From positions 1 to 64,000 of the forward strand of contig NZ_JACUTS010000004.1 in the NCBI RefSeq assembly GCF_014859695.1: a DNA stretch of 64,000 nucleotides. The letters run 5' to 3'. Source of the DNA: Sulfurimonas sp. (GTDB taxonomy: Bacteria; Campylobacterota; Campylobacteria; Campylobacterales; Sulfurimonadaceae). Under the pieces are notes generated by a model. The model searched no databases. It saw only the letters and a program-made list of their open reading frames with translations, and was not told the DNA's origin. A program made the translations under genes and the position numbers. Numbering within the stretch: position 1 is the first letter of the stretch; the number at the start of each line of letters is the position of its first letter. Shown one piece after another: positions 1-64,000 of the stretch.

Positions 1-138
1 TGAAATAAGAATGTTGCTTTAAGTGGTCTTGACAAATGGGGACGTTATAGATTTTTCTATATGTAGTAAAAAATGAAACTCTGACCCACACTTTTTTTTC
101 ATTTTTCTTTTGCCTTTTTTATTTCATATTTCAAATAA
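1..138. other. Window-edge intergenic sequence, no supported gene
   Basis: No complete gene is visible. After a stop at bases 1-3, a plus-strand frame reads NKNVALSGLDKWGRYRFFYM and then stops. It could be the tail of a decayed gene, but it has no start and I do not recognise it. The last part is T-rich sequence downstream of the minus-strand TrlF-like gene, which may act as its terminator. Confidence 0.3.
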
Positions 139-2859
139 TTATTTGCTGATACCATATTTTTTTTCTCTTTTTTGAAAAGCTTCTTTCCCACCTTCAAGCT
201 TTAACAAATCTTCTCTATAGTTATGATCTTCTATAGTAAATGATTTTGCTTCTGTACTACCTTCGTTATTTTCTAATTTTATAATTAATTCTGCATCTGC
301 ATTCAAAACAAAATTAGCATTGTGGGTTGCAAATATAATTTGTCTTTGCTGTTTTTTTTCTTTTATTAAATCAACTAAATAGTTCGCTATCAATGAACTA
401 TCTAAATGGGCCTCTGGTTCATCAATTATTATCGGATTGTTTCCAAGTGAAATAAGTATAACTATTGCAGCAGTACATCGTTGTCCAAAAGAAGTGTTAT
501 CAAGTGGCTTACTATCGTAAAAGACCTTTAATATTTTATTATTTTCAACATCTCTCATATTTTTCATTATTAATAGTTTATAAATTTGAAAATATAATTC
601 TTCACTAAATATACTTATCAAATTTTGATATGTCTGAGAGTTTCTAGTATTTATTTTTTCTGTAAAATTTTTTGATTTTTTACATTTCAAAACTTCTTCT
701 AAAGTAATATCTTGAAGATAATTTTTAAAAGTCGTTTTTTCACTAATATTAATTTTATAATGATTCATTTGGTTTACAAATTGTTCAAACATAGTATCAA
801 AAATATTTTCATTTAGTTGATATTCAACCCTTATCACTTTTACATCTTCTTCATTTTTTCTTGCTATATTGATAAATAATTGATTAATTTCTTCTAGCTT
901 ATAATTAACTTTACTTCTAAATTTTTCAATCTCAGCATCTATGTCATCAATGGTAAATTTATGTCGTTGTTTTCGTAGTTTATTTATTTGCATTTTCAAT
1001 TTAGATATTTCATCTTTGACATTTTCAATATTTGAACTTGCGGATTGTGCGTCTTTTATATTTTCATCATTCATGCCCTTGCTTTTTAAATACTCTTCAA
1101 TGTTTTTTAAATAAGTACTCTTTTGTTTTTCTAAATCTTCAATTAACTGTTCATCTTTACTGTAGTCTACAGCGTTACATTTAGTTATCAAACTTTCTAT
1201 ATTTAAATATAGTTCATTAAAATAGTCATCATAATTATTTTGAAGTTTCTCAACTTTTCGATATTCATCGTACACATTTTTTAATTTTTTATACAATTCG
1301 TTATATTTATTTCTTGAATTTTGCAATTCAAGTATTTGCTTATGATTGCTTTGTAATGCATCTTTATTTTCTAAATATGTTTTGTCTGTAAGTGTTTTAA
1401 CAATATTTTCATACTTCTTTAACTCTTTTGCTTTTTCAATTAAATGATTATGATAAGACCTTCTATCTTCAAGTAATTTGATTTGGTCATCAAATATTTC
1501 TAGATTTTCTGTTATTTTTTTTTCAATATTTGACAATTCTTTATTTGCATTTTTATCTAATCGTTGATAAATAGCTTCTGTGAATTTTTTTGAGTCTTTA
1601 GCAAATTCCTCAATACTGTTTTGAGCTAAAAACTCTATATTTTCTATTTCATCAGGTGTAAATATCACATTTGATTTAACTTCTTTAGGATTTAATTTAT
1701 CAAAAAAAAATTTATCTGCTTTATCTATTTTTTCTGCAATTAAATTTAATAGCGTACTTTTTCCACTACCTCTGCCACCTATGATACAAGTCAAGAATGG
1801 ACTAAAATTAATTATATTTTTGAAATTAGCAAAACAAAATGTATCATTATCCCATTTTGCATTTGAATCAAATTCTAATTTTAAATTTTCAATTTTATGC
1901 AAAGCTTCTTGTGGTTTGTTTACACCGATATATACCCTTGATGGTTCATATATAACCTGCTTTAATCCTTCAAAAGTTGGATTGGCTTTTATCCAACAAT
2001 ATCTATTGTTGTCAGGTTTAAATAATTTATCCTCTTTATGTGCATCTGAACCATGAATACAAGGCTTTAATGAACCACATTTTTGTATTACACTTTCTTT
2101 ATTCACGCCTTCTTTTAAACCAAGAAAAAACTTTTTGTCATTCTCATTTGAAGAAAAAATCATATTAGATAATTTATATATCGCTTGTCTAGTTGCATCC
2201 AAACTACCTGATTCATTTTCAAATAAATCATAATGTTTTTGAATTGCCGAAGCACCATCTTGATTAGAGTTACTTACCACAATAATAGTATTGCTTCTAA
2301 AATCATTATTTTCATCCCGTAATTTTTGCAAATCAGAATGTGAAACTACGAAACTATCTATTCCTTTTTTCAATGCTCTATTTTCATCTGTTTCACCCAA
2401 CTCCTTACCTAGTGCGATAAATCCATTATCATTCATTTTATGTTTTCTCGAACCTGAGGAATATTCTAAAGTTCCAAAAAAATCATTATCTAGTTCAGAC
2501 ACATATTCAGGATTAAAAATACAATGGATATTTATTAATCTACCCTTATCAGTTGATGGCAGCATTCGAAATTCAACATTTGGAATTAAATAAATTTTTT
2601 CTATATCTTCTTTAATTTCTTTTAATTCTTGAAAAGTATTTAATCTTTGCATAAAATTTTGTACTTTTTTATAATTTTCAATACTAAAATAATCTGTTAT
2701 ACCGATTACAGCAATTTCATTTTCAACTGCTTTTTTAAAAAAATCAATGCAAAATTCATCAAAAGTTTTACTGCTAAACTGGTCATTTTTGTTTGTATCT
2801 TTTGTATGTACATGTAAATCCCATTTTCTCCACTCAGAGCCTCTATTGGAATTATTCAT
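139..2859 (-). CDS. TrlF-like PHP-domain / ABC-type AAA ATPase, putative defence protein
   Basis: 906 aa. The N-terminus is a PHP phosphoesterase-like domain: WDLHVHT gives the first metal-binding His pair (about residues 16 and 18), followed by GITDYF and a late HGSDAH motif near residue 270. The rest is an SMC/ABC-type ATPase with Walker A GGRGSGKST near residue 360, a long Lys/Glu-rich coiled coil (about 430-700), and Walker B/D-loop IIIDEPEAHLDS near 810 followed by an H-loop (ATHN). PHP fused to an SMC-like ATPase is the layout NCBI calls TrlF. From memory it also matches the single-gene Ppl class of antiphage candidates. It lies 61 bp downstream of an ASCH gene on the same strand, and both are much more AT-rich than the nuo genes, which suggests transfer. 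The ATPase and PHP identification is firm. The defence role is inference. Confidence 0.85.
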   Translation of the reverse strand: MNNSNRGSEWRKWDLHVHTKDTNKNDQFSSKTFDEFCIDFFKKAVENEIAVIGITDYFSIENYKKVQNFMQRLNTFQELKEIKEDIEKIYLIPNVEFRMLPSTDKGRLINIHCIFNPEYVSELDNDFFGTLEYSSGSRKHKMNDNGFIALGKELGETDENRALKKGIDSFVVSHSDLQKLRDENNDFRSNTIIVVSNSNQDGASAIQKHYDLFENESGSLDATRQAIYKLSNMIFSSNENDKKFFLGLKEGVNKESVIQKCGSLKPCIHGSDAHKEDKLFKPDNNRYCWIKANPTFEGLKQVIYEPSRVYIGVNKPQEALHKIENLKLEFDSNAKWDNDTFCFANFKNIINFSPFLTCIIGGRGSGKSTLLNLIAEKIDKADKFFFDKLNPKEVKSNVIFTPDEIENIEFLAQNSIEEFAKDSKKFTEAIYQRLDKNANKELSNIEKKITENLEIFDDQIKLLEDRRSYHNHLIEKAKELKKYENIVKTLTDKTYLENKDALQSNHKQILELQNSRNKYNELYKKLKNVYDEYRKVEKLQNNYDDYFNELYLNIESLITKCNAVDYSKDEQLIEDLEKQKSTYLKNIEEYLKSKGMNDENIKDAQSASSNIENVKDEISKLKMQINKLRKQRHKFTIDDIDAEIEKFRSKVNYKLEEINQLFINIARKNEEDVKVIRVEYQLNENIFDTMFEQFVNQMNHYKINISEKTTFKNYLQDITLEEVLKCKKSKNFTEKINTRNSQTYQNLISIFSEELYFQIYKLLIMKNMRDVENNKILKVFYDSKPLDNTSFGQRCTAAIVILISLGNNPIIIDEPEAHLDSSLIANYLVDLIKEKKQQRQIIFATHNANFVLNADAELIIKLENNEGSTEAKSFTIEDHNYREDLLKLEGGKEAFQKREKKYGISK

Positions 2860-2920
2860 AAATTACCTCTGCAAAAAAATTTATTTTACTCATGCCCAAT
2901 ATTCCAACCCACCACTTCCC

Positions 2921-3295
2921 TCAAACCACATACTTAAACGATTGTGGAGCGGTAAAGTTACCGTACATCTCATGAGGGCATCTAGGCTTGTCGTATTTAT
3001 TTAAAGATTTTATCTTTATGGCATAGCCTTTTTCTCTATCCATAAAATAGCTATCATAAAAATCAGCACTTATGCCAGAGAAGTTTTTCGTCTTTTCCCA
3101 TAAAGCTTTTGGATGCTCTTCTAGTATAGCTTCAATATCAAATTCGCATATTATCTTACCTACAGGCATGGTAGAATATATAACAACCGACTTGATACCT
3201 TTTCTTTTAAAGATGCTTTTTCTATACTCAAACTTTTTATTACCGTTAAAAATTTCTTCTACAAATTGAGGTTTAATCGATAATAATACTTTCAT
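2921..3295 (-). CDS. ASCH-domain protein
   Basis: 124 aa. The N-terminal half is typical of ASCH domains, a small PUA-like beta-barrel that binds RNA or modified nucleic acid: MKVLLSIKPQFVEEIFNGNK, then KFEYRK, then VVIYSTMPVGKIICEFDI. The length (110-130 aa) is normal for a stand-alone member. It is the first gene of a probable two-gene unit with the TrlF-like ATPase. ASCH proteins occur with toxins, nucleases and translation-related genes, so it may sense or act on RNA for its partner. That partnership is inferred from order and spacing only. Confidence 0.75.
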   Translation of the reverse strand: MKVLLSIKPQFVEEIFNGNKKFEYRKSIFKRKGIKSVVIYSTMPVGKIICEFDIEAILEEHPKALWEKTKNFSGISADFYDSYFMDREKGYAIKIKSLNKYDKPRCPHEMYGNFTAPQSFKYVV

Positions 3296-3362
3296 CTACT
3301 TCTCCGGCTCTCTACTTGTGTTATATTTTATCAAAAAGCATATTGCAAAAAGCTTTTTTGTT

Positions 3363-3535
3363 CTACTCATTTCCAACCACATCCTGCACCTTCCCCATCA
3401 ACCCAAAACTAGCGCTTGCGGTTTTTGCTTTAGCAAAAAAGTTTCCTTGAAAATTCTATCTTCTATATCTGTTTGTATCGCTAGCTCATTCATACCAAAC
3501 ACCTGCCCCTCAAACCTAATGTAAATGACGAAATT
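3363..3535 (-). pseudogene. Decayed coding remnant with a frameshift
   Basis: On the minus strand, after a TAA, one frame reads VIYIRFEGQVFGMNELAIQT and continues to ...RIFKETF. The reading then carries on in another frame after a T6 run as FAKAKTASASFGLMGKVQDV, ending VGNE and TAG. Both halves look protein-like and meet at a homopolymer, so this is most simply the 3' end of a gene broken by a frameshift and missing its 5' part. I do not recognise the family. It fills most of the 294-bp gap between the ASCH gene and the zinc-finger gene. Confidence 0.35.
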
Positions 3536-3589
3536 TTACTTGATTTCAACGAAGAAATTGGGTAAAAGCATCGTTGTGCTGTGGTCTCA

Positions 3590-3931
3590 TTATCTTTTAA
3601 CGGAGGCGCACTCTATGCAAAGCCCGTTTTCGGGCATAATTTCAAGTCTCTCTTTTGCGATGTCATCGCCGCAGTCTATACATTCGCCAAAGGTTTTGTT
3701 GTGGATTCTATTGAGTGCGGAGTTTATTTTTTTGAGTTTTATCTCGGCTTGTCTTAAGTTTTCCAGTGCCATGTTTTGCTCTTGCATTGCCTCTTGTCTT
3801 GTAAGTCTGCCTAAAGAGACGTCGGGGCTTACGGGTTTTGTTCTCTCTTTTAAAGAAGCAATACCTTCTTCAACCTCACTCTTTAAGTTTTCAAGTTTTT
3901 CTTTAAAGTATTGTAATTTTTCATTCTGCAT
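3590..3931 (-). CDS. TraR/DksA family C4 zinc-finger protein
   Basis: 113 aa: an N-terminal coiled coil (about residues 1-80) followed by a four-cysteine zinc finger, CIDCGDD...CIEC, near residues 88-110. This is the DksA/TraR fold, whose members reach into the RNA polymerase secondary channel. The coiled-coil tip reads DVSLGRLTRQEA and lacks the DxxDxA motif of true DksA, so it belongs to the common small TraR/DksA-like subfamily whose targets are poorly known. It has its own transcription unit; structured repeat copy A lies directly upstream. Confidence 0.8.
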   Translation of the reverse strand: MQNEKLQYFKEKLENLKSEVEEGIASLKERTKPVSPDVSLGRLTRQEAMQEQNMALENLRQAEIKLKKINSALNRIHNKTFGECIDCGDDIAKERLEIMPENGLCIECASVKR

Positions 3932-3958
3932 TTTATGCCTTTGTTTTAGTTACCGACC

Positions 3959-4089
3959 TTACGCACTTTTGTAAAAAAGTTTGTAAAACACCTTATAATT
4001 CTCGAAAAAGATACTTTTTCGTAGCTTTAGGGGGTTGTAGGGACATCTGTCCCTGCCACTAGAACGGACGAGTTCGTTTTAGTGCGTAA
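3959..4089. repeat. Structured intergenic repeat, copy A (inverted relative to copy B)
   Basis: A 131-bp element bounded by TTACGCACT and AGTGCGTAA, extending to imperfect ~17-bp ends of the type TAACTGA..TTACGCAC. Read on the minus strand it contains three nested palindromes: CACTAAAACG/CGTTCTAGTG, GGGACAGATGTCCC and CGAAAAAGTATCTTTTTCG. Copy B at 6495-6624 has the same internal order in the opposite orientation. It has no coding capacity and looks like a MITE or REP/BIME-type element. Confidence 0.8.
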
Positions 4090-4102
4090 CATCAGTTAGT
4101 TA

Positions 4103-6466
4103 CTATATCTCTTTTGCACTCTTTGCCAGCTCTGCCCATGCGGAGCTAGGTTCGGCGTCTATAGCTTCTTGGTAGGCTTTTTGTGAGGCGTCGTCTCTCC
4201 AGAGTTTCTCTAACACACTTCCCAGAAGATACTTTTGTCTTGCTCTTTGAGTAGCATCTAACTCTAAAACATCGAGCGATTGTATAACCTCCAGCGCTCT
4301 GTTATAGTTCTCTTTGTCGCTGTAGGCTTGATAGAGTGCGAACTCAACAAAAGGGCTTTGCGCATATGAGTTTGAACTCTGCTGTATTGCCATTATCTTC
4401 TCGCCGTATTCTATGACCATGTTGTTATCTTTTATCTCACTTCCTACCGCCATAACCGCTACATATCTCTCTATATCTCTATAGTCGTCTTTGTATGCTT
4501 TTAGCAGCTCGGTGATGGACTCGATCATCTTTTGGTGATTTTCAAGCCTGTGGTAAGTGTCAAATAGAGTTCTGTAGACATCTTTGTACTCTGAATTTTC
4601 ATCATCTTTAATAAGTGCTACTAGCTCTTTGGAAGCTTCGATGACATTGGAGTAGTTTCCTGTTGCAAAATCGACTTTAATATATCTGTAGAGCCACTTT
4701 TTTCTCTGCGCCAAATCTTTTGATTTAAGGTTTTTGTCCGCCATCTTTTTCGCCAGCTCAAAGTCTGCACCCTTCATGGCGCACTCATAAACCCCGTCAT
4801 CCCACTCATCTGAGAGTTCGATTTTATACTGTGAGGAGATAAGAAGAACGCTGTTACACTCTTTTACACTAAGTGCCTGTTTCATGGTTCCTATTGCTGC
4901 TTGAGTTATTACCTCTGGCACGTCAGGATACTCCTGTTGGCTGAGGCTTAAAAGCTCCCGCTCCATAGCGAGCGACTCCGCAAATCTCTCGTTTTGCAAA
5001 AGAAGCTTTGCCTTCTCATATATGGCTTTATTTCCGATGCTGTCATTTTGATACTCTTGCATGAGCTTGTCGTACGTCTCAAGTTTTAGGGAAGCATTTT
5101 CATCGCTGACATCAAAGAAGAGTGAATCTTTTGCAACTTGAACTTCCTCTGCATACATGCCGTCTTTAAAGCGCTCAAGATAGTTGTTAAGCGCGCTTAA
5201 TGCCTCTTTCTTCATCTGGGTTTTGCTCAACCATATCCCGATATTTCTTGCAAGCTCTTCATAGACCTCTTCTGTAGGCTCAATATTTTCAAAAATAGCC
5301 TTTGCTATTCCCGCTGCTTGGACAAGCTCTGTGTTGTCTGCCAAATCATACATCATATCCATAGATTTATAGATATCTATCTCTGAGAAGTATTTTGGCT
5401 TTGCTTTAATGATTTTATCTATCTGAGCAGCCGCTCCTTTTGCATTTGAGTTTGCCATATGGTTTTGCGCCAGTTTAAATGCGGCTTCTGCTGCAACGTC
5501 TATGTCGTCACTCTGTGAGAGCACTTTTTCGTAAAGTCCTCTTGCTCTAACTAAACTACCGTCGAGCTCAAGCGACTCTGCTAGATAAATATAACCCCAA
5601 TAGGAGTGGACAGAACCTGCATGTTCACTAAAGAGTCTGTCAAAAAAGTAATCTGCATCGCTGTTTATCCCGAGTTTTGTATATGCTCTAGCAATTAGCG
5701 AGAGAACCTCTGCAACATTCTCATCTGATGAGTACTCTCTTAAGTACTCTTTTGCAGCTTCGACAAGCTTGTCATTTTCGTCTAGTTTTGAGTAAACTCT
5801 GATCTTATAAAAAAGTAACTCCGCTCGAAAAAGCGAGTTTGGATACTCTTTCATAATATCATTGATTAACTCTAACGTAAACTCATAGTTTTTCTCTTCA
5901 TAATACTTTTTTATTTTTATATATTCGGTTACATCCCCGACTTTTTTAAGATGAACCGGATTGCCCTTCATATTTAGGCTGCCGACATAGGGGAGCAGAT
6001 CTTCAGCGTATGTAAATGGGAAATTTATCGCCGCTTCGGAGAATTCATGCTTCTGGATTAAAGGCATTTCATCTATATAGCCCACAATCATCCAGTGGTT
6101 TGAGAGTTTTACCTCTGCGCTAAAAGTTGTATCATCTTTTTTGAGATCAAAAACAATAGGAAAGAGCTTCATCTTTTGATATGGTTTTATAACAAGAAAA
6201 AAGGTCTCTTGTTTTGCTTGCGTACCTATCTCAAAAAAATTGTTTTGAAGTTTTTGAAGTTTTTGCGTGGGAGATTTAGAGAATGCACAGACTATTTTAG
6301 AGACGGCGTCAAAGTCATCCCTAAACTCTTGGCAAAGAAATTTTTCGCTGTCTCTTATATGAAGAGTGGAGTATTGTTGATGCTTCTCTTTTGCGCCTTG
6401 AAGAGATATTTCAAGGGCAAAAACATTAAGAGATATAAAAAAAACAAGAAGTACTATTTTTAACAA
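4103..6466 (-). CDS. pflA: PflA-like flagellar TPR protein
   Basis: 787 aa with a clear signal peptide (MLKIVLLVFFISLNVFA). A ~130-residue N-terminal beta-rich domain (LFPIVFDLKKDD, LSNHWMIVGYID) is followed by a long array of TPR-like helical repeats to the C-terminus. Length and architecture match PflA of Campylobacter (about 788 aa), a periplasmic protein that with PflB forms the medial and proximal disk scaffold of the epsilonproteobacterial flagellar motor and is needed for rotation. It stands alone between two inverted copies of the ~130-bp repeat. The assignment rests on sequence features recalled for C. jejuni PflA. The general call (periplasmic TPR protein) is secure. Confidence 0.78.
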   Translation of the reverse strand: MLKIVLLVFFISLNVFALEISLQGAKEKHQQYSTLHIRDSEKFLCQEFRDDFDAVSKIVCAFSKSPTQKLQKLQNNFFEIGTQAKQETFFLVIKPYQKMKLFPIVFDLKKDDTTFSAEVKLSNHWMIVGYIDEMPLIQKHEFSEAAINFPFTYAEDLLPYVGSLNMKGNPVHLKKVGDVTEYIKIKKYYEEKNYEFTLELINDIMKEYPNSLFRAELLFYKIRVYSKLDENDKLVEAAKEYLREYSSDENVAEVLSLIARAYTKLGINSDADYFFDRLFSEHAGSVHSYWGYIYLAESLELDGSLVRARGLYEKVLSQSDDIDVAAEAAFKLAQNHMANSNAKGAAAQIDKIIKAKPKYFSEIDIYKSMDMMYDLADNTELVQAAGIAKAIFENIEPTEEVYEELARNIGIWLSKTQMKKEALSALNNYLERFKDGMYAEEVQVAKDSLFFDVSDENASLKLETYDKLMQEYQNDSIGNKAIYEKAKLLLQNERFAESLAMERELLSLSQQEYPDVPEVITQAAIGTMKQALSVKECNSVLLISSQYKIELSDEWDDGVYECAMKGADFELAKKMADKNLKSKDLAQRKKWLYRYIKVDFATGNYSNVIEASKELVALIKDDENSEYKDVYRTLFDTYHRLENHQKMIESITELLKAYKDDYRDIERYVAVMAVGSEIKDNNMVIEYGEKIMAIQQSSNSYAQSPFVEFALYQAYSDKENYNRALEVIQSLDVLELDATQRARQKYLLGSVLEKLWRDDASQKAYQEAIDAEPSSAWAELAKSAKEI

Positions 6467-6494
6467 TTAAATACCCCTTATTTATCATCTGATG

Positions 6495-6624
6495 TTACGC
6501 ACTAAAACGAACTCGTCCGTTTTAGTGGCAGGAACAAATGTCCCTACAACCCCCTAAAGCTACGAAAAGGGTACTTTTCGAGAAGATTAGAGGTATTTAC
6601 GAACTTTTTTGCAAAAGTGCGTAA
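6495..6624. repeat. Structured intergenic repeat, copy B
   Basis: 130 bp from TTACGCACT to AGTGCGTAA. Its hairpins are CACTAAAACG/CGTTTTAGTG (perfect 10-bp stem), GGAACAAATGTCCC and CGAAAAGGGTACTTTTCG. Against copy A the third hairpin differs in sequence but keeps its pairing. It lies downstream of nuoN and upstream of pflA, so it may also serve as the end of the nuo transcript. Confidence 0.8.
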
Positions 6625-6638
6625 GGTCAGTTATTATT

Positions 6639-8147
6639 TTAATAGCCGCTATTATATACAAACACCGTAATAAAATCTAAAAGCTCATTTACGCCAACAA
6701 AAGCAAAAATAGTTCCTATGGCTGCTATACCGATGATTGTCTTGAGCGGAAGTGTTGCATTTGCGCTGTAAACATGACCGCCATCTTCAACAATCGGATC
6801 TTTCATAAACATATAGACTATAAGCTTTAGGTAGTAATACCCTGCTATCGCGGAGTTAAGCGCCATAATAAGCGCTAAAACCGTATATCCGCCTGTAATT
6901 GCGGAACTTATCATATAGAGTTTACCCCAAAACAGAGCAAACGGAGGAAGACCCGCCAAACTTAACATAAACAGAGCCATAATAGTTGCGGCAACCGGCG
7001 CAGTTTTAATCATACCTGCAAATTTGTTGTAGCTATGGTCTGACTGCTGATGCGCCGGAAGATTTTTCTGTCTGCTTATCCAAAGCATCGAGAATGAACC
7101 TAAATTTGTAAAGCTAAAGAGTATCCAGTAGAGGAAAAGTGCGCTGTTTGACTGCGTCGTTCCGATTAGAATTGCCGCCATAACAAAACCTGCATGCGAG
7201 ATTGAACTGTACGCAAGCATTCTTTTTACGTCTGTCTGAACAAGCGCCCAGACGTTAGCCATAGTCATGGTTAAAACCACGCCCATATAGAGGATGACCT
7301 CAAGCCAAACTACGCCGCTGTGGATTAAAAACTCAAAGATTCTCATAGCAACGACAAAAGCCGCTATTTTAGGAACGATTGACATATAACCCGCAAGTGC
7401 GGCAGATGAGCCCTCGTAAACGTCAGGCGTCCATGTATGAAACGGAACCATTGAGAGTTTAAATCCAAATGATGCAAGCAAGAAGACAACACCGATAAGC
7501 ACAAATGCTATATCTTCATAGTTGTTGGCAGTTAAAACCGCGGCAATCTGGTTAATCTCAACAGAGCCCGTAAGAGCGTAAAATATCATAGAACCGAAGC
7601 TGAAAAATCCGGCTGCAAGCGCGCCCATAGTAAAGTACTTAACAGCCGCTTCAAACGATTTGTCGCGGTTATGCATTGCAATAAGCGTGTAAAGTGCTAA
7701 AGAAGCAGTCTCAAGCCCTACAAATATAAGTATAAGATTGTCCGTTGCGACCATAAACTGGAAGCCTGCAATCATAAACAAAAAGAGCGCAAAGAACTCA
7801 GGATAAGAGAACTCATGGAATCTCTTATGGGTAAGTGCCAGCGGGATAAAGAGCATAGATGCACCGACAATAATAAACTGAGAAAGTATTGCCAGACCAT
7901 CTATAAGCATAACGTCAAAGACACCCATGACCGTACCGTTTTGAGTAAATACGCCCGCAGAATCCATTAGTGCAACAAAGTCGACTCCCAAAACAAGGAG
8001 GCTCAGCATTACATAAAGAGACTTGTGTTGATCGCTCTTAAAAAGATCAATAACTATGATTAACAAAGCGCCGACGATTGGAATCAACATTGGCACTAGA
8101 GTCATTAAGTTTAACGACTCAATCGAAACATTTACCGGTGATAACAT
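6639..8147 (-). CDS. nuoN: NADH-quinone oxidoreductase subunit N
   Basis: 502 aa, about 14 membrane helices. It is the antiporter-like proton-pumping subunit at the inner end of the complex I membrane arm. The proton-antiporter core contains the conserved lysine and histidine helices (for example [15 protein letters not shown] and [17 protein letters not shown]). Its start codon overlaps the nuoM stop (TAATG), so translation is probably coupled. It is the last gene of the nuo operon. Full length for the family. Confidence 0.97.
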
Positions 8148-9694
8148 TAGTGTGCCTCCTTAGCCGAAGTTCTTTTGATGATAATATCCAAACTAGGAAT
8201 TCTCTCTTTTGCCTCTTGTGAAATCGCTTTTTCGTGCATTAATTGAACAACGCCCTCAACGCTTGTGTTTATAGTTCCCAAAACAGGTTTAGGGTATATT
8301 CCAAGCCATACGGTTATGATTGCAAGCGGTATAAGAGCAAGCATCTCTCTTTTGTTAACATCGGGAAGATTTCTATTCTCCTCATTTGTGATAACTCCAA
8401 AGAACATCTTTTTATAAGCCGCAAGCATATAGATAGCACCGACTATAATAGCCATACCCGCAAGAAGCGTTAAGATGTGTGACTGCTTATAAAAACCTAG
8501 CAAACTTAAAAACTCTCCGACAAAATTGATAGTCAGAGGAAGACCCACAGAGGCCATAAGCATCAGACCAAATATAGTCGCATAGCGCGGCATAACCGAG
8601 GCCAAGCCTCCAAACTCACTCATAAGCTTTGTGTGTCTTCTGTCGTAAATAACCCCTACAAGGAAGAAGAGCGCGCCTGAGACAACACCGTGCGCTATCA
8701 TCAGGAAGATTGAACCTGAAATACCCTCGACATTTAGTGCAAACGTACCAAGGATAATAACACCCATGTGCGACACCGAAGAGTAAGCAACAACCTGTTT
8801 AATATCTTTTTGCGCGTATGCCACCATTGCCGTATAGATAATCATGATGATTGCCAAAATAGCTATCGGGAACATAAAGTAGACCGACGCATCCGGAAAC
8901 AACGGAAGCGAAAAGCGGATAAACGCGTATGTACCCATCTTTAGCAAAATTGCCGCAAGGATTACGGAACCGATGGTCGGTGCTTGACCGTGAGCGTATG
9001 GCAACCAAGTATGGAAAGGAAACATCGGAACTTTAATTGCAAAACCGATAAAGAATGCGACAAACAACCAGGTCTGGAAAGATTCAGGCAGAATCAGACG
9101 GTACCACTCTAAAATTGAGAAACTCCACTGACCGGTTGCCTGATAGTAGAAGTACGCCATAAATAGCATACCCACAAGCATGACAAGCGAACCTGTAAAT
9201 GTATAGAGGAAGAACTTTACAGATGCGTAGATACGAAGAGGTCCGCCCCATGCACCGATAATATAGAGCATCGGCACGAGTGAAAGTTCCCAAAATATGT
9301 AAAAGACTATGGCATCAAGAGCAGCAAAAACACCCACCATCGTCATCTGTAAAAACAGAAGCGTGATTATCATGTTTTTTATATCTTTGGTCTCGCCTAG
9401 TGAAGCGATACCTATCATGGTAAAAAATGCAGCAAGTATAATAATAAAGAGTGAAATTCCATCAACCCCTACTATATAGTTAATGCCGAATGTCGGAACA
9501 AGCGCAATGGTCTCCATAAACTGCATTCCTGAAGCATTTGAATCAAATGCAAACCACAACCACAGTGCAAGAAAAAACTCAATAGTAGCCACGGCAATAC
9601 CGTAAGAGCGCATACTATCCTTGTTGACTACAAATCCAAGCATCGCTGCGATTGCCGGGAAGAAAATTAAAATCGATAAAATATGATCCAACAT
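8147..9694 (-). CDS. nuoM: NADH-quinone oxidoreductase subunit M
   Basis: 515 aa, polytopic. Antiporter-like subunit with the conserved [17 protein letters not shown] and [13 protein letters not shown] segments that carry the proton-channel charges. Normal length. It starts 3 bp after nuoL ends and overlaps nuoN by one base. Part of the distal membrane arm that pumps protons during quinone reduction, or drives reverse electron flow. Confidence 0.97.
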
Positions 9695-9697
9695 CTA

Positions 9698-11620
<1,923 letters not shown>

Positions 11621-11623
11621 ATC

Positions 11624-11932
11624 TTATCCTCTCATCGTTGACATGCTGTCAAGATCTATATTGTTATGTTTCTTATGCCAAACAATCAAAAGACCGAGTC
11701 CTACGGCTACCTCAGATGCGGCAATAGCTATAACGAAAAACGCAAACATCTGACCTGTCAAATCACCATAATAGTGTGAAATTGCGGCAAAAGAGATATT
11801 TACAGAGTTCAAAAGTATCTCTGTTGCAAAAAATAGCATAAGGAGATTTTTTCTTCTCATAACCCCGACCAAACCTATAGCAAAAAGGATTGTCGAGAGT
11901 ACAAGATAGTGGTTTAGTCCTATTTCCATCAT
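11624..11932 (-). CDS. nuoK: NADH-quinone oxidoreductase subunit K
   Basis: 102 aa, three transmembrane helices with the buried glutamates expected for NuoK (ATEILLNSVN, IAASEVAVGLGLLI). It overlaps the end of nuoJ by 4 bp, typical of translational coupling. It links the quinone module to the antiporter subunits. Confidence 0.97.
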   Translation of the reverse strand: MMEIGLNHYLVLSTILFAIGLVGVMRRKNLLMLFFATEILLNSVNISFAAISHYYGDLTGQMFAFFVIAIAASEVAVGLGLLIVWHKKHNNIDLDSMSTMRG

Positions 11933-12513
11933 GAGAGCACCTTCTTGTTTTTATCTTCTTCTCTCATCCTTAATATCTCTTGCTCGTTCATAAGAGTAAG
12001 AGAGAGATCCATCTTCTTTCCTGCAAGTACAATCCCTGCAATCATAGCAACTAAAAGCATTACCGCCGCTACTTCAAAAGGAACGAGGTACTTTGTAAAA
12101 AGAATCATACCAACCTCTTGAGTGTTGCCTGCACCTTCAGTAACCGGATAGAGCGCTTCAATATTGCTTCCGACTATAGGAGCCGCAACTATAACAACAA
12201 TTAAAAGAGCACTTATAACGCTTAGTCCCAAGATTATCGCCTTGTTGCCCTGCTTCTCTTTTACATCTCTTGTCGTATCAAAGAACATCATACCAAAAGC
12301 ATAAAGCGCCATAACGGCACCGGAGTAAACAACGATTTGAACCGCACCTAAAAAATCAGCGCCTAAAATAAAGAAAAACGCCGATATAAAAATCATTCCT
12401 GCTGCCAATGAACTAAGAGCATATAACGCCTGTGAAGTCGTTACCGCTACATAAAACATCGAAATAGTCAAAAAGGCAAACAGATAAAATGCAACTGCTT
12501 CAAACATAACCAA
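11929..12513 (-). CDS. nuoJ: NADH-quinone oxidoreductase subunit J
   Basis: 194 aa, five hydrophobic segments, with the conserved GAVMALYAFGMMFFD helix that contains the pi-bulge region of NuoJ. The C-terminus is charged (MREEDKNKK). It lies 5 bp downstream of nuoI and overlaps nuoK. Confidence 0.96.
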   Translation of the reverse strand: MVMFEAVAFYLFAFLTISMFYVAVTTSQALYALSSLAAGMIFISAFFFILGADFLGAVQIVVYSGAVMALYAFGMMFFDTTRDVKEKQGNKAIILGLSVISALLIVVIVAAPIVGSNIEALYPVTEGAGNTQEVGMILFTKYLVPFEVAAVMLLVAMIAGIVLAGKKMDLSLTLMNEQEILRMREEDKNKKVLS

Positions 12514-12518
12514 ACTCC

Positions 12519-13154
12519 TTAATATGCTAGAGGTGTTTTTTTAACACGCTCATCTTCATGTGGTGTAATCGCGCCGAAGCCTTCAAACTCAAGCTGAGTT
12601 CCGGCTTTCATCTTATCAAGCGGCGTCAACATATCCTCATACATTACAAAATGCTCTCTCTGATCACTCGCATTTTCATACTCACCGCCATGCGTGATAG
12701 CAAGTTCTGGACAAACTTCCGCACAGTAGCCGCAGAAGATACAGCGACCCAGATTGATGCTGTATTCGCTAACCTCTTTGCGAGAGTTCTCATCGAGCTT
12801 AGTGTCGATTCTGATACAGTTAGAGATACAAATCTTCTCACAAAGTCCGCAACCGATACATCTCTCAGTATCTGACTCCCAAAGTCTTTTCATCTCATGA
12901 ACAGCTCTGTAACGTGGACCTATAGGCATTTTTTCAGCCGGATACTGCACCGTATGAGTGTCAAATTTAATCATCTCACGAAGTACAACCCAAAGACCGA
13001 CAAAAAGTTCGCCTCTGAAAGCTCTTTTTATAACTCTTTGAAATTTACCCCATCCGTCAGTTGGATAAGGCGCAATATCCACCATGTAGTAGTTGCTGTC
13101 TAATTCCGTAACATTTCTGTTGTTAAAATGCTCTTGTATATGTTCATTATGCAT
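12519..13154 (-). CDS. nuoI: NADH-quinone oxidoreductase subunit I (two 4Fe-4S clusters)
   Basis: 211 aa. A ferredoxin-like subunit with two CxxCxxCxxxC motifs, CIGCGLCEKIC and CIFCGYCAEVCPE, which bind clusters N6a and N6b in the peripheral arm and pass electrons to NuoB. The N-terminal ~70 residues contain the amphipathic membrane-contact segment. Standard position between nuoH and nuoJ. Confidence 0.97.
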   Translation of the reverse strand: MHNEHIQEHFNNRNVTELDSNYYMVDIAPYPTDGWGKFQRVIKRAFRGELFVGLWVVLREMIKFDTHTVQYPAEKMPIGPRYRAVHEMKRLWESDTERCIGCGLCEKICISNCIRIDTKLDENSRKEVSEYSINLGRCIFCGYCAEVCPELAITHGGEYENASDQREHFVMYEDMLTPLDKMKAGTQLEFEGFGAITPHEDERVKKTPLAY

Positions 13155-13163
13155 ACTTACCCC

Positions 13164-14150
13164 TTACATCATTACTATTGCAGTTATAACTATATTTATC
13201 ATAGCTATAGGCATTAAAACTTTCCAACACAACCACATCAACTGGTCAGGTCTAACGTCAGGCCATGCGGCTCTTGTCCACAAGAAAAAGAAGAAGAAGA
13301 ATGCAACTTTAGCCAACAGCCCAAGTGCGCCTAAGAAGCTTCCGTCTCCATAACCACCCAAGAATAGAAGTGCCATAACAAAAGAGATAAAGAACATATT
13401 TGCATACTCGCCGATGAAGAAAAGACCCCATCTCATACCTGAGTATTCCGTTCCAAATCCGTCAATAATCTCATGGTCGTTTGCTATTAAGTGAAACGGT
13501 GTACGACCTGTTTCAGCAAATGCCGCTATCCAGAAAAGTACAAACGCAACAGGCTGAGACCAGAGTATCCAGTCCGTAATTCCGCCTGCTTGATACTCGT
13601 TAAAGTCGATAAGAGATAAAGAACCGACCATCATAACAGGTGCTAAAATCGATAATCCTGTAATAACCTCATAAGAGATAAATATAGCAGCTGCCCTTGC
13701 CGCTGAGAGCAAAGCGAACTTGTTTGCAGATGCCATACCTCCAAGAAGAGGACCATAAAGTCCCACACCCATAATTCCAAGAATATAAAGAATACCGATA
13801 TTGATGTCTGCTACAATCGGATGAACTTCGTATCCAAAAATCGTAAATGATGGTAAAAACGGGATAGCAGCTGCTGCCATAAAAGCAGTTGCCGCCGTAA
13901 TAACCGGTGCGATTTTAAAGATACGACCGACTACGTTGGCAGGGACAATATCCTCTTTTGTAAAGAGTTTAATACCATCCGCCGCAACCTGCAGGAGTCC
14001 AAAAGGTCCGACATTGACAGGTCCAAGACGACGCTGCATAAATGCAAGAACTTTTCTCTCAAAGTAGGTACCTATTCCCGCTAATGCAGAAAATATAAGT
14101 AAAATGACGACGATTTTAATAATCGTCTCAACAAAATATGCTGTTTCCAT
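13164..14150 (-). CDS. nuoH: NADH-quinone oxidoreductase subunit H
   Basis: 328 aa, about eight membrane helices. It carries the signature ERKVLAFMQRRLGPVNVGP near the N-terminus and the acidic loop FAETGRTPFHLIANDHEIID that lines the quinone chamber. It anchors the peripheral arm to the membrane arm. Start 3 bp after the upstream NuoG stop. Confidence 0.97.
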   Translation of the reverse strand: METAYFVETIIKIVVILLIFSALAGIGTYFERKVLAFMQRRLGPVNVGPFGLLQVAADGIKLFTKEDIVPANVVGRIFKIAPVITAATAFMAAAAIPFLPSFTIFGYEVHPIVADINIGILYILGIMGVGLYGPLLGGMASANKFALLSAARAAAIFISYEVITGLSILAPVMMVGSLSLIDFNEYQAGGITDWILWSQPVAFVLFWIAAFAETGRTPFHLIANDHEIIDGFGTEYSGMRWGLFFIGEYANMFFISFVMALLFLGGYGDGSFLGALGLLAKVAFFFFFFLWTRAAWPDVRPDQLMWLCWKVLMPIAMINIVITAIVMM

Positions 14151-14153
14151 ATA

Positions 14154-16640
14154 TTACGCCCTTTCAATCGAAGCTGTTGCAAAGCGGTATGAGCTAAACA
14201 GAGCCTCTGTATTTAATTTAGAATCAAATGTCGGCAACAACACAATGTTACCGCTAATTTTATTGTCACTTACTATATTTGCCACAATTTCACCGCTTGC
14301 GCTCTTCACTCTCACGCTGTCTCCTTCGTTAAAATCAGATTTACTCAAGAACTCCTCACTCATGTAGACACCGCTTACCTCATCAAGATTGGTAGCTTTA
14401 TAGGTAAATGGAGTGAATTGTCTTACAGGATTTGCCATGTAGATAAGTGTTCCCTCTAGTTTTTCGTCGCTTATCACAGCAACAGACTCATCGCCGCTTT
14501 TTGCCGTAGCGATATTTTCCAATAGGTACCCGCGATGCTCCGTGCCGTCGTTATCGTAGTGGTTTGGAAGATTGTCAAACTCTTCTGCCCTAAACCCACT
14601 CTCAAGAGGAAGCATTTTCGTGTACTCAATAACAAGTTCAGCTTTTAAACCAAGCGCATTTGCAATGTCGTTTAACTCATATCCGTTATAACCGATTGCC
14701 GCATTTGTCGGGTTTACTCTTTTGTTGATGCTCGTAAGCGTTCCCTCTTGCTGATTAATAGCAGGCATATCCAAATCGCCATCGCCTAAAGCCGAGAGAG
14801 TAAAATCTCCCTTCGTGTTGTAGCCTACGGTATAAGAACCTGCCACTTCATCAAGCTCGCAGATAAGCGCAACGCCAAGAGTGTTTGTCAGGTTCGGTAT
14901 CATCGTAAGCTCAAACGCACTATATTTTTCAATAAGCGCTAAAAGACGAGCAAGATTTTTTGAGTTTGGATGAGTATAGAGGTCAGGTCCCGCAATCAAA
15001 GCAAACGTATCTTTTTTAGCAAGATTTTTCTCTAAATTTTCCATAAACTTCTCATCAGCACCTAAAATCTCTAAAAGACGGTTCTCATCAACTTCAACCT
15101 CTTTTGAAACCTTTTTAGGAACCATCTTTTTCTTCTCTTCCTCTACCTCTTCCTCTTCGCCGCTCTCTTCGTTTTTCTTCATAACTTTAACTATTTCGGT
15201 AATCTCTTCTTTGATTATCTCTTCAACCGTTATAGTTTTTGTAGAGTGAAACGATGCCAGATAAGAGACTATCTCGCTTGGAAGCTTCTCTTTATCAGCA
15301 AATAGATCAAGAATCAGATAGAGAACTGCTTCTTCTTGCAGGGGTGCATGATACACACTCATAATGCTTTTGCCAAATCCCTCAACAACAGGATCTTTTA
15401 CAGGGTGGAAGTAAAGACCCGCGCCCTTGTTTACTGTTATAGAGTTATTTAGAGCATAGCGTGCATTTGGATTGTCACTCTTAATAGCAGTTCCCACAGA
15501 GATAATAAAATTTGCGTTGTGTGTAGCTTCAAGATCGTAACCGTAGAGTTTTGTACCGCTGATTTCGCTGTAATTGTTTAAAAATGTCTGAAACGCTTTT
15601 GCTTCACTGTTTAGAAGTTTGTAGCCGAACTTCTCTTTTAGTTTTTGTAAAAGAAGAGCCTCTTCGTTTGTGATGGTAGATGTAAATTTGATAGTGTCTG
15701 CTTTTTTAAACGCTTCCAAAGCATTTGCAAATGCCGCTTCATCTTTACTCTTTACCTCGTTTTGATAATCAAATCCGTATCTTCCCGCACCGCAAAGTGA
15801 TACATAGTTCCACTCATTCATAACGCGGTAGATCTTCTCATCATTGTTTTCAATGCTTATATGTTTTACATCGTAATTTATTTGACATCCCGCAGAACAG
15901 TGTCCGCATGTTGCAGGAATTTGCTTCAGTTCCCATGCATTTGAAGTATAGATAAAGTGTGTATCAACAAGCGCTCCGACCGGACAAACCGCAGCACACT
16001 CGCCACAACTTGTACAATCAAGCATCTCTTCGCCGCTCGTTAAGCCGATAAGGGATTTGTTGAGTTTGTTCCACATAGCATACGCATCTTTTGGCATGTT
16101 CTCTTTATACTCTGCTTCAAGTGCATCTGCACCGCGCGGTACTGTTTTGAGCGAATTGTCACCTATCATATCTTTACATGCAGTGACACATCTCTCGCAA
16201 ACGATACATAGACCCGGATTATAGTGAATATGTCCCCAGTCAATATCGCTTCTATCTACATCTTTGACCGCATAGTGCTGTGCATCCACGCCCATCTCTA
16301 AAGTGTAGTTTTGAAGTTCACACTCGCCGGATTGATCACAAACACCGCACTCAAGAGGATGATTTACATCGTAAACCTCCATGATTGCGCGGCGCTCTTT
16401 GATAATATTTTCAGTCGATGTTACAACGCTCATGCCCTCTTTTGATTTTGCGTTACAAGCATACACCTGTTTGCCGTCGGCTTCAACAAGACAAAGACGA
16501 CATGCAAGTGTCGGGCTACATCTTGTTAAATAACAGATTGCCGGTATAAAGATATCGTTCGCGCGGGCAGCGTTGAGTATATACTCGCCCTCTTGAGTCT
16601 CTATCTCTCTTCCATCAATATTTATACTGATTTTACTCAT
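14154..16640 (-). CDS. nuoG: NuoG-like subunit, second copy (molybdopterin-oxidoreductase fold)
   Basis: 828 aa. The N-terminal 2Fe-2S domain has CRLC and further cysteines. It is followed by the His/Cys segment HPLECGVCDQSGECELQN, a ferredoxin-like pair (CIVCERCVTAC, CTSCGECAAVC), the N7-type CGHCSAGC, and then the large molybdopterin-oxidoreductase-like domain without the cofactor. This copy has a highly charged low-complexity insertion around residues 470-520 (EESGEEEEVEEEKKK) that the first copy lacks. Its start overlaps the stop of the first NuoG by one base. Two tandem nuoG genes are known in some Campylobacterota. Whether both subunits are in one complex cannot be told from sequence. 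Confidence 0.93.
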   Translation of the reverse strand: MSKISINIDGREIETQEGEYILNAARANDIFIPAICYLTRCSPTLACRLCLVEADGKQVYACNAKSKEGMSVVTSTENIIKERRAIMEVYDVNHPLECGVCDQSGECELQNYTLEMGVDAQHYAVKDVDRSDIDWGHIHYNPGLCIVCERCVTACKDMIGDNSLKTVPRGADALEAEYKENMPKDAYAMWNKLNKSLIGLTSGEEMLDCTSCGECAAVCPVGALVDTHFIYTSNAWELKQIPATCGHCSAGCQINYDVKHISIENNDEKIYRVMNEWNYVSLCGAGRYGFDYQNEVKSKDEAAFANALEAFKKADTIKFTSTITNEEALLLQKLKEKFGYKLLNSEAKAFQTFLNNYSEISGTKLYGYDLEATHNANFIISVGTAIKSDNPNARYALNNSITVNKGAGLYFHPVKDPVVEGFGKSIMSVYHAPLQEEAVLYLILDLFADKEKLPSEIVSYLASFHSTKTITVEEIIKEEITEIVKVMKKNEESGEEEEVEEEKKKMVPKKVSKEVEVDENRLLEILGADEKFMENLEKNLAKKDTFALIAGPDLYTHPNSKNLARLLALIEKYSAFELTMIPNLTNTLGVALICELDEVAGSYTVGYNTKGDFTLSALGDGDLDMPAINQQEGTLTSINKRVNPTNAAIGYNGYELNDIANALGLKAELVIEYTKMLPLESGFRAEEFDNLPNHYDNDGTEHRGYLLENIATAKSGDESVAVISDEKLEGTLIYMANPVRQFTPFTYKATNLDEVSGVYMSEEFLSKSDFNEGDSVRVKSASGEIVANIVSDNKISGNIVLLPTFDSKLNTEALFSSYRFATASIERA

Positions 16641-18892
16641 TACATTACTCTCACTATCTTGGATTTTTCAAATCTATATCTACCTGCATCTACACTTATA
16701 TCAAAGGTAGGATTAAGCGCTACAGTTCCTTTTAGTTCGCTATCTAGCTTGAATTTTCTTTGGATTTTTGTTTTAGCAAAGCTAATCTCAACCATATCTC
16801 CATCCGAAATTCTAGCAGCTACGCTAAACTGTGCAGAGCCGTGCAGGAAGTTATCCTTAGGAAGCTGCTCCGCTTTTAGGGTGTAGTTGTTAAACTGAAG
16901 CACAGGATCACATTGGTAGATGATGGTACCGTTAAACTCAGGCAGATCATCAAGCTCTTCCAATTCTCCGTTTGCTTCAAGAGCAACCTCATCAAGCAGA
17001 TATCCGCGGTTATCTTCGCCCAGAGGAGATAAAAAGTTCTCTAAATCATCAAATGCAATCCCTTTAAATCCAGCCTCTCTCCTAAGCTCTTGCGTATAGT
17101 GGGTGGTCTCATCTTTATGGACTCCCAACGCTTTTGCTAAGTCATTGAGCGTGTATCCGCTGAAGTGCAGCGCAACGTTTGTCGGAAGCACTCTATTGTC
17201 AATGCTTACAACCGTTCCCTCTTGCTGATTAAGGGCAGGTATCGCCAAGTCGGCACTGCCAAGAGAAGAGATAACAAAGTCGCCCTTTGCGTTATATCCC
17301 ACTACGTTTTCTATATTCTCATCGCGCTCAAGCGTATTGATAAGCGATACGCCAAGGGTATTTGCCTCACGAGGAACTACCACCAAAGAGAAATCGCTGT
17401 ACTTCTCAATAAGCGCCGCCAGCATTGCTATATTGCCCGCTCTCTCATGCGCAATAAGATCGTTGCCGATGATAAGTACTCGCTTTTTTGCTCTTGTGAA
17501 AGATTTACTCATATAGGAGAGTTCCTCTTCGCCGATATTTGTCTCAGCGTAGATGTAACCAAGATCAAGATCATCAAAAAATGCTCTCTCGCTCTCGGTT
17601 AAATCAGCATCTTTGAGTATCTCATAAGCCAGAAGCGCCATAACGCCCTCTTCCGTTCCAACTTCATACTTCATCATCTGCGTTATGACGTTTTGCATGA
17701 GCACATCTTCCATGGGGTGCGCATAAACAATTTTTGCACCGTTATGTTTTGAAGCCGTTGTAAGTGCATATCTCACGCCCGGATTGTCCGTTGCTATTCT
17801 GCTACCTATAACGATTGCCGCATCTGAGTGCTTAATCGCATCAAGAGAACCGCTGTGGTGAAGTTTTCCGCTAAGAGAGCCGTATGACTTCATAAATTCG
17901 CCAAAGAGTCTTGCATCTTCATTGAAGAGCTTGATTCCCAACTTCTCTTTTAAAAGCTGTAAAATATGCGCCTCTTCATTTGTAATAATAGAAGAGAAAC
18001 GGATTGCTTTTGCATTCTCAATCGCCTTGAGTGCTAACTCAAAAGAGTTCGCTTCACTACTCTGTTTGTTGTCAAAATCAAAGCCGAATCGTCCTGCCCC
18101 GCAAAGCGACGTAAATTCAAAGTTGTTTTTTACTCTAAATATCTCATCTGCACCGTTAATGGCGCTGTGTCTTGTCTCATACTCCAGTGGGCATCCCGCC
18201 GAGCAGTGAGCACATGTTGCAGGAACGCGTTCTAGCTCCCATGCATTTGCCCTATAGCGAAAACCGCTGCTTGTCAGTGCGCCCACAGGACATACGGCTA
18301 TACACTCTCCGCAGAAAGTACAATCAAGCATCTCGCTGTTTTTTGGGATAATAGTTGAGCTGTATCCGCCGAATTTAACCTCTATGGCATCATCACCGAT
18401 AACCTCATTGCAGACATGAACACACTTTTCGCACATAATACAGAGTGAAGGTTCATAATCTATAAGTCCCCAATGTTTAATCTCTCTAAGCTGATCACGA
18501 GCTGAAAAATTTTGGCGTTCTACACTAAACTCCAACGTTTTATTTTGAAGGTCACACTCTCCTGATTTATCGCAAACACCGCACTCAAGAGGATGGTTTA
18601 CATCATAAAGCTTCATGATGTTTACTCTCTCGTTTTGCAGCGCATCGTTATTTGTAGTTATCTCTATACCCTCGGTCGGAGGCGTGTTACAGCTTAAAAC
18701 AAATCCGTCTACACCGTTTGCTTCAACAACACACATGCGGCAAGATGCACATGGGGAAGTTTTAGAGATATAGCACATAGTAGGTATATAGATTCCGTTT
18801 TTGCGGGCAACCGTCAGTATAGTCTCGCCCTTTTGAGCTTGGACTTGGATACCGTCAATTGTAAAATTAATTATTTTATTCATAGCATCCAT
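16640..18892 (-). CDS. nuoG: NuoG-like subunit, first copy
   Basis: 750 aa. All cluster motifs are present: 2Fe-2S (CYISKTSPCASCRMC), HPLECGVCDKSGECDLQN, CIMCEKCVHVC, CTFCGECIAVC and CAHCSAGC. The C-terminal two thirds is the molybdopterin-oxidoreductase-like domain. It is clearly paralogous to the downstream 828-aa gene but well diverged, so the duplication is old and both copies are maintained. Start at MDAMNK; MNKIINFTIDG three codons later is equally possible. It follows the NuoF/GltD-like gene by 3 bp. Confidence 0.93.
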   Translation of the reverse strand: MDAMNKIINFTIDGIQVQAQKGETILTVARKNGIYIPTMCYISKTSPCASCRMCVVEANGVDGFVLSCNTPPTEGIEITTNNDALQNERVNIMKLYDVNHPLECGVCDKSGECDLQNKTLEFSVERQNFSARDQLREIKHWGLIDYEPSLCIMCEKCVHVCNEVIGDDAIEVKFGGYSSTIIPKNSEMLDCTFCGECIAVCPVGALTSSGFRYRANAWELERVPATCAHCSAGCPLEYETRHSAINGADEIFRVKNNFEFTSLCGAGRFGFDFDNKQSSEANSFELALKAIENAKAIRFSSIITNEEAHILQLLKEKLGIKLFNEDARLFGEFMKSYGSLSGKLHHSGSLDAIKHSDAAIVIGSRIATDNPGVRYALTTASKHNGAKIVYAHPMEDVLMQNVITQMMKYEVGTEEGVMALLAYEILKDADLTESERAFFDDLDLGYIYAETNIGEEELSYMSKSFTRAKKRVLIIGNDLIAHERAGNIAMLAALIEKYSDFSLVVVPREANTLGVSLINTLERDENIENVVGYNAKGDFVISSLGSADLAIPALNQQEGTVVSIDNRVLPTNVALHFSGYTLNDLAKALGVHKDETTHYTQELRREAGFKGIAFDDLENFLSPLGEDNRGYLLDEVALEANGELEELDDLPEFNGTIIYQCDPVLQFNNYTLKAEQLPKDNFLHGSAQFSVAARISDGDMVEISFAKTKIQRKFKLDSELKGTVALNPTFDISVDAGRYRFEKSKIVRVM

Positions 18893-18895
18893 CCT

Positions 18896-20929
18896 TTACG
18901 CCTGCACCATTGCGATATAGTAACAGCGCATGCATCTCTCTGCTTCACTCATTGCCTCTTCTTGAGTAAAACCTAGTTTTACCTCTTTGTTGTTGTATTT
19001 TCTATCTTCAGCATCAAGAACTGTAGAGTGCTGGCGAGGTATGCCCGGTAGCCATCCGGTAACTTTCTCTTTTTTATCGTAAACGCGAAGTTTTCTTAAG
19101 TGGTCTTCCATAATCTCATCATCACTTAAACTAACCTCTCCACTCTGAACATAGCGCGCCATAACAGAAGCCGCGCGTTTTGCCTGTCCTACGGCATTTA
19201 CAATCGTCATAGGTCCATATTCACAATCCCCTGAGGCAAAAATACCCTTACGGGATGTCATATAATCTTTGCCGTTTGTCTTAATGGTAGCCCATGAGGT
19301 TTTCTCAATCTCCCACTCTTCGGGGAGAAGCTCCAAATCAGCCGACTGAGAAACCGCAGGAATAATATAATCCGCCTCTATCTCATAAGAAGCACCCTCG
19401 ATTTTTACAAGCTCTGCGCGTCCTCCGTTTGGATCAGGAACAAGCTCAAACTTGTCTACCAAAAGAGATTTTAAGAGATTGTCCTCATCTCTCATCTGTG
19501 CAACTGCTGAGTGAAAAAGGAACTCAACGCCCTCTTCTACCGCCTCGTGATACTCTTCATAGGTAGTATTTTTAATAATTGTTTTTTCATCTCTTCGGTA
19601 AATCATATAAACTTTTTTCGCATTGGCACGGATTGCACAGCGAACAACGTCCATAGATGTAAAACCGCCGCCGACGCACACAAGAATTTTACCTGTTAAA
19701 TCAACATAATCAGTAGTTAAAAGATTCTCTTCTTGCTCGGCTTTTGTGATTGTATAGCCATACTTCTCATAAAGATTTACTTTGTCCAAAAAGTCGATTG
19801 CGCCCCAGTAACCTTTTATTTCAGGTCTCTCGTTATCACAATATACTTTTTTAGAGATTCTTGTACCCGTTGCAACCATTGTCGCATCATACTCACTCTC
19901 AAATCTTCTCATATCATCAGCGTTGATTTTAGAGTTTACTAAAAAATTAACACCCATATCTTTGACACACTCAATATCTTTGTTATATTTGTCAATCGGC
20001 ATTCTGTATTCAGGAACACCAACGGCAACTTCCCCGCCAAGCACCGGAAGTTCTTCGTAAACATCAACTTCTATGCCCTCAGCAGCAAGATAGTAAGCGG
20101 TTGTAAGACCTGCAGGACCTGCACCGATAACAGCAACTCTTTTACCGATGCTTGGTTTTTTCTCCATCGGATGAAAGAAATCATATCCGTGATCAGTCTC
20201 CCAATCGGCACCTAAACGCTTAAGCGACATAATCGATATGGGCTCATCAAGATTTGTACGACGGCATGCATCCTCACATGGATGTGGACAGACACGACCG
20301 CAAACGTGCGCAAGAGGCATAGTTTGACGCGTTGCCATAAGCGAATCGTCCATTCGTAAATCTCTTACGCCCTCAATGTAGGCAGGAATATCTACATGAG
20401 AAGGACAGGCATCGGTACACGGCGCAGTTATCTTTGCAATATAGCCAATCTCATCACCATAATGCTTAGAAGGCTTCTGCTCGTTTATGCACTCCATAAA
20501 AACATCTTCAAAGTGCTTCATTAGATCAATAATCGGATTTGGAACAGTTTTGCCAATCTCACATTTTGAAGTGATTTGCATACTTTTACCGATCTCCCTT
20601 AGATGGTCCAAATCAGCTACACTTCCCTCACCGCGAGCGATTTTATCGAGCTGGTCATATAAAATACGTCCGCCCCAACGCCCAGGTGCACATCTCCCGC
20701 ATGCCTCAGAATACTCCTGATACTGTGCAGCGTACTCCATAGCCAAACGGATTACGTCTACATCTTCATCAAAAAGCGCCACACCGTCCCAGCCTATAAA
20801 AGCTTTGGACTCTCTATGGCTGTCATACTGTGCAGGCAGGTTGTAAGCTGATTCTTCCCACTCCTCTTGCGGCTTGTTAATATTGTTTATAAACTCACCG
20901 TTCCAAGTAGAAAAATATACTTTACTCAA
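18896..20929 (-). CDS. NuoF C-terminal Fe-S domain fused to a GltD-like FAD/NAD(P) oxidoreductase
   Basis: 677 aa, in the place of nuoF. Residues ~70-165 resemble the C-terminal N3-cluster domain of NuoF (CGRCAPGR... and KCEIGKTVPNP). The third of the four usual cysteines is a glycine here (C77, C80, G83, C123). From ~165 on it resembles the small subunit of glutamate synthase: an N-terminal 4Fe-4S region (CTDACPSHVDIP, CGRVCPHPCEDAC), an FAD site VIGAGPAGLTTAYYLAAEG and a nucleotide site CVGGGFTSMDVV followed by YRRDE. There is no NuoF FMN/NADH-binding domain. In place of NuoEF it probably brings electrons into, or takes them out of, the complex, perhaps from NADPH or ferredoxin. Domain identities are clear; the donor is inference. 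Confidence 0.88.
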   Translation of the reverse strand: MSKVYFSTWNGEFINNINKPQEEWEESAYNLPAQYDSHRESKAFIGWDGVALFDEDVDVIRLAMEYAAQYQEYSEACGRCAPGRWGGRILYDQLDKIARGEGSVADLDHLREIGKSMQITSKCEIGKTVPNPIIDLMKHFEDVFMECINEQKPSKHYGDEIGYIAKITAPCTDACPSHVDIPAYIEGVRDLRMDDSLMATRQTMPLAHVCGRVCPHPCEDACRRTNLDEPISIMSLKRLGADWETDHGYDFFHPMEKKPSIGKRVAVIGAGPAGLTTAYYLAAEGIEVDVYEELPVLGGEVAVGVPEYRMPIDKYNKDIECVKDMGVNFLVNSKINADDMRRFESEYDATMVATGTRISKKVYCDNERPEIKGYWGAIDFLDKVNLYEKYGYTITKAEQEENLLTTDYVDLTGKILVCVGGGFTSMDVVRCAIRANAKKVYMIYRRDEKTIIKNTTYEEYHEAVEEGVEFLFHSAVAQMRDEDNLLKSLLVDKFELVPDPNGGRAELVKIEGASYEIEADYIIPAVSQSADLELLPEEWEIEKTSWATIKTNGKDYMTSRKGIFASGDCEYGPMTIVNAVGQAKRAASVMARYVQSGEVSLSDDEIMEDHLRKLRVYDKKEKVTGWLPGIPRQHSTVLDAEDRKYNNKEVKLGFTQEEAMSEAERCMRCYYIAMVQA

Positions 20930-20943
20930 AATTCAAATCCCAC

Positions 20944-21165
20944 TTATTTTTTTGTTACGATAGTCCAGTCGACTTCGTTGAACTTTAAAGAGTTTAACAA
21001 CTCATATCCGCACTCTTTTACCAAATCAGCTGATTTTTGAATAGGTGAAAAATCACCTATCTCAAATAAAAAAATTGCAACTTCTCCCGCTTTGTGAGAT
21101 GCTAAAATCTCTCTCATGCGAGGCTCAAAACCATCTTTTAAATGTCTTAAATCATATCTTTTCAT
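20944..21165 (-). CDS. Small NuoE-position protein of Campylobacterota complex I
   Basis: 73 aa from MKRYDLRHLKDGF, chosen because AAAAGGAG lies just upstream; the ORF track start six codons earlier has no such site. It sits where nuoE would be but has no thioredoxin-like 2Fe-2S motif and no cysteine pair, so it cannot be a functional NuoE. Short proteins at this position are often annotated nuoE in Campylobacter and relatives. It probably is a structural partner of the GltD-like fusion. A 12-bp perfect hairpin lies directly upstream of its ribosome binding site. Confidence 0.8.
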   Translation of the reverse strand: MKRYDLRHLKDGFEPRMREILASHKAGEVAIFLFEIGDFSPIQKSADLVKECGYELLNSLKFNEVDWTIVTKK

Positions 21166-21175
21166 ATATATCTCC

Positions 21176-21204
21176 TTTTGCAAAGAAGTGAATTCTTTGC
21201 AAAA
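21176..21204 (-). promoter_or_regulatory. Hairpin upstream of the small NuoE-position gene
   Basis: TTTTGCAAAGAA, a 5-nt loop, and TTCTTTGCAAAA form a perfect 12-bp inverted repeat inside the 94-bp gap after nuoD. On the minus strand its 3' arm runs directly into the AAAAGGAG ribosome binding site of the next gene. It could be an RNA-processing site or a partial attenuator that sets the ratio of NuoABCD to the later subunits, or it could control access to the ribosome site. Confidence 0.5.
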
Positions 21205-21259
21205 TTCCCCTCACTAAAGCTACATCTAGCGATGAGAGAAAAATTATTAAAATTTTTCA

Positions 21260-22498
21260 TTAGCGGTCTACCTCTCCAAATACGATATTAGTCGTACCGA
21301 TAATCGAAACAACATCTGGAATATAGTGACCCGGCAGAAGGTCTGTTAAAATCCCCGTGTGCCAGAATGAGGGCGCGCGAAGTTTTAGTCTGTACGGGTA
21401 CGGTCCGCCTTGAGAGTTGATGAAAAAACCAAGTTCTCCTTTTGGGGACTCGGTTGCCACATAAACCTCTCCAACAGGAGGTCTCATGCCTTGTGTGACA
21501 AGAACAAAGTGCTGCATCAAAGAGTAGTTTTGCGTCATGATGTCAAGCTTTGGAGCAGAGACATATTTCGGCGCATGAGCCATTAGCTCAGTCTGTCCCT
21601 CTTTTACCGTCTTCTCATACATGTCGATTGTCTGGTAAAGAATCTTTGCAGACTCTCTCATCTCTTCCATGTACATTCTATATCTTGCAAAGTTGTCGCC
21701 TTTGTCTGAGTAAGGAACTCTGAACTCTACTTCATCGTAAAGCTCATACGGCTCCTCTTTACGGATATCCCAAGCAACGCCTGACGCTCTAAGCATAGGA
21801 CCTGAACAACCCCATGAAAGAGCCATCTCTTTTGAGATTGTTCCCACCTCTTCCATTCTCATAAGCCAGATACGGTTAGTATCAAGAAGATCTTCATAAT
21901 CTTTGATATTTGCAGGAAGCTTATCCAAAAATGTTCTTAGCTGAGTTATAAAACTCTCTTGAATATCCAAAGGAACCCCGCCGATACGGATAGCCGCATG
22001 CGTAAGTCTCGCGCCACAATACCCCTCGATGATGTCCATAAGATACTCTCTCTCGCGGAAAGCAAAAAGAAAAACAGTCATAGCACCGATATCAAGAGCC
22101 GTAGTTGCCAGCCAGAAAAGGTGTGACATGATACGGTTAATCTCAAGAAGCATCATACGGATAACTTTTGCACGGCGAGGCACTTCAAGACCTATAAGTC
22201 TCTCAACTGCCAGAGCAAATCCGTAATTGTTTGAAGATGATGCGATGTAATCCATACGGTCGGTTGTAGGCATAAACTCGTTATAGATCATATTTTCAGC
22301 CATCTTCTCCATACCGCGGTGAAGATACCCTATATCCGGATGAGCTTTTACTATCATCTCTTGTTGAAGATGGAGCATTAAACGTAACTGTCCGTGAGCA
22401 GAGGGATGCTGAGGACCGAAGTTTAAAATCATCTCATTGTCTTCTCTATCAAACGTGATATTTTCAAAAAATGGGCTTAATCTGTTTTTTACTTGCAT
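21260..22498 (-). CDS. nuoD: NADH-quinone oxidoreductase subunit D (49-kDa type)
   Basis: 412 aa. Contains the NuoD signatures [15 protein letters not shown] near the N-terminus, the [11 protein letters not shown] helix, and the C-terminal [21 protein letters not shown] and IVFGEVDR. It forms the quinone-binding chamber with NuoB. Separate from nuoC, unlike the fused NuoCD of enterobacteria. It lies 8 bp after nuoC. Confidence 0.97.
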
Positions 22499-22506
22499 GG
22501 TACTCC

Positions 22507-23313
22507 CTATCTTTGAGGGTCGTCAATAACGACCGAATCTTTTTTATCGAATTTTTTAATCATGAAAACACCACCCTCTTCTTGATAGTTCTGCTCATTT
22601 TTAGGCTCATTACCAGTGATTTTGGTTCCCTTAGGCACTTCATGTCCAAGACGTGCAAATCTCTCGCTGTCGTAGCGGTCAACTTTTGCAGTATCTCGAA
22701 GTTCAGGCCCGATAATATCGCGTGCCTCTTTGCCGTAAATCTTGTCAACTTCATACCACGCAGCAAACTCATCGCCTTGCAATGGATATGTTTTTAGAAG
22801 CGGATGTCCCTGCCAATCGTAAGGCATAAGAATTCTTTTCATAAACGGATGTCCGTTTGCTTCGATGCCGAACATGTCAAACATCTCACGCTCAGACCAG
22901 TCAGCAGAGCGGAAAAGTTTCTCTACAGAGTTTACAGCCTCGCCTTTGTTGATAAACATTTTAATGCGCAGACGCTTGCGTTTGTTCATGCTTAGCATCT
23001 GGTAAAAAATCTCAAAACCGCCACTCTTTGCAAGCCAGTCAATCGCGCTCATCTCGCTTAGCTGCGTATATTCACATCTGTCTCTTAAGAGTTCTAAAAC
23101 TTTATAGTTATCCTCTGGCTTGATGAAAACAACCATCTGACCTACTTGTATATATGCGTCAAGAACTTCTACTTTTGCTTTTATAGCCTCTAAATCATGA
23201 GCAAACACCTCATCATCTTCAACAGAAAATTTCGGCACTTGAGGTGACACATAAAATCTGTCCGTGTAGTACGCTTTTTTCTGTACATCGTCTTTAGGTT
23301 TATAAGCTCTCAT
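22507..23313 (-). CDS. nuoC: NADH-quinone oxidoreductase subunit C (30-kDa type)
   Basis: 268 aa. The core 30-kDa domain includes [19 protein letters not shown] and [20 protein letters not shown]. It is longer than minimal NuoC because of an N-terminal ~30-residue extension and a polar C-terminal tail (~215-268), as commonly seen in Campylobacterota. The start overlaps the nuoB stop (TAATG). Confidence 0.96.
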
Positions 23314-23822
23314 TACATCAACCTTTTAGCTTTTTGCGCTCTTGAAGCATGGTTCGCACGAATCTTTTTTTGTAGTAGCATAACACCGTACTGAAGCGTC
23401 TCAGGACGAGGAGCACACCCTGGAAGATACAGATCAACAGGGATGATTCTATCCACTCCCTGAACCGTAGCGTAAGTGTTAAACATACCGCCCGTGTTTG
23501 CACATGAACCCATCGAGATAACCCATTTTGGCTCTGTCATCTGATCATAAAGTCTTTTTATAAACTCTGCATGTTTTTTTGTAAGCGTTCCTGCAACTAT
23601 CATAACGTCTGCCTGACGAGGAGAGGCTCTAAAGATTGTTCCAAATCTATCGAAGTCATATCTTGAAGCTCCACTTGCCATCATCTCGATACCGCAGCAA
23701 GCAAGACCGTAAGTAAGCGCCCAAATAGAGTTTGAACGTCCCCAGTTTACTATCTTGTCTATACTTGTTAGTGCAACCGGCAATCCGCCATTTTGCGTAT
23801 AATTTATTTTATGTTGTGCCAT
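23313..23822 (-). CDS. nuoB: NADH-quinone oxidoreductase subunit B (N2 cluster)
   Basis: 169 aa. LACCGIEMM with adjacent cysteines, plus [21 protein letters not shown] and LPGCAPRPE, supply the ligands of terminal cluster N2 that reduces quinone. Its start lies inside the nuoA 3' end (19-bp overlap). Normal length. Confidence 0.97.
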
Positions 23823-24193
23823 TCAAGCGCTCCTTTTTTCCATGCATAAATAAAACCGATTGTTAAAAGCAGTATAAACATTAACATCTCGGCAAAACCA
23901 AACCATCCAAGCAGTTTAAAGTCAACCGCCCAAGGGAACATGAAGACTATCTCTACATCAAAAAGCAGAAAAAGCAGAGCAAAAAGATAGAACTGCGGAG
24001 AGATTCTGTTTGGCTGTTTTGTAATCTCAGGTCCACACTCATACACCGATAGTTTAATTTTTTCATTACTTTTAGCCGCTAATGCGCGACTTGCCAAACG
24101 TGCTATTACCGTCGTCGTTATAAATGCACCGAATGTCAGAAGAAAAAGTACAAACACCCCAAAATACGGATTTGAAGTCACTACATGCTCCAT
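23804..24193 (-). CDS. nuoA: NADH-quinone oxidoreductase subunit A
   Basis: 129 aa from [14 protein letters not shown], three membrane helices, with the conserved YECGPE and [12 protein letters not shown] segments. I start it at 24193 because AAAGGTAGGT precedes this ATG. The upstream ATG at 24232 used in the ORF track has no ribosome site. First gene of the 14-gene operon. Confidence 0.94.
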
Positions 24194-24293
24194 ATAACCT
24201 ACCTTTGTTATTGTTATTGTTTTAAAACGCATAAAAACATAAGTCGTTTGACTTAAATATTTTCACTTATTTTTTGGAAAAACAGTTACGTGG

Positions 24294-24302
24294 ATTGTAG
24301 CA
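24294..24302 (-). promoter_or_regulatory. Candidate promoter (-10) for the nuo operon
   Basis: On the minus strand TGCTACAAT is an extended -10 box preceded by a T-rich stretch, the usual sigma-70 pattern in Campylobacterota, which often lack a -35. It lies about 100 bp upstream of the nuoA ATG, predicting a 5' leader of roughly 90 nt. The remaining gap up to 24521 shows no gene. Confidence 0.45.
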
Positions 24303-24504
24303 AAAAGAGTATTAAATAAAAGATTAAGAGGTTATTTGAAGTAGTTGCTGTTACTAAACACTACATGTTTTTTTGATTTTTTATTACTCTTGTGTAAAGC
24401 CGAAACACACATTTATGCCACTGTGGGAGAATCTCTACTTTTTATCATTTTACCTATCAACGGATTTTGAGAGATTCATTCACGGGGTGAGCAATATTTC
24501 TTCG

Positions 24505-24521
24505 CCCCCCCCCTTTTTTTT
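24505..24521. repeat. C9T8 homopolymer tract
   Basis: Nine C followed by eight T on the plus strand, immediately after the stop codon of the 202-aa gene (G9 downstream of A8 when read with that gene). Long G/C tracts in this phylum often vary in length. Here it is outside any reading frame, so it may only affect the 3' end or be a sequencing-sensitive site. Confidence 0.6.
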
Positions 24522-25130
24522 CTAATGGTTATCGTGCGATTTTTTTGAACCGTGGTCATGTCCGCCGCTGCCGGCTGCCATGTTGTGTATGCCCTCGACG
24601 AAATGGACGTACCTTACGTACGCTTCCACATAATCCCGACCCTCTTTGACACCCTCCTCTTTATGGGCATCTTTTTCTTTAGTCTCTTCAAAGCGCTTTT
24701 TGATGGCTGTTTCGACAGCTTGGGCTACTTTTTTGGCAAGAGCGTCAACCGAACCCGTTTCCAGTGCTTTGTCGGCCGCCGCTATTGCAGGTTCAACGTT
24801 GCCGGCAGGTTTAAGACCGGTATAAGGGGCGCCTTCTCCTGCGCGGTGAACACGCACAAGCGTTTCAAAGAAGTAACGGTCCGCCATCTCCTGCACATCT
24901 TCTCCTTTGGTGCGAACTTTCAGGGCACCGTTAAAAGCATGGGTAATTTCATTCTCCTGATGGGCATCTTTGACCCATTTTAAGACTGGAGTAATATCCT
25001 TTTTCTCTAGAGCAATCCTTGCATCGTTGAGAACAGGACCGTCTAACGTATCGCAGTGGGCGAAGGCATTGCCTGAGAATGCTACGGCAAGCAGAGGGAT
25101 AAAACCTTTTTTAATATATTTTTTTAACAT
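24522..25130 (-). CDS. Exported DUF6448-like protein with His-rich tail
   Basis: 202 aa. Signal peptide MLKKYIKKGFIPLLAVAFSG..AFA followed by a mature protein beginning HCDTLDGPVLNDAR. It is helical and charged, and ends in a histidine-rich tail (GGHDHGSKKSHDNH) that may bind metal. The HCDTLDGPV start of the mature region is characteristic of the DUF6448 family, whose function is unknown. Monocistronic. Confidence 0.75.
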   Translation of the reverse strand: MLKKYIKKGFIPLLAVAFSGNAFAHCDTLDGPVLNDARIALEKKDITPVLKWVKDAHQENEITHAFNGALKVRTKGEDVQEMADRYFFETLVRVHRAGEGAPYTGLKPAGNVEPAIAAADKALETGSVDALAKKVAQAVETAIKKRFEETKEKDAHKEEGVKEGRDYVEAYVRYVHFVEGIHNMAAGSGGHDHGSKKSHDNH

Positions 25131-25309
25131 GTGATTCCTTTTTAATTTTGTTATGGGAGAGTTTATTGCAGATAAGTTAATAGGTTATTGATTAGTGTTT
25201 AAAACAAAAATAAAATTGTTTCAGATTGCGTCAAAATCGGAACAGTTTAAAAGCAAAAACGAAGAGTCTGCAACATAAAGTCGCCATTTATCGCTTACCT
25301 ATGCATGGC

Positions 25310-25477
25310 TTAGTATAAAATCTTATCCTCTTTCGCGCTCCACACTTTAAAAGGCTCTAAACACTCCTCTCTGTCTATATTTTTAAACTCCAAAACTTCT
25401 TTTTCGTAAAACTTTTGGTCTCTAAAGCCTATCGCATCGGCGTCTTTGCTTGTTGCGCCATAATGTTGTTCATGTTA
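25310..25477 (-). pseudogene. Fossil 3' end of a guanine-deaminase-like gene
   Basis: On the minus strand the frame reads HYGATSKDADAIGFRD and continues to WSAKEDKILY and TAA. Over 50 residues it is identical at 40 positions to the C-terminus of the intact deaminase at 29335-29778. Upstream the frame is closed by a stop at once, so the catalytic HAE and PCPMC part is missing. The differences include many third-position changes, so it derives from a diverged homologue, not from a recent copy. Confidence 0.85.
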
Positions 25478-25498
25478 TTTACTCTATCTTGTTTGTTT

Positions 25499-26320
25499 TT
25501 AAAATCTATACTTTAACTCTACACCGACCTCTTTGGTTGTATTTTTAGGTTCAGATTGTTCATATAATGTATATGTATACATACCGTCATAGTAATAGTT
25601 TTTTTCAGAATCTTCTATCTTCCAGTAGTTAAAAAAAGCGCCTATAGACCAACTCTGCTGCTCATAAGCAGAGTTTATTCGAAAACCGTAGCCGCTTTTT
25701 TGCTCATTTACGGGGTCTCCAAATACAATTGCTTGCCATGGACCTACATCCGAAAGATAGCTTTTTTGCTCACCCCATGCAAAATAGTCATACTCAATAT
25801 TTGTTGAGATGCGAGCATCTTTGCCGACTTTAAAACGGTGATTAACCCCGATTGGAATATAGAGATAGTGGCTTGTTCGGCGGTATCCTCCGCTTCCAAG
25901 GTCTCTTAAATCATTCTCTAATACACGGTATCCGACACCTATATATGAGCCTAAAAGGAAACCGTCTACAATTTTTTCGTTAGCCACAACAAGACGCATT
26001 TCATACAAGTCATCTGGAACATCAGCCACTCCGGAAGCGCTTTTGTACTCTACGTCTCCCGTTGCATAACGAAATTCGCCTTTAAGATAATACGCATCAG
26101 CAAGGGTTTTAGTCGCTGAGGCAGAAAATCCATACTTTGTGCCTTTGTTAGACATAAAAAAAGCGCCCTCTACCTCTTCTTCGTACTCATAGAGGTATGA
26201 CTGCACCCCAATTTCAAACGAGTCAACAGTTTTAAGAGAGAAGTTTCTCTCAGATGTATCTGCTTCAGCCAAACTAATAATCAAAAAACAAAATAACGAT
26301 ACTGCTATACTTTTTTTCAT
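25499..26320 (-). CDS. Outer-membrane beta-barrel protein
   Basis: 273 aa. Signal peptide MKKSIAVSLFCFLIISLAEA, then alternating aromatic/hydrophobic strands and the C-terminal motif ELKYRF with a final Phe, typical of barrels inserted by BAM. The protein has many tyrosines and no recognised family signature. It sits exactly between the fossil 3' end of an AAA+ gene (upstream) and a fossil deaminase 3' end (downstream), where the intact locus has a CbiX-like gene. This suggests it arrived with, or was inserted into, a second copy of that locus. Substrate unknown. Confidence 0.75.
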   Translation of the reverse strand: MKKSIAVSLFCFLIISLAEADTSERNFSLKTVDSFEIGVQSYLYEYEEEVEGAFFMSNKGTKYGFSASATKTLADAYYLKGEFRYATGDVEYKSASGVADVPDDLYEMRLVVANEKIVDGFLLGSYIGVGYRVLENDLRDLGSGGYRRTSHYLYIPIGVNHRFKVGKDARISTNIEYDYFAWGEQKSYLSDVGPWQAIVFGDPVNEQKSGYGFRINSAYEQQSWSIGAFFNYWKIEDSEKNYYYDGMYTYTLYEQSEPKNTTKEVGVELKYRF

Positions 26321-26370
26321 TAATCTCTCCCAGCTTAATTTTTAACATAATATCATAAGATTACAGAAAG

Positions 26371-26457
26371 TTACTTATTTAAAAATCCCATCAGCTTCTC
26401 ACTGTCAAAACTTGCATCTTTCTCTTTTTTAATCTCTTGCTCAAAATCTTCTGTAGA
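26371..26457 (-). pseudogene. Fossil 3' end of an AAA+ ATPase gene
   Basis: The minus strand reads TEDFEQEIKKEKDASFDSEK, then LMGFLNK and TAA. From DFE on, 22 of 25 residues match the C-terminus of the intact AAA+ ATPase at 30212-31948. The upstream part is absent and the frame is closed by a TAA. Together with the deaminase fossil it keeps the gene order of the intact locus. Confidence 0.85.
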
Positions 26458-26504
26458 AAGCTGTAGTTAAGAAAAATATCAAAAGAGAGTTAGCAATTTT
26501 TGGA

Positions 26505-26534
26505 TTGACTCAAGTTCTATAACTAGTCTATAAT
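26505..26534 (+). promoter_or_regulatory. Sigma-70 promoter of the PPOX gene
   Basis: TTGACT and TATAAT separated by 18 bp, about 33 bp before the start codon; AAAGGG forms the ribosome site. The spacer includes ATAACTAGTCTATAAT, partly palindromic around ACTAGT, which could be an operator. Confidence 0.65.
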
Positions 26535-26567
26535 AGTGCTAGATTTATATATTTAAAAAGGGCAAAC

Positions 26568-27041
26568 ATGCGACATAGAACTAAAACACACCTCTTAAGC
26601 AAAGAGCAGATAGAAGAGCTGTTTTTGAGAGCTGAAGTTGGACGACTTGGGACTTTTTCTCAAGATGCTTTTCCATATATATTGCCTATGCATTTTGTAT
26701 ATTTTGAAGATAAAATATATATGCATGGCTTGCCAAAGGGCAAAAAAATTGACAATATTGCGTTTAACCCAAATGTCTGTTTTGAGATAGATGAAATGTT
26801 CTCTTTGTTGCATGAAGGTGTTGAAAACCCTTGTGATGTAAACACGGCATTCAATAGCATTATCGCTAAGGGCACGGCTTCAATTGTTACTGATTTTGAT
26901 GAGAAAAAAATCGCTTTATCTAAAATCGTAGAAAAATTTACACCACATTTGGCAGATAGAGAGATGCCTCTTAAGATGATAAATGCAACCGCTGTTATAA
27001 GAGTGGATATTTTAACATGTGTCGGAAGGTATTATAAATAA
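26568..27041 (+). CDS. Pyridoxamine 5'-phosphate oxidase-like flavin-binding protein
   Basis: 157 aa. A split-barrel fold of the NimA/PPOX-like family: RAEVGRLGTFSQDAFPYILP, FVYFEDKIYMHG, KGKKIDNIAFNPNVCFEID, FNSIIAKGTASIV. Such proteins bind FMN, F420 or haem and often act as small reductases; NimA members inactivate nitroimidazoles. Here the substrate is unknown. It has its own strong promoter and converges on the ada-like gene, sharing a hairpin with it. Confidence 0.8.
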   Translation: MRHRTKTHLLSKEQIEELFLRAEVGRLGTFSQDAFPYILPMHFVYFEDKIYMHGLPKGKKIDNIAFNPNVCFEIDEMFSLLHEGVENPCDVNTAFNSIIAKGTASIVTDFDEKKIALSKIVEKFTPHLADREMPLKMINATAVIRVDILTCVGRYYK

Positions 27042-27060
27042 AGGGGAAATTTCTCCCCTT
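27041..27060. terminator. Hairpin between convergent genes
   Basis: AAGGGGAAATTTCTCCCCTT is a near-perfect 20-base inverted repeat in the 28-bp gap between two convergent genes. The T-rich sequence after it on the minus strand makes it a plausible terminator for the ada-like gene. On the plus strand no clear T-run follows. Confidence 0.5.
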
Positions 27061-27069
27061 AAAAGTGAT

Positions 27070-27897
27070 CTATTTTTCTTTGTTTAAAGACTCATAAGCA
27101 ATCAGTATCTTTTTACGCTCAATTCCCCATCTATAACCGCTCATGGCTCCGCTTTTAGCTATAACTCTATGACATGGGATTAAGTATCCTATGTGGTTTC
27201 TTCCGATGGCACTTGCTACTGCTCTGGTTGCTTTTGGTTTATCTAGGAAGTTTGCTATATCTTGGTAGGTTGCGACTATCCCGTTTGGCAGATTTAAAAG
27301 AGCCCTCCAGACATTTATCTGAAGATTTGTTCCCTTTACAAATAGGGAGTATTTTTTATTTTTTATGAAGATATTCTCTAAGTACTCATTTGCGGCTTTT
27401 TCATCGAAACAAAGATTTGCATTTTCCCAAAGTTCTTTAAATCTGTTGAAAATTTCATTTTTATTATTATCAATAAAACCCAAATAACAGATGCCTTTGT
27501 CCGTAAATCCTATCAAAGCCTCTCCAAAAGAAGTTTCTCCGAATCCGTAAGTTATTAAAACATCTCTGCCCTTTTCTCTCCACTCTTTTGGAGTTACCCC
27601 GATTAGGTTTACAAAAAGTTCATGCAGTCTGCTTGAGCTTGAGAGCCCCATATCTAAACTGCTCTCAAGTATGGATTTAGACTCTTTTATATGCTCTTTT
27701 GCATAGTTTAGTGTCACGCTGTGTAAAAACTGCATAGGAGTAACGCCTACATACTCTTTAAATACTCTTATGAAGTGGTATTTGCTCATGCCGATATTTT
27801 TAGCGACTTCATCAATTGAAGGGTGCTCTTTGAAATTCTCATCAATATATTTGATTGCTTTTTCTATCTGTATATAGTTGCTGTTAAAAGTATGCAT
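27070..27897 (-). CDS. AraC-type regulator fused to O6-methylguanine-DNA methyltransferase (Ada-like)
   Basis: 275 aa. Residues ~5-105 form an AraC helix-turn-helix pair (IDEVAKNIGMSKYHFIRVFK, VTPMQFLHSVTL). The C-terminal ~85 residues are an Ogt/Ada methyltransferase with the active-site PCHRV and the upstream ASAIGRN helix. It lacks the N-terminal zinc/phosphotriester domain of full Ada, so it can repair O6-methylguanine but lacks the usual methyl-phosphotriester sensor. This short arrangement is known in other bacteria. Confidence 0.88.
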   Translation of the reverse strand: MHTFNSNYIQIEKAIKYIDENFKEHPSIDEVAKNIGMSKYHFIRVFKEYVGVTPMQFLHSVTLNYAKEHIKESKSILESSLDMGLSSSSRLHELFVNLIGVTPKEWREKGRDVLITYGFGETSFGEALIGFTDKGICYLGFIDNNKNEIFNRFKELWENANLCFDEKAANEYLENIFIKNKKYSLFVKGTNLQINVWRALLNLPNGIVATYQDIANFLDKPKATRAVASAIGRNHIGYLIPCHRVIAKSGAMSGYRWGIERKKILIAYESLNKEK

Positions 27898-27923
27898 CGC
27901 CTCTCCAAACTCTCAAAAAAACC

Positions 27924-29186
27924 TTAGTAAGTAGATTGATTGTAAATTACAAAATTCCCAGCTAACTCTTCTAACTCTTTGTTTATTTTAGCATGGAGAA
28001 CTTTATCTTCAATATTATCTAAAACATCGCAGATTTTATTTGCGATAAACTCAAACTCTTTTTCTTTCATGCCTCTTGCCGTTAATGCAGGGCTTCCTAT
28101 TCTGATACCCGAGGTTATAAACGGTGTTCTCTTCTCTCCCGGAACTGTGTTTTTATTTACAGTTATTCCCGCATCTGCTAAAGCTGTATCTGCATCTTTA
28201 CCAGAGAAAGGTTTGTCTAAAAATGAGACCAAAACAAGATGATTATCCGTTCCACCCGAAACAAGTTCAAATCCTCTCTCAAGCAGTACTCTCTCGAGCA
28301 CTTTAGCATTTGCCTTTACCTGTTTTGCGTACTCTTTCCATGATGAATCTAGCACCTCTTTAAATGCAACTGCCTTCGCAGCTATAACGTGGACAAGCGG
28401 TCCGCCTTGAGTTCCGGGGAAAATGGCTGAGTTGATTTTTTTAGCAATCTCCTCATCATTTGTCATAATCACGCCGCCTCTTGGACCTCTTAGAGTTTTA
28501 TGTGTAGTAGTTGTTACAACATCTGCATAAGGGAATGGGCTCATATGTTCCTTAGCAGCAACAAGACCTGCAACGTGCGCAATATCGGCAAATAAAATAG
28601 CACCGACCTCGTCGGCTATCTCTTTAAATTTCTTAAAGTCTATCTCTCTTGCGTATGCGCTAGCACCGCAAACTATGATTTTTGGTTGAGTTATTTTTGC
28701 AATTTCTAAAACTTTATCATAATTGATTCTTCCATCAAGTTCTACGCCATAATAAAATGCAGAATAGTTTTTACCTGAAAAAGATGGTTTGCTTCCATGA
28801 GTTAAATGTCCGCCATCAGAGAGATTCATACCTAAAATTCTATCTCCTGCTTGAAGGAGTGCCGCATAAACAGCAGCATTTGCTTGACTTCCTGAGTGAG
28901 GCTGAACATTGGCATAAGCACAGCCAAAGATTTTACAAACCCTATCAATCGCCAACTGCTCAACAGCGTCAGCTTCCTCACAACCGCTATAGTATCTTTT
29001 ATATGGATACCCTTCCGCATATTTGTTAGTAAAAACACTTCCCATAGCCTGCATAACGGCTGGGCTTGTAAAGTTCTCACTAGCAATCATCTCTAAGTGA
29101 TTGGTTTGTCTCTTTAGCTCTTTTTCAATAATTGAAAAAACTTCACTGTCTGCAACTTCCAAGCTTGCATTTGATATAAAACTCAT
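27924..29186 (-). CDS. glyA: Serine hydroxymethyltransferase
   Basis: 420 aa from [15 protein letters not shown], which is preceded by GGAGAAAAAGG. The track start 19 codons earlier is not supported. PLP enzyme converting serine and tetrahydrofolate to glycine and methylene-THF. Signatures: [29 protein letters not shown], the PLP-lysine motif [16 protein letters not shown], and [17 protein letters not shown]. Full length for the family. Confidence 0.97.
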
Positions 29187-29334
29187 CCTTTTTCTCCAAT
29201 CTTTTATTTTTAAAAGAATAACCGAATCAAAAAGATTTAACAATCCAAAAATTGCTATCTTTGGTTTATCTTTAATAAAAGCTTTTTAAAAATAGGGTGT
29301 TGATTATGAGTATTGAAAAACTATTATTGAACTA

Positions 29335-29778
29335 TTAGTAGAGTATTTTATCCCTTTTTGCACTCCATGCTTCAAATGGTTTCAAGCACTCTTCTCTGTC
29401 AATATTTTTTAACTCCAAAAACTCTTTTTCATAGAACTCTTTATCCCTAAAACCAATAGCATCCACATCGTCACTTGTTGCTCCGTAGTAAACTGTTTTA
29501 ATATTTGCCCATCTTATCGCTCCCATACACATAGGGCACGGCATGCATGTAATATAAATTTCGCATCCGCTTAAATCAAAAGTTTGGAGTTTTTTGGAAG
29601 CTTTTTTAATTGCATTTATCTCGGCATGTAAAGTCGGGTCATTTTGTTTTATAACTTCATTATGAGCTTTTGAAATAATTTTGCCCTCTTTTACTATTAC
29701 GGCTCCAAAAGGTCCGCCGTGGTTTTGTTCTACACCCTTAAATGCCTCTTTTACGGCTTGACGCATAAATTTTTTCAT
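29335..29778 (-). CDS. Guanine-deaminase-like nucleoside/base deaminase
   Basis: 147 aa from MKKFMRQAVKEAF, just after the stop of the CbiX-like gene; the ORF-track start lies inside that gene. Zinc-dependent cytidine-deaminase-like fold with HAEINAIKKA (proton-shuttling Glu) and PCPMCMGAIRWANI (zinc ligands). NHGGPFGAVIVKEG and the C-terminal YGATSDDVDAIGFRD...W tail are typical of GuaD more than of tRNA adenosine deaminase TadA. Likely guanine to xanthine. A fossil second copy of its 3' end lies at 25.3 kb. Confidence 0.85.
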   Translation of the reverse strand: MKKFMRQAVKEAFKGVEQNHGGPFGAVIVKEGKIISKAHNEVIKQNDPTLHAEINAIKKASKKLQTFDLSGCEIYITCMPCPMCMGAIRWANIKTVYYGATSDDVDAIGFRDKEFYEKEFLELKNIDREECLKPFEAWSAKRDKILY

Positions 29779-29779
29779 G

Positions 29780-30133
29780 CTATCTACCGGATAAAAAAAT
29801 ATCTTCAATCAACTTTACATATCCGCTGTTTGCCCCAATATGCTCTAAAACAGTAATCTCAATCTTATATTTTTTACTGCATACTTCACTAAGAGAGGGA
29901 ATATCTTCTTTTACATGCTTTCCCGGAGCCAAAAAAAGAGGTAAAACTTTTATGGAGGTTGCACCGGCTTTTTTGAGAAGTTTTACGGCATTTTCAAAAT
30001 CAGGCTCAGCTAATTCCAAAAAGGCCAACTCTATGTTTTGAATATTTTTTCTAAGCTCTTCTAAAACATTAAAACTTTCTTCATTTGAAGCTTTTACTTT
30101 ACTTCCATGTGAAAGAAGTATATATCCATCCAT
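29780..30133 (-). CDS. CbiX/SirB-type sirohydrochlorin chelatase-like protein
   Basis: 117 aa. A single chelatase domain with GYILLSHGSKVKASNE at the N-terminus (metal-binding His in SHGS) and KVLPLFLAPGKHVKEDIP carrying the second conserved His. Short single-domain CbiX proteins insert Co or Fe into sirohydrochlorin for cobalamin or siroheme synthesis. Stop and next start (deaminase) nearly abut. No other tetrapyrrole genes are nearby. Confidence 0.85.
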   Translation of the reverse strand: MDGYILLSHGSKVKASNEESFNVLEELRKNIQNIELAFLELAEPDFENAVKLLKKAGATSIKVLPLFLAPGKHVKEDIPSLSEVCSKKYKIEITVLEHIGANSGYVKLIEDIFLSGR

Positions 30134-30211
30134 CTTCTCTTCTCCTCTACTGCTATATCTAACTGAGATAATTTTTCATTGACAACTCATCAATATAATT
30201 TTATAAAAATC

Positions 30212-31948
30212 TTATTTATTTATAAATCCCATCAATTTTTCACTGTCAAAACTTGCACTCTTCTCTTTTTTTATCTCATGTTCAAAATCTTTTAAATAAA
30301 AAACAGGTTCCTCTCTTACAGCTACTTTATATGCGGTGTTTTTAATAATCAAGCTTATTTGTCCGCCTGTTAAAGAGTATTCAGCAAGCTCGTTTAGGTC
30401 AAAAGCCTCTTCATATGGCGCATGCAAAGGAAGCATTTTGTTCCAAAGGGAGAGCCTCTGCTCTTTGTTTGGCTTTTTGAACTCTATTTTGTAGTTAAAA
30501 CGTCTTGAGAATGCTTTGTCAATGTTCTCTAAGAGATTTGTAGTAGCGATAAGAACGCCCTTAAACTTCTCAATCTGCTCCAAAAAGATATTCTGCATCT
30601 GGTTGTGCATCTGATCAGCCCCGCTGTTTGCTCCGCTTGAACGCGCACCCAAAAACTGGTCTGCCTCGTTTAGCAAAAGTATAGGTTCTGATTTTGTTTT
30701 TTCACACAAATCGTAAAAAGTGTCAAAAATTTTACGAACGTTTTTTTCGCTCTCTCCCACATACATGGAGAGAATTTTTGAGCAGTCAAATGCCAAAACC
30801 TGACGTTTAAGCGACTTTGCGAGCGAATATGCCGTCATGGTTTTACCCGTTCCAGCCGCGCCGTAGAAGATGATTCTTGCGTCAATGCCGCTTTTTTTAT
30901 CTTTGATGCCCCACTCTACAAGCCTCCCAATAACCTCTTTATCAAGCTGTCTCATAAGATTTTTAAGAGTCTCTTGCGTCTCTTTTGCAAGTACGACATC
31001 TTCAAGTGAAGTCTCAGGCTCTACAAGCTCAAAAATATCCTGCTCATCTATAAGCGTGTTAAGTTTTATGCGGCGAACTTTTTTGTTTTTTTGCGGGTGG
31101 ATGATGCTTTGGAGAATATCATCTACAATATAAAAAGCGCGCGAAATTCCCCCAAAAGGGTTTAACATCTCCTCATAATCAATGATTCCGTCATTTATAA
31201 GGTTTGAACCATCCTCCAAAAGTGAGCGGTTTTTTATGCGATCATACTCATCAAGCGATATTAGCTCTATAAGCGTGTTCATCTCGCGCAAAGAGGCATC
31301 CGTCGCGCTATACTCTTCACGAAGAAGGGCAAGAAAAATAACCTGCTCTTTAGCATCCATCTTTTTTTGTTTGAAGAACTTATCGAGTACTAGTTTTCCG
31401 GCAGTTTGAGCCACTCTCTCCTCTATGCGTTTTTCCAAGAGTTTTAGCTTTACCTGCGTTCTGTCAATGCCCAAAGAGTGCTCATGTACGTTTTGGCGGA
31501 TTGCACTCATCTTTTGGTAGAGATCTATACGCAAAAACTGGTCTTGAAGATACTCAAGGTGATCAGAATAGGGCTTAATGTCGGGCAGTTCACTCTCGAG
31601 CGCACCATCTTGAAGCAGCTTAAGAAACGAAGGAGAGAGTCCGACTGCACTGTTTAAAAGCTCTAGCGGTGTTACGTCTGAGATTTTTATGGGAGTAAAG
31701 CTCTGCTGATGCAGCCAGCCGAGTTCTAAAAGAAGCTTTACCTCTGTTATGTGCTTAATAGCTTCATATTTTTCACTGCCGTACATCTCCTGCAAAAGGT
31801 CAAGAATCAAAGCATCATCTTCTCCGCGCATGTACCTTTTTGCAAGTGTTTGCAACAATTGTGCTTCTGTTTTACTACATTTTAACTGCGCGTAAATAAG
31901 TGTTTTTTCTATATTTTTTGCTTCTAAAAAATCGATTAATGTTTCCAA
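30212..31948 (-). CDS. AAA+ ATPase with long helical N-terminal region
   Basis: 578 aa. Residues 1-330 are helical, charged and unrecognised. The C-terminal AAA+ domain has Walker A YGAAGTGKTMTAYSLAKSL (~360), a Walker B region PILLLNEADQFLGARSSG in which the usual D-E is N-E, sensor TTNLLENIDKAFSRRF and an arginine-finger region. It resembles classical AAA proteins that remodel partners (FtsH/spastin-like core) but has no protease domain. It lies 8 bp downstream of the FadL-type porin gene, so the two are probably co-transcribed. A fossil of its 3' end lies at 26.4 kb. Confidence 0.8.
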   Translation of the reverse strand: METLIDFLEAKNIEKTLIYAQLKCSKTEAQLLQTLAKRYMRGEDDALILDLLQEMYGSEKYEAIKHITEVKLLLELGWLHQQSFTPIKISDVTPLELLNSAVGLSPSFLKLLQDGALESELPDIKPYSDHLEYLQDQFLRIDLYQKMSAIRQNVHEHSLGIDRTQVKLKLLEKRIEERVAQTAGKLVLDKFFKQKKMDAKEQVIFLALLREEYSATDASLREMNTLIELISLDEYDRIKNRSLLEDGSNLINDGIIDYEEMLNPFGGISRAFYIVDDILQSIIHPQKNKKVRRIKLNTLIDEQDIFELVEPETSLEDVVLAKETQETLKNLMRQLDKEVIGRLVEWGIKDKKSGIDARIIFYGAAGTGKTMTAYSLAKSLKRQVLAFDCSKILSMYVGESEKNVRKIFDTFYDLCEKTKSEPILLLNEADQFLGARSSGANSGADQMHNQMQNIFLEQIEKFKGVLIATTNLLENIDKAFSRRFNYKIEFKKPNKEQRLSLWNKMLPLHAPYEEAFDLNELAEYSLTGGQISLIIKNTAYKVAVREEPVFYLKDFEHEIKKEKSASFDSEKLMGFINK

Positions 31949-31956
31949 ATATATCC

Positions 31957-33135
31957 TTAAAATTTATACTCTAAAGCCGATGAGACCATCAGCACGTTTG
32001 CGTTTGAAAACTCTCCATCGAGCGTGCCGTTTGAGACTGCCCTGTCCTCTCTTATAGAGTACAAAGCTGCCAATCCTATATTTATCTTCTCATTTATTTG
32101 ATACCTTGAACCAAAAGAGAAAGAGACCGAGTCGCTGTCTGGCAGTTCAAATCCGAGCGTTGCATCCGGTGCAGGCGACTCGTCTATAACGACACCGCCC
32201 ATGAGCGTAAGCTTCTGTAGTTTTTGCGTTATACCAAAACGAAAAACATCCGTGTCTCTGTAATTTTTTACTATCGGCGTGCCAAAAACGACATTTGTAA
32301 CAGGATTTACACCCTCGCCATAGTTAAAATCAAGCTCTTTATACTCCGACCAAAAATTTCTCTCATAAACAAACTCAAAAGTTGTTTCGCTTTCCAATGT
32401 GTAAGCAACTGCGACATTTAAAAGTGCAGGAACCAGCACGCTTACCGATGCGCTGCTTGTCGAACTGTTTGCCAAATAAGAGAGAGTGGCATCGCCATCA
32501 ATACTCAAATTTACTTTTGAACGGTACGTTAATGCAAGTTCCAATTCGGATATCGGTTTGTAAGATAGTGCCAAATTATACCCAAAATCTATAGAATCAC
32601 CCTCCATGTCTCGTGATGCGATAGGCGAGCTGCTTCTCACTACTCCCTCTGAGTAGATTGCTCTAATACCCAGCGCAACGGCAATTTTATCGCCTATCGG
32701 TAGCGCAACACTCGGATTTACCTCAACACTTTGAAGCGAAAACTCCTGCGCACTGTAAATAGCGGGAGCATCATCCCACCTCTTTGAAAGTCCTGCGGGA
32801 GAGACTACGCTAAGTCCAAAACGTGCACCGCCAATCTCATGTGAGACATAGTGAAGAGAGGGAACGACAAAGTTCTCTTTTTTTGAGTCTATATCTATGC
32901 CCGCCGCTCTATAGTTTACATCGCTAAGTCCGATGTACATCAGATTTGCTTCCATAACAGATTCATTTTTCATAAAAACCATATTTGCAGGGTTGTAGTA
33001 CGCCGCATCGGCACTTGAAACATGTGCAACATTTGCGGCACTTAGTGCAACCGAGTTTAAAGAGGTCTCGGGTATCTTATATCCCCCCGCAAACAAAGCG
33101 CTTCCCAGCATTAAAAACAGAGTAATATTTCTCAC
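31957..33135 (-). CDS. OmpP1/FadL-family outer-membrane transporter
   Basis: 392 aa. Signal peptide followed by GGYKIPETSLNSVALSAANVA and ADAAYYNPANMVF, the N-terminal hatch signature of FadL-type channels for hydrophobic compounds. Strand-rich body and C-terminal SSALEYKF ending in Phe. Likely uptake of long-chain fatty acids or other hydrophobic substrates. Upstream gene of a pair with the AAA+ ATPase. Confidence 0.9.
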   Translation of the reverse strand: MRNITLFLMLGSALFAGGYKIPETSLNSVALSAANVAHVSSADAAYYNPANMVFMKNESVMEANLMYIGLSDVNYRAAGIDIDSKKENFVVPSLHYVSHEIGGARFGLSVVSPAGLSKRWDDAPAIYSAQEFSLQSVEVNPSVALPIGDKIAVALGIRAIYSEGVVRSSSPIASRDMEGDSIDFGYNLALSYKPISELELALTYRSKVNLSIDGDATLSYLANSSTSSASVSVLVPALLNVAVAYTLESETTFEFVYERNFWSEYKELDFNYGEGVNPVTNVVFGTPIVKNYRDTDVFRFGITQKLQKLTLMGGVVIDESPAPDATLGFELPDSDSVSFSFGSRYQINEKINIGLAALYSIREDRAVSNGTLDGEFSNANVLMVSSALEYKF

Positions 33136-33152
33136 TTATCTTCCCCTCTCCC

Positions 33153-33998
33153 TTAATTTTCAAAAGAGTAAAGCAGCGCTATCTCTTCTTTCCAGATGCT
33201 ATCGTCGATTGTTTCAAGAATAAGCGGGATGTCATCCATGCGCTCATCATTCATAATAAACCTAAAAGCATCAAGCCCTATTTCGCCCTTGCCCAAAGAG
33301 TGATGTCTGTCAACGTGCGAGTCAAACTTTGCTTTTGAGTCGTTTATATGCATTCCCATCAGGTACTTAAAACCTATGATTTTATCAAACTCACTCCAAG
33401 TTTTATCGTAAGCTTCTCTTGTTCTTATGTCGTAACCTGCCGTGAACATATGGCATGTATCTATGCAGACTCCGACACGGCTTTTGTCCTCTACTCTGTC
33501 GATGATTTGTGCCAGATGCTCAAATCTCCAGCCGAGATTGCTTCCCTGTCCTGCGGTATTTTCAAGAACCAAACTTACACCTTCCGTTTTCTCCAGAGTT
33601 CTGTTCATAGCATCTGCAATTTTGCCGAGACACTCATCTTCGCTTATCTGCTTAAGATGGCTCCCCGGATGAAAATTGAGTCTATCAAGCCCAAGCTGCT
33701 CACATCTCTGAACCTCATCCAAAAAAGCGTCCATCGATTTTTCTCTTTTATCCGCTTCTGGGTGACCGAGATTTATAAGATAAGAGTCATGCGGAAGTAC
33801 ATGACGAGGCAAAATACCGCTCTCTTGCAAAGCTTTTTTAAACTTCTCTATCGTCTCATTATCAAGCTCTTTGGCGTTCCATTGTCTCTGGTTTTTTGTA
33901 AAGAGTGCGAACGCTTTTGCTCCGATTGCCACTGCATTTGCCACCGCATTGAAAACGCCTCCGCTTGCACTTACATGTGCGCCTACAAATTTACTCAT
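33153..33998 (-). CDS. nfo: Deoxyribonuclease IV (endonuclease IV)
   Basis: 281 aa TIM barrel of the AP-endonuclease 2 family: [93 protein letters not shown]. These contain the trinuclear zinc ligands. Cleaves DNA at abasic sites in base-excision repair. Its start overlaps the lipoprotein gene's stop by 8 bp. Confidence 0.97.
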
Positions 33999-34461
33999 TT
34001 AAATCCTTTATCTTAAAAATTATGCCGTTTTTTCTATCTTTAAAATATACCGCATCTGAATTTACTCTATAGACTATATCTACATCTTCATCTCTTATAT
34101 GCTGCTCAAATCCGTCTGCCGTTTTTGTTAGATTTTTCCCATCATAAATGGCATGTGAGAGCAGCATATTTTGCATGGTATCATCTGGATATGCGGCATT
34201 TAAATACTCTTTGTTAAACCCGCTTTTGCTCATGCACCCTTCACTGGTGCAGACTAGATGGTTTAGAGTTATCTTCTCTATACTTTTTCCCGCCATAAAG
34301 AGCTCAAGCTCTATGGATTTGTCACTGTTTCTAAGATAACCCACGTCTGAAAACTTCATCTTTGGCGATTTTATAGTGATGATTTTTGTCTGCGTATGTT
34401 CATAATTCTTGATGCTGCATGCACTAAAAAAAAGAGCAAAAACAAGTAGTATATATTTCAT
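33991..34461 (-). CDS. Putative lipoprotein
   Basis: 156 aa from [16 protein letters not shown], a lipoprotein signal with lipobox FSAC (Cys ~15). The longer start in the track lies before the signal and is unlikely. The mature part has no recognised domain ([37 protein letters not shown]). Translationally overlapped with nfo; a functional link is not obvious. Small lipoproteins of this type are common in Campylobacterota. Confidence 0.7.
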
Positions 34462-34510
34462 AATCGAATTGTACCTACATAAAATTAACTGCCATGTGTT
34501 ATTCAAAGGT

Positions 34511-34519
34511 TGCTAAAAT
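34511..34519 (+). promoter_or_regulatory. Candidate promoter (-10) of the sodium channel gene
   Basis: TGCTAAAAT, an extended -10 box, about 25 bp before the channel start codon, with AGAGGAAATAA as ribosome site. Confidence 0.4.
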
Positions 34520-34543
34520 TCCAAAAAAATTCAGAGGAAATAA

Positions 34544-35347
34544 ATGTACAACAAAATCCAATCGATAGTAGAGAGCAAGAGCTTTGTAAACTTCATAACC
34601 TACCTTATCATTCTAAACGGTATAACCATGGGGCTGGAGACTTCAAAAGAGTTTATGGCAAATTTCGGCGGAGTTACTTCTCTTTTCAACACTCTTGTTA
34701 TCTCCATCTTTACCATAGAGATTGCGATGCGCATCTATGTTCACAGGCTCTCTTTTTTCAAAGACCCGTGGAGCATTTTTGACTTTAGCATTGTGGCAAT
34801 ATCGCTTGTTCCACTGAGTGCCGGTTTTGAGATACTGAGAGTTTTAAGAGTGCTAAGACTCTTTAGGCTTGTCACGGTCGTGCCTCAGATGAGAAAGATA
34901 GTCTCCGCACTTATCAGCGTTATACCCGGTATGCTCTCCATCGCAGCACTTATGAGTCTCTTCTTTTATATCTTTGCCATAATGGCAACACAGCTCTACT
35001 CCGAGAAATTCCCCCAGTGGTTTGGAACTCTGGGCGAATCTTTCTACACCCTTTTTCAAATTATGACGCTAGAGTCATGGTCCATGGGAATAGTACGCCC
35101 TATCATGGAGGTTTACCCGCTGGCATGGATGTTCTTTGTTCCGTTTATCTTTGTCGTAACCTTTGTTATGATAAACCTCATAGTAGCTATAGTAGTTGAT
35201 GCGATGTCGATTATAAACAAAAAAGAAGAGGAACATATTGTAGAGGAACTACATGTAGTAGAAAATCACACAAGCAGCGAACTAGCTATGCTTAGAGAAG
35301 AGATTTCGGAGTTAAAGAGTCTGCTAAAAGCGAGCATTAAGAGCTAG
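34544..35347 (+). CDS. Voltage-gated sodium channel, NavAb/NaChBac family
   Basis: 267 aa, one six-helix subunit of a homotetramer. S4 carries regularly spaced arginines ([20 protein letters not shown]), the pore has the selectivity filter TLESWSM (~residue 175), and S6 is [21 protein letters not shown], followed by a C-terminal coiled coil ([17 protein letters not shown]). Many segments match what I recall of Arcobacter butzleri NavAb nearly word for word ([29 protein letters not shown]). Likely passes Na+ on depolarisation; the physiological role in these bacteria is unclear. Confidence 0.95.
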
Positions 35348-35457
35348 AGAACATATTTCTAGCTCCAGAAGTTTCTATAGCCTAAACCCATGTATGATTC
35401 CTATATAGAATATAGAAAATATATTACATACACATCGCCGGATACATGGGATTTTAG
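35341..35457. repeat. Composite palindromic region after the channel gene
   Basis: Two inverted repeats: GAGCTAGA/TCTAGCTC at the channel stop codon, then CTAAACCCATGTAT (35382) with ATACATGGGATTTTAG (35442), enclosing the smaller palindrome ATTCCTATATAGAAT. It lies between convergent genes and probably ends both transcripts, though the T-runs are weak. Confidence 0.45.
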
Positions 35458-35460
35458 TAT

Positions 35461-35769
35461 TTAATTATTGCTTACTCTTGCCTTTTCATAATTATTAATA
35501 AGTTCTAAGTTATAAACTTTAACCCATTTATGAAGAGATATTGCATCAAGTACCCACCAGATAAACATTGCAATTAATCCAATATAACCAACTACTATTA
35601 TCATAGTAAAAAAACTTACTATTGTAATAACTAGCATAGTAACCGCATTACTTTTACCCATATAAAAACGATGTGCTCCAAAAAGTCCAAGAAACCACCA
35701 TAATATATACGCCACCACAGGGTTCTTTTTCTGCTCTTCTAATCTCATCTGATCTACATTTACACTCAT
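35461..35769 (-). CDS. TM2-domain membrane protein
   Basis: 102 aa. TM2 domain with WWFLGLFGAHRFYMGK (first helix and the conserved GxHRFY turn) and a second helix IAMFIWWVLDAI containing the D of the family motif. N-terminal ~15 polar residues. TM2 proteins are small inner-membrane proteins with no established biochemical role. Has its own promoter. Confidence 0.85.
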   Translation of the reverse strand: MSVNVDQMRLEEQKKNPVVAYILWWFLGLFGAHRFYMGKSNAVTMLVITIVSFFTMIIVVGYIGLIAMFIWWVLDAISLHKWVKVYNLELINNYEKARVSNN

Positions 35770-35797
35770 TTGGATCCTTTTATATTAAACTTTACTA

Positions 35798-35826
35798 ATT
35801 ATTATTATTTTTTATATTTTAGTCAA
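35798..35826 (-). promoter_or_regulatory. Candidate promoter of the TM2 gene
   Basis: Minus strand TTGACT (35821-35826), a 17-bp A/T spacer, and AATAAT (35798-35803), about 30 bp before the start; AAAAGGATCC follows as ribosome site. Confidence 0.45.
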
Positions 35827-35991
35827 TAATAATGTGATAATTTTGTCATAATAATGTCCAGTGTTACAATATGTATCTTAAAATAATTTTGCGTCAATAT
35901 ATATTAAATACTGCTTTTGTATCAAAATATAAAGAAGTAAAAAATATCTTTGCAATTTGCCATATTTTAAACCTACATGTAGAAATTTACC

Positions 35992-35997
35992 TATAAT
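35992..35997 (+). promoter_or_regulatory. -10 box directly before the polymerase start (possible leaderless mRNA)
   Basis: TATAAT ends only 7 bases before ATG at 36005, so transcription should begin at or next to the A of the start codon. There is no Shine-Dalgarno sequence between them. Confidence 0.5.
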
Positions 35998-36004
35998 CGC
36001 ATTT

Positions 36005-37276
36005 ATGAAAATACACATAGATATAGACTGCTTTTTTGTCAGTGCCGCCCGCATCAAAGAGCCTTTTTTAGAAGGTAAGCCTGTAGCCATCGGCGGGCGG
36101 AGCGATACGAAAATATTTAACAAAGATGCCAAAAAACAGACTGTCAACTTTGAGAACTCGGGTTCTTTTGTGCCTACTTTTTACAAAGCTTATGAAGAAA
36201 AGGATGACGACATAGACGCTTTTAAAGATGCAGATGGGCGAGTTCGCGGCATACTTACGACTTCAAGCTACGAAGCAAGAGCGTATGGCGTGAAGACTGC
36301 CATGAGCATTAGAGAAGCGCTTTCATTGTGCCCTCATCTCATCATAAAAGCTCCCGACATGTCGCTCTATCAAAAACTCTCGCATGAGCTTCACAACTTT
36401 TTGTCTTCCAGAATCCCGCTTGTCGAGCAGGCGAGTATAGATGAGTTTTACGGGGATCTTAGCGGGTGGATAGATGATGAGGATATACCAAGATTTATCG
36501 ATGATTTACGACATGAGATAAAAAAGATTACACTGCTTCCGGTCTCAATCGGTGCGGCACCGACACGCTACATTGCAAAACTTGCCACTTCACATGCCAA
36601 ACCTTTTGGCTGCAAAGTCGTCCGCCACTATGAGGTGCAAAGTTTTATAGAGAAGATTCCCGTCGGTGCGTTTTCCGGTATCGGCAAAAGCATGAAGGCA
36701 AAACTCCAAAGCGCGCAGATTCACACGCTCGGAGAGTTGAGCAGAAGAAGAGGCACGCTTGAGTCATGGAGCCCTTATGCAAAAGAGCTTTACGCCAGAG
36801 TTTGCGGACTTAGCGATGATGAAATTCATACAAAACATGTACGCAAATCCATAGGAATTTCACGAACATTTGACCCGCTCTTTGATAGAGACGAACTTAG
36901 AAGAAGAGTGCATGTTCTAGCCCGCCATCTCAGTTTTGCCATCTTGAAACTCAAAGTGATTCCTACAGTTTTTCATCTCTCTCTTGCCTACGAAATGAGT
37001 CAAAAATCACATAAGAACATCACTCTGTGCGAGATTTTTACCGAGAAAAAATTTGACTCTTTGTGCGTAACGCTCTTTAATGAAGCAGATATCCATAAAA
37101 GACTCCATGTTATCCGCTTAAGCATAAACTGCTCAAGTTTTACGAGAGAGTCAAGAAGAGGGCTTTCACTTATAGGCTTTCATGACGAACAAAGGATGCA
37201 AAAACTGACCGAGCATTCGCAAAACATACGAGAAAAATACGGCATCGATATGTTGAAATGGGGAAGTGAATTATGA
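36005..37276 (+). CDS. Y-family DNA polymerase (DinB/UmuC-like)
   Basis: 423 aa from MKIHIDIDCFFVSAARIKEP, which carries the first catalytic aspartates. The track start lies upstream inside the promoter. Further motifs: VAIGGRSD, SYEARAYGVKTAMSIREAL, the catalytic QASIDEFYGDLSG, and the helix-hairpin-helix SGIGKSMKAKL. A translesion polymerase; the ImpB/MucB/SamB domain is followed by little-finger and C-terminal regions. There is an insertion between the first motif and SSYEARAYG (res ~35-80), longer than in DinB. Likely mutagenic bypass of damaged bases. Confidence 0.9.
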   Translation: MKIHIDIDCFFVSAARIKEPFLEGKPVAIGGRSDTKIFNKDAKKQTVNFENSGSFVPTFYKAYEEKDDDIDAFKDADGRVRGILTTSSYEARAYGVKTAMSIREALSLCPHLIIKAPDMSLYQKLSHELHNFLSSRIPLVEQASIDEFYGDLSGWIDDEDIPRFIDDLRHEIKKITLLPVSIGAAPTRYIAKLATSHAKPFGCKVVRHYEVQSFIEKIPVGAFSGIGKSMKAKLQSAQIHTLGELSRRRGTLESWSPYAKELYARVCGLSDDEIHTKHVRKSIGISRTFDPLFDRDELRRRVHVLARHLSFAILKLKVIPTVFHLSLAYEMSQKSHKNITLCEIFTEKKFDSLCVTLFNEADIHKRLHVIRLSINCSSFTRESRRGLSLIGFHDEQRMQKLTEHSQNIREKYGIDMLKWGSEL

Positions 37277-37288
37277 TAGAATAAATCA

Positions 37289-38227
37289 ATGATAAAAAAC
37301 AGACTCTTAGAGCAGTTCCGCTCCTTTTACTCAAGAAATTATCCAGATGACATGGAGACGCAGATTGAGTACTTTTCAATCTTTGGCGGACTCGGTTGGG
37401 AGATAGATACCACTAAAGATATAAACGCACTTATAGAAGAACTCATCTTAAATAAATTTGTACTGCTTAGAAAAAAAATAGAGGATTTAACTCTTGCGGA
37501 CAAGGGGTGCCTCCGTCTTCTTCGTGCTTTGGCGGTTGGTGATAGAAAGATATTTTCAGCATTTAACAGAGCGGGACTTAACAATGCAAACGGAGGAAGT
37601 GCACTTAACTTTTTAGAACAAAAAGGGCTGATTCAGATAGAGTTCTCAAGAGAGGAGCCGGCTCGCAGCCTAAATCCAAAAGGCAAACTAAGAAGAGAGG
37701 TGGCGAGATATAGAATCTCTCACAAAGTTCTCTTTACGCACCCATTCATAAGGTTTTGGTTCTACTTTATCGCCCCGCATGCAAGAGAGATTGAAGCGCT
37801 CAAGTATGAGACCTTCTTTAAGGATTTTTACAAAAGAAGACACAGCTATACAAGTCTGGTTTTTGAGGAGCTCTCGGAAGTTTTGCTAAACTACAACCTC
37901 AGAGACGCACAGATTTTAAGCTCAGGAAGCTATTGGGATGCGAATGTAGAAATAGATATATTGACTATTACAAAAGATGAAAAAATTTACGTCGCTGAGT
38001 GTAAATGGTCAAATCACAAAGTCAACAAAAGCGAGTGGCATAAGCTTCTGGACAAGTGTAAAAAACTCGGTATTGAACCTACTCAGGCAGTTATTTTTTC
38101 TAAAAGAGGTTTCTCAAAAGAGCTGCTTAGCCATCAGGGTAAAAAACTTGCCCTCTATAGCGCGCAGGATTTTGAAGCACTTGTAAAAAGTGCAAAAAAA
38201 GAGGAGATTATAGATAACTTTTTTTAA
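37289..38227 (+). CDS. DUF234 nuclease-like domain protein without ATPase
   Basis: 312 aa. The C-terminal part (~residues 150-270) resembles DUF234, the PD-(D/E)XK-like domain at the end of archaeal-type ATPases: FIRFWFYFI, then ANVEIDILTITKDEKIYVAECKW with the E-ID-ECKW nuclease core. The middle is winged-helix-like (LNFLEQKGLI). The usual N-terminal P-loop ATPase is absent and the gene starts normally 12 bp after the polymerase gene, so it may be an orphan effector part. It overlaps the convergent J-domain gene by 4 bp. Confidence 0.75.
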   Translation: MIKNRLLEQFRSFYSRNYPDDMETQIEYFSIFGGLGWEIDTTKDINALIEELILNKFVLLRKKIEDLTLADKGCLRLLRALAVGDRKIFSAFNRAGLNNANGGSALNFLEQKGLIQIEFSREEPARSLNPKGKLRREVARYRISHKVLFTHPFIRFWFYFIAPHAREIEALKYETFFKDFYKRRHSYTSLVFEELSEVLLNYNLRDAQILSSGSYWDANVEIDILTITKDEKIYVAECKWSNHKVNKSEWHKLLDKCKKLGIEPTQAVIFSKRGFSKELLSHQGKKLALYSAQDFEALVKSAKKEEIIDNFF

Positions 38228-39024
38228 GCTCTTAGCGCAGAATATGCCTCTTGAAGAAGTTGAAACTTCTGCGTATAGTGTTCTACCATGTGTGGAGCTT
38301 CTTGCAAAATTTTATCGGGATGGTACGCTTTTGCAAGTCTTTTATAGCTGTCTCTTAGAGCGCTTTGACTTGCTCCTACCGGACACTGCAGGATTGCGTA
38401 AAAATTGTTTTTTTGTGTATCTTCGTCCTCTTTGCAGAGACTTCCAAAACTATATTTTGCAAAATCACTATATAGCTTGCTCATAAAACGGTTGTTGTAG
38501 CTATATTTTATCTGGTAGTGCAAAACATGGCGCTTGTTAAGAGCTCTCTCCAATCTCGCTTTTGCCTTATATTCGGAGACATCAAGCACTAAAGAGACAT
38601 CGGTTCCTCTCTCGACATAAACTTCAAGTTGCGAACGCAGATAACTTAGAATCCAGGAGTTTGGATAATCAAGCGAAATAAGCACCGTATCGCTATTGTA
38701 AGCGTAGAGATTGACCGCTATCTCTTGGGGCTCTTCTTGTTTGCCCAGCTCTATTCGAATTGGCTGATTTCCAAATTTAATAAGTGAACGAAGAAAAAAT
38801 TCGTGTGAAAAATCATGTTTTGCGGCATGATGTTGAGAGAGCTGGTTTATAAATATTTTTCTATCATCCGCCAAAGTGTCGTTTCTAAAGACCATTACAG
38901 CTTTTGGTAAAAAAAGCATCCCTCTTGAGTGATGATTTAAAAAATCCTTCATCCATTGAGTATTTAGCGTATCAAAATCTGTAGTAACAAGAATAAGGCT
39001 ATCTCTTAATACTATATCCATCAA
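38224..39024 (-). CDS. Protein with C-terminal J domain
   Basis: 266 aa. The last ~65 residues are a J domain (NNFYAILQCPVGASQSALRD, KRLAKAYHPDKIL with the HPD tripeptide) that would stimulate a DnaK-type chaperone. The N-terminal 200 residues are unrecognised, with no glycine-rich or zinc region, so it is a class C J-protein. It probably brings DnaK to a specific client. The J domain at the C-terminus is less common. Start codon ambiguous between two adjacent ATGs. Confidence 0.8.
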   Translation of the reverse strand: MMDIVLRDSLILVTTDFDTLNTQWMKDFLNHHSRGMLFLPKAVMVFRNDTLADDRKIFINQLSQHHAAKHDFSHEFFLRSLIKFGNQPIRIELGKQEEPQEIAVNLYAYNSDTVLISLDYPNSWILSYLRSQLEVYVERGTDVSLVLDVSEYKAKARLERALNKRHVLHYQIKYSYNNRFMSKLYSDFAKYSFGSLCKEDEDTQKNNFYAILQCPVGASQSALRDSYKRLAKAYHPDKILQEAPHMVEHYTQKFQLLQEAYSALRA

Positions 39025-39080
39025 CTCAACCCTTTTTTAGACTCTTTTGCTATCTACATTGTAGCAAAAATGGTTCCAAA

Positions 39081-39923
39081 TTAGCAGATGTTTTTATACA
39101 TTTGGGGTTGTCTGTCTCTTATGAGTCCCCAATAGTGTCTCAGTTTCTGATTCTCTTCTATGTCAAACTCTGCGTAGAGTATCTCCTCTTTGTCCCTAGA
39201 GGCCTCTGCAATTTTTGCTCCAGCGTAGTCTGTTATAAACGATGAGCCGTAAAAGTTGAGCGTGCAACTCTCGCCAACCTCTTCGCCAATTCTGTTTGCG
39301 ACAACCACTGGAACGGTATTTGTCGCGGCATGTCCCATCTGAACTCTCTGCCAGTGCTCTTTTGAATCGAGATGAATCTCAGGTTCGCTTCCGATGGCTG
39401 TCGGGTAGAAGATAATCTCCGCACCCATAAGCGTCAAAGCTCTTGCCGTTTCACAGAACCACTGATCCCAGCAGATGCCCACGCCTATTTTTGCGTACTT
39501 GGTATCGTAGACTTTAAAGCCCGTATTACCGGGTTTGAAGTAAAACTTCTCCTCATATCCGGGACCGTCGGGAATGTGTGTTTTGCGGTAGTTATCCATA
39601 ATGGTGCCATCCGCATCCGAAACAACCAAAGAGTTGAAATAACCCTCTTCACTTTTCTCAAAATAGCTGATTAAGATAACCGCTTCAAGCTCTTTTGCAA
39701 GATTGCCAAAGCGTTCTATAAGCTTGTTGCCTTCTCTTGGAGCTGCCCATGAGAAGTACTTCTCATCCATATCTTTGCAAAAGTATAAACCCTCAAAGAG
39801 TTCGGGAAGAAGTATGATTTGCGCACCGTTCGCGGCAGCTTCTCTTGCCAATCTCTCGGCTATGTCTATATTTGAAGCTTTATCTTCACTCATTTGCATC
39901 TGAAGGGCACTAACCTTAACCAT
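39081..39923 (-). CDS. aguB: N-carbamoylputrescine amidase
   Basis: 280 aa nitrilase-superfamily enzyme. Catalytic triad visible as LLPELFEG (Glu), YRKTHIPDGPGYEEKFYF (Lys) and GVGICWDQWF (Cys). The match to AguB, including HLDSKEHWQRVQMGHAATN and HYWGLIRDRQP, is strong. It hydrolyses N-carbamoylputrescine to putrescine, NH3 and CO2, the last step of the agmatine route to polyamines. aguA is not in the window. It lies 11 bp downstream of the CNNM gene. Confidence 0.93.
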   Translation of the reverse strand: MVKVSALQMQMSEDKASNIDIAERLAREAAANGAQIILLPELFEGLYFCKDMDEKYFSWAAPREGNKLIERFGNLAKELEAVILISYFEKSEEGYFNSLVVSDADGTIMDNYRKTHIPDGPGYEEKFYFKPGNTGFKVYDTKYAKIGVGICWDQWFCETARALTLMGAEIIFYPTAIGSEPEIHLDSKEHWQRVQMGHAATNTVPVVVANRIGEEVGESCTLNFYGSSFITDYAGAKIAEASRDKEEILYAEFDIEENQKLRHYWGLIRDRQPQMYKNIC

Positions 39924-39934
39924 CTTCTACCTCA

Positions 39935-41011
39935 CTAAACGCTTTTAGCTTTTTCCATCTTTGTTCTCTCAAACTTCATCTTGTCTTGAAACTTTTTGCT
40001 TCTATCTTTTGCGAAAAGCTGCATATCTTCGATCTCATCCATCTCATCAACAATCTCGACACCCAAAAGAGTCTCTATCGCATCTTCAAGTGTAACAACA
40101 CCGACTGTCTGACCATAGCTGTCGTAGACTATAAATAGGTGAGTCTTTCTCTTGACAAAAAGATCTATAAGATGCGGAACAGGTACATTTTCGGAGACCA
40201 TATGCACTTCATGTGAGATACTCTCTAAAGTCATACTGTCGTTATCTTCATTGCTCTCTTCAAGAATTTTTTGACTAAAAACAATACCCACAACGTCATC
40301 AAGCGTCTCTCTATAGATAGGAATACGAGAGTGAATATACATACGGTCATCTTCTACCGCTTCTTCGATTGTTGTTTCTGCCGGTAGAGAAAAAACAACA
40401 CTTCGCGGTGTCATAATGTCTTTTGCTTTAATATTTTTTAATTTTAAGAGATTCTCAATTAGGTCACTCTCTTTACTGAGAATCGTTCCTTCTCTCTCAC
40501 CCATGGCAACGACTGCCATAATCTCATCACGTGAAAAATTGCTTTGATGCTTTTTGTTTCTTGAAATATAGTTGGTCAAAAATGATGAAAACCATGTAAA
40601 AGGCGCGCTGATTGTCATCATAAATGAAATCACATATGCCGATGGAACCAAAAGTTTTTTCCAGTAAAGTGCGCCGATAGTCTTAGGAATAATCTCTGAA
40701 AAATATAAGATAAGAAGTGTTACGACAAAAGCAACCAGTGCTTGCCACTCCTCTCCAAAAAGAATCTGCGCTTGAGCACCGACACCGGCAGCGCCCATTG
40801 TATGCGCAAAAGTATTGACCGTTAAAATCGATGAAATTGGTTTGTCAATATTTGATTTTAAACCTTTTAGCTTGTTGACTAACTGTTCATTTTGGTCTTT
40901 TGATAAGCTTTCAATATATGAGTTTGTACTTGATAGTAAAACTGCTTCTAAGATTGAGCAGAGAAACGATATAAAAATGGCAAGTGAGAGGTAAACAATG
41001 AGCAGAGTCAC
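39935..41011 (-). CDS. CNNM/CorC-family membrane protein (DUF21 + CBS pair)
   Basis: 358 aa. An N-terminal DUF21 membrane domain with four helices (residues ~1-180; ISFLCSILEAVLLS, LYFSEIIPKTIGALY) is followed by two CBS domains (~195-325; IKAKDIMTPRSVVFSLP, VVTLEDAIETLLGVEIVDE). The C-terminal CorC_HlyC transporter-associated domain is missing or reduced to a short basic tail. Members handle Mg2+ or Co2+ efflux or sensing; old name haemolysin. Starts with GTG, which overlaps the stop of a 20-codon upstream ORF, so translation is likely coupled to it. Confidence 0.88.
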   Translation of the reverse strand: MTLLIVYLSLAIFISFLCSILEAVLLSSTNSYIESLSKDQNEQLVNKLKGLKSNIDKPISSILTVNTFAHTMGAAGVGAQAQILFGEEWQALVAFVVTLLILYFSEIIPKTIGALYWKKLLVPSAYVISFMMTISAPFTWFSSFLTNYISRNKKHQSNFSRDEIMAVVAMGEREGTILSKESDLIENLLKLKNIKAKDIMTPRSVVFSLPAETTIEEAVEDDRMYIHSRIPIYRETLDDVVGIVFSQKILEESNEDNDSMTLESISHEVHMVSENVPVPHLIDLFVKRKTHLFIVYDSYGQTVGVVTLEDAIETLLGVEIVDEMDEIEDMQLFAKDRSKKFQDKMKFERTKMEKAKSV

Positions 41012-41070
41012 AGAACTGCTCCCATGAAAACGTGGGTAAAACTACGCGAGGCCGGGTCGCTTTGGGTCAT
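41008..41070 (-). promoter_or_regulatory. Leader ORF (20 codons) upstream of the CNNM gene
   Basis: ATG preceded by AAAAGGAAATTTTAA opens MTQSDPASRSFTHVFMGAVL and ends TGA, sharing bases with the GTG start of the next gene (GTGA). Its codons (CCG GCC TCG CGT) are richer in GC than neighbouring genes, and its RNA can fold as GCGA/TCGC and CCCA/TGGG hairpins; the second covers part of the downstream ribosome site. It could be a regulatory leader or uORF for a metal-responsive transporter. Confidence 0.5.
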
Positions 41071-41163
41071 TTAAAATTTCCTTTTAATTTTTGCGCAAAT
41101 TATAGCATATTATAGTTACTGCCTGTTTAAAAAAGCTTAGCTTATATCTATATACAAGCAAAC

Positions 41164-41478
41164 TCAACAGTGCACTGCGAGCCAAATGCTCTCTTCATTA
41201 GGCTTTGTCCAGGAGACTCTGTGCTTTTTATGTGCAGGAATATTTATATAATCCCCCGCCCTTAGCCTTACCTCATCCTCGTTCAAAAAAGTTATAACCG
41301 CCTCGCCTTTGAGTAGAATCACCCACTCATCCCTTCTTTGGTCATACCACTCAAACTCAGGCGTAGCGTGCCCGTAGGAGACAATTCTCTCTATTTTTAC
41401 CCCGTCTTTTAAAAATAGCTCTTCAAAAAACTCCTCATCCGCAGGTTTTGGGATGTTTTCAAAGATGTTTTCACTCAT
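41164..41478 (-). CDS. Cupin-domain protein
   Basis: 104 aa from MSENIFENIPKPADEEFFEE; the track start four codons earlier is possible. Single cupin barrel with EWVILLKGEAVITF and IPAHKKHRVSWTKP, which provide metal-binding His/Glu. Function of this small family unknown. It overlaps the MEMO1 gene by 8 bp, so it belongs to the AmmeMemo operon. Confidence 0.82.
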   Translation of the reverse strand: MSENIFENIPKPADEEFFEELFLKDGVKIERIVSYGHATPEFEWYDQRRDEWVILLKGEAVITFLNEDEVRLRAGDYINIPAHKKHRVSWTKPNEESIWLAVHC

Positions 41479-42259
41479 AAAAGCATGCACTCACATATCC
41501 GACAACTCTATCAGTGTCTCCGCTAGCATCTGCACTTGTACTATAGTCAAGCAGTTGTGACTTCAAGCCGAATTTTTTTGCACTAAGAAGCACTGCTTCA
41601 ACACCAATCTTTCCACATGCCTCACATCCGCTGTGGAGTTTGCCTATATCAATATTCTCAATTGCTTCAAGGCAGATATTGTCAAGCCTTGCCGCGTTGC
41701 TAAGAGAGTGAAAATGGCTTAAGTCCGTACTTATGATAACACCGCAATCCTTGTTGCTCAAAACATAATCTATGATTTGGCAAAGCTCAGAAGCATCTGC
41801 GTATGAGTAGACAATCTCCACTATCTGGGCATCCTCGATATAGTGCTTTATGAATGGAAACTGCACCTCTGTGCTGTGTTCTTGATGCGCTTCTAGAACA
41901 CATGGAAGATTGAACCTCTCTTTTATTGCCAGATGCAACGAAGCCGAGCTCTCTATATCTCCAAGCGGCGTCTCGTAGGAGCTAAAATCGCAAAGTGATG
42001 CTCCATCAAAACCAATCTTATGCGAAGGTCCCATAACGACAAACTTCTTTACTCCACTTTGGCGCAAAACTCTATATGCTATATTCGCGCTGTAGCCTGA
42101 GTAGATATACCCTGCATGAGGAACTATTGCAACTCTTGATTTTAACTGCGGAAGACTCTTTTTTTCATCATAAACAGTGCTAAAGTGTTCAAAATATCTC
42201 TCTATCTCAACCGCTCTTCCCGGATAAAAAGCACCGCTCACGCTCATCTTTCTTTTCAT
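41471..42259 (-). CDS. amrB: AmmeMemoRadiSam system protein B (MEMO1 family)
   Basis: 262 aa. MEMO-like fold with SGAFYPGRAVEIERYF, AIVPHAGYIYSGYSANIAYRVL, VVMGPSHKIGFDGASL and VIISTDLSHFHS, the His/Asp residues that resemble a dioxygenase-type iron site. Part of the three-component AmmeMemoRadiSam group of unknown function. Partner AMMECR1 lies 21 bp upstream. The radical SAM partner is not in this cluster. Confidence 0.9.
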   Translation of the reverse strand: MKRKMSVSGAFYPGRAVEIERYFEHFSTVYDEKKSLPQLKSRVAIVPHAGYIYSGYSANIAYRVLRQSGVKKFVVMGPSHKIGFDGASLCDFSSYETPLGDIESSASLHLAIKERFNLPCVLEAHQEHSTEVQFPFIKHYIEDAQIVEIVYSYADASELCQIIDYVLSNKDCGVIISTDLSHFHSLSNAARLDNICLEAIENIDIGKLHSGCEACGKIGVEAVLLSAKKFGLKSQLLDYSTSADASGDTDRVVGYVSACFYE

Positions 42260-42280
42260 CTTAAACTCCTGCTTTTGTTG

Positions 42281-42856
42281 CTACTCCAATGGAGGTATCT
42301 TCTCAAAATCTTCGTTTATCGCCTGAACTCTATACCTGTATATATCAGGATACTCTTCATATACCAAGGGGCTGAGTCCGGCTTTAATGCTAAGATGCTC
42401 CAAAAACACTTTTGGCGACTTTAGCTCTTTCCAAACTTGAGGCAGAAATGTCCCCTGATGCCCTTTATGTTTAAAGATAAGACCATCCAACTGAGGTTCT
42501 ACTTTTGTAAGCAGATCCTCAAAATCTTCATACTCCAAAATTTCAGGCTCGCTAAGAACAGAAACTTCTATATTGATATGTGAAAGCTCTTTTTCGTTAA
42601 GCGGATGAAATCTCGGATCTTTAAATGCAGCAGATTTTGCATTTTGAAAAACATCTTCATAAAGTGAACGATGCGCAACCAAGGAGCCTATGCATCCTCT
42701 TAGATGATGGTCGTACTCCAGTGTTACAAATGTAGCGGCACTATTTTTCAAAAAGGGGTACTTCTGTAAGAGCTTCTCTTTGTCAAAATCATATGCGCTG
42801 CTAAACTCTTCAATTATGGCATGTTTTGCGATTTGTAATAAAACAGCATCTATCAT
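42281..42856 (-). CDS. amrA: AmmeMemoRadiSam system protein A (AMMECR1 domain)
   Basis: 191 aa. AMMECR1 domain: TLEYDHHLRGCIGSLVAHRS with the conserved LRGCIG, AAFKDPRFHPL, INIEVSVLSEPE, and GLIFKHKGHQGTFLPQVWK. First gene of the operon with amrB and the cupin. Function unknown; RNA modification and peptide chemistry have been proposed for the group. Confidence 0.9.
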   Translation of the reverse strand: MIDAVLLQIAKHAIIEEFSSAYDFDKEKLLQKYPFLKNSAATFVTLEYDHHLRGCIGSLVAHRSLYEDVFQNAKSAAFKDPRFHPLNEKELSHINIEVSVLSEPEILEYEDFEDLLTKVEPQLDGLIFKHKGHQGTFLPQVWKELKSPKVFLEHLSIKAGLSPLVYEEYPDIYRYRVQAINEDFEKIPPLE

Positions 42857-42932
42857 TAAAGCCCCTTTTTATTTAACCAATCGTTCATTTTACAACTTTA
42901 AACTTTATGAAATAATAAACATTTTTTTTAGA

Positions 42933-43805
42933 TTAACCTACTATCTCTTTTAATGCATCTTCAAATTTTTCATAATGAAACTCAAAGCCGTTCTCACGCA
43001 GCTTTGTAGGGTATACCTCTTTCGAGTCAAGAACTACATGTGCGCCCTCTCCAAAAATCAACTTTATTAAAAAGGCGGGAACACAAAAAAATGTCGGTCG
43101 CCTTAACACCTCTCCCAAAATCTTTGTCTGCTCAATGTTTGAGATAGGGTAAGGCGCGGTAAAATTTACAGAACCGCTGATAGCAGGTGTTTTTATAATA
43201 AACTCTATAGCCCTTAGGAGATCTTCTATATGTATCCATGAGACCATCTGAGTGCCTCTTCCCAGCTTTCCTCCGACTCCCATCTTAAAAGGAGGCAGTA
43301 TCTTATCCATAGCGCCACCCTCTTTGGCAAAAATAACGCCAAACCTCATCGTCACGACCCTTACGTCAAAGGCTTTGGCTTTTTCTGCCTCCGTTTCCCA
43401 CTCTAAACAAAGAGCAGAGAGGAAATCATCGGCATACCTCTTGGAGCTGTCATCATGCGCTATATTTGACTCATAGATTCCAACCGCTGAAGCGCTTAAA
43501 AAAAGCTTGGGCTTCTCTTTGCAAACAGCGATAGCATCAACCAGTTTTTTTGTAGTCTCAATGCGGCTGCTGCGAAGCTTTTTTTTATAACTCTCACTCC
43601 ATGGAGCCAAAATAGTAGTACCGCTTAGATTGATTAGAACATCACACTTCTCAAGCTGCGCTGCCATATTCTCCACGGAGGTGTCTTCGCGTACCCTCAA
43701 GCCCACTATCTCATTGTGATTTGGGTTGAAAAACTCCTCAAGTTTTGAGCCTACTAAACCACTTTTCCCGCAAATAGCTATCTTAAGCCTGTTCCCTATC
43801 GCCAT
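42933..43805 (-). CDS. TIGR01777-family NAD(P)-dependent epimerase-like protein
   Basis: 290 aa. Rossmann SDR fold with a GKSGLVGSKL nucleotide loop, DVLINLSGT, FLSASAVGIYES, RFGVIFAKEGGAM and a C-terminal DUF1731 region (SVNFTAPYPISN, KEVYPTKLRENGFEF). The YfcH-like family is widespread and usually tied to cell division or sugar nucleotides, but its substrate is unknown. Monocistronic. Confidence 0.87.
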   Translation of the reverse strand: MAIGNRLKIAICGKSGLVGSKLEEFFNPNHNEIVGLRVREDTSVENMAAQLEKCDVLINLSGTTILAPWSESYKKKLRSSRIETTKKLVDAIAVCKEKPKLFLSASAVGIYESNIAHDDSSKRYADDFLSALCLEWETEAEKAKAFDVRVVTMRFGVIFAKEGGAMDKILPPFKMGVGGKLGRGTQMVSWIHIEDLLRAIEFIIKTPAISGSVNFTAPYPISNIEQTKILGEVLRRPTFFCVPAFLIKLIFGEGAHVVLDSKEVYPTKLRENGFEFHYEKFEDALKEIVG

Positions 43806-43869
43806 CTAAAACTCCTTGAGGTTATACATCTGCTTTGATTATATGTTTAAGTTAATAAAAAAGTCCTTA

Positions 43870-43889
43870 TAACTGATGTTGCGCACTAA
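43870..43889. repeat. Solo end of the structured repeat (copy D)
   Basis: TAACTGATGTTGCGCACTAA matches one terminus of copies A and B (TGATGTTACGCACTAAA) with one change. The rest of the element is absent. The recD2-like stop codon (TAG on the minus strand) lies in this end. Confidence 0.6.
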
Positions 43890-46123
43890 AGTTCCAAAAG
43901 CACGGTATCTCTTCTTGTGGCTTCAAACTTCTTGCATCCGCTCTCAAAAGCTCCGCTCTCGCCTATCAAGATGCACTTGTGTTTTGCCCTCGTAACGGCG
44001 GTATAGATGAGCTTTGTATTGTGCATAATGTAGTGTGAAAAACTCATGGGAATGACGACAATGTCATACTCCATCCCTTGTACTTTATGGACGGTTAGCG
44101 CGTAAGAGAGCATAAGATGGCTCTTCAACTCCTCATACTCATAAACTACCACGACATCCTCATTCGGGTAAAAAACGAACACCTGTTCATCCTCCTCTTC
44201 TATCTTAAAAAAAAGTCCGCTCATACCGTTAAATATGCGCCTGATTGCCGAATCTTCGCCATTTTTATACCCCTCGCCGCTCCATGAGGTCATGTTTTCA
44301 TTTTTCGTATGCACCACTTTGTCCATAAGCCTAAACTCTACGCCGCCCTTTTTTACGCACTTTTTGGGGTTTGGGTTGAAGTAATCCTGCAAGACGGTGT
44401 TTAAGTTGTTTACGCCCAGAGTTCCACCCTTCATGGGAGTAATAACCTGAAAATAGTTCAGATACTCTTTTATCTGCTTATTGTTGAGTCTGTACCTTGC
44501 TTTTTCTATTGATTCTACGACCTTGTGGGCTATCTCGGCAACTATTTGCGCGGAGTTATTCTCTCTCATATCCTGCAGCTCTTTTTGAGAGAGTTGGTTT
44601 TTCAAAACATAATAGTTCTGCATAGAAACATCCAAAAACTCAAAATCTTCATATGTTTTTCTATACTCGGGAACAATCCCCTCTCGTATATCGTTTGCGA
44701 TAACCGTTATGGCTTTGTCTTCACTCTGTCTGTAGATTTTTGTAAGCTTTACAATGGGTGCGAGCTCCAATGTCAAAACATCGCTCAATACATTCCCCGC
44801 ACCGATGGGAGGGAGCTGCGCATCATCGCCTACGATAATCAAGATGGCATTTTTGTCTATTTTTGAAACCAGCCTTGCAAAGAGGGAGGAGTTTATCATG
44901 GAGGCTTCATCTATTAAAATAACCGAGTAGGGAAAGTTGTCCCTGTCTTCAAACTTAACAAGCAGACTCTGGATAGTTGCGCTCTCATACCCCGTCGTAT
45001 CGGCGATGCGCTGCGAAGCTATACCGCTAAGAGCACATGTCATTATCTCTTTTTTGTCATATTTTATATTGAGCAAATCCAGAACTGTTTTAGAAGTCGT
45101 ACTCTTTCCCGTTCCGGCGTAACCTACCAAAAAGAGTATTGATGCACCATCGTTTATCTTCTTTACCGCCTCTTTTTGCTGCTCCCCCAACTGAAGCTCT
45201 TTCTCTTTTAAGAACTCGTCAATATTTTTTACAAACCCGTCGTTTTGCAGCTTTGCTCTTCTTTTAAACTCATCATATAAATATTTCTCCGCATCATAAA
45301 GGCGCGCAGGAGAGACACGATTGTTTTTCATCAAAACAATGCTCCCCTCACTAACCCGCTCAATCAAAATCGCCTCATAGAGATAATTTTTGTCACTAAA
45401 GAGAAGAAGTTCATTAAGCTCGCTAAAGAGTATCTCTTTTGCCACACATGAGTTGCCCTGCTGTTCGCAGTAGTTGAGCAGTACATAATCCATTGCCGAA
45501 CCTATGCGGTTTTCATCGCTTGGATTTACCCCCATCTTAAGGGCGAGCTCATCGGCACGTTTGAAGCCTATGGAGTTTATGGAGGTTAAAACGTAGGGAT
45601 TGTTTTTTATCTTTGCACAAGGCTCTTCAACGTCCCTCATGGCAGTTGCAATAGTTGTTAAAAATGCGGGGGAAACATCGTAAGGGCTTAAAAACTCCCC
45701 TATTTCACGCATGGAGCGGAACTTTTTCCATGAAGCCTGAATCTTCTTCAGCCGCTTCTCTTTGATGCCGCTAAACTCCAAAAGTCTCTCTATATCGTTG
45801 TCTAAAACCTCGACAAGCCCCTCGTTTCCGAAATGCTCTATAAGCTCAGCCGTAAGTTTTTTCGTAAACCCTTTTACGATTTTGTTGAGAAAGAAAAAGA
45901 GTTCGTTTTGGTTCACTTTTATCTGCTCAAACTTAAAAGTTTTGCCATACTTTTTATGCTCTTCCCAGTGCCCCTTAAGAGTAACCGCAGAATCCTTAAG
46001 ATGTGAGACAGCGCTCTCAAAGTAAGAGCCGCTAACCTTCTCCCCGCCTTTCAAAACGGCAATAAAAAAAGCCTCTTCTTCAAAAAGGATTTTGTCAATC
46101 TGACCTATTATGGTTTCATTCAA
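43886..46123 (-). CDS. recD2: RecD2-type SF1B DNA helicase
   Basis: 745 aa. An N-terminal OB/helix-hairpin-helix region (EFSGIKEKRLKKI, NSIGFKRADELALKMG) precedes the SF1 core: Walker A VGYAGTGKSTTSKT (~335), ILIDEASMINSSL (motif II), VGDDAQLPPIGAGN (motif III), and the UvrD_C2-like end LTVHKVQGMEYD plus YTAVTRAKHKC (motifs V-VI). A 5'-3' helicase like RecD2 (stand-alone, not RecBCD). It overlaps the upstream DUF4143 ATPase gene by 8 bp. Its last codons run into the solo repeat end, which may have altered the C-terminus. Confidence 0.88.
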   Translation of the reverse strand: MNETIIGQIDKILFEEEAFFIAVLKGGEKVSGSYFESAVSHLKDSAVTLKGHWEEHKKYGKTFKFEQIKVNQNELFFFLNKIVKGFTKKLTAELIEHFGNEGLVEVLDNDIERLLEFSGIKEKRLKKIQASWKKFRSMREIGEFLSPYDVSPAFLTTIATAMRDVEEPCAKIKNNPYVLTSINSIGFKRADELALKMGVNPSDENRIGSAMDYVLLNYCEQQGNSCVAKEILFSELNELLLFSDKNYLYEAILIERVSEGSIVLMKNNRVSPARLYDAEKYLYDEFKRRAKLQNDGFVKNIDEFLKEKELQLGEQQKEAVKKINDGASILFLVGYAGTGKSTTSKTVLDLLNIKYDKKEIMTCALSGIASQRIADTTGYESATIQSLLVKFEDRDNFPYSVILIDEASMINSSLFARLVSKIDKNAILIIVGDDAQLPPIGAGNVLSDVLTLELAPIVKLTKIYRQSEDKAITVIANDIREGIVPEYRKTYEDFEFLDVSMQNYYVLKNQLSQKELQDMRENNSAQIVAEIAHKVVESIEKARYRLNNKQIKEYLNYFQVITPMKGGTLGVNNLNTVLQDYFNPNPKKCVKKGGVEFRLMDKVVHTKNENMTSWSGEGYKNGEDSAIRRIFNGMSGLFFKIEEEDEQVFVFYPNEDVVVVYEYEELKSHLMLSYALTVHKVQGMEYDIVVIPMSFSHYIMHNTKLIYTAVTRAKHKCILIGESGAFESGCKKFEATRRDTVLLEL

Positions 46124-47399
46124 TATTTAAACCTTCATCAGCCTCAAGCAAAAACCTATCTATACTTAGCACTTCCACACCACTGAGTGCTTCATTTACA
46201 TCATAAGTTATCAAGATACATCTGCTATCCTCTTTTTTGAACTCTCCAAAAGCGTTTAACTCTCTTTTTTTTGTTTTTTCATCACTTATATCATACGCAA
46301 CTTGATACAATCTATTTTGCGTATAAAAATCGACCTCTTGATTATCTTTCCTGTATGTGACTTTTTCATCTTTTTTATATAGTTCGTTAAATACCAAATT
46401 TTCCAAGGCAGTACCTAGATTTTTTGTTCTGTTTACTCCTAGATTTAAAAAACCGTTATCGCTCAAATAGAGTTTTTTAGCAGATTTTATTTGCGAGGTC
46501 AGTTTATCGTGATGTGCAGAAATAGTATGGATTAAAAAATTGTCTTCAAAATAGCCGATGTACTCTTTTATCATTTTTGGATCAACACTTAGTTTTTTAG
46601 CCAATGAGCTGTAATTTAGCGTGGTTGCAGCATTTGAAACAAGATAATAAAAGAGGTCTCTTATGATTTGAGAGCTTTTAATGTTGTATCTTGGAACTAT
46701 ATCTTTTAGTATGATATCTTCAGCCACATTCATAAGATACTCTTTTTTTAGCATCTCATCGTTATTTGACAGCACTGAGTAGTATCCGCCCCATTTGAGG
46801 TACTCATCCATAGCTCTGCTTATCTCGATTTTGTTTGCCGCTCTTTGAATTTTTGTGGAAAAATCTATCTTTTTAAAATGTAAAAATTCCCTAAAATTAA
46901 AACTATGTATCTCAAGCCTCAGCACTCTGCCAGTTAAAACGGTTGCATAGTTTGAAGTTAAAAGCGATGCGTTTGAACCGGTTATAATAAATTTGATATT
47001 GGAGTTCTCATATTTTGATTTTACAAAGATTTCCCAATTTTGAAATATTTGCACCTCATCTATAAAAAAATATATCTTCTTCTCTCTGTTTGGATTTGCA
47101 AGTTTTAAGTACGCATCAAAAATCACTCCAAGATATGAAGCGTCATCCTTATATGGTATAAATTCCGGCTTTTCCAAGTTGATGAAAAATATATTTTTTG
47201 CTTCAACACTTTTTAATAGCTCACGAATGAGCAATTTTGCCAGAGTGCTTTTGCCTACTCGTCTCGCACCAACAAGAGCCAAAATCTCTTTTGTGCCAAG
47301 AAATTTCAGAGCTTTATCTAAAATTTCTCTTGAAACAAAGTCGCCATATATATTCTGATTTACCCAATGTACATTATCTTCTAAAAGAATTGAATCCAT
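46116..47399 (-). CDS. AAA ATPase with DUF4143 domain
   Basis: 427 aa. N-terminal P-loop domain: ALVGARRVGKSTLAKLLI (~residue 45), IYFFIDEVQIFQNWE as Walker B, KFIITGSNASLL as sensor. C-terminal DUF4143 with a PD-(D/E)XK-like end (ENLVFNELYK, VTYRKDNQEVDFY). These archaeal-type ATPases are scattered by transfer and often tied to mobile regions or toxin systems; function unproven. Co-transcribed with recD2. Confidence 0.87.
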   Translation of the reverse strand: MDSILLEDNVHWVNQNIYGDFVSREILDKALKFLGTKEILALVGARRVGKSTLAKLLIRELLKSVEAKNIFFINLEKPEFIPYKDDASYLGVIFDAYLKLANPNREKKIYFFIDEVQIFQNWEIFVKSKYENSNIKFIITGSNASLLTSNYATVLTGRVLRLEIHSFNFREFLHFKKIDFSTKIQRAANKIEISRAMDEYLKWGGYYSVLSNNDEMLKKEYLMNVAEDIILKDIVPRYNIKSSQIIRDLFYYLVSNAATTLNYSSLAKKLSVDPKMIKEYIGYFEDNFLIHTISAHHDKLTSQIKSAKKLYLSDNGFLNLGVNRTKNLGTALENLVFNELYKKDEKVTYRKDNQEVDFYTQNRLYQVAYDISDEKTKKRELNAFGEFKKEDSRCILITYDVNEALSGVEVLSIDRFLLEADEGLNIE

Positions 47400-47525
47400 A
47401 TTTATATCCTAAATAAAGAATGTATTCCTAATAATACACTACTTTTAAGAATTTTTAGCTTTTTTTGAATATGAAAAGATGTTCATGCATAGTTTTTAGA
47501 CATATGCTTAAAAAATAGCTGTGTA

Positions 47526-47570
47526 AAACACTACTTGAGAGGGGGGGTGCCCTCGGATGTGCAGTAGTTC
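47526..47570 (-). terminator. Terminator-like stem-loop after the secreted-protein pair
   Basis: On the minus strand ACTACT...AGTAGT encloses GAGGG...CCCTC with a run of seven C, and is followed by GTTTT. It lies downstream of the 357-aa gene and upstream of the DUF4143 gene's start. Confidence 0.4.
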
Positions 47571-47593
47571 AAATTTTCCCTGTCGTAGTATTT

Positions 47594-48667
47594 TTATTCT
47601 ATGGCATTTTTGGCTGCAGTTTGTTTGTCCATACAATATTTAACCATTGAATAATCTGTCCCCCATTTGTTTGAACAAAAATTTTTAATTTCGTAGCTGT
47701 AGTAGCTTAAATCTATTGTATTTTTAGCCTTTGTTTGTTTATCTATGCAATATTTGACCATTGAATAGTCAACTCTCCATTTGTCACTACAACTATTTTT
47801 AATGATAGTGTCAATCCTGTTTTTTTCTTTATTATAATTTTGCATGGCATTATTATTTTCAGAAATTATTTTTTGTTTTTTCTTTTTAACACTAGTTGCT
47901 TTTTCGGCTGCAATTTTTAATTTTTTTTGTTTTTCTTTGAATTTATCAGAGGATGCATACGCTATTTTATCCTCAACTTCGGTTAATGATAAATTTTCAT
48001 TTAAACTTGTTTTTTTGCAACTGTTAAAAGCATGTTCATGAATTACTTTGGTTTTATATTCTGATGCTTTGATTTTACAATATTCATTTATTTTATCTCG
48101 TATCTTAAGTCTATCTCTTTGCTTTTTCATTTCTTCAAACTTTTTCTTTTCTATCTGTTGTTGCTTGGCAAGCTTTTCTTTTTTTAATTTTTTTTCTTTA
48201 TTAAGATAATATTTACGGTATGTTTCTTCTTCTAAGTCTAAATCAAAGTTTATTTTTATAGAAGTAAAAATTAAATCTGATGGGTAGGAGGTTAATTCAC
48301 TAATATTGTTTCGTTTTTTAAAATAAATTTTTCTCTTAATTGTTTCTGATTTTGCTACTTCAATATCATCATAAGTCATAAATGATATTGAAATTTTTGT
48401 ATAAATAAAATCACTGTGTAACCCCTTTGCAATTGCACCAAAGTCAGCCCAATTTCCAGTTTGTTCTTCTATTGATTTTAAAACAAAGTTCCAGGCTACA
48501 ACATTATCAAGATAATTTATTTTTATATTTGTATCTATAGCAAAAGGCGTTGTAGGGTTTTCTTTATTAAGTTTAAATAACTCGGTTGTTTTATATTTAC
48601 GATATTCTTCTAAATCAATAGCCTCTGTAAGATTAAAAAGTATAGAAATTATTAAAAAAAATTTCAT
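47594..48667 (-). CDS. Secreted hypothetical protein with C-terminal CxxxW/YC repeats
   Basis: 357 aa. Signal peptide (MKFFLIISILFNLTEA), a beta-like N-terminal half, a Lys/Glu-rich coiled coil (~170-290), and two ~40-residue C-terminal repeats, CSDKWRVDYSMVKYCIDKQT and CSNKWGTDYSMVKYCMDKQT. The paired cysteines could form disulphides in the periplasm. AT-rich. It overlaps the upstream 218-aa gene by 4 bp. I do not recognise the family beyond the short YC repeat, which is found in various exported proteins. Confidence 0.6.
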   Translation of the reverse strand: MKFFLIISILFNLTEAIDLEEYRKYKTTELFKLNKENPTTPFAIDTNIKINYLDNVVAWNFVLKSIEEQTGNWADFGAIAKGLHSDFIYTKISISFMTYDDIEVAKSETIKRKIYFKKRNNISELTSYPSDLIFTSIKINFDLDLEEETYRKYYLNKEKKLKKEKLAKQQQIEKKKFEEMKKQRDRLKIRDKINEYCKIKASEYKTKVIHEHAFNSCKKTSLNENLSLTEVEDKIAYASSDKFKEKQKKLKIAAEKATSVKKKKQKIISENNNAMQNYNKEKNRIDTIIKNSCSDKWRVDYSMVKYCIDKQTKAKNTIDLSYYSYEIKNFCSNKWGTDYSMVKYCMDKQTAAKNAIE

Positions 48668-49320
48668 CTATTACTGCCTTTGTTTTCCGTCGTAGTAGAT
48701 AATTCAACTTTTGAATTTTTTACTAGTAAATTAAACCTTTGCAGTAATTCTTCTGTCGCATTGTAAAACTTTGCATTATCTAAATCTTTATAAGAGAACA
48801 TGTAACTTTGCTCTCTGCCTTCAATTATGATTTTATTTTTATCTCCTCTGAAATAATCTATTTTAAGTATGTCATAAATAATTCTATCTTTAACATATAA
48901 AGTTGGAGTATTTTCATATTTGTTCTTTAAATATTTTTGCTCCTCTTTTTTTGTCATTTTTGTAGTATTGCTATGGTTTATATTATTGCTTTTAGATATT
49001 TTTGCTGGGGAAGGACTGTATGGTTCTTTTAAATATCCCCCATTATCATCTTTTTTGCCCATGTTTGCTTTTACTTTTATTCTGGCAATATCAGCGTTAA
49101 CTTTTTCATCTAATAATTTTCTTTTTTTATCATATTTTTTATGAATGTTTTCCCTCTCTTGGTCTAATTGAACAAGTTCCCTCTCTAGCCTTGCTTCTTT
49201 AGAATACATTGCTTTTAATCTTATTTCTTCGAGAGCCAAAACCGATTTAAAATACTCATCATTCCCAAACATACATTGACTTAAAATAATAATAAGATAA
49301 ATAATTGACAAAAATTTCAT
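48664..49320 (-). CDS. Secreted hypothetical protein, partner of the repeat protein
   Basis: 218 aa. Signal peptide (MKFLSIIYLIIILSQCMFG; the Cys could make it a lipoprotein), a Lys/Glu coiled coil (~25-85) and a C-terminal globular part (TLYVKDRIIYDILKIDYFRG, GREQSYMFSYKDL). No family recognised. The stop overlaps the start of the next gene (ATGA), so the two are made together. Confidence 0.6.
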   Translation of the reverse strand: MKFLSIIYLIIILSQCMFGNDEYFKSVLALEEIRLKAMYSKEARLERELVQLDQERENIHKKYDKKRKLLDEKVNADIARIKVKANMGKKDDNGGYLKEPYSPSPAKISKSNNINHSNTTKMTKKEEQKYLKNKYENTPTLYVKDRIIYDILKIDYFRGDKNKIIIEGREQSYMFSYKDLDNAKFYNATEELLQRFNLLVKNSKVELSTTTENKGSNR

Positions 49321-49509
49321 GCAAGTCCTTTTTTTACATCAGTGCTTATAATTTTTATAAAATAAAAAAACACATTTAAAATAGATTAATATGGTATCAT
49401 AATAAACTAAAGGCTGTGATGAATACTTGTATTTTGGTTAATTTAAGGCGTATTAATAATTTAAAAAGACATATTGTTAAATGATAAGATACAGAAAGTA
49501 TTTAAAAGT

Positions 49510-49950
49510 TTAAATCTCTCCAGTAGCACCATCTTTTAAAATCTCCAATGACTCCTCAAAACCCTCTGCCTTACCACCAACAAATTCATTAAAACCATAC
49601 TCTTCTATTTCAACAGATTCACAAATATCAATTTTCCAAAGATTTCTGTACTCTTTTGCTGCAGTCTCAATTTGCTTTAGAACATCGGCATGAACTATTT
49701 TTTCAATAAAACCTTTTGACATCAATTGCAATGTTTTTAAATCCAAATGTTGTAAATTTTCTACCAGTTCAAAGTCCTTAAATTCATCACTATTTAAAAC
49801 TTCATCAAGCATCTCTTGGGAAACCTCAACATCATACAGCTCATCATCTTCATCAAAATTTATACAAACAATTTTAAATGGAAAATAAAAAGATGGATTA
49901 TCCAGCAAATATCTTAAAATTTTCAGTGCTAATTCTTTTGAGATAGGCAT
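49510..49950 (-). CDS. Acidic hypothetical protein
   Basis: 146 aa, strongly acidic (NFDEDDELYDVEVSQE). No signal or membrane segment. Not recognised. It lies 57 bp downstream of the DpnI-like gene on the same strand, so it could be co-transcribed, but nothing in the sequence links it to restriction. The 189-bp gap to the secreted pair shows nothing but AT-rich promoter-like DNA. Confidence 0.6.
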   Translation of the reverse strand: MPISKELALKILRYLLDNPSFYFPFKIVCINFDEDDELYDVEVSQEMLDEVLNSDEFKDFELVENLQHLDLKTLQLMSKGFIEKIVHADVLKQIETAAKEYRNLWKIDICESVEIEEYGFNEFVGGKAEGFEESLEILKDGATGEI

Positions 49951-50007
49951 TACTTAACTCCTTTTTTTGGATCTTAGCAAAAAAGAATAGAAAACAAAGC
50001 GATATAT

Positions 50008-50775
50008 CTATTGTAATATATATTTTCCTAGACCCTCAAATTTTAAGTAATTTTTATCTCTTAAGACTTGAAGCTGTTGCCTGATTTTTGCTTGAACATT
50101 ATTGTTATCTGGATGCTTGAGTTTAAGATAAGTTTCAAATTTATAAATATCATGGAGCGTAAAATCTTTTTTATCAAGTTTTTCAATACATTTTAAAATA
50201 TCAAGTATCCAACCTTTGGATTTGATATTATGAGACTCTTTTAAAAAACTTGTTTTATGCCACTCTTCTAAAATTTTATCTTTACTTTGTATCTTGGAAT
50301 CTTTTACATAAAATATTTTACCACTATTTGGAATAGTATCGAGAAGAATATTGCATCCTACCCATCCCGCTCTTCTAGCTGTTGAAGAGAGCGGGTTTCG
50401 CTTTTCAATGATTTCTGGAATAAAAAAATGTTTGGGAATAACTATAAAATTAGAGATATCAAGAGTGTTTTTATCATAATTCAAAAAGAAGAAGTTAGGA
50501 TTTGATTCACTTTGCAGGCGTTCAATCATCGTAGTATAGGCACCATCGACAATTTTTTTACCCATTTTGTCTTTTTTACTTTTTAGCTCATAATCTTCAC
50601 TGCATTTAGAACAATAAAAATCAGCAACAGGTTTGTTGTTTTCATAATTTGAAAGATAACTTCCGCAATTTGGACAAAAAATATTTTTTTCAACCCAACT
50701 TTCAGTAAGCACCCTAGCTATTTGCGATTTATTTTCATACCCCGATGATAGCGATATATCAAATCCTAAATCCAT
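50008..50775 (-). CDS. dpnI: DpnI-type methyl-directed restriction endonuclease
   Basis: 255 aa, the length of pneumococcal DpnI (254). N-terminal PD-(D/E)XK nuclease with a zinc ribbon: CPNCG (34-38) and CSKC (55-58), catalytic D52 and E63-L-K65 in ADFYC...YELKSK. Also NPNFFFLNYDK, SSTARRAGWVGCNI, and a C-terminal winged helix (VQAKIRQQLQVLRDKNYLKF). The resemblance to DpnI runs through the whole protein. DpnI cuts GATC only when the adenine is methylated, so it destroys Dam-methylated phage or foreign DNA, and the host cannot carry Dam. No methylase is beside it. Confidence 0.95.
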   Translation of the reverse strand: MDLGFDISLSSGYENKSQIARVLTESWVEKNIFCPNCGSYLSNYENNKPVADFYCSKCSEDYELKSKKDKMGKKIVDGAYTTMIERLQSESNPNFFFLNYDKNTLDISNFIVIPKHFFIPEIIEKRNPLSSTARRAGWVGCNILLDTIPNSGKIFYVKDSKIQSKDKILEEWHKTSFLKESHNIKSKGWILDILKCIEKLDKKDFTLHDIYKFETYLKLKHPDNNNVQAKIRQQLQVLRDKNYLKFEGLGKYILQ

Positions 50776-50836
50776 TTTATAAACGGCTGATACTTTGTAA
50801 AGCTGGCTTGGTTTAACGGTGCGGTCATCTTCTCTC
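50762..50836 (-). pseudogene. Possible truncated DNA adenine methylase amino terminus
   Basis: On the minus strand, with GGAGAG upstream, a frame reads MTAPLNQASFTKYQPFIKWI then TAG; MGEK in front is an alternative start. YQPFIKW followed by GGK is how many Dam-type methylases begin. The frame ends where the GGKR motif should be, and the dpnI ATG overlaps the K-W codons. It may be the stump left when a dam gene was replaced by dpnI, or a chance leader ORF. Confidence 0.45.
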
Positions 50837-50884
50837 CCATGGTTTTATATCAGCAAAAGTTTAATAAAATATTTTTTAATAGTT

Positions 50885-50913
50885 AAAAAATATGACAAAT
50901 AGTCATATTTTTA
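50885..50913. terminator. Bidirectional hairpin terminator
   Basis: AAAAATATGAC, a 5-nt loop and GTCATATTTTT form a perfect 11-bp stem with T-runs on both strands. It lies after the 59-aa gene and next to the second copy of the glyQ 3' end, so it may be the original glyQ terminator. Confidence 0.7.
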
Positions 50914-50938
50914 CGCCTTTACCCTCTTTTTTATCTCA
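50903..50938. repeat. Direct repeat of the glyQ 3' end (outer copy)
   Basis: 36 bp, 31 of 36 identical to 51664-51699. In the glyQ frame it still reads EIKKRVKA and TAA, against DRNKRVKA and TAA in glyQ. It brackets the zeta/59-aa module together with the inner copy. Confidence 0.75.
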
Positions 50939-51110
50939 TATACTCTTTTGGCATCTGCTGTGTTATTGTTCCGTCTGGAAGTTGAAAGTAGATAGTTCCA
51001 TTCTTGGCATAAACATTTGCAACACCATTTTCCAAACTCTTTTTTTGAGCTTCTTTAACAGCCTTTGAAGCTATTTTTAAAATATCCATTTCAAGTTTTA
51101 AATCTTTCAT
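50931..51110 (-). CDS. 59-aa partner of the zeta-like protein (possible antitoxin)
   Basis: 59 aa, below the ORF-track limit: MKDLKLEMDILKIASKAVKE ... IYFQLPDGTITQQMPKEYMR. Its ATG overlaps the zeta-like gene's TGA (ATGA), a tight coupling seen in toxin-antitoxin pairs. The N-terminal half is helical. The stop codon lies in the glyQ-end repeat. Family not recognised; an antitoxin role is inferred from size and coupling only, and the usual epsilon antitoxin precedes the zeta gene instead. Confidence 0.65.
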   Translation of the reverse strand: MKDLKLEMDILKIASKAVKEAQKKSLENGVANVYAKNGTIYFQLPDGTITQQMPKEYMR

Positions 51111-51667
51111 ATCAATCCTTTTAAAAATTTATTGTACAAGTCATCTAAAAATATCTGCTCTTTATTAGCAACTAGTTCATAATTATCATCGCCGTTAAAA
51201 AATAGCATCCATTCATCAACCATTTCTTTATATGTATGATAAAAAAGTTTTTTACTTCTTATATATCTTCTTTTTATATCTTCGTCGGGTACATTATGTC
51301 CGCCATTGAGCACTCTGTTTCGCACTCTTAGTATATTTTCAACATCATTTTCTAAAAAAAGATATATCAATATTACCACGAATCCTCTATTTTTAGCTTC
51401 TTTTATAATATTTGCAAGATATTTTCCAGATAGTGTAGATTCTATCATAAAAGAACTCTCTTTGGAGAGGCTTACATGAAGCTGTTTAAAAAATTCTTTA
51501 CCCGCTTTTACTTTATATTTTTGGATATCTTGAGGATCATATTTTTTAGCTATTTCATCGGCATTTATGAAATAAAGATTATTTAACTCTACATAATTAA
51601 GTGCAAAGGTAGTTTTTCCGCTTCCGTTCGCACCTGCAATAATATACAGAGTTTTATCAGATTTCAT
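51107..51667 (-). CDS. Zeta-toxin-like P-loop kinase
   Basis: 186 aa from MKSDKTLYIIAGANGSGKTT; the longer track start lies inside glyQ. P-loop GANGSGKTT at residues 12-20, FINADEIAKKYDP (substrate Asp), a MIESTLSGKYL motif, RVLNGGHNVPDEDIKRRY and a final NKEQIFLDD. This is the chromosomal AAA/zeta-like family; zeta toxins phosphorylate UDP-GlcNAc. It begins 4 bp after the glyQ stop. Lies between direct repeats of the glyQ 3' end. Confidence 0.85.
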   Translation of the reverse strand: MKSDKTLYIIAGANGSGKTTFALNYVELNNLYFINADEIAKKYDPQDIQKYKVKAGKEFFKQLHVSLSKESSFMIESTLSGKYLANIIKEAKNRGFVVILIYLFLENDVENILRVRNRVLNGGHNVPDEDIKRRYIRSKKLFYHTYKEMVDEWMLFFNGDDNYELVANKEQIFLDDLYNKFLKGLI

Positions 51668-51699
51668 ATATTTACGCCTTAACCCTCTTGTTTCTATCA
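51664..51699. repeat. Direct repeat of the glyQ 3' end (inner copy)
   Basis: Covers the last glyQ codons, its stop and the ATG of the zeta-like gene. Matches 50903-50938 at 31 of 36 bases. The spacing, about 0.76 kb, is one toxin/partner module. Confidence 0.75.
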
Positions 51700-52553
51700 G
51701 CTTCCTGCGCTTTGTATAGTTCCGCACAGCCGCGTGAGAGTTCGCGGATTTTTAGAATGTAGTTTTGGCGTTCTGTTTGGCTGATGGCTTTTCTGGCATC
51801 TAGTACGTTAAAAGTGTTTGCTGCCATCATGCATAGGTCGTATGCGGGAAGAGGAAGTCCTGTTTCTATGGTTTTTAGGCACTCCTCACTTTTTGCGTTA
51901 AACTCTGCAAAGAGCATCGCGGTATCCGCTACTTCAAAGTTGTACTTGCTAAACTCTATCTCTGCCTCTTTGTGAACATCTCGGTAGAGTGTTTTTCCGT
52001 GCTCATTTTCGCCCCAAACTATGTCAAAAACAGTGTCCACGCCTTGAAGGTACATGGCTAGCCTCTCTGTTCCGTAGGTTATCTCAACCGCTACGGGACT
52101 GCACTCTATGCCGCCTACTTGTTGGAAGTAGGTAAACTGTGTCACTTCCATGCCGTTAAGCCAAACTTCCCAGCCAAGACCCCATGCACCGAGTGTCGGT
52201 GATTCCCAGTTGTCTTCTACAAAGCGGATATCATGGTTTTTTACGTCAAGTCCGAGATACTCTAACGACTTTAGGTAAAGCTCTTGAATGTTGTCTGGAG
52301 ATGGTTTGATGAGCGCTTGAAACTGGTAGTAGCTTCCTAAACGGTTTGGGTTTTCACCGTATCTTCCATCCGTCGGACGACGGCTTGGTGCCACATAAGC
52401 AACCGACCATGGAGTAGAATCGAGTGAGCGCAAAAATGTAGCCGGATGAAACGTTCCCGCACCCGCAGGAATATCGTAGGGCTGGACAATATTACACCCC
52501 TGTTTCATCCAAAATTCTTGTAGTTTTAGTAACATAGAGCTAAAAGTTATCAT
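51672..52553 (-). CDS. glyQ: Glycyl-tRNA synthetase alpha subunit
   Basis: 293 aa from [20 protein letters not shown] with AGAGG upstream; nine codons are trimmed from the track start. Class II synthetase core: [75 protein letters not shown]. Pairs with GlyS (not in the window). Its 3' end is duplicated 0.76 kb downstream around the toxin module. Confidence 0.96.
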
Positions 52554-52636
52554 GAGTGCCTCTTGTAAATAGTTGCGCAATTATAACAAAGCAAAACTTT
52601 ATTTTATAATTCAAAAAACAAGGCGGCTTTTTTATT

Positions 52637-52670
52637 TGTTTAGTTTATTTTAAAAATTATCTAATATAAT
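52637..52670 (+). promoter_or_regulatory. Candidate promoter of the DsrE-like gene
   Basis: TATAAT at 52665-52670 after a T-rich stretch, 23 bp before the start codon, in the divergent gap with glyQ. Confidence 0.45.
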
Positions 52671-52693
52671 ACATTAATCTAACAAAAAGAAGA

Positions 52694-53143
52694 GTGATGA
52701 AACATCTATTTTTTATATTGTCTGTTATTATTACAGCCCTGCAAGCCCAAGAGTACAAAGCAGTTTTTAACTGTAACGCCAACGACATGCAGTATATTGC
52801 CAGCCGTATGGTCCTTGTTGAGAGAACTATGGATATGATTGAGAAAAACGGTGATATACCGAAGTTTGCCATTACTATTCATGGAGGGTGCGCGCCGATT
52901 GTTTCAAAAAACTATGATGAAATAGTTCTTGATGAGAAGGATTTAGGCTCCATTGAGTTGTCTCAAAAACAACTTATAAAACTAGCTAAAAGAGGCGTTG
53001 AGATAGTCGTATGTGCCATGAGTTTAAATGCAAATACAATTCAAAAAGAGGATGTAATTCCATCCGTAAAAATATCTCCCAACAGCTTTTTAGAGACTAT
53101 CTCCTACCAAAACAACGGTTACGCACTGATGGTGTTTGAGTAG
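52694..53143 (+). CDS. Exported DsrE/F-like protein
   Basis: 149 aa. Signal peptide (MKHLFFILSVIITALQAQ) and a DsrE-like fold with EYKAVFNCNANDMQYIASRM, KFAITIHGGCAPIVSKN and GVEIVVCAMSLNANTI, in which the Cys lies where sulfur-relay members bind persulfide. Periplasmic DsrE proteins are common in sulfur-oxidising Campylobacterota. Function unknown; converges on the ARMT1-like gene with a 3-bp gap. Confidence 0.78.
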   Translation: MMKHLFFILSVIITALQAQEYKAVFNCNANDMQYIASRMVLVERTMDMIEKNGDIPKFAITIHGGCAPIVSKNYDEIVLDEKDLGSIELSQKQLIKLAKRGVEIVVCAMSLNANTIQKEDVIPSVKISPNSFLETISYQNNGYALMVFE

Positions 53144-53146
53144 AAA

Positions 53147-54004
53147 TCAAACAACTTTGCAGACTATATCGCCGACCTCTTTTTTTAGCGAGGCGGCGAC
53201 GACACCGCACTTTACCTTTAGTAAAAAGCAGATGTCGCGTCTATGTGATGGACTCATGCACTCATAATTTCCCATCCCTTTGCTTATAACCAAATCTGCC
53301 GTGTCAAAAAGTTCTTTCGCATAGGAATTTGCACGATTGTAGGTAAACCCAGGAGTATTTACTCCGCTGTCGACAACTTTGCAAATCTTCTCAAAGCCTG
53401 CCTCTTTCGCCTCTTTTATAGTAACGTCGTTTATAATCGGATTTCCTCGTACCATGTAGGAGTATTTTGCGCATGGGTACAACTCTTTGAGCGTCTGAAT
53501 GAACATGTAGTCAAAGATATGTTCTCCTACGTTGTCGCCTACTATGAGAACACTCTTTGCGCTTTTGAGTTTTTTCTCAAAAAGAGCAAAATCGTTGTGC
53601 GCAAACTCCGTGTCAAATATCTTCTCAAGCTCCTCTTCAAGGTCAAATTCCACTTCTGCGGCGAGGTCTATAACATTTCCCGCAACGGCTATTTTTGTGG
53701 CTGTTAGTAGTTTGTCTTTTGAGTTTGATAGCTCTTTTTCTAAAAGCGGAACAAAAGAGAGAGCTTTTTTTGTAGAGAGTTCTTTTACTTCATCATACAA
53801 ATCTGTTTTACGGGCAATAAGCGCCATTTTTTCATAAACATAGGATGCTATTTCGGGAGGGGTGTCATCAAAAGAGAAGGATTTGCTCATCTTGGTAACG
53901 CTAGAGATAAGCTCGTTTGAGAGAGATTCGTCTGCATGCAACGCATTTGCTACTTTAGCACTTTGGTTTATTATGCACTCTACGCAGGCTTCATCAATCG
54001 TCAT
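53147..54004 (-). CDS. ARMT1-like/DUF89 metal-dependent phosphatase
   Basis: 285 aa. N-terminal helical cap with CVEC near residues 8-11, then the DUF89 core KSVLIVGDNVGEHIFDYMFI, CAKYSYMVRGNPIINDVT, DLVISKGMGNYECM with the conserved D-N and E/D metal ligands. Family members are metal-dependent damage-control phosphatases acting on phosphometabolites. Probably housekeeping. 12-bp gap to the next gene upstream. Confidence 0.85.
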   Translation of the reverse strand: MTIDEACVECIINQSAKVANALHADESLSNELISSVTKMSKSFSFDDTPPEIASYVYEKMALIARKTDLYDEVKELSTKKALSFVPLLEKELSNSKDKLLTATKIAVAGNVIDLAAEVEFDLEEELEKIFDTEFAHNDFALFEKKLKSAKSVLIVGDNVGEHIFDYMFIQTLKELYPCAKYSYMVRGNPIINDVTIKEAKEAGFEKICKVVDSGVNTPGFTYNRANSYAKELFDTADLVISKGMGNYECMSPSHRRDICFLLKVKCGVVAASLKKEVGDIVCKVV

Positions 54005-54016
54005 ATCCGAAAATGC

Positions 54017-54490
54017 TTACTTATCTGTATGCTCATCAATAGCCTTGTTCCACATGAGCTTATATTTTCTTCTCATGAACTCAACCTCTTGCTGAGAAAG
54101 TTTCAGCTGCTCTTGAAGTGTGTGAATCGTTTTTCTATCTTCGTCGTAAAGTTCCTGCAAAGAGCCAAGAGCTTCTCTTAAAAACTCATTTTCAACTCTT
54201 ACCGCCGCAAGAGTTTCATCTTTTGCATCAAGAACTTTTTCATGAAGATTGATGATGGTGCCTATTGTCTTTTCAATAAACTGGGGCTGCACCAACATCT
54301 CTTTTGTGTTATGAGATGAGAGTTCTTTGAGTTGAGCCGGGACTACTTCTCCTGCACCTTTTGAAGGGTCTATATATCGCACTCCGTCTTCAACTTTAAG
54401 AGTAAGTTTGCCTCTGTCTGCCAAATCATCAATTGCAGATATATCCAAACCCGTAAGCTCCATATACTCTTCATCACTCATCCACTTCAT
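54017..54490 (-). CDS. Campylobacterota coiled-coil protein (DUF3972-like)
   Basis: 157 aa. A short MerR-like helix-turn start (MSDEEYMELTGLDISAIDDL) is followed by a linker and a long coiled coil (~70-145; EKVLDAKDETLAAVRVENEF, LQEQLKLSQQEVEFMRRK). This matches what I recall as DUF3972, restricted to this phylum. No function known. Possibly co-transcribed with purE upstream (21-bp gap) and the ARMT1-like gene. Confidence 0.6.
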   Translation of the reverse strand: MKWMSDEEYMELTGLDISAIDDLADRGKLTLKVEDGVRYIDPSKGAGEVVPAQLKELSSHNTKEMLVQPQFIEKTIGTIINLHEKVLDAKDETLAAVRVENEFLREALGSLQELYDEDRKTIHTLQEQLKLSQQEVEFMRRKYKLMWNKAIDEHTDK

Positions 54491-54511
54491 ACGTGTGCCC
54501 CTGTTACAAAT

Positions 54512-55009
54512 TTACGAAAGAATTGTCTCAATCTCCATTGAATCCATCTCAACTTTTTTAGCTTTTGAGATGCGATCCTCTTTTAGCTTGATTGCCAACT
54601 CTTCGTTATCGAGTGCCAATATCTGCATTGCCAAATAAGCAGAGTTTATCGCTCCTGCTTTTCCTATTGCAACAGTAGCAACAGGCATTCCAGCAGGCAT
54701 TTGAACAGTAGATAAAAGAGCATCGATTCCGCTAAGAGCAGATGCGCTCATAGGAACACCGACAATAGGCTTGACTGTTTTAGATGAAAGAACACCCGCT
54801 AAGTGAGCAGCCATTCCCGCAGCCGCTATGAAAACTTGAGCACCTTTTTTCTCTGCTGTAATAATATAGTCTTTTGTTCTCTCAGGTGAGCGATGAGCCG
54901 ATGAAATTATCATCTCATACTGAACACCAAATGCTTCAAGCGTATCTGAACAAGATTTCATTACCTCATAATCACTTTTCGACCCTATTATAATTGAAAC
55001 AAATTTCAT
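54512..55009 (-). CDS. purE: 5-(carboxyamino)imidazole ribonucleotide mutase
   Basis: 165 aa class I PurE. N-terminal IIIGSKSDYEVMKSC, SSAHRSPERTKDYI with the catalytic His, AAAGMAAHLAGVLSSKT and the PVGVP-type loop (IVGVPMSASALSGIDALLST). Converts N5-CAIR to CAIR in purine synthesis; purF lies 6 kb away. Confidence 0.96.
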   Translation of the reverse strand: MKFVSIIIGSKSDYEVMKSCSDTLEAFGVQYEMIISSAHRSPERTKDYIITAEKKGAQVFIAAAGMAAHLAGVLSSKTVKPIVGVPMSASALSGIDALLSTVQMPAGMPVATVAIGKAGAINSAYLAMQILALDNEELAIKLKEDRISKAKKVEMDSMEIETILS

Positions 55010-55079
55010 TTAAGCTTTTTCCTTATTTTTTAATGGCGTGATTATATCATAGCCTTATCTAATAATTAATATTTTAAAA

Positions 55080-56372
55080 TTACACTTTAGGGTATGTTCC
55101 CATATCTGGATGTGCAGGTATTCTTAAAAAAGTATACGGTGGAAGCTTTATAGGCAGTGTAATCGGGTTAGTATTTCCGCTGTGAACCTCATCTAAAACT
55201 TTACTGTTTTGAGCCAACAGCTTCTTTAGCTTCATGTAACTTTTTCCATCACGCTCGTATGTACTGCCTATCTCATTATCTGCGATTTCTATGACGGTGC
55301 CAAGCGGAGCGACTATCTCAAGCTCATCATTTGGCAATGTTTTATACTTGCATAAAAAGTGTGTGCCCTCTTCATTTACCACTCCGCTTACCTGGTGCGT
55401 TCCTAGCTGCATAGTAAAATCCAGACTCTGCGTGTCATGCTTTTCAAACGGTCTTGAGATAAGATAAGCATCCGTATAGCCGCGGTTTTGAAGAGAGTTC
55501 AGCTCATACTGATACTTCTCTACGTCATTTATGCCCTCATAGTAGTCGTCTATCGCCATTCTATACGCTTTTGCCGTTACCGCCGCATAGTAAGCTGTTT
55601 TTGTACGCCCCTCAATTTTAAGAGAATCAACAACACCGCTGTCTAAAATCTCCTTGACATGTGAAGCGAGATTAAGGTCTTTTGAGTTCATGATGTAGGT
55701 TCCCACGCCCTCCTCTTCTTCAAGTCTAAAAAGTGTTCCGGTCTCTGGGTTTGCAGCGTACATCTCATAAGGAAATCTGCAGTCATTCGCACAGCTTCCG
55801 CGATTTGGCACACGTCCGCTTTGCAGAGTCGAGATAAGGCAACGCCCGCTGTAGGCAAAGCACATAGAGCCATGCACAAAAACCTCAAGCTCCAAATCAG
55901 GAAGCTCTTTTTTTATCTCAACCAAATCTCGAAGTGAAATCTCTCTTGCGGTTATGATGCGTGTTGCCCCCATATCGCAGTAGACTTTTGCATCAAGCAC
56001 ATTCATGACATTTGCCTGAGTTGAGAGGTGAAGCGGCATGTGCGGTACTAAATCATGACAGAGTTTAAGCACGCCGGGAGTCGCAACAATAAACGCATCC
56101 GGTCCAAGATCTGCCATAGCCAAAATATGTTTTTTCAAAAGGTTAATCTGGGAGTTAAAAGGAAAACCGTTTAGTGTTGCGTACACTTTTTTGCCGCGAG
56201 AGTGAGCATACTCAATCCCCTCTGCAAACTCATCCATACTAAACTCTTTACCCGAACGTATGCGAAGCGAAAAGTGGCTTACCCCGCCGTAAACCGCATC
56301 AGCACCGAAGTCAATAGCAATTTTTAATTTTTCCAGTGTTCCCGCAGGGGATAATAATTCAACTTTTTGCAT
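55080..56372 (-). CDS. U32-family tRNA hydroxylation protein (TrhP-like)
   Basis: 430 aa. Peptidase U32 family: MQKVELLSPAGTLEKLKIAI, DAVYGGVSHFSLRI, HLSTQANVMN, EVFVHGSMCFAYSGRCLIST, NRGSCANDCRFPY (Fe-S cysteines), LNLASHVKEILDSGVVDSLK, and a C-terminal beta domain. Length and C-terminal extension match the YegQ/TrhP group, which hydroxylates uridine 34 of tRNA with prephenate, rather than true peptidases. Overlaps cheZ stop by one base. Confidence 0.85.
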   Translation of the reverse strand: MQKVELLSPAGTLEKLKIAIDFGADAVYGGVSHFSLRIRSGKEFSMDEFAEGIEYAHSRGKKVYATLNGFPFNSQINLLKKHILAMADLGPDAFIVATPGVLKLCHDLVPHMPLHLSTQANVMNVLDAKVYCDMGATRIITAREISLRDLVEIKKELPDLELEVFVHGSMCFAYSGRCLISTLQSGRVPNRGSCANDCRFPYEMYAANPETGTLFRLEEEEGVGTYIMNSKDLNLASHVKEILDSGVVDSLKIEGRTKTAYYAAVTAKAYRMAIDDYYEGINDVEKYQYELNSLQNRGYTDAYLISRPFEKHDTQSLDFTMQLGTHQVSGVVNEEGTHFLCKYKTLPNDELEIVAPLGTVIEIADNEIGSTYERDGKSYMKLKKLLAQNSKVLDEVHSGNTNPITLPIKLPPYTFLRIPAHPDMGTYPKV

Positions 56373-57115
56373 TAACTTCCAAATTGCGCCAAAAGTGCTT
56401 CTATATCTTCATTGGATGCCAGTTCATTATGAGTATCTCCGACAATATGCGTAGCAGAAGAGACCCTTTTTTCATCATCAACTCTACCCTCAAAAAGCGA
56501 GTTCATGTAGTTAGAGAGTGCGCGCATAACATTGATAACACGCTCAATTTTTTGGCGGTGAATATCCTGATACTGCATAATATCCATAACGTCCATTATT
56601 GCATTACCGCTTGACTGAAGCGTCTCTAGCGCTTCATTTGTGCTACTGAGTGCTGAGTTATTTTTCTCCAGCTGAACTCTAAAAGCCTCTACGTCCGGAA
56701 ATTTACTATTTAAAGTTTTAAAGAGCTCGATATTACTATTCAACACCTCTATTACTTCCTCAGCCCTCTTCTCTTCCTCAAGCAGATCATTGCTGATTCC
56801 CTCTATAATGTCGAAAATTTCGCTGGCTTTCTCTTCACTCTCTTTTGTTACATCATCAAGCTGATGCACCATTTTATTTTCATTTGTTGCAGGAAGAGGC
56901 CAATGGTGCGCAGTCTCAGGAGTGTATCCAAGCGGCTTCTCATCGGCTGACTTTGAAGAACTTAAATCTTTCTCGTCATCTTTTTCATCACTGTCTTCAA
57001 GTCCCGTATCTTCATCAACTGAGACATCATCACTTATATCATCATCCGCAAAAGATTCTAAATCTTCAATATCACCGCTCATTAAGGCATCTAGTTCTTC
57101 TTGAGTCATAAACAA
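56372..57115 (-). CDS. cheZ: CheZ-like chemotaxis protein phosphatase (epsilon type)
   Basis: 247 aa. The central helical bundle ends in MDIMQYQDIHRQKIERVINV (~183), which supplies the acidic residue and glutamine (D-x3-Q) that dephosphorylate CheY-P. The C-terminal peptide EDIEALLAQFGS resembles the CheZ helix that docks CheY. The N-terminus, MTQEELDALMSGDIED, closely resembles the CheY-binding N-peptide of FliM/FliY. The ~100 residues between are acidic and probably disordered. This is the remote CheZ known in H. pylori. Confidence 0.87.
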   Translation of the reverse strand: MFMTQEELDALMSGDIEDLESFADDDISDDVSVDEDTGLEDSDEKDDEKDLSSSKSADEKPLGYTPETAHHWPLPATNENKMVHQLDDVTKESEEKASEIFDIIEGISNDLLEEEKRAEEVIEVLNSNIELFKTLNSKFPDVEAFRVQLEKNNSALSSTNEALETLQSSGNAIMDVMDIMQYQDIHRQKIERVINVMRALSNYMNSLFEGRVDDEKRVSSATHIVGDTHNELASNEDIEALLAQFGS

Positions 57116-57153
57116 CTCTCCATTTAAAATTGGCTAAATTTAATTTTTAGCAC

Positions 57154-57159
57154 TATAAT
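57154..57159 (+). promoter_or_regulatory. Candidate -10 of the PHP phosphatase gene
   Basis: TATAAT about 35 bp before the start, preceded by T-rich sequence, in the 78-bp divergent gap with cheZ. Confidence 0.4.
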
Positions 57160-57193
57160 ATCATAAAATATATAAATTTGAGAATGGATACTA

Positions 57194-57973
57194 ATGATAG
57201 TCGACCTCCATAACCACACAAAACTTTGCAATCACGCAGAGGGCGAAATATCCCACTATGTCGAAAAAGCGATAGAGTGCAACATAAAATATTTCGGTTT
57301 TTCAGAACATGCGCCAATGAATTTTGACCAAAAATACCGCATCAAATTTGAGCAGATGAGAGAGTATGAAAAAAGTGTTCTTGAGGCAAAAGAGAAGTAT
57401 AAAGAGAGCCTTGAGATACTTTTGGGCTATGAGGTAGATTACCTCAAAGGCTACATGGATGAGAGAGTTTTGAATGCCGATGTTGATTTCTTAATAGGCT
57501 CTGTCCACTTTATCGAGGAGTGGGGTTTTGACAATCCGGAGTTTATAGGAAACTACAAAGACCAAGACATTGACGAGATATGGCAAAAATACTTCGGCGC
57601 AATAGAAGAGATGGCTAAAAGCAGGCTTTTTGACATTGTAGGGCATTTGGATTTGATTAAGATTTTTAACTATATGCCGACAAAAAACATAAATAAAATA
57701 GCAAAAGATGCGCTTCTTGCCATCAAAGAAGCAGATATGTCCATAGAGATAAATGTTGCAGGGTTTAGAAAGCCGATAGGCGAAGCGTATCCGTCTATGT
57801 CGCTCTTAAATGAGATTAAAAAACTAGATATTCCGATAACGTTCGCTTCTGATGCCCACAAACCGGAACAAGTCGGTCTCTACAGCGATGAAGCCATTAA
57901 CATGGCAAGAAGTGCTGGCTATAGCGAGTGTGTATTTTATAGAAATAGAAAAAAATACTTTATAAAATTTTAG
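57194..57973 (+). CDS. PHP-domain histidinol-phosphatase-like protein
   Basis: 259 aa. PHP fold: VDLHNHTKLCNHAEGEI (HxH), GFSEHAP, DFLIGSVHFIEEWG, DIVGHLDLIKIF, FASDAHKPEQVG. These are the nine metal ligands. Matches the HisJ/HisK type that dephosphorylates histidinol-phosphate, although PHP phosphatases of other specificity look similar. No his genes nearby. Confidence 0.85.
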   Translation: MIVDLHNHTKLCNHAEGEISHYVEKAIECNIKYFGFSEHAPMNFDQKYRIKFEQMREYEKSVLEAKEKYKESLEILLGYEVDYLKGYMDERVLNADVDFLIGSVHFIEEWGFDNPEFIGNYKDQDIDEIWQKYFGAIEEMAKSRLFDIVGHLDLIKIFNYMPTKNINKIAKDALLAIKEADMSIEINVAGFRKPIGEAYPSMSLLNEIKKLDIPITFASDAHKPEQVGLYSDEAINMARSAGYSECVFYRNRKKYFIKF

Positions 57974-58011
57974 TGGTAGTATCATAAAGCAATTTTAAAG
58001 AGTTAGACTTG

Positions 58012-58017
58012 TATAAT
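58012..58017 (+). promoter_or_regulatory. -10 box of trxA
   Basis: TTGTATAATG, 32 bp before the trxA ATG. It overlaps the ORF-track start codon at 58016, which argues for the start at 58049. Confidence 0.55.
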
Positions 58018-58048
58018 GCACCAACATAAAATTAAGAAGGAAATTAAA

Positions 58049-58369
58049 ATGGGAAAATATATAGAATTAACTAGCTCAGATTTTGAAGCAACACTAAGCG
58101 AAGGTGTTTCATTGGTTGACTTTTGGGCGCCTTGGTGTGGACCTTGTCGTATGATTGCTCCTGTAATAGAAGAGCTTGCAAATGACTACGAAGGCAAAGC
58201 TAAAATCTGTAAAGTAAATACTGATGAGGAGCAAGACATCGCTGTTAAATTCGGTATCCGTTCTATTCCTACAATCATCTTCTTTAAAGATGGCAAAATT
58301 GAAGGTCAAGTTGTCGGAGCACAATCTAAAGCTGCTCTAGCTGAAAAACTAGACGCTCTTTTAGCGTAA
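58049..58369 (+). CDS. trxA: Thioredoxin
   Basis: 106 aa from MGKYIELTSSDF with AAGAAGGAAAT upstream; the 11-codon longer track start overlaps the promoter. Redox motif WCGPCR, cis-proline loop RSIPTIIFFKDG. Standard cytosolic thioredoxin, upstream of a membrane Trx-like gene and trxB, forming one reduction system. Confidence 0.97.
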   Translation: MGKYIELTSSDFEATLSEGVSLVDFWAPWCGPCRMIAPVIEELANDYEGKAKICKVNTDEEQDIAVKFGIRSIPTIIFFKDGKIEGQVVGAQSKAALAEKLDALLA

Positions 58370-58384
58370 CTTAAGAGTAGCGCA

Positions 58385-58870
58385 GTGGCAAGCGGAGGTA
58401 AAACCCTCTTTTCGCTCTCTACGCTACTAGCCTCTTTCTTCGGCGCGGCTATGATAGCCATCGCCTTTGCCTACTTCAACTACAAATTTTCAGAGTATAA
58501 GTTTATTGACTTTAAAGAGTGGGTATTTTATGAAAAAAAAGATATTTTTACTCCTACTGCCGAGAAATATATAGTTGTTTTTTACAGCTCAAAAGTGAAC
58601 AATACCGCAGAACTTCTTGCAGATGTAGACCTAAATCTCCCTATTATTGCTATTGACTACTACAATGAGATTTATGAAAACAGCAAAAACACCACATTTT
58701 TACGCTCAGGTACAAAAACATCTCTAAGTTTTATACAGAGATTTAACATATATGAAATTCCTTCTATTTTTTTTATAAAGAAAACAAAAGAGTCTCTTTA
58801 TAAACAAGATAGTATGATACGAAAACTGGATAATTTGAATGAGTTATCAACCAAAATAAAAGATTTATAA
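58385..58870 (+). CDS. Membrane-anchored thioredoxin-like protein without CxxC
   Basis: 161 aa with a GTG start 15 bp after trxA. One N-terminal membrane helix ([20 protein letters not shown]), then a domain with a thioredoxin-like order: [46 protein letters not shown]. The EIPSIFF segment is in the place of the cis-proline loop. The redox CxxC is absent, so it cannot act as a normal thioredoxin. Lies between trxA and trxB (11-bp gap to trxB). Confidence 0.65.
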
Positions 58871-58881
58871 AAGGATTTTGC

Positions 58882-59826
58882 ATGGTACTTGATTGCGCTA
58901 TTATAGGCGGTGGACCTGCCGGACTGACTGCTGGACTTTACGCTACACGCGGTGGCTTGGAAAATGTAGTAATGTTTGAAAAAGGGATGCCCGGAGGTCA
59001 GATTACTCAAAGTTCCGAAATAGAGAACTATCCCGGTGTTACAGGCGAAATAAGCGGTATGGATTTGATGATGCCGTGGCCCGAGCAGTGCCAAAAATTT
59101 GGTCTAAAACATGAGATGGTTCAAGTAACGCGCGTAAGCAAAGATGGCGATATCTTTAAAATTCATAAAGAAGACGGCACGTACGCGGAAGCTCACAGCG
59201 TAATCGTATGTACCGGTTCATCTCCAAGACGTGCAGGTTTTGCCGGAGAAGACGAGCTTTTTGGAAGAGGCGTGAGTACATGTGCTACATGTGACGGTTT
59301 TTTCTACAAAGGTAAGGAAGTTGCGGTCATAGGTGGCGGAGATACTGCTCTTGAAGAGGCTCTCTACCTTGCTAAAATATGCTCCAAAGTCTATCTTATC
59401 CATAGACGTGACACATTTCGTTCTGCTCCAAATACTATCAAAAGAGTTGAGAAAACAGAGAATATTGAACTAGTTTTAAACACAACTCCTGAAGAAGTTT
59501 ATGGCGATAGCATGGGAGTCGTCGGCATCCGTGTTAAAAATGCCAATGGAGAAATTCGTGATATAAAAGCACCCGGAGTTTTTGTTTTTGTCGGAAACGA
59601 TGTAAACAATCAAACTCTTATTCAAGAGGATGGAACTTTTCTGTGTGACGTAAACAAACAGGGTGAGATAATTGTAGATATCAGTATGAAAACATCAATA
59701 GATGGACTTTTTGCAGCGGGCGATATGCGCATTGCGGCTCCAAAGCAGGTTGTTAGTGCTGCTGGAGATGGCGCTGTTGCGGCGCTTCAAGCAATACCAT
59801 ACGTTGATGAATTACTAAATCATTAA
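58882..59826 (+). CDS. trxB: Thioredoxin-disulfide reductase
   Basis: 314 aa. FAD site [19 protein letters not shown], redox CATCDGF, NADPH site [27 protein letters not shown], and the C-terminal [13 protein letters not shown] motif. Reduces thioredoxin with NADPH. Full length; co-transcribed with trxA. Confidence 0.96.
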
Positions 59827-59846
59827 ATAAATAAAAGGGATATATT

Positions 59847-60614
59847 GTGGTAAAAGTTGGTGTTTTTGGGGCAAACGGCAGAGTCGGAAAGCTTCTTATT
59901 GATGATTTGAGAGCAACGGATGGCATAAGTTTAAGTTCCGTGTATGTAAGAAGCTCGCTTAACTTTTCAATAGATCCGTCTATATTGGTAACAACAGATT
60001 TAAAATCATTCCTTAACGGCTGTGACATAGTCATTGACTTCTCCCTTCCTGAGGCTTGCGAAGCACTACTTGAAGCATCTCTAAAAACTCCAAAACCGCT
60101 TGTCATCGGGACAACCGGTTTAAGCGCTCATCAGCTCAACCTTTTAAAGCAGGCGAGCGAGTGTATGCCGATTTTATATGCTACAAATATGTCTTTGGGC
60201 GTGGCACTTTTAAATAAGCTTGTATATCAGGCTGCTGCAGCTCTTGAAGGCTTTGACATTGAGATAGTTGAGATGCATCATAAACATAAGAAAGATGCTC
60301 CAAGCGGAACGGCCCTTACTCTAGCAGAGTCTTGCGCGCACGGTCGCGGTCTTGATTTAGACAAGGTGCGTGTAAGCGGCAGAGACGGTAATATAGGAGA
60401 GAGAAACAAAGATGAGATAGCAGTCATGGCGCTTCGCGGCGGTGATATTGTCGGTCGTCACACTGTAGGCTTTTACAATGAAGGCGAATTTATAGAGCTA
60501 AACCATACTGCAACTTCAAGAAACACCTTTAGCAAAGGCGCTTTGAGGGCTGCATCATGGCTTGTTAACAAAGAGAACGGTCTCTACTCCATAAGCGACT
60601 GTTTAGAACTATAA
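59847..60614 (+). CDS. dapB: 4-hydroxy-tetrahydrodipicolinate reductase
   Basis: 255 aa, GTG start. NAD(P) site GVFGANGRVGKLLID, VIGTTGLSAHQLN, ATNMSLGVALLNKL, and the substrate/catalytic motif EMHHKHKKDAPSGTAL. Lysine and diaminopimelate synthesis. 20 bp after trxB and possibly in the same transcript. Confidence 0.96.
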   Translation: MVKVGVFGANGRVGKLLIDDLRATDGISLSSVYVRSSLNFSIDPSILVTTDLKSFLNGCDIVIDFSLPEACEALLEASLKTPKPLVIGTTGLSAHQLNLLKQASECMPILYATNMSLGVALLNKLVYQAAAALEGFDIEIVEMHHKHKKDAPSGTALTLAESCAHGRGLDLDKVRVSGRDGNIGERNKDEIAVMALRGGDIVGRHTVGFYNEGEFIELNHTATSRNTFSKGALRAASWLVNKENGLYSISDCLEL

Positions 60615-60635
60615 AATAAACTCTGTTTTCATTGA

Positions 60636-60780
60636 TTTAACACACTAAATGAGCGAAGCCCCTTTAGTGGCAGGGACAGCCTTGTCCCTTGCAACCCCCT
60701 GAAGCTGCGAAAAGAATTTTTCGCGATTTAAAATCTGACTTTAAGCACTCTCTTTACGAAAGTACATAAAGTCAGATTTT
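60636..60780. repeat. Structured intergenic repeat, copy C (divergent)
   Basis: Same order of hairpins as copies A and B: CACTAAA/TTTAGTG, GGGACAGCCTTGTCCC, GCGAAAAGAATTTTTCGC, then a distinct 14-bp perfect end palindrome AAAATCTGACTTTA/TAAAGTCAGATTTT. CAACCCCCTGAAGCTGCG matches the CAACCCCCTAAAGCTACG core of A and B. It lies between dapB and the purF promoter. Confidence 0.75.
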
Positions 60781-60793
60781 ACTTTGCTTTGAG

Positions 60794-60799
60794 TATAAT
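60794..60799 (+). promoter_or_regulatory. -10 box of purF
   Basis: GAGTATAAT, 27 bp before the GTG start; GAGGAG is the ribosome site. Confidence 0.55.
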
Positions 60800-60826
60800 T
60801 CCATTAAATATTCTCGAGGAGAAAAT

Positions 60827-62182
60827 GTGCTAGAAGATATGAATGAAAAGTGTGCAGTCGTAGGAATCTATGGCAATAAAGAGGCTTCAAGACTAGCCTA
60901 TTTTTCACTACATGCTCTTCAGCATCGTGGTCAAGAAGCAGCAGGAATCAGTTCTTCAAACGGAACAAAACTCCAAACAATCAAAAAGCGCGGTTTGGTT
61001 ATGCGCGTATTTGATGAAAAAAAGCTTGAAACCTTAAGAGGCTCAAGTGCAATCGGTCACACACGCTACTCTACTGCGGGAGACGACTCCATCTTGGATG
61101 CTCAGCCGGTCTTTGCAAGATACGACTTGGGTGAGATGGCAATTGTTCATAACGGAAACCTTACAAATGCCGAAGAGATTAGAAACAAACTCATAGATAA
61201 GGGTGCGATTTTTCAAACCTTTATGGACACCGAAAACCTCATTCACCTCATAGCAAAAAGCGAACAAAGAAAACTACTTGAGAGAATCATAGATGCCGTT
61301 CAAAAAATAGAGGGTGCATTTTCGCTTGTTTTTCTAAGCAGAACAAAAATGTTTGCAATGCGTGACAGACACGGTTTTCGTCCTTTAAGTCTTGGAAAGC
61401 TTCCTAGTGGCGGCTATATCGTAGCGAGTGAGACTTGTGCGTTTGATCTTGTCGGTGCAGAGTTTATAAGAGATGTTGAACCGGGCGAGCTTCTCATATT
61501 TAGCGGAGATAAAGAGCCAAAAAGCATAAAAGTTTTTGAACCTACTCCTAAACACTGTATCTTTGAGTATGTCTACTTTGCAAGACCTGACTCAAAAGTG
61601 TTTGGACAGAGTGTTTATCAGACTAGAAAAAATATGGGCAAAGAGTTAGCACACATAAGGCCTGTTGAGGCCGATATGGTCATTCCTGTACCGGACGGCG
61701 GTGTTCCTGCAGCCATCGGATATGCTCAAGAGAGCGGTATCCCTTATGAGATGGGCATCATGAGAAACCACTATATCGGGCGAACATTTATTGAACCGAC
61801 ACAAGAGATGAGAGACCTCAAGGTCAAAATGAAACTCTCACCTATGATTGATATTATTAAAGGAAAGAGAGTTATTGTTGTTGATGACTCGATTGTTCGC
61901 GGAACAACCTCAAAAAGAATTGTAAGAATGCTAAAAGAGGCAGGGGCAAGCGAAGTTCACATGAGAGTATCTTCCCCTCCGACAACCGATCCATGTTTTT
62001 ACGGTGTTGATACGCCAAACAAAGAGAAGCTAATAGCCGCAAATATGTCCCTTGATGAGATATGCGAGTTTATTGAAGCGGACTCTTTAGCATACCTTGA
62101 TGAAGCATCACTTCTTAGAAGCGTTAATAGCGAAGAAGACAACTACTGTACAGCCTGCTTTACCGGAAAATACATAGTTTAA
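60827..62182 (+). CDS. purF: Amidophosphoribosyltransferase
   Basis: 451 aa, GTG start. A short propeptide (MLEDMNEK) precedes the catalytic Cys9 of CAVVGIYG, the class II glutamine amidotransferase nucleophile. IGHTRYSTAGDD and a C-terminal PRTase motif VIVVDDSIVRGTTSKRIV follow. Cysteines in HCIFEYVYF and YCTACFTGKY match the 4Fe-4S ligands of the B. subtilis-type enzyme. First step of purine synthesis. Its stop overlaps the next gene's ATG. Confidence 0.96.
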   Translation: MLEDMNEKCAVVGIYGNKEASRLAYFSLHALQHRGQEAAGISSSNGTKLQTIKKRGLVMRVFDEKKLETLRGSSAIGHTRYSTAGDDSILDAQPVFARYDLGEMAIVHNGNLTNAEEIRNKLIDKGAIFQTFMDTENLIHLIAKSEQRKLLERIIDAVQKIEGAFSLVFLSRTKMFAMRDRHGFRPLSLGKLPSGGYIVASETCAFDLVGAEFIRDVEPGELLIFSGDKEPKSIKVFEPTPKHCIFEYVYFARPDSKVFGQSVYQTRKNMGKELAHIRPVEADMVIPVPDGGVPAAIGYAQESGIPYEMGIMRNHYIGRTFIEPTQEMRDLKVKMKLSPMIDIIKGKRVIVVDDSIVRGTTSKRIVRMLKEAGASEVHMRVSSPPTTDPCFYGVDTPNKEKLIAANMSLDEICEFIEADSLAYLDEASLLRSVNSEEDNYCTACFTGKYIV

Positions 62183-63141
62183 TGGAGCAAATATACACCT
62201 TTGGCAACTACTTAAAAAATAAGTTTGGTTGCAAAGTCTACAAAGTGGGCATCAACATATCCGGTTTTACATGTCCAAATATAGACGGAACCGTAGCAAA
62301 AGGCGGATGTACATTTTGTGAAAATGACTCCTTTAGCGCAAGTACCGGTGAGACACAAGAGCTCAAGGGTTTTCACCTCAACCTAGACTCAAAGACAAAC
62401 CCAAATCTTGACAAGCAGCTAGCACAACTAGAAATTCAGTTTAAAGCCATAAGCAAGAGACAACGCGAAGAGTATGGCGCACAGAAGTTTCTGGTCTACT
62501 TTCAATCATTTACAAATACATATGCGCCTTTTGAGACACTCAAAGCGCTCTATGATAAAGCTCTTACATTTGATGACGTTGTAGGTCTTAGCATAGGAAC
62601 ACGCTCTGATAGCATAACAGAGGAGACTCTTGATTATCTGGCAAAGCTCAATCTTAAAAAAGAGATCTGGATTGAGTTTGGAATTCAGTCTGTTTATGAT
62701 GAGACTCTCTTGAAAATAAACCGCGGACATGACAGCGCAAATGTAAAAGAGTGGATTTTAAAAACAAAAAGCAAGGGTCTGCATGTTTGCGGGCATCTAA
62801 TATTCGGTCTGCCTGATGAGACAAAAGAGATGATGCTTCAAACTGCAAAAGAGGCTTATGCGTGGGGAATTGACTCCGTAAAATATCATCCTCTTTATGT
62901 TGTTAAAAAAACAGCTCTTGCTAATGATTTTTTAAAGAGAAAATTTACCCCGATAAGTGAAGATGAGTATTTGGATGTTCTGGTTGAAGCAATCAAGATG
63001 AAGCCGCAGAATGTATCGGTGCAAAGAGTCACTGCAGGGATAGATGACAACTCTCTTTTGTCGCCTGATTGGTGCAGAGACAAAAACACTCAGATTAAAA
63101 ATATAAATGCCGCACTAAAACCTTTTGGACTTAAATATTAG
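62182..63141 (+). CDS. TIGR01212-family radical SAM protein (YhcC-like)
   Basis: 319 aa. Radical SAM core with the family-specific spaced cysteines KVGINISGFTCPNIDGTVAK and GGCTFCEND, then YFQSFTNTYAP, GLSIGTRSDSI, IEFGIQSVYDETLLKINRGH, HLIFGLPDETKEMM. Substrate unknown. The start overlaps purF by one base. Overlaps the convergent DUF2393 gene by 4 bp. Confidence 0.88.
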   Translation: MEQIYTFGNYLKNKFGCKVYKVGINISGFTCPNIDGTVAKGGCTFCENDSFSASTGETQELKGFHLNLDSKTNPNLDKQLAQLEIQFKAISKRQREEYGAQKFLVYFQSFTNTYAPFETLKALYDKALTFDDVVGLSIGTRSDSITEETLDYLAKLNLKKEIWIEFGIQSVYDETLLKINRGHDSANVKEWILKTKSKGLHVCGHLIFGLPDETKEMMLQTAKEAYAWGIDSVKYHPLYVVKKTALANDFLKRKFTPISEDEYLDVLVEAIKMKPQNVSVQRVTAGIDDNSLLSPDWCRDKNTQIKNINAALKPFGLKY

Positions 63142-63695
63142 TGAGCATATATTTTTGAAAAGTGGGCAACACCTCTAAAGTAGGGAGGATAGTCAAAATA
63201 GACTCTAAACTCTCTTGACTCTCCCGGTTTTAGGTTTTTCGCCACGACAAACTCATGCGTAATCTGCTGTGGCTTGCTTTTGCCGCTCATACTCTCTCCT
63301 GAAAAAAAGTCAAAAAACCCGCTTGGTTTAAAAAATGATCCTGCTTTTACATTACCGCTTGCATGCCCTCTGTTTACGAGCTTTATCTCAAAGGTAACTT
63401 CGCCTATCTCATAATTTCCCTCATTTCTTACCAAACCGCTGTACATAATCTGCTCGGTGCTGAGATTTCTCTTGTTCTCCAACTTATAGAGCTTTGCTTT
63501 TTTTGTATATTTATCGACTACAAACAGGCTGAAACCTGCCATTACAGTGGTTATTAGAAATGTTGTAAATATTATCTGCACTCTTATCTTTGAATTCTCA
63601 TCTTTAAATGCTACTGCAATTCCGCCGATAAAAATTAATAAAATTATGCCAAATACAGTATAGTGCCATACGTTAAACAGTGTAATCATCTGCAC
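63138..63695 (-). CDS. DUF2393-family membrane protein
   Basis: 185 aa. Two N-terminal membrane helices (~10-60) followed by a periplasmic beta domain (YSGLVRNEGNYEIGEVTFEI, KNLKPGESREFRVYFDYPP) like an Ig or BofC-type fold. Known only in Campylobacterota; function unknown. It overlaps the upstream gene by 10 bp and appears paralogous to it. Confidence 0.7.
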   Translation of the reverse strand: MQMITLFNVWHYTVFGIILLIFIGGIAVAFKDENSKIRVQIIFTTFLITTVMAGFSLFVVDKYTKKAKLYKLENKRNLSTEQIMYSGLVRNEGNYEIGEVTFEIKLVNRGHASGNVKAGSFFKPSGFFDFFSGESMSGKSKPQQITHEFVVAKNLKPGESREFRVYFDYPPYFRGVAHFSKIYAH

Positions 63696-64000
63696 TTTGC
63701 TCCCAATGTAATGTTATAGTCACCGCCGTAAGTAAAAGGCTCGATAATCATCTTGAACTCACGCTCTTCATCTTTTACAATGCCATCTTCAATAATCGAC
63801 ATTTTATTGACGGGTTTGAGTCTAAATATATAATCTTTTACTCTGTTTCCTGTCTTTTTATAGACTGTAGCAGTAGCTTTGCAGCTTGAAAAATCTCTCT
63901 GCGACATATTTTTTACTGACCCGTAAAGAACTATCGCCTGAGTAAAATTTAATTTTTTCTGGCTTATTATTGAAGTCTCGTTTGTAAAAAGATACTCATG
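63686..64000 (-). CDS. DUF2393-like protein, partial (5' end outside window)
   Basis: The frame is open to the window edge: EYLFTNETSIISQKKLNFTQ leads into the track ORF (MSQRDFSSCK...) and ends NITLGAKCR. The LYGSVKNMSQRDFSSCKATA region corresponds to MYSGLVRNEGNYEIGEVTFE of the next gene, so they are tandem paralogues. About 105 residues are visible; the membrane part lies beyond the edge. Confidence 0.65.
   Translation of the reverse strand, partial: HEYLFTNETSIISQKKLNFTQAIVLYGSVKNMSQRDFSSCKATATVYKKTGNRVKDYIFRLKPVNKMSIIEDGIVKDEEREFKMIIEPFTYGGDYNITLGAKCR

Follow-up and report, generated by a model that had tools for sequence, protein, structure and literature searches.

Genomic islands that insert at the 3′ ends of genes rebuild the gene end with incoming sequence and displace the old end as a direct repeat. 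A rebuilt gene end and a displaced direct repeat are also found at the locus described here, which lies in a window of 64,000 nucleotides from a Sulfurimonas sp. genome (NZ_JACUTS010000004.1, positions 1 to 64,000), but no integrase, tRNA or defined identical core was seen in it. Single crossovers of non-replicating circles at lacZ of E. coli leave an insert flanked by direct partial duplications of the target gene of 109-950 bp (PMC3240628), and the same arrangement is seen here with a repeat of at least 89 nt; in contrast to the lacZ circles, the event is a natural one between species diverged by 10-20%, the duplicate has decayed and a circular intermediate would be one of two conceivable routes. 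In homology-facilitated illegitimate recombination, which is described for the natural transformation of S. pneumoniae, A. baylyi and P. stutzeri (PMC3240628), a homologous joint at one end is combined with a non-homologous one at the other, as may be the case at our locus. However, the resident DNA lost in this process is usually similar in amount to the DNA gained, whereas here resident DNA was kept downstream and only about 155 nt of an AAA+ gene may be missing. Our literature search on Sulfurimonas recombination and gene-end duplications returned nothing specific.

Taken together, the locus displays the marks of an insertion with partial duplication of the target gene, i.e., a direct partial repeat, a mosaic target gene, and a native displaced beside a foreign rebuilt copy. 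With a probability of roughly 85%, we read it as a native locus invaded by a foreign block through ordinary gene exchange between related Sulfurimonas, the fossil gene ends being the displaced native ones. Natural transformation, which has been studied in Aliarcobacter butzleri, a relative among the campylobacteria (PMC8308473), would be a plausible route.

Two gene fragments on the minus strand frame an intact gene for an outer-membrane beta-barrel protein (25499-26320, minus strand). The first, at 25310-25471, is the 3′ third of a deaminase gene whose 5′ part is deleted; the second, at 26371-26459, holds the last 26 codons, the stop and a few bases of an AAA+ gene. In blastn searches inside the window, 25310-25462 matched 29335-29487 in the intact deaminase gene (75% over 153 nt, E 1e-24) and 26371-26450 matched 30212-30291 in the intact AAA+ gene (86% over 80 nt, E 2e-21), the latter forming an ungapped direct repeat of 83% over 89 nt (26371-26459 and 30212-30300). 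These matches scored 105 and 96 bits, whereas 200 dinucleotide shuffles of the fossil region, compared with the intact locus, gave no more than 34.6 bits. On the residue level, 40/51 positions of the deaminase fossil and 22/25 of the AAA+ fossil agree with the intact genes. Both fossils are diverged copies of the intact gene ends, well above chance, and they keep the strand and order of the intact locus with the barrel gene between them, as the original prediction had stated. Its further claim of mostly silent changes also held (about 26 synonymous to 14 nonsynonymous for the deaminase, 7 to 4 for the AAA+ end), and a once functional, diverged copy as their source is supported.

A shared family motif as the origin of the AAA+ tail match was rejected, as the genuine match spans 26 codons up to the stop; further matches of the tail in four relatives (G090, G094, G089, G032) cover only 26-36 nt and lie in unrelated genes, some of them Lys/Glu-rich. 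An assembly artefact was likewise dismissed, since the metagenome-assembled genome of Sulfurimonas sp. KA11 (G104) has the same locus in the same arrangement and is clearly diverged outside the block described below. The fossil region had no match in a plasmid collection.

Sliding identity and a finer scan delimit a block from about 26460 to about 30420-30455, which contains the AAA+ 3′ end, cbiX, the intact deaminase gene, glyA2, an ada-like gene and a PPOX-family gene. Compared with KA11 it is 97-100% identical up to about 30300, and compared with the distant genome G012 it is 92-100% identical, save for a single 200-nt bin between genes, upstream of glyA2, where identity falls to 78%. The flanks are mostly 75-92% identical, with the exception of the region of the DUF6448 gene, which is 94-98% alike in KA11. 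A further genome, G090, is 92-100% identical over 26492-29200 and mostly 72-87% identical outside this stretch. The right junction and the promoter region of the PPOX-family gene (26460-26567, plus strand; TTGACT ... TATAAT) are common to KA11 (100%), to G012 from 26459 and to G090 from 26492.

The PPOX (pyridoxamine-phosphate-oxidase)-family gene itself (26568-27041, plus strand; PF12900) is 96-100% identical in these three genomes. It is followed on the minus strand by the ada-like gene (27070-27897; AraC-type HTH and methylguanine methyltransferase in NCBIfam, 99% protein identity in G012 and G090), by glyA2 (27924-29186; PRK00011.1), by the intact gene for a cytidine/deoxycytidylate-type deaminase according to Pfam (29335-29808), and by the cbiX-like gene (29780-30133; PF01903, 97-100% in KA11 and 92-100% in G012). 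The ada-like gene of KA11 (L066:6747-7567) carries a frame change near its 3′ end despite the otherwise near-identical block. The genome's other, housekeeping glyA (C61:105577) is 79% identical to glyA2. The glyA2-ada pair, in some cases with the PPOX gene, occurs at other loci in seven relatives (G063, G084, G060, G069, G115, G112, G079), and is thus an accessory module.

The left boundary of the block lies inside the AAA+ gene. Against the sister species G004, this gene is 72-88% identical in its last 244 nt and mostly 82-98% identical upstream, with the breakpoint near 30455 against G004 and near 30420 against KA11 and G012. The intact AAA+ gene is thus a mosaic of a native 5′ part (30456-31948, minus strand), closest to G004, and a foreign 3′ end (30212-30455, minus strand), the latter delimited by identity scan, alignment and tree.

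Phylogenies indicate which copy belongs to the genome. A tree of the nuo genes pairs the window with G004 as sisters (support 96/98), followed by KA11 and G005; G012 stands far off. The displaced AAA+ tail agrees with G004 in 26/26 residues, and in the tree of AAA+ ends it groups with the KA11 tail, G004 and G005 (84/84), whereas the intact 3′ ends of the window, KA11 and G012 form their own clade (100/99). For the deaminase, the relic joins the second copy of KA11 (96/90) and then G088 (89/91), and the intact copies group with G012 (99/99) and G004 (92/92). AU tests rejected the window's two copies as sisters for the AAA+ ends (p 2.5e-7) as well as for the deaminase (p 2.7e-5); a broader constraint uniting all five AAA+ ends of the window, KA11 and G012 in one clade was not rejected (p 0.077).

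A grouping of the fossils with other species, apart from the window's intact genes, is therefore confirmed. The trees and tests point to the fossils as the displaced native locus and to the intact AAA+ 3′ end, cbiX and deaminase as the incomers. A tandem duplication within the genome followed by loss and divergence, which would explain two copies on the same strand in the same order and had been offered as one possible source, is extremely unlikely: sisterhood of the two copies is rejected for both genes, and across the species border the intact copies match G012 at 92-98%, an identity that the genome at large does not reach.

The native gene order gives a second line of comparison. Seven Sulfurimonas genomes (G088, G005, G062, G121, G063, G021, G070) show the order AAA+, deaminase, nuoABCD, in several of them with a putative 571-aa acyltransferase-like gene between deaminase and nuoABCD. 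In all seven the AAA+ gene abuts the deaminase gene directly; a cbiX gene stands between the two in G084, G069 and G112. The idea that the barrel gene had replaced cbiX is consequently wrong, as cbiX is missing from this position in the relatives with native order. In the window, the fossils occupy the nuo side, i.e., the position of the native pair in the relatives, and the intact AAA+-cbiX-deaminase group is parted from nuo by glyA2, the ada-like gene and the PPOX-family gene. Between the deaminase relic and nuoA lies a DUF6448 gene (PF20046, 24522-25130), which is 97% identical in KA11 and was not found at that place in the other relatives examined.

The original prediction had seen the fossils as parts of an incoming second locus that brought in a porin. 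Foreign DNA recombining at conserved gene ends is indeed supported, but with reversed polarity. Had the fossil piece been the incomer, this would fit the rarity of the barrel gene, which occurs in 6/228 genomes of the family (the window, KA11, G105 and three genomes of another genus) and at this place only in the window and KA11, and also the grouping of the deaminase relic with G088 instead of the closest species. We nevertheless consider it very unlikely, because the AAA+ tail equals that of G004 in all 26 residues and groups with the window's own clade, the piece lies beside nuo where relatives keep the native pair, the sharply bounded near-identity belongs to the other part, and the divergence of the barrel gene from KA11 resembles that of native neighbors.

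The barrel gene itself is intact and conserved and encodes 273 aa; the ORF matched no Pfam or NCBIfam family. Two Sulfuricurvum MAGs carry it, and its neighbors are unrelated outside the window and KA11. Between these two, dN is 0.08 and dS 0.82, which indicates purifying selection, and its identity of 84%, about equal to that of the native neighbors, stands against 97-100% for the block. Given this selection and native-like divergence, the gene was most likely already situated between the native AAA+ and deaminase genes when the recent exchange took place; it is outside the moved block, and nothing shows its import by the event. An AlphaFold2 model built with six sequences (pLDDT 79, pTM 0.76) predicts about 10 long strands, with OpcA and the omptins as best folds (TM about 0.6 at 12% identity), a likeness that indicates the barrel class only. 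As a general porin has 16 or 18 strands, the designation as porin is not supported for this predicted 10-stranded barrel.

The course of events was probably as follows. The native locus would have read AAA+, barrel gene, deaminase, (DUF6448 gene), nuoABCD, and a related Sulfurimonas would have supplied a foreign block (AAA+ 3′ end, cbiX, deaminase, glyA2, ada-like gene, PPOX) that recombined into the 3′-terminal part of the native AAA+ gene. On the left side, joining by homology inside AAA+ produced the mosaic, full-length gene that is observed; on the right side, sequence upstream of the PPOX gene is joined to the native AAA+ 3′ end, with the native tail, barrel gene and deaminase left downstream. 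This right joint may have formed by single crossover of a circle or by homology-facilitated illegitimate recombination. With the incoming deaminase, the native one would have become redundant and decayed, the barrel gene staying under purifying selection. The near-identity inside the block and the divergence outside suggest that it later moved between species by homologous recombination. Among the relatives, no genome with AAA+, barrel gene and deaminase was found free of the block, so that our picture of the locus immediately ahead of the insertion is a reconstruction.

The joints themselves bear signs of later change. The left breakpoint, at about 30455, is separated by about 155 nt from the right junction, which corresponds to 30300; this does not fit a clean one-point insertion, and later trimming or exchange must be assumed. 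The junction is trimmed differently in G012 than in the window and KA11, and the original joint, for which 3-10 bp of microhomology was sought, may be lost.

A site-specific integrative element using the AAA+ 3′ end as attachment site, rebuilding the gene end and pushing the old one aside, could likewise leave an accessory block flanked by direct repeats of a gene's 3′ end, and in G090 and G004 the block boundaries also fall close to the 3′ ends of genes. Such an element is highly improbable here: the ORF list, Pfam and NCBIfam gave no integrase, recombinase or transposase gene in the block, whose genes belong to other families, no tRNA was seen near it, and the boundaries vary among genomes between the AAA+ end and the deaminase end. 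In the search for an att core, the AAA+ repeats (83% over 89 nt) showed short identical runs and no defined identical core.

The block also contains an inverted repeat (26481-26507 and 29241-29267), which we considered as the terminal inverted repeats of a mobile element and rejected as such. Within it, the box TAGCAATTTTTGGATTG is present at 26491-26507 (plus strand) and 29241-29257 (minus strand), upstream of the PPOX-family gene and of glyA2. The same box stands upstream of glyA2 in other genomes, exactly in G084, G060, G069, G115, G112 and G079 and with 2 mismatches in G063 and G021; with 1-4 mismatches, it also precedes the PPOX gene of G084, G060 and G063. The gene orders there differ. 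Since it recurs with these genes at other loci, a regulatory function is more likely. The box is probably an operator, perhaps one for the AraC-type ada-like protein encoded between the PPOX-family gene and glyA2.

Relatives preserve the native deaminase in different stages of decay. In KA11 it is nearly whole (L066:4711-5160), with a single premature stop near the 3′ end, and in the window about 275 nt of the 5′ part are deleted. In G012, part of the AAA+ tail persists next to the PPOX gene, and about 15 nt adjoining this part show a suggestive resemblance to the deaminase end. In G090, a 108-nt deaminase relic directly abuts the block at window position 26492; in G004, a deaminase relic follows ada; and in G070, a piece of the glyA2 upstream region comes immediately after the deaminase stop. 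Near the displaced deaminase end of G090 are also adjacent genes for 107 and 157 aa (L073:2537-3330), by appearance a putative antitoxin/PIN-type pair. The series may reflect a single ancestral insertion followed by losses, or repeated exchanges. The junction, 100% identical between the window and KA11 beside a barrel gene of 84%, speaks for at least one exchange in recent times. Furthermore, the second deaminase of KA11 groups with G088 and not with G005, its relative by nuo genes, so an earlier exchange may have involved the native copy, too.

The gene content of the interval from AAA+ to nuoA (24232-30212 in the window) is highly variable among the relatives and includes cbiX, genes for a ~625-aa and a 418-aa protein, the barrel gene, the putative 571-aa acyltransferase-like gene, the DUF6448 gene and glyA2-ada-PPOX. 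From its gene content, the interval looks like an insertion hotspot. More tentatively, it could be a recombination hotspot of Sulfurimonas: the conserved AAA+ gene would serve, together with its displaced tail and the end of the deaminase gene, as a set of homology arms that can be used repeatedly, and the glyA2-ada-PPOX module would thereby spread between species with no mobility gene of its own.

In kind, the feature is an ordinary recombination scar, preserved as a good fossil record. It also corrects a natural mistake, as the intact copy would be the newcomer and the fossil the original. As a natural record of accessory genes entering a conserved bacterial locus without transposases, it makes a foreign breakpoint, displaced native ends and several decay stages visible across related species.

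Follow-up and report, generated by a model that had tools for sequence, protein, structure and literature searches.

Probable scar of an allelic swap between DpnI-type and DpnII-type cassettes at the GATC restriction locus of Sulfurimonas

The question raised by this locus is how dpnI, the gene for a methyl-directed GATC endonuclease, came to lie directly behind the opening codons of a Dam-type methylase gene in Sulfurimonas, and whether those codons still have a role. The window analyzed here is the whole stretch of 64,000 nucleotides, and its features are given on the minus strand unless otherwise stated. The first-pass annotation had described the opening codons as a possible fossil of dam, left by a switch between DpnI and DpnII cassettes of the pneumococcal kind.

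The dam start and the dpnI gene

The dpnI gene (50008..50775) is intact. Its product carries the catalytic domain PF06044 at residues 1-180 (E = 2.6e-83) and the winged-helix domain PF17726 at residues 186-252, both at full length, and scored 290 bits over residues 1-252 against the DpnI structure 4esj. In this alignment VADFYCSKCSEDYELKSKK is paired with VADFYCNHCSEEFELKSKK of 4esj, and the CPNC motif is conserved; the aligned residues are presumably the nuclease motif D...ExK and the zinc cysteines of DpnI. The gene therefore displays the features of the DpnI family, and cleavage of GmATC is predicted for its product.

The short open reading frame in front of dpnI (50766..50828) was found where the first-pass annotation had placed it. 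It starts at an ATG at position 50828, reads MTAPLNQASFTKYQPFIKWI and is ended by a TAG at 50768-50766, so that the dpnI ATG (50775) falls within it, and it corresponds to dam codons 1-19 except for a change in the last base. The ribosome-binding site claimed for it is also real, since a GGGAG at 50834..50838 gave a value of -7.3 kcal/mol compared with -0.4 kcal/mol at the dpnI start. No usable start was found further upstream in the dpnI reading frame of the window.

The assignment of this stub to a Dam-type methylase was borne out by a 3,956-bp contig of the window's own assembly, termed C5, which was found by a D12-methylase search of that genome and which carries the start of an intact dam gene, identical to the stub over 55 bases (50826-50772). 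The Dam protein of this assembly opens with MTAPLNQASFTKYQPFIKWVGGK, identical at 19 of the 20 stub residues. The likeness among Campylobacterota Dam proteins extends well beyond the FIKW motif, as in the relatives' N terminus MTAPLNQSNFTKYQPFVKWVGGK. In the nearest relative with dam at this locus (G448), a continuous match begins at a zeta-like kinase gene, spans a small open reading frame and the upstream region, and reaches dam codon 18 (AAATGG); past this codon G448 goes on as dam, while the window becomes dpnI. The upstream region of dam has thus been retained ahead of dpnI, as the first-pass annotation had proposed. The peptide is only 20 residues long and could in principle resemble the FIKW motif by chance, but the 55 identical bases and the collinear upstream homology with G448 rule this out, leaving chance resemblance vanishingly improbable.

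The zeta-like kinase gene (51107..51667) lies between glyQ (51672..52553) and dam or dpnI, and in G448 it stands ahead of an intact dam. The zeta-toxin-like kinase at the glyQ end and the small open reading frame that follows it (MKDLKLEMDILK...), which together span 50934-51667 and are both present in G448, are possibly a toxin-antitoxin or kinase pair.

The dpnI gene itself is of mosaic origin. Codons 1 to ~40 (down to ~50640) were 75-87% identical to dpnI of G024 versus 45-65% to that of G012, while the remainder was 88-100% identical to G012 and mostly did not match G024. Recombination has thus shaped the window gene, and its 5' end arrived together with a stub. G024 has a 25-codon dam stub before dpnI, reading GTAAAATGGGTTGGCGTTAAGAGGGCTTAAAAATGGATTTGG, and a 27-bp deletion between the two AAAATGG repeats of that stub gives GTAAAATGGATTTGG, which is the architecture of the window with the frame kept. 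It is by such a deletion that the 18-codon junction would have arisen from a longer, G024-like stub.

Two alleles between glyQ and the AAA/DUF4143 gene

The first 55 bases of contig C5 are those of window positions 50826-50772 (the dpnI/dam branch point, 50772..50826), and its last 55 are those of 47428-47374 (47374..47428, where the next gene starts), with order and orientation preserved. Overlaps of 55 bp also join C1/C38, C23/C35 and C31/C186 in the same assembly, so this length is that of the assembly k-mer. On the evidence of its two ends, C5 is an alternative route that connects two points of the window contig, and window positions 47,429-50,771 hold a DpnI-type allele in place of a DpnII-type allele. 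We also considered that the locus might have a second copy elsewhere in the genome and rejected this, because no third contig of the assembly contains either end sequence.

The minus strand of C5 opens with GACCGCACCG..., encoding TAPLNQASFTKYQPFIKWVGGKRG..., and its Dam is intact except for the ATG, which is supplied by the window contig. The gene order is dam, a 197-aa open reading frame, the DpnII endonuclease gene, a small HTH protein, short open reading frames and a second methylase of the N6/N4 type (PF01555). Dam scored 245 bits against the DpnM structure 2dpm and 294 bits against TIGR00571, and the DpnII endonuclease scored 309 bits against PF04556. A Dam-type methylase and a DpnII endonuclease thus lie side by side, as in a DpnII-type cassette. 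The motif order of the second methylase looks unlike that of DpnA, and it may be of another type.

On the other side of the DpnI-type allele, ATGCATGAACATCTTTTCATATTCAAAAAAAGCTAA was found at 47490-47455. This segment (47455..47490) holds the last 11 codons (MHEHLFIFKKS) and the stop codon of the second methylase of the DpnII cassette, and the match to C5 was 97% over 118 bp. A shorter tail of the second methylase is present on the right side in G040, and in the complete genome G012 the gene that accompanies dpnI is fused to such a tail (EHLFVFKKS, followed by the stop). Because the scars derive from the outermost genes on both sides, the DpnI allele replaced the inside of the DpnII cassette.

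Within the window's allele, dpnI is followed by a gene for a 146-aa protein (49510..49950), a frequent downstream partner of dpnI, which gave no match in Pfam, NCBIfam or PADLOC; it is probably a functional partner of DpnI. Two further open reading frames with signal-peptide-like starts, of 218 aa (48664..49320) and 357 aa (47594..48667), are extra to this allele; neither has a Pfam match, and they were found only here and not at the relatives' loci. The right flank common to both alleles is a gene for an AAA ATPase with DUF4143 (46116..47399). This gene, which borders the swapped stretch on the right, matches the PADLOC candidate defence gene PDC-S01 (E = 6e-102). The 146-aa protein was also seen behind dpnI in several phyla (Campylobacterota and candidate phyla).

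The same locus was compared among relatives. Behind glyQ, dam is present in G047, G448, G356, G378, G424, G046, G056 and G004, in most of which DpnII and a second methylase are also visible, whereas dpnI takes this place in G040, G024, G012 and G035. The AAA/DUF4143 gene is present on the other side in G047 and G040. Either cassette is thus found between the same flanking genes, and in G047 a full dam-DpnII cassette lies between the same two flanks as in the window. In G012 dpnI stands at glyQ without a dam stub, and a stub is therefore not required. A third arrangement behind glyQ was observed in G021 (L130, 11000-15336), where a C5-methylase-like gene and an unknown gene are followed by the 146-aa dpnI partner without dpnI.

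These data very probably reflect an allelic swap. The region from glyQ to the AAA/DUF4143 gene would once have held a DpnII-type cassette with dam, DpnII and the second methylase, and a DpnI-type cassette would have taken its place, so that dam is reduced to codons 1-18 at one edge and the second methylase to its last 11 codons at the other edge. As read from the DNA, the two scars, the alternative allele, the alternatives behind the same flank in relatives and the mosaic dpnI are all in place. Both alleles are present in the sampled DNA. The earlier reading of a scar of a DpnI/DpnII switch is thus upheld and can be refined, since the DpnII allele is not only ancestral but occurs in the same sample.

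The segment common to both alleles has the length of the assembly k-mer, which is where misjoins occur, and the genome has the appearance of a draft or metagenome assembly, so an artificial join of the dam stub to dpnI was weighed. Such a k-mer overlap, however, requires reads that run from dam codons 2-18 straight into dpnI. Stubs of other lengths are arranged in the same way in independent assemblies and in one isolate, and a matching scar on the right side is present in the window, in G040 and in the complete genome G012. An assembly chimera is on these grounds very improbable and was rejected. A dedicated, reversible switch within one clone, with the dam and methylase stubs as recombination arms, would also account for both alleles in one assembly, for scars on both sides and for a mosaic dpnI that shows recombination at the dam-stub end. 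Against it, the stub offers only 55-58 bp of identity while the common flanks already provide far longer homology, neither allele contains a recombinase gene, and other contigs also branch at 55-mers, as expected of a mixture of strains: C13 ends within the window contig (3642-3696), and C9 and C19 share an end. These branches fit several strains in one sample and favour strain polymorphism over a programmed switch, which we consider improbable. The coexistence of the two alleles is probably between strains, and has no bearing on the rate of switching. The end of C13 (L212) marks another strain-variable spot (window 3591-3696), at which a different AAA-ATPase gene set is joined by a 55-bp overlap.

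Across 397 genomes, intact dpnI was present in 16, two of which also have a strong dam, at a dam base rate of ~15%; exclusion between the two genes was not significant in this set (2 co-occurrences compared with ~2.4 expected). The two are the window's own assembly (G000), via the allele contig, and G320, on a 6.6-kb contig. In G320, a Sulfurovaceae metagenome-assembled genome, intact dpnI and a DpnM-like dam are on different contigs (L181 and L182), reflecting either mis-binning or true coexistence.

Recurrent stubs and the expression of dpnI

A survey of 56 dpnI loci from named genomes, plus the window, revealed dam fragments directly ahead of dpnI in ~16 of the 56, three of them weak. Including the window, there were ~12 distinct clear junctions, at about dam codons 18, 25, 36, 38, 42, 55, 68, 70, 82, 85, 93 and 171, giving stubs of 18-171 codons; one of these came from an isolate, Flavobacterium celericrescens. 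The first-pass annotation had reasoned that finding the short frame conserved before dpnI in genomes without any history of dam at this place would speak against a scar. The stubs, however, consist of dam sequence and differ in length between loci. Behind dpnI, L066, L069, L093 and L100 carry fragments of the second methylase. The junctions differ within one well-supported dpnI clade (L093, L100 and L104), and the dpnI tree did not separate one origin of the stubs from several. In the stub common to L072 and L108, two synonymous and two non-synonymous changes in 70 codons were too few for an assessment of purifying selection. In L068 (5917-5989) and L081, from a Bathymodiolus symbiont and a Gracilibacteria contig, dpnI is preceded by dam fragments that come from the middle or the 3' end of the gene instead of its start.

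The stop codon of the stub lies within -8 to +7 nt of the A of the dpnI start at 11 of the 12 junctions, compared with 5.0 expected from all frames (P = 3e-4, with the junctions taken as independent and the interval picked after seeing the data), and stop and start often overlap as TAATG or ATGA. The stub frame is +1 relative to dpnI at 10 of the 12 (P = 5e-4), L065 and L100 having another frame. A contrast similar to that in the window, with a ribosome site on the stub and practically none on dpnI, was observed in L067, L072, L095, L104 and L100. No such contrast was present in L079, L069 and L093, and in L079 and L093 a ribosome site precedes dpnI.

Because a ribosome site is present on the window stub but not on dpnI, the stub probably still functions, as a leader from which translation of dpnI is started. 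Ribosomes would load at the dam-stub site, as the dpnI ATG has no site of its own, halt at the TAG, 7 nt beyond the A of this ATG, and restart there; for this reason translation of dpnI would be coupled to that of the stub. Termination-reinitiation of this kind is the simplest reading of the positions of the stub stops. It could be instead that the stub is dead and left to decay, with dpnI translated on its own. The AAAATGG junction fits a simple deletion between repeats, the stub of L066 has decayed and is already broken by stops, and L059, like G012, has dpnI behind glyQ without a dam stub. Given how regularly the stubs stop at the dpnI start and keep the +1 frame, and that dpnI of the window has no ribosome site, we regard a dead remnant as rather unlikely. 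The term fossil therefore stands in so far as the stub is a remnant of dam, but as a ribosome-loading leader for dpnI it is probably not dead.

A palindrome, TATGAC-N5-GTCATA (50891..50907, no strand assigned), lies 62 nt before the stub ATG. In G448, G056, G004, G046 and G047 the same palindrome or a variant occupies this place before dam, and in G040 it does so before the dam stub. Several DpnII cassettes, among them C5, have a further copy downstream, ahead of the second-methylase end. The upstream element is absent from G024 and G378, because in these the dam start follows glyQ within a few bases. A loose form of the pattern was found 1-7 times per genome, versus 0-2 for a reversed control, and its other sites include radA in seven genomes, comM/yifB, an integron integrase, DinD, a C5-methylase operon, recA and an S24/CI-type regulator. 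In the window's own assembly, copies or variants (C87:40253, C121:1341, C151:5943, C79:10315 and C5:1188) accompany recA, radA, the S24/CI-type regulator, a C5-methylase operon and both dam/dpnI alleles.

In all 14 genomes compared, a degenerate palindrome (2-3 mismatches in 12) was present 62-64 nt ahead of recA. Ahead of the S24 regulator, 12 of these genomes have one at a distance of 56-78 nt; the copy in G424 is weaker, and none was found in G035. Compared with shuffled half-sites, the recA copies gave a mean of 2.3 versus 4.3 (lowest control 3.1), and the S24-regulator copies a mean of 2.4 versus 4.2 (lowest of 200 controls 2.3). The palindrome is thus found both before recA and before the regulator's own gene, as for a LexA/SOS-type operator. 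Such a layout is what an SOS regulon under an S24 repressor would show, and from its position the palindrome is a candidate SOS/LexA-type operator, which suggests DNA-damage control of dam and dpnI. A promoter scan gave results no better than shuffles. Transcription of dpnI would proceed from the old dam control region and, as the palindrome is common to recA, radA and the S24 regulator, either allele may be induced by DNA damage. Taken together, we tentatively propose, at less than even confidence, that the dam start has been kept repeatedly because DpnI arrives without start signals of its own, and that it serves dpnI through termination-reinitiation under a DNA-damage-type operator common to recA and radA. 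If so, restriction of GATC, methylated or not according to the allele, would be part of an SOS-like regulon in Sulfurimonas.

GATC avoidance and comparison with known systems

GATC occurred at 0.31 and GGCC at 0.15 of expectation in 0.4 Mb of the genome (40 further contigs were sampled, four of them N only). In the window (1-64000) the values were 0.27 and 0.16, respectively, while other palindromic 4-mers were at 0.57 or more. The strong depletion of GATC is consistent with long exposure to GATC restriction, without proving long use, and the avoidance of GGCC may be tied to the C5-methylase/HNH operon on C79.

The swap between the incompatible DpnI and DpnII systems is a live polymorphism beyond pneumococcus and Neisseria, with both alleles in one assembly. 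Recurrent replacement with the dam start kept turns the fossil into a testable mechanism of expression, that is, of how a captured restriction gene gets translated. The operator common to recA and radA makes a damage-controlled restriction regulon in Campylobacterota directly testable. Within a literature partially covered by title and abstract, no paper was found on such a swap in Campylobacterota, nor on LexA, competence or GATC systems in Sulfurimonas.

Pneumococci hold either DpnI or DpnII (PMC3573125) and, as in Streptococcus pneumoniae, the Sulfurimonas systems are alternative GATC systems of opposite methyl specificity that are alleles of one locus (PMC3573125). Unlike in S. pneumoniae, the Sulfurimonas DpnI sits on a retained dam start, in another phylum and between other flanking genes. 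The second methylase may be a further difference, as it looks to be of another type than DpnA. In Neisseria, the leuS/dam locus contains drg, a GmATC endonuclease gene by which dam is truncated in several strains (PMC4269198, PMC516771). In both cases an endonuclease of the Pfam Dam-replacing family takes a dam locus beside a tRNA synthetase gene. However, whereas dam is interrupted in Neisseria, a whole DpnII restriction cassette was replaced in Sulfurimonas, and the dam start stays as an open reading frame with a ribosome site that ends at the dpnI ATG, with many stub lengths. The arrangement resembles translationally coupled leader open reading frames, in which an upstream frame has a ribosome site and a stop that overlaps the next gene's start, but unlike the known ones this leader is the truncated start of a displaced rival gene. 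The Sulfurimonas case belongs with the pneumococcal and Neisseria kind; what is new is the lineage, the swap within a full DpnII cassette with two scars, the recurrent dam stubs, their probable leader role, and the candidate operator common to repair genes.
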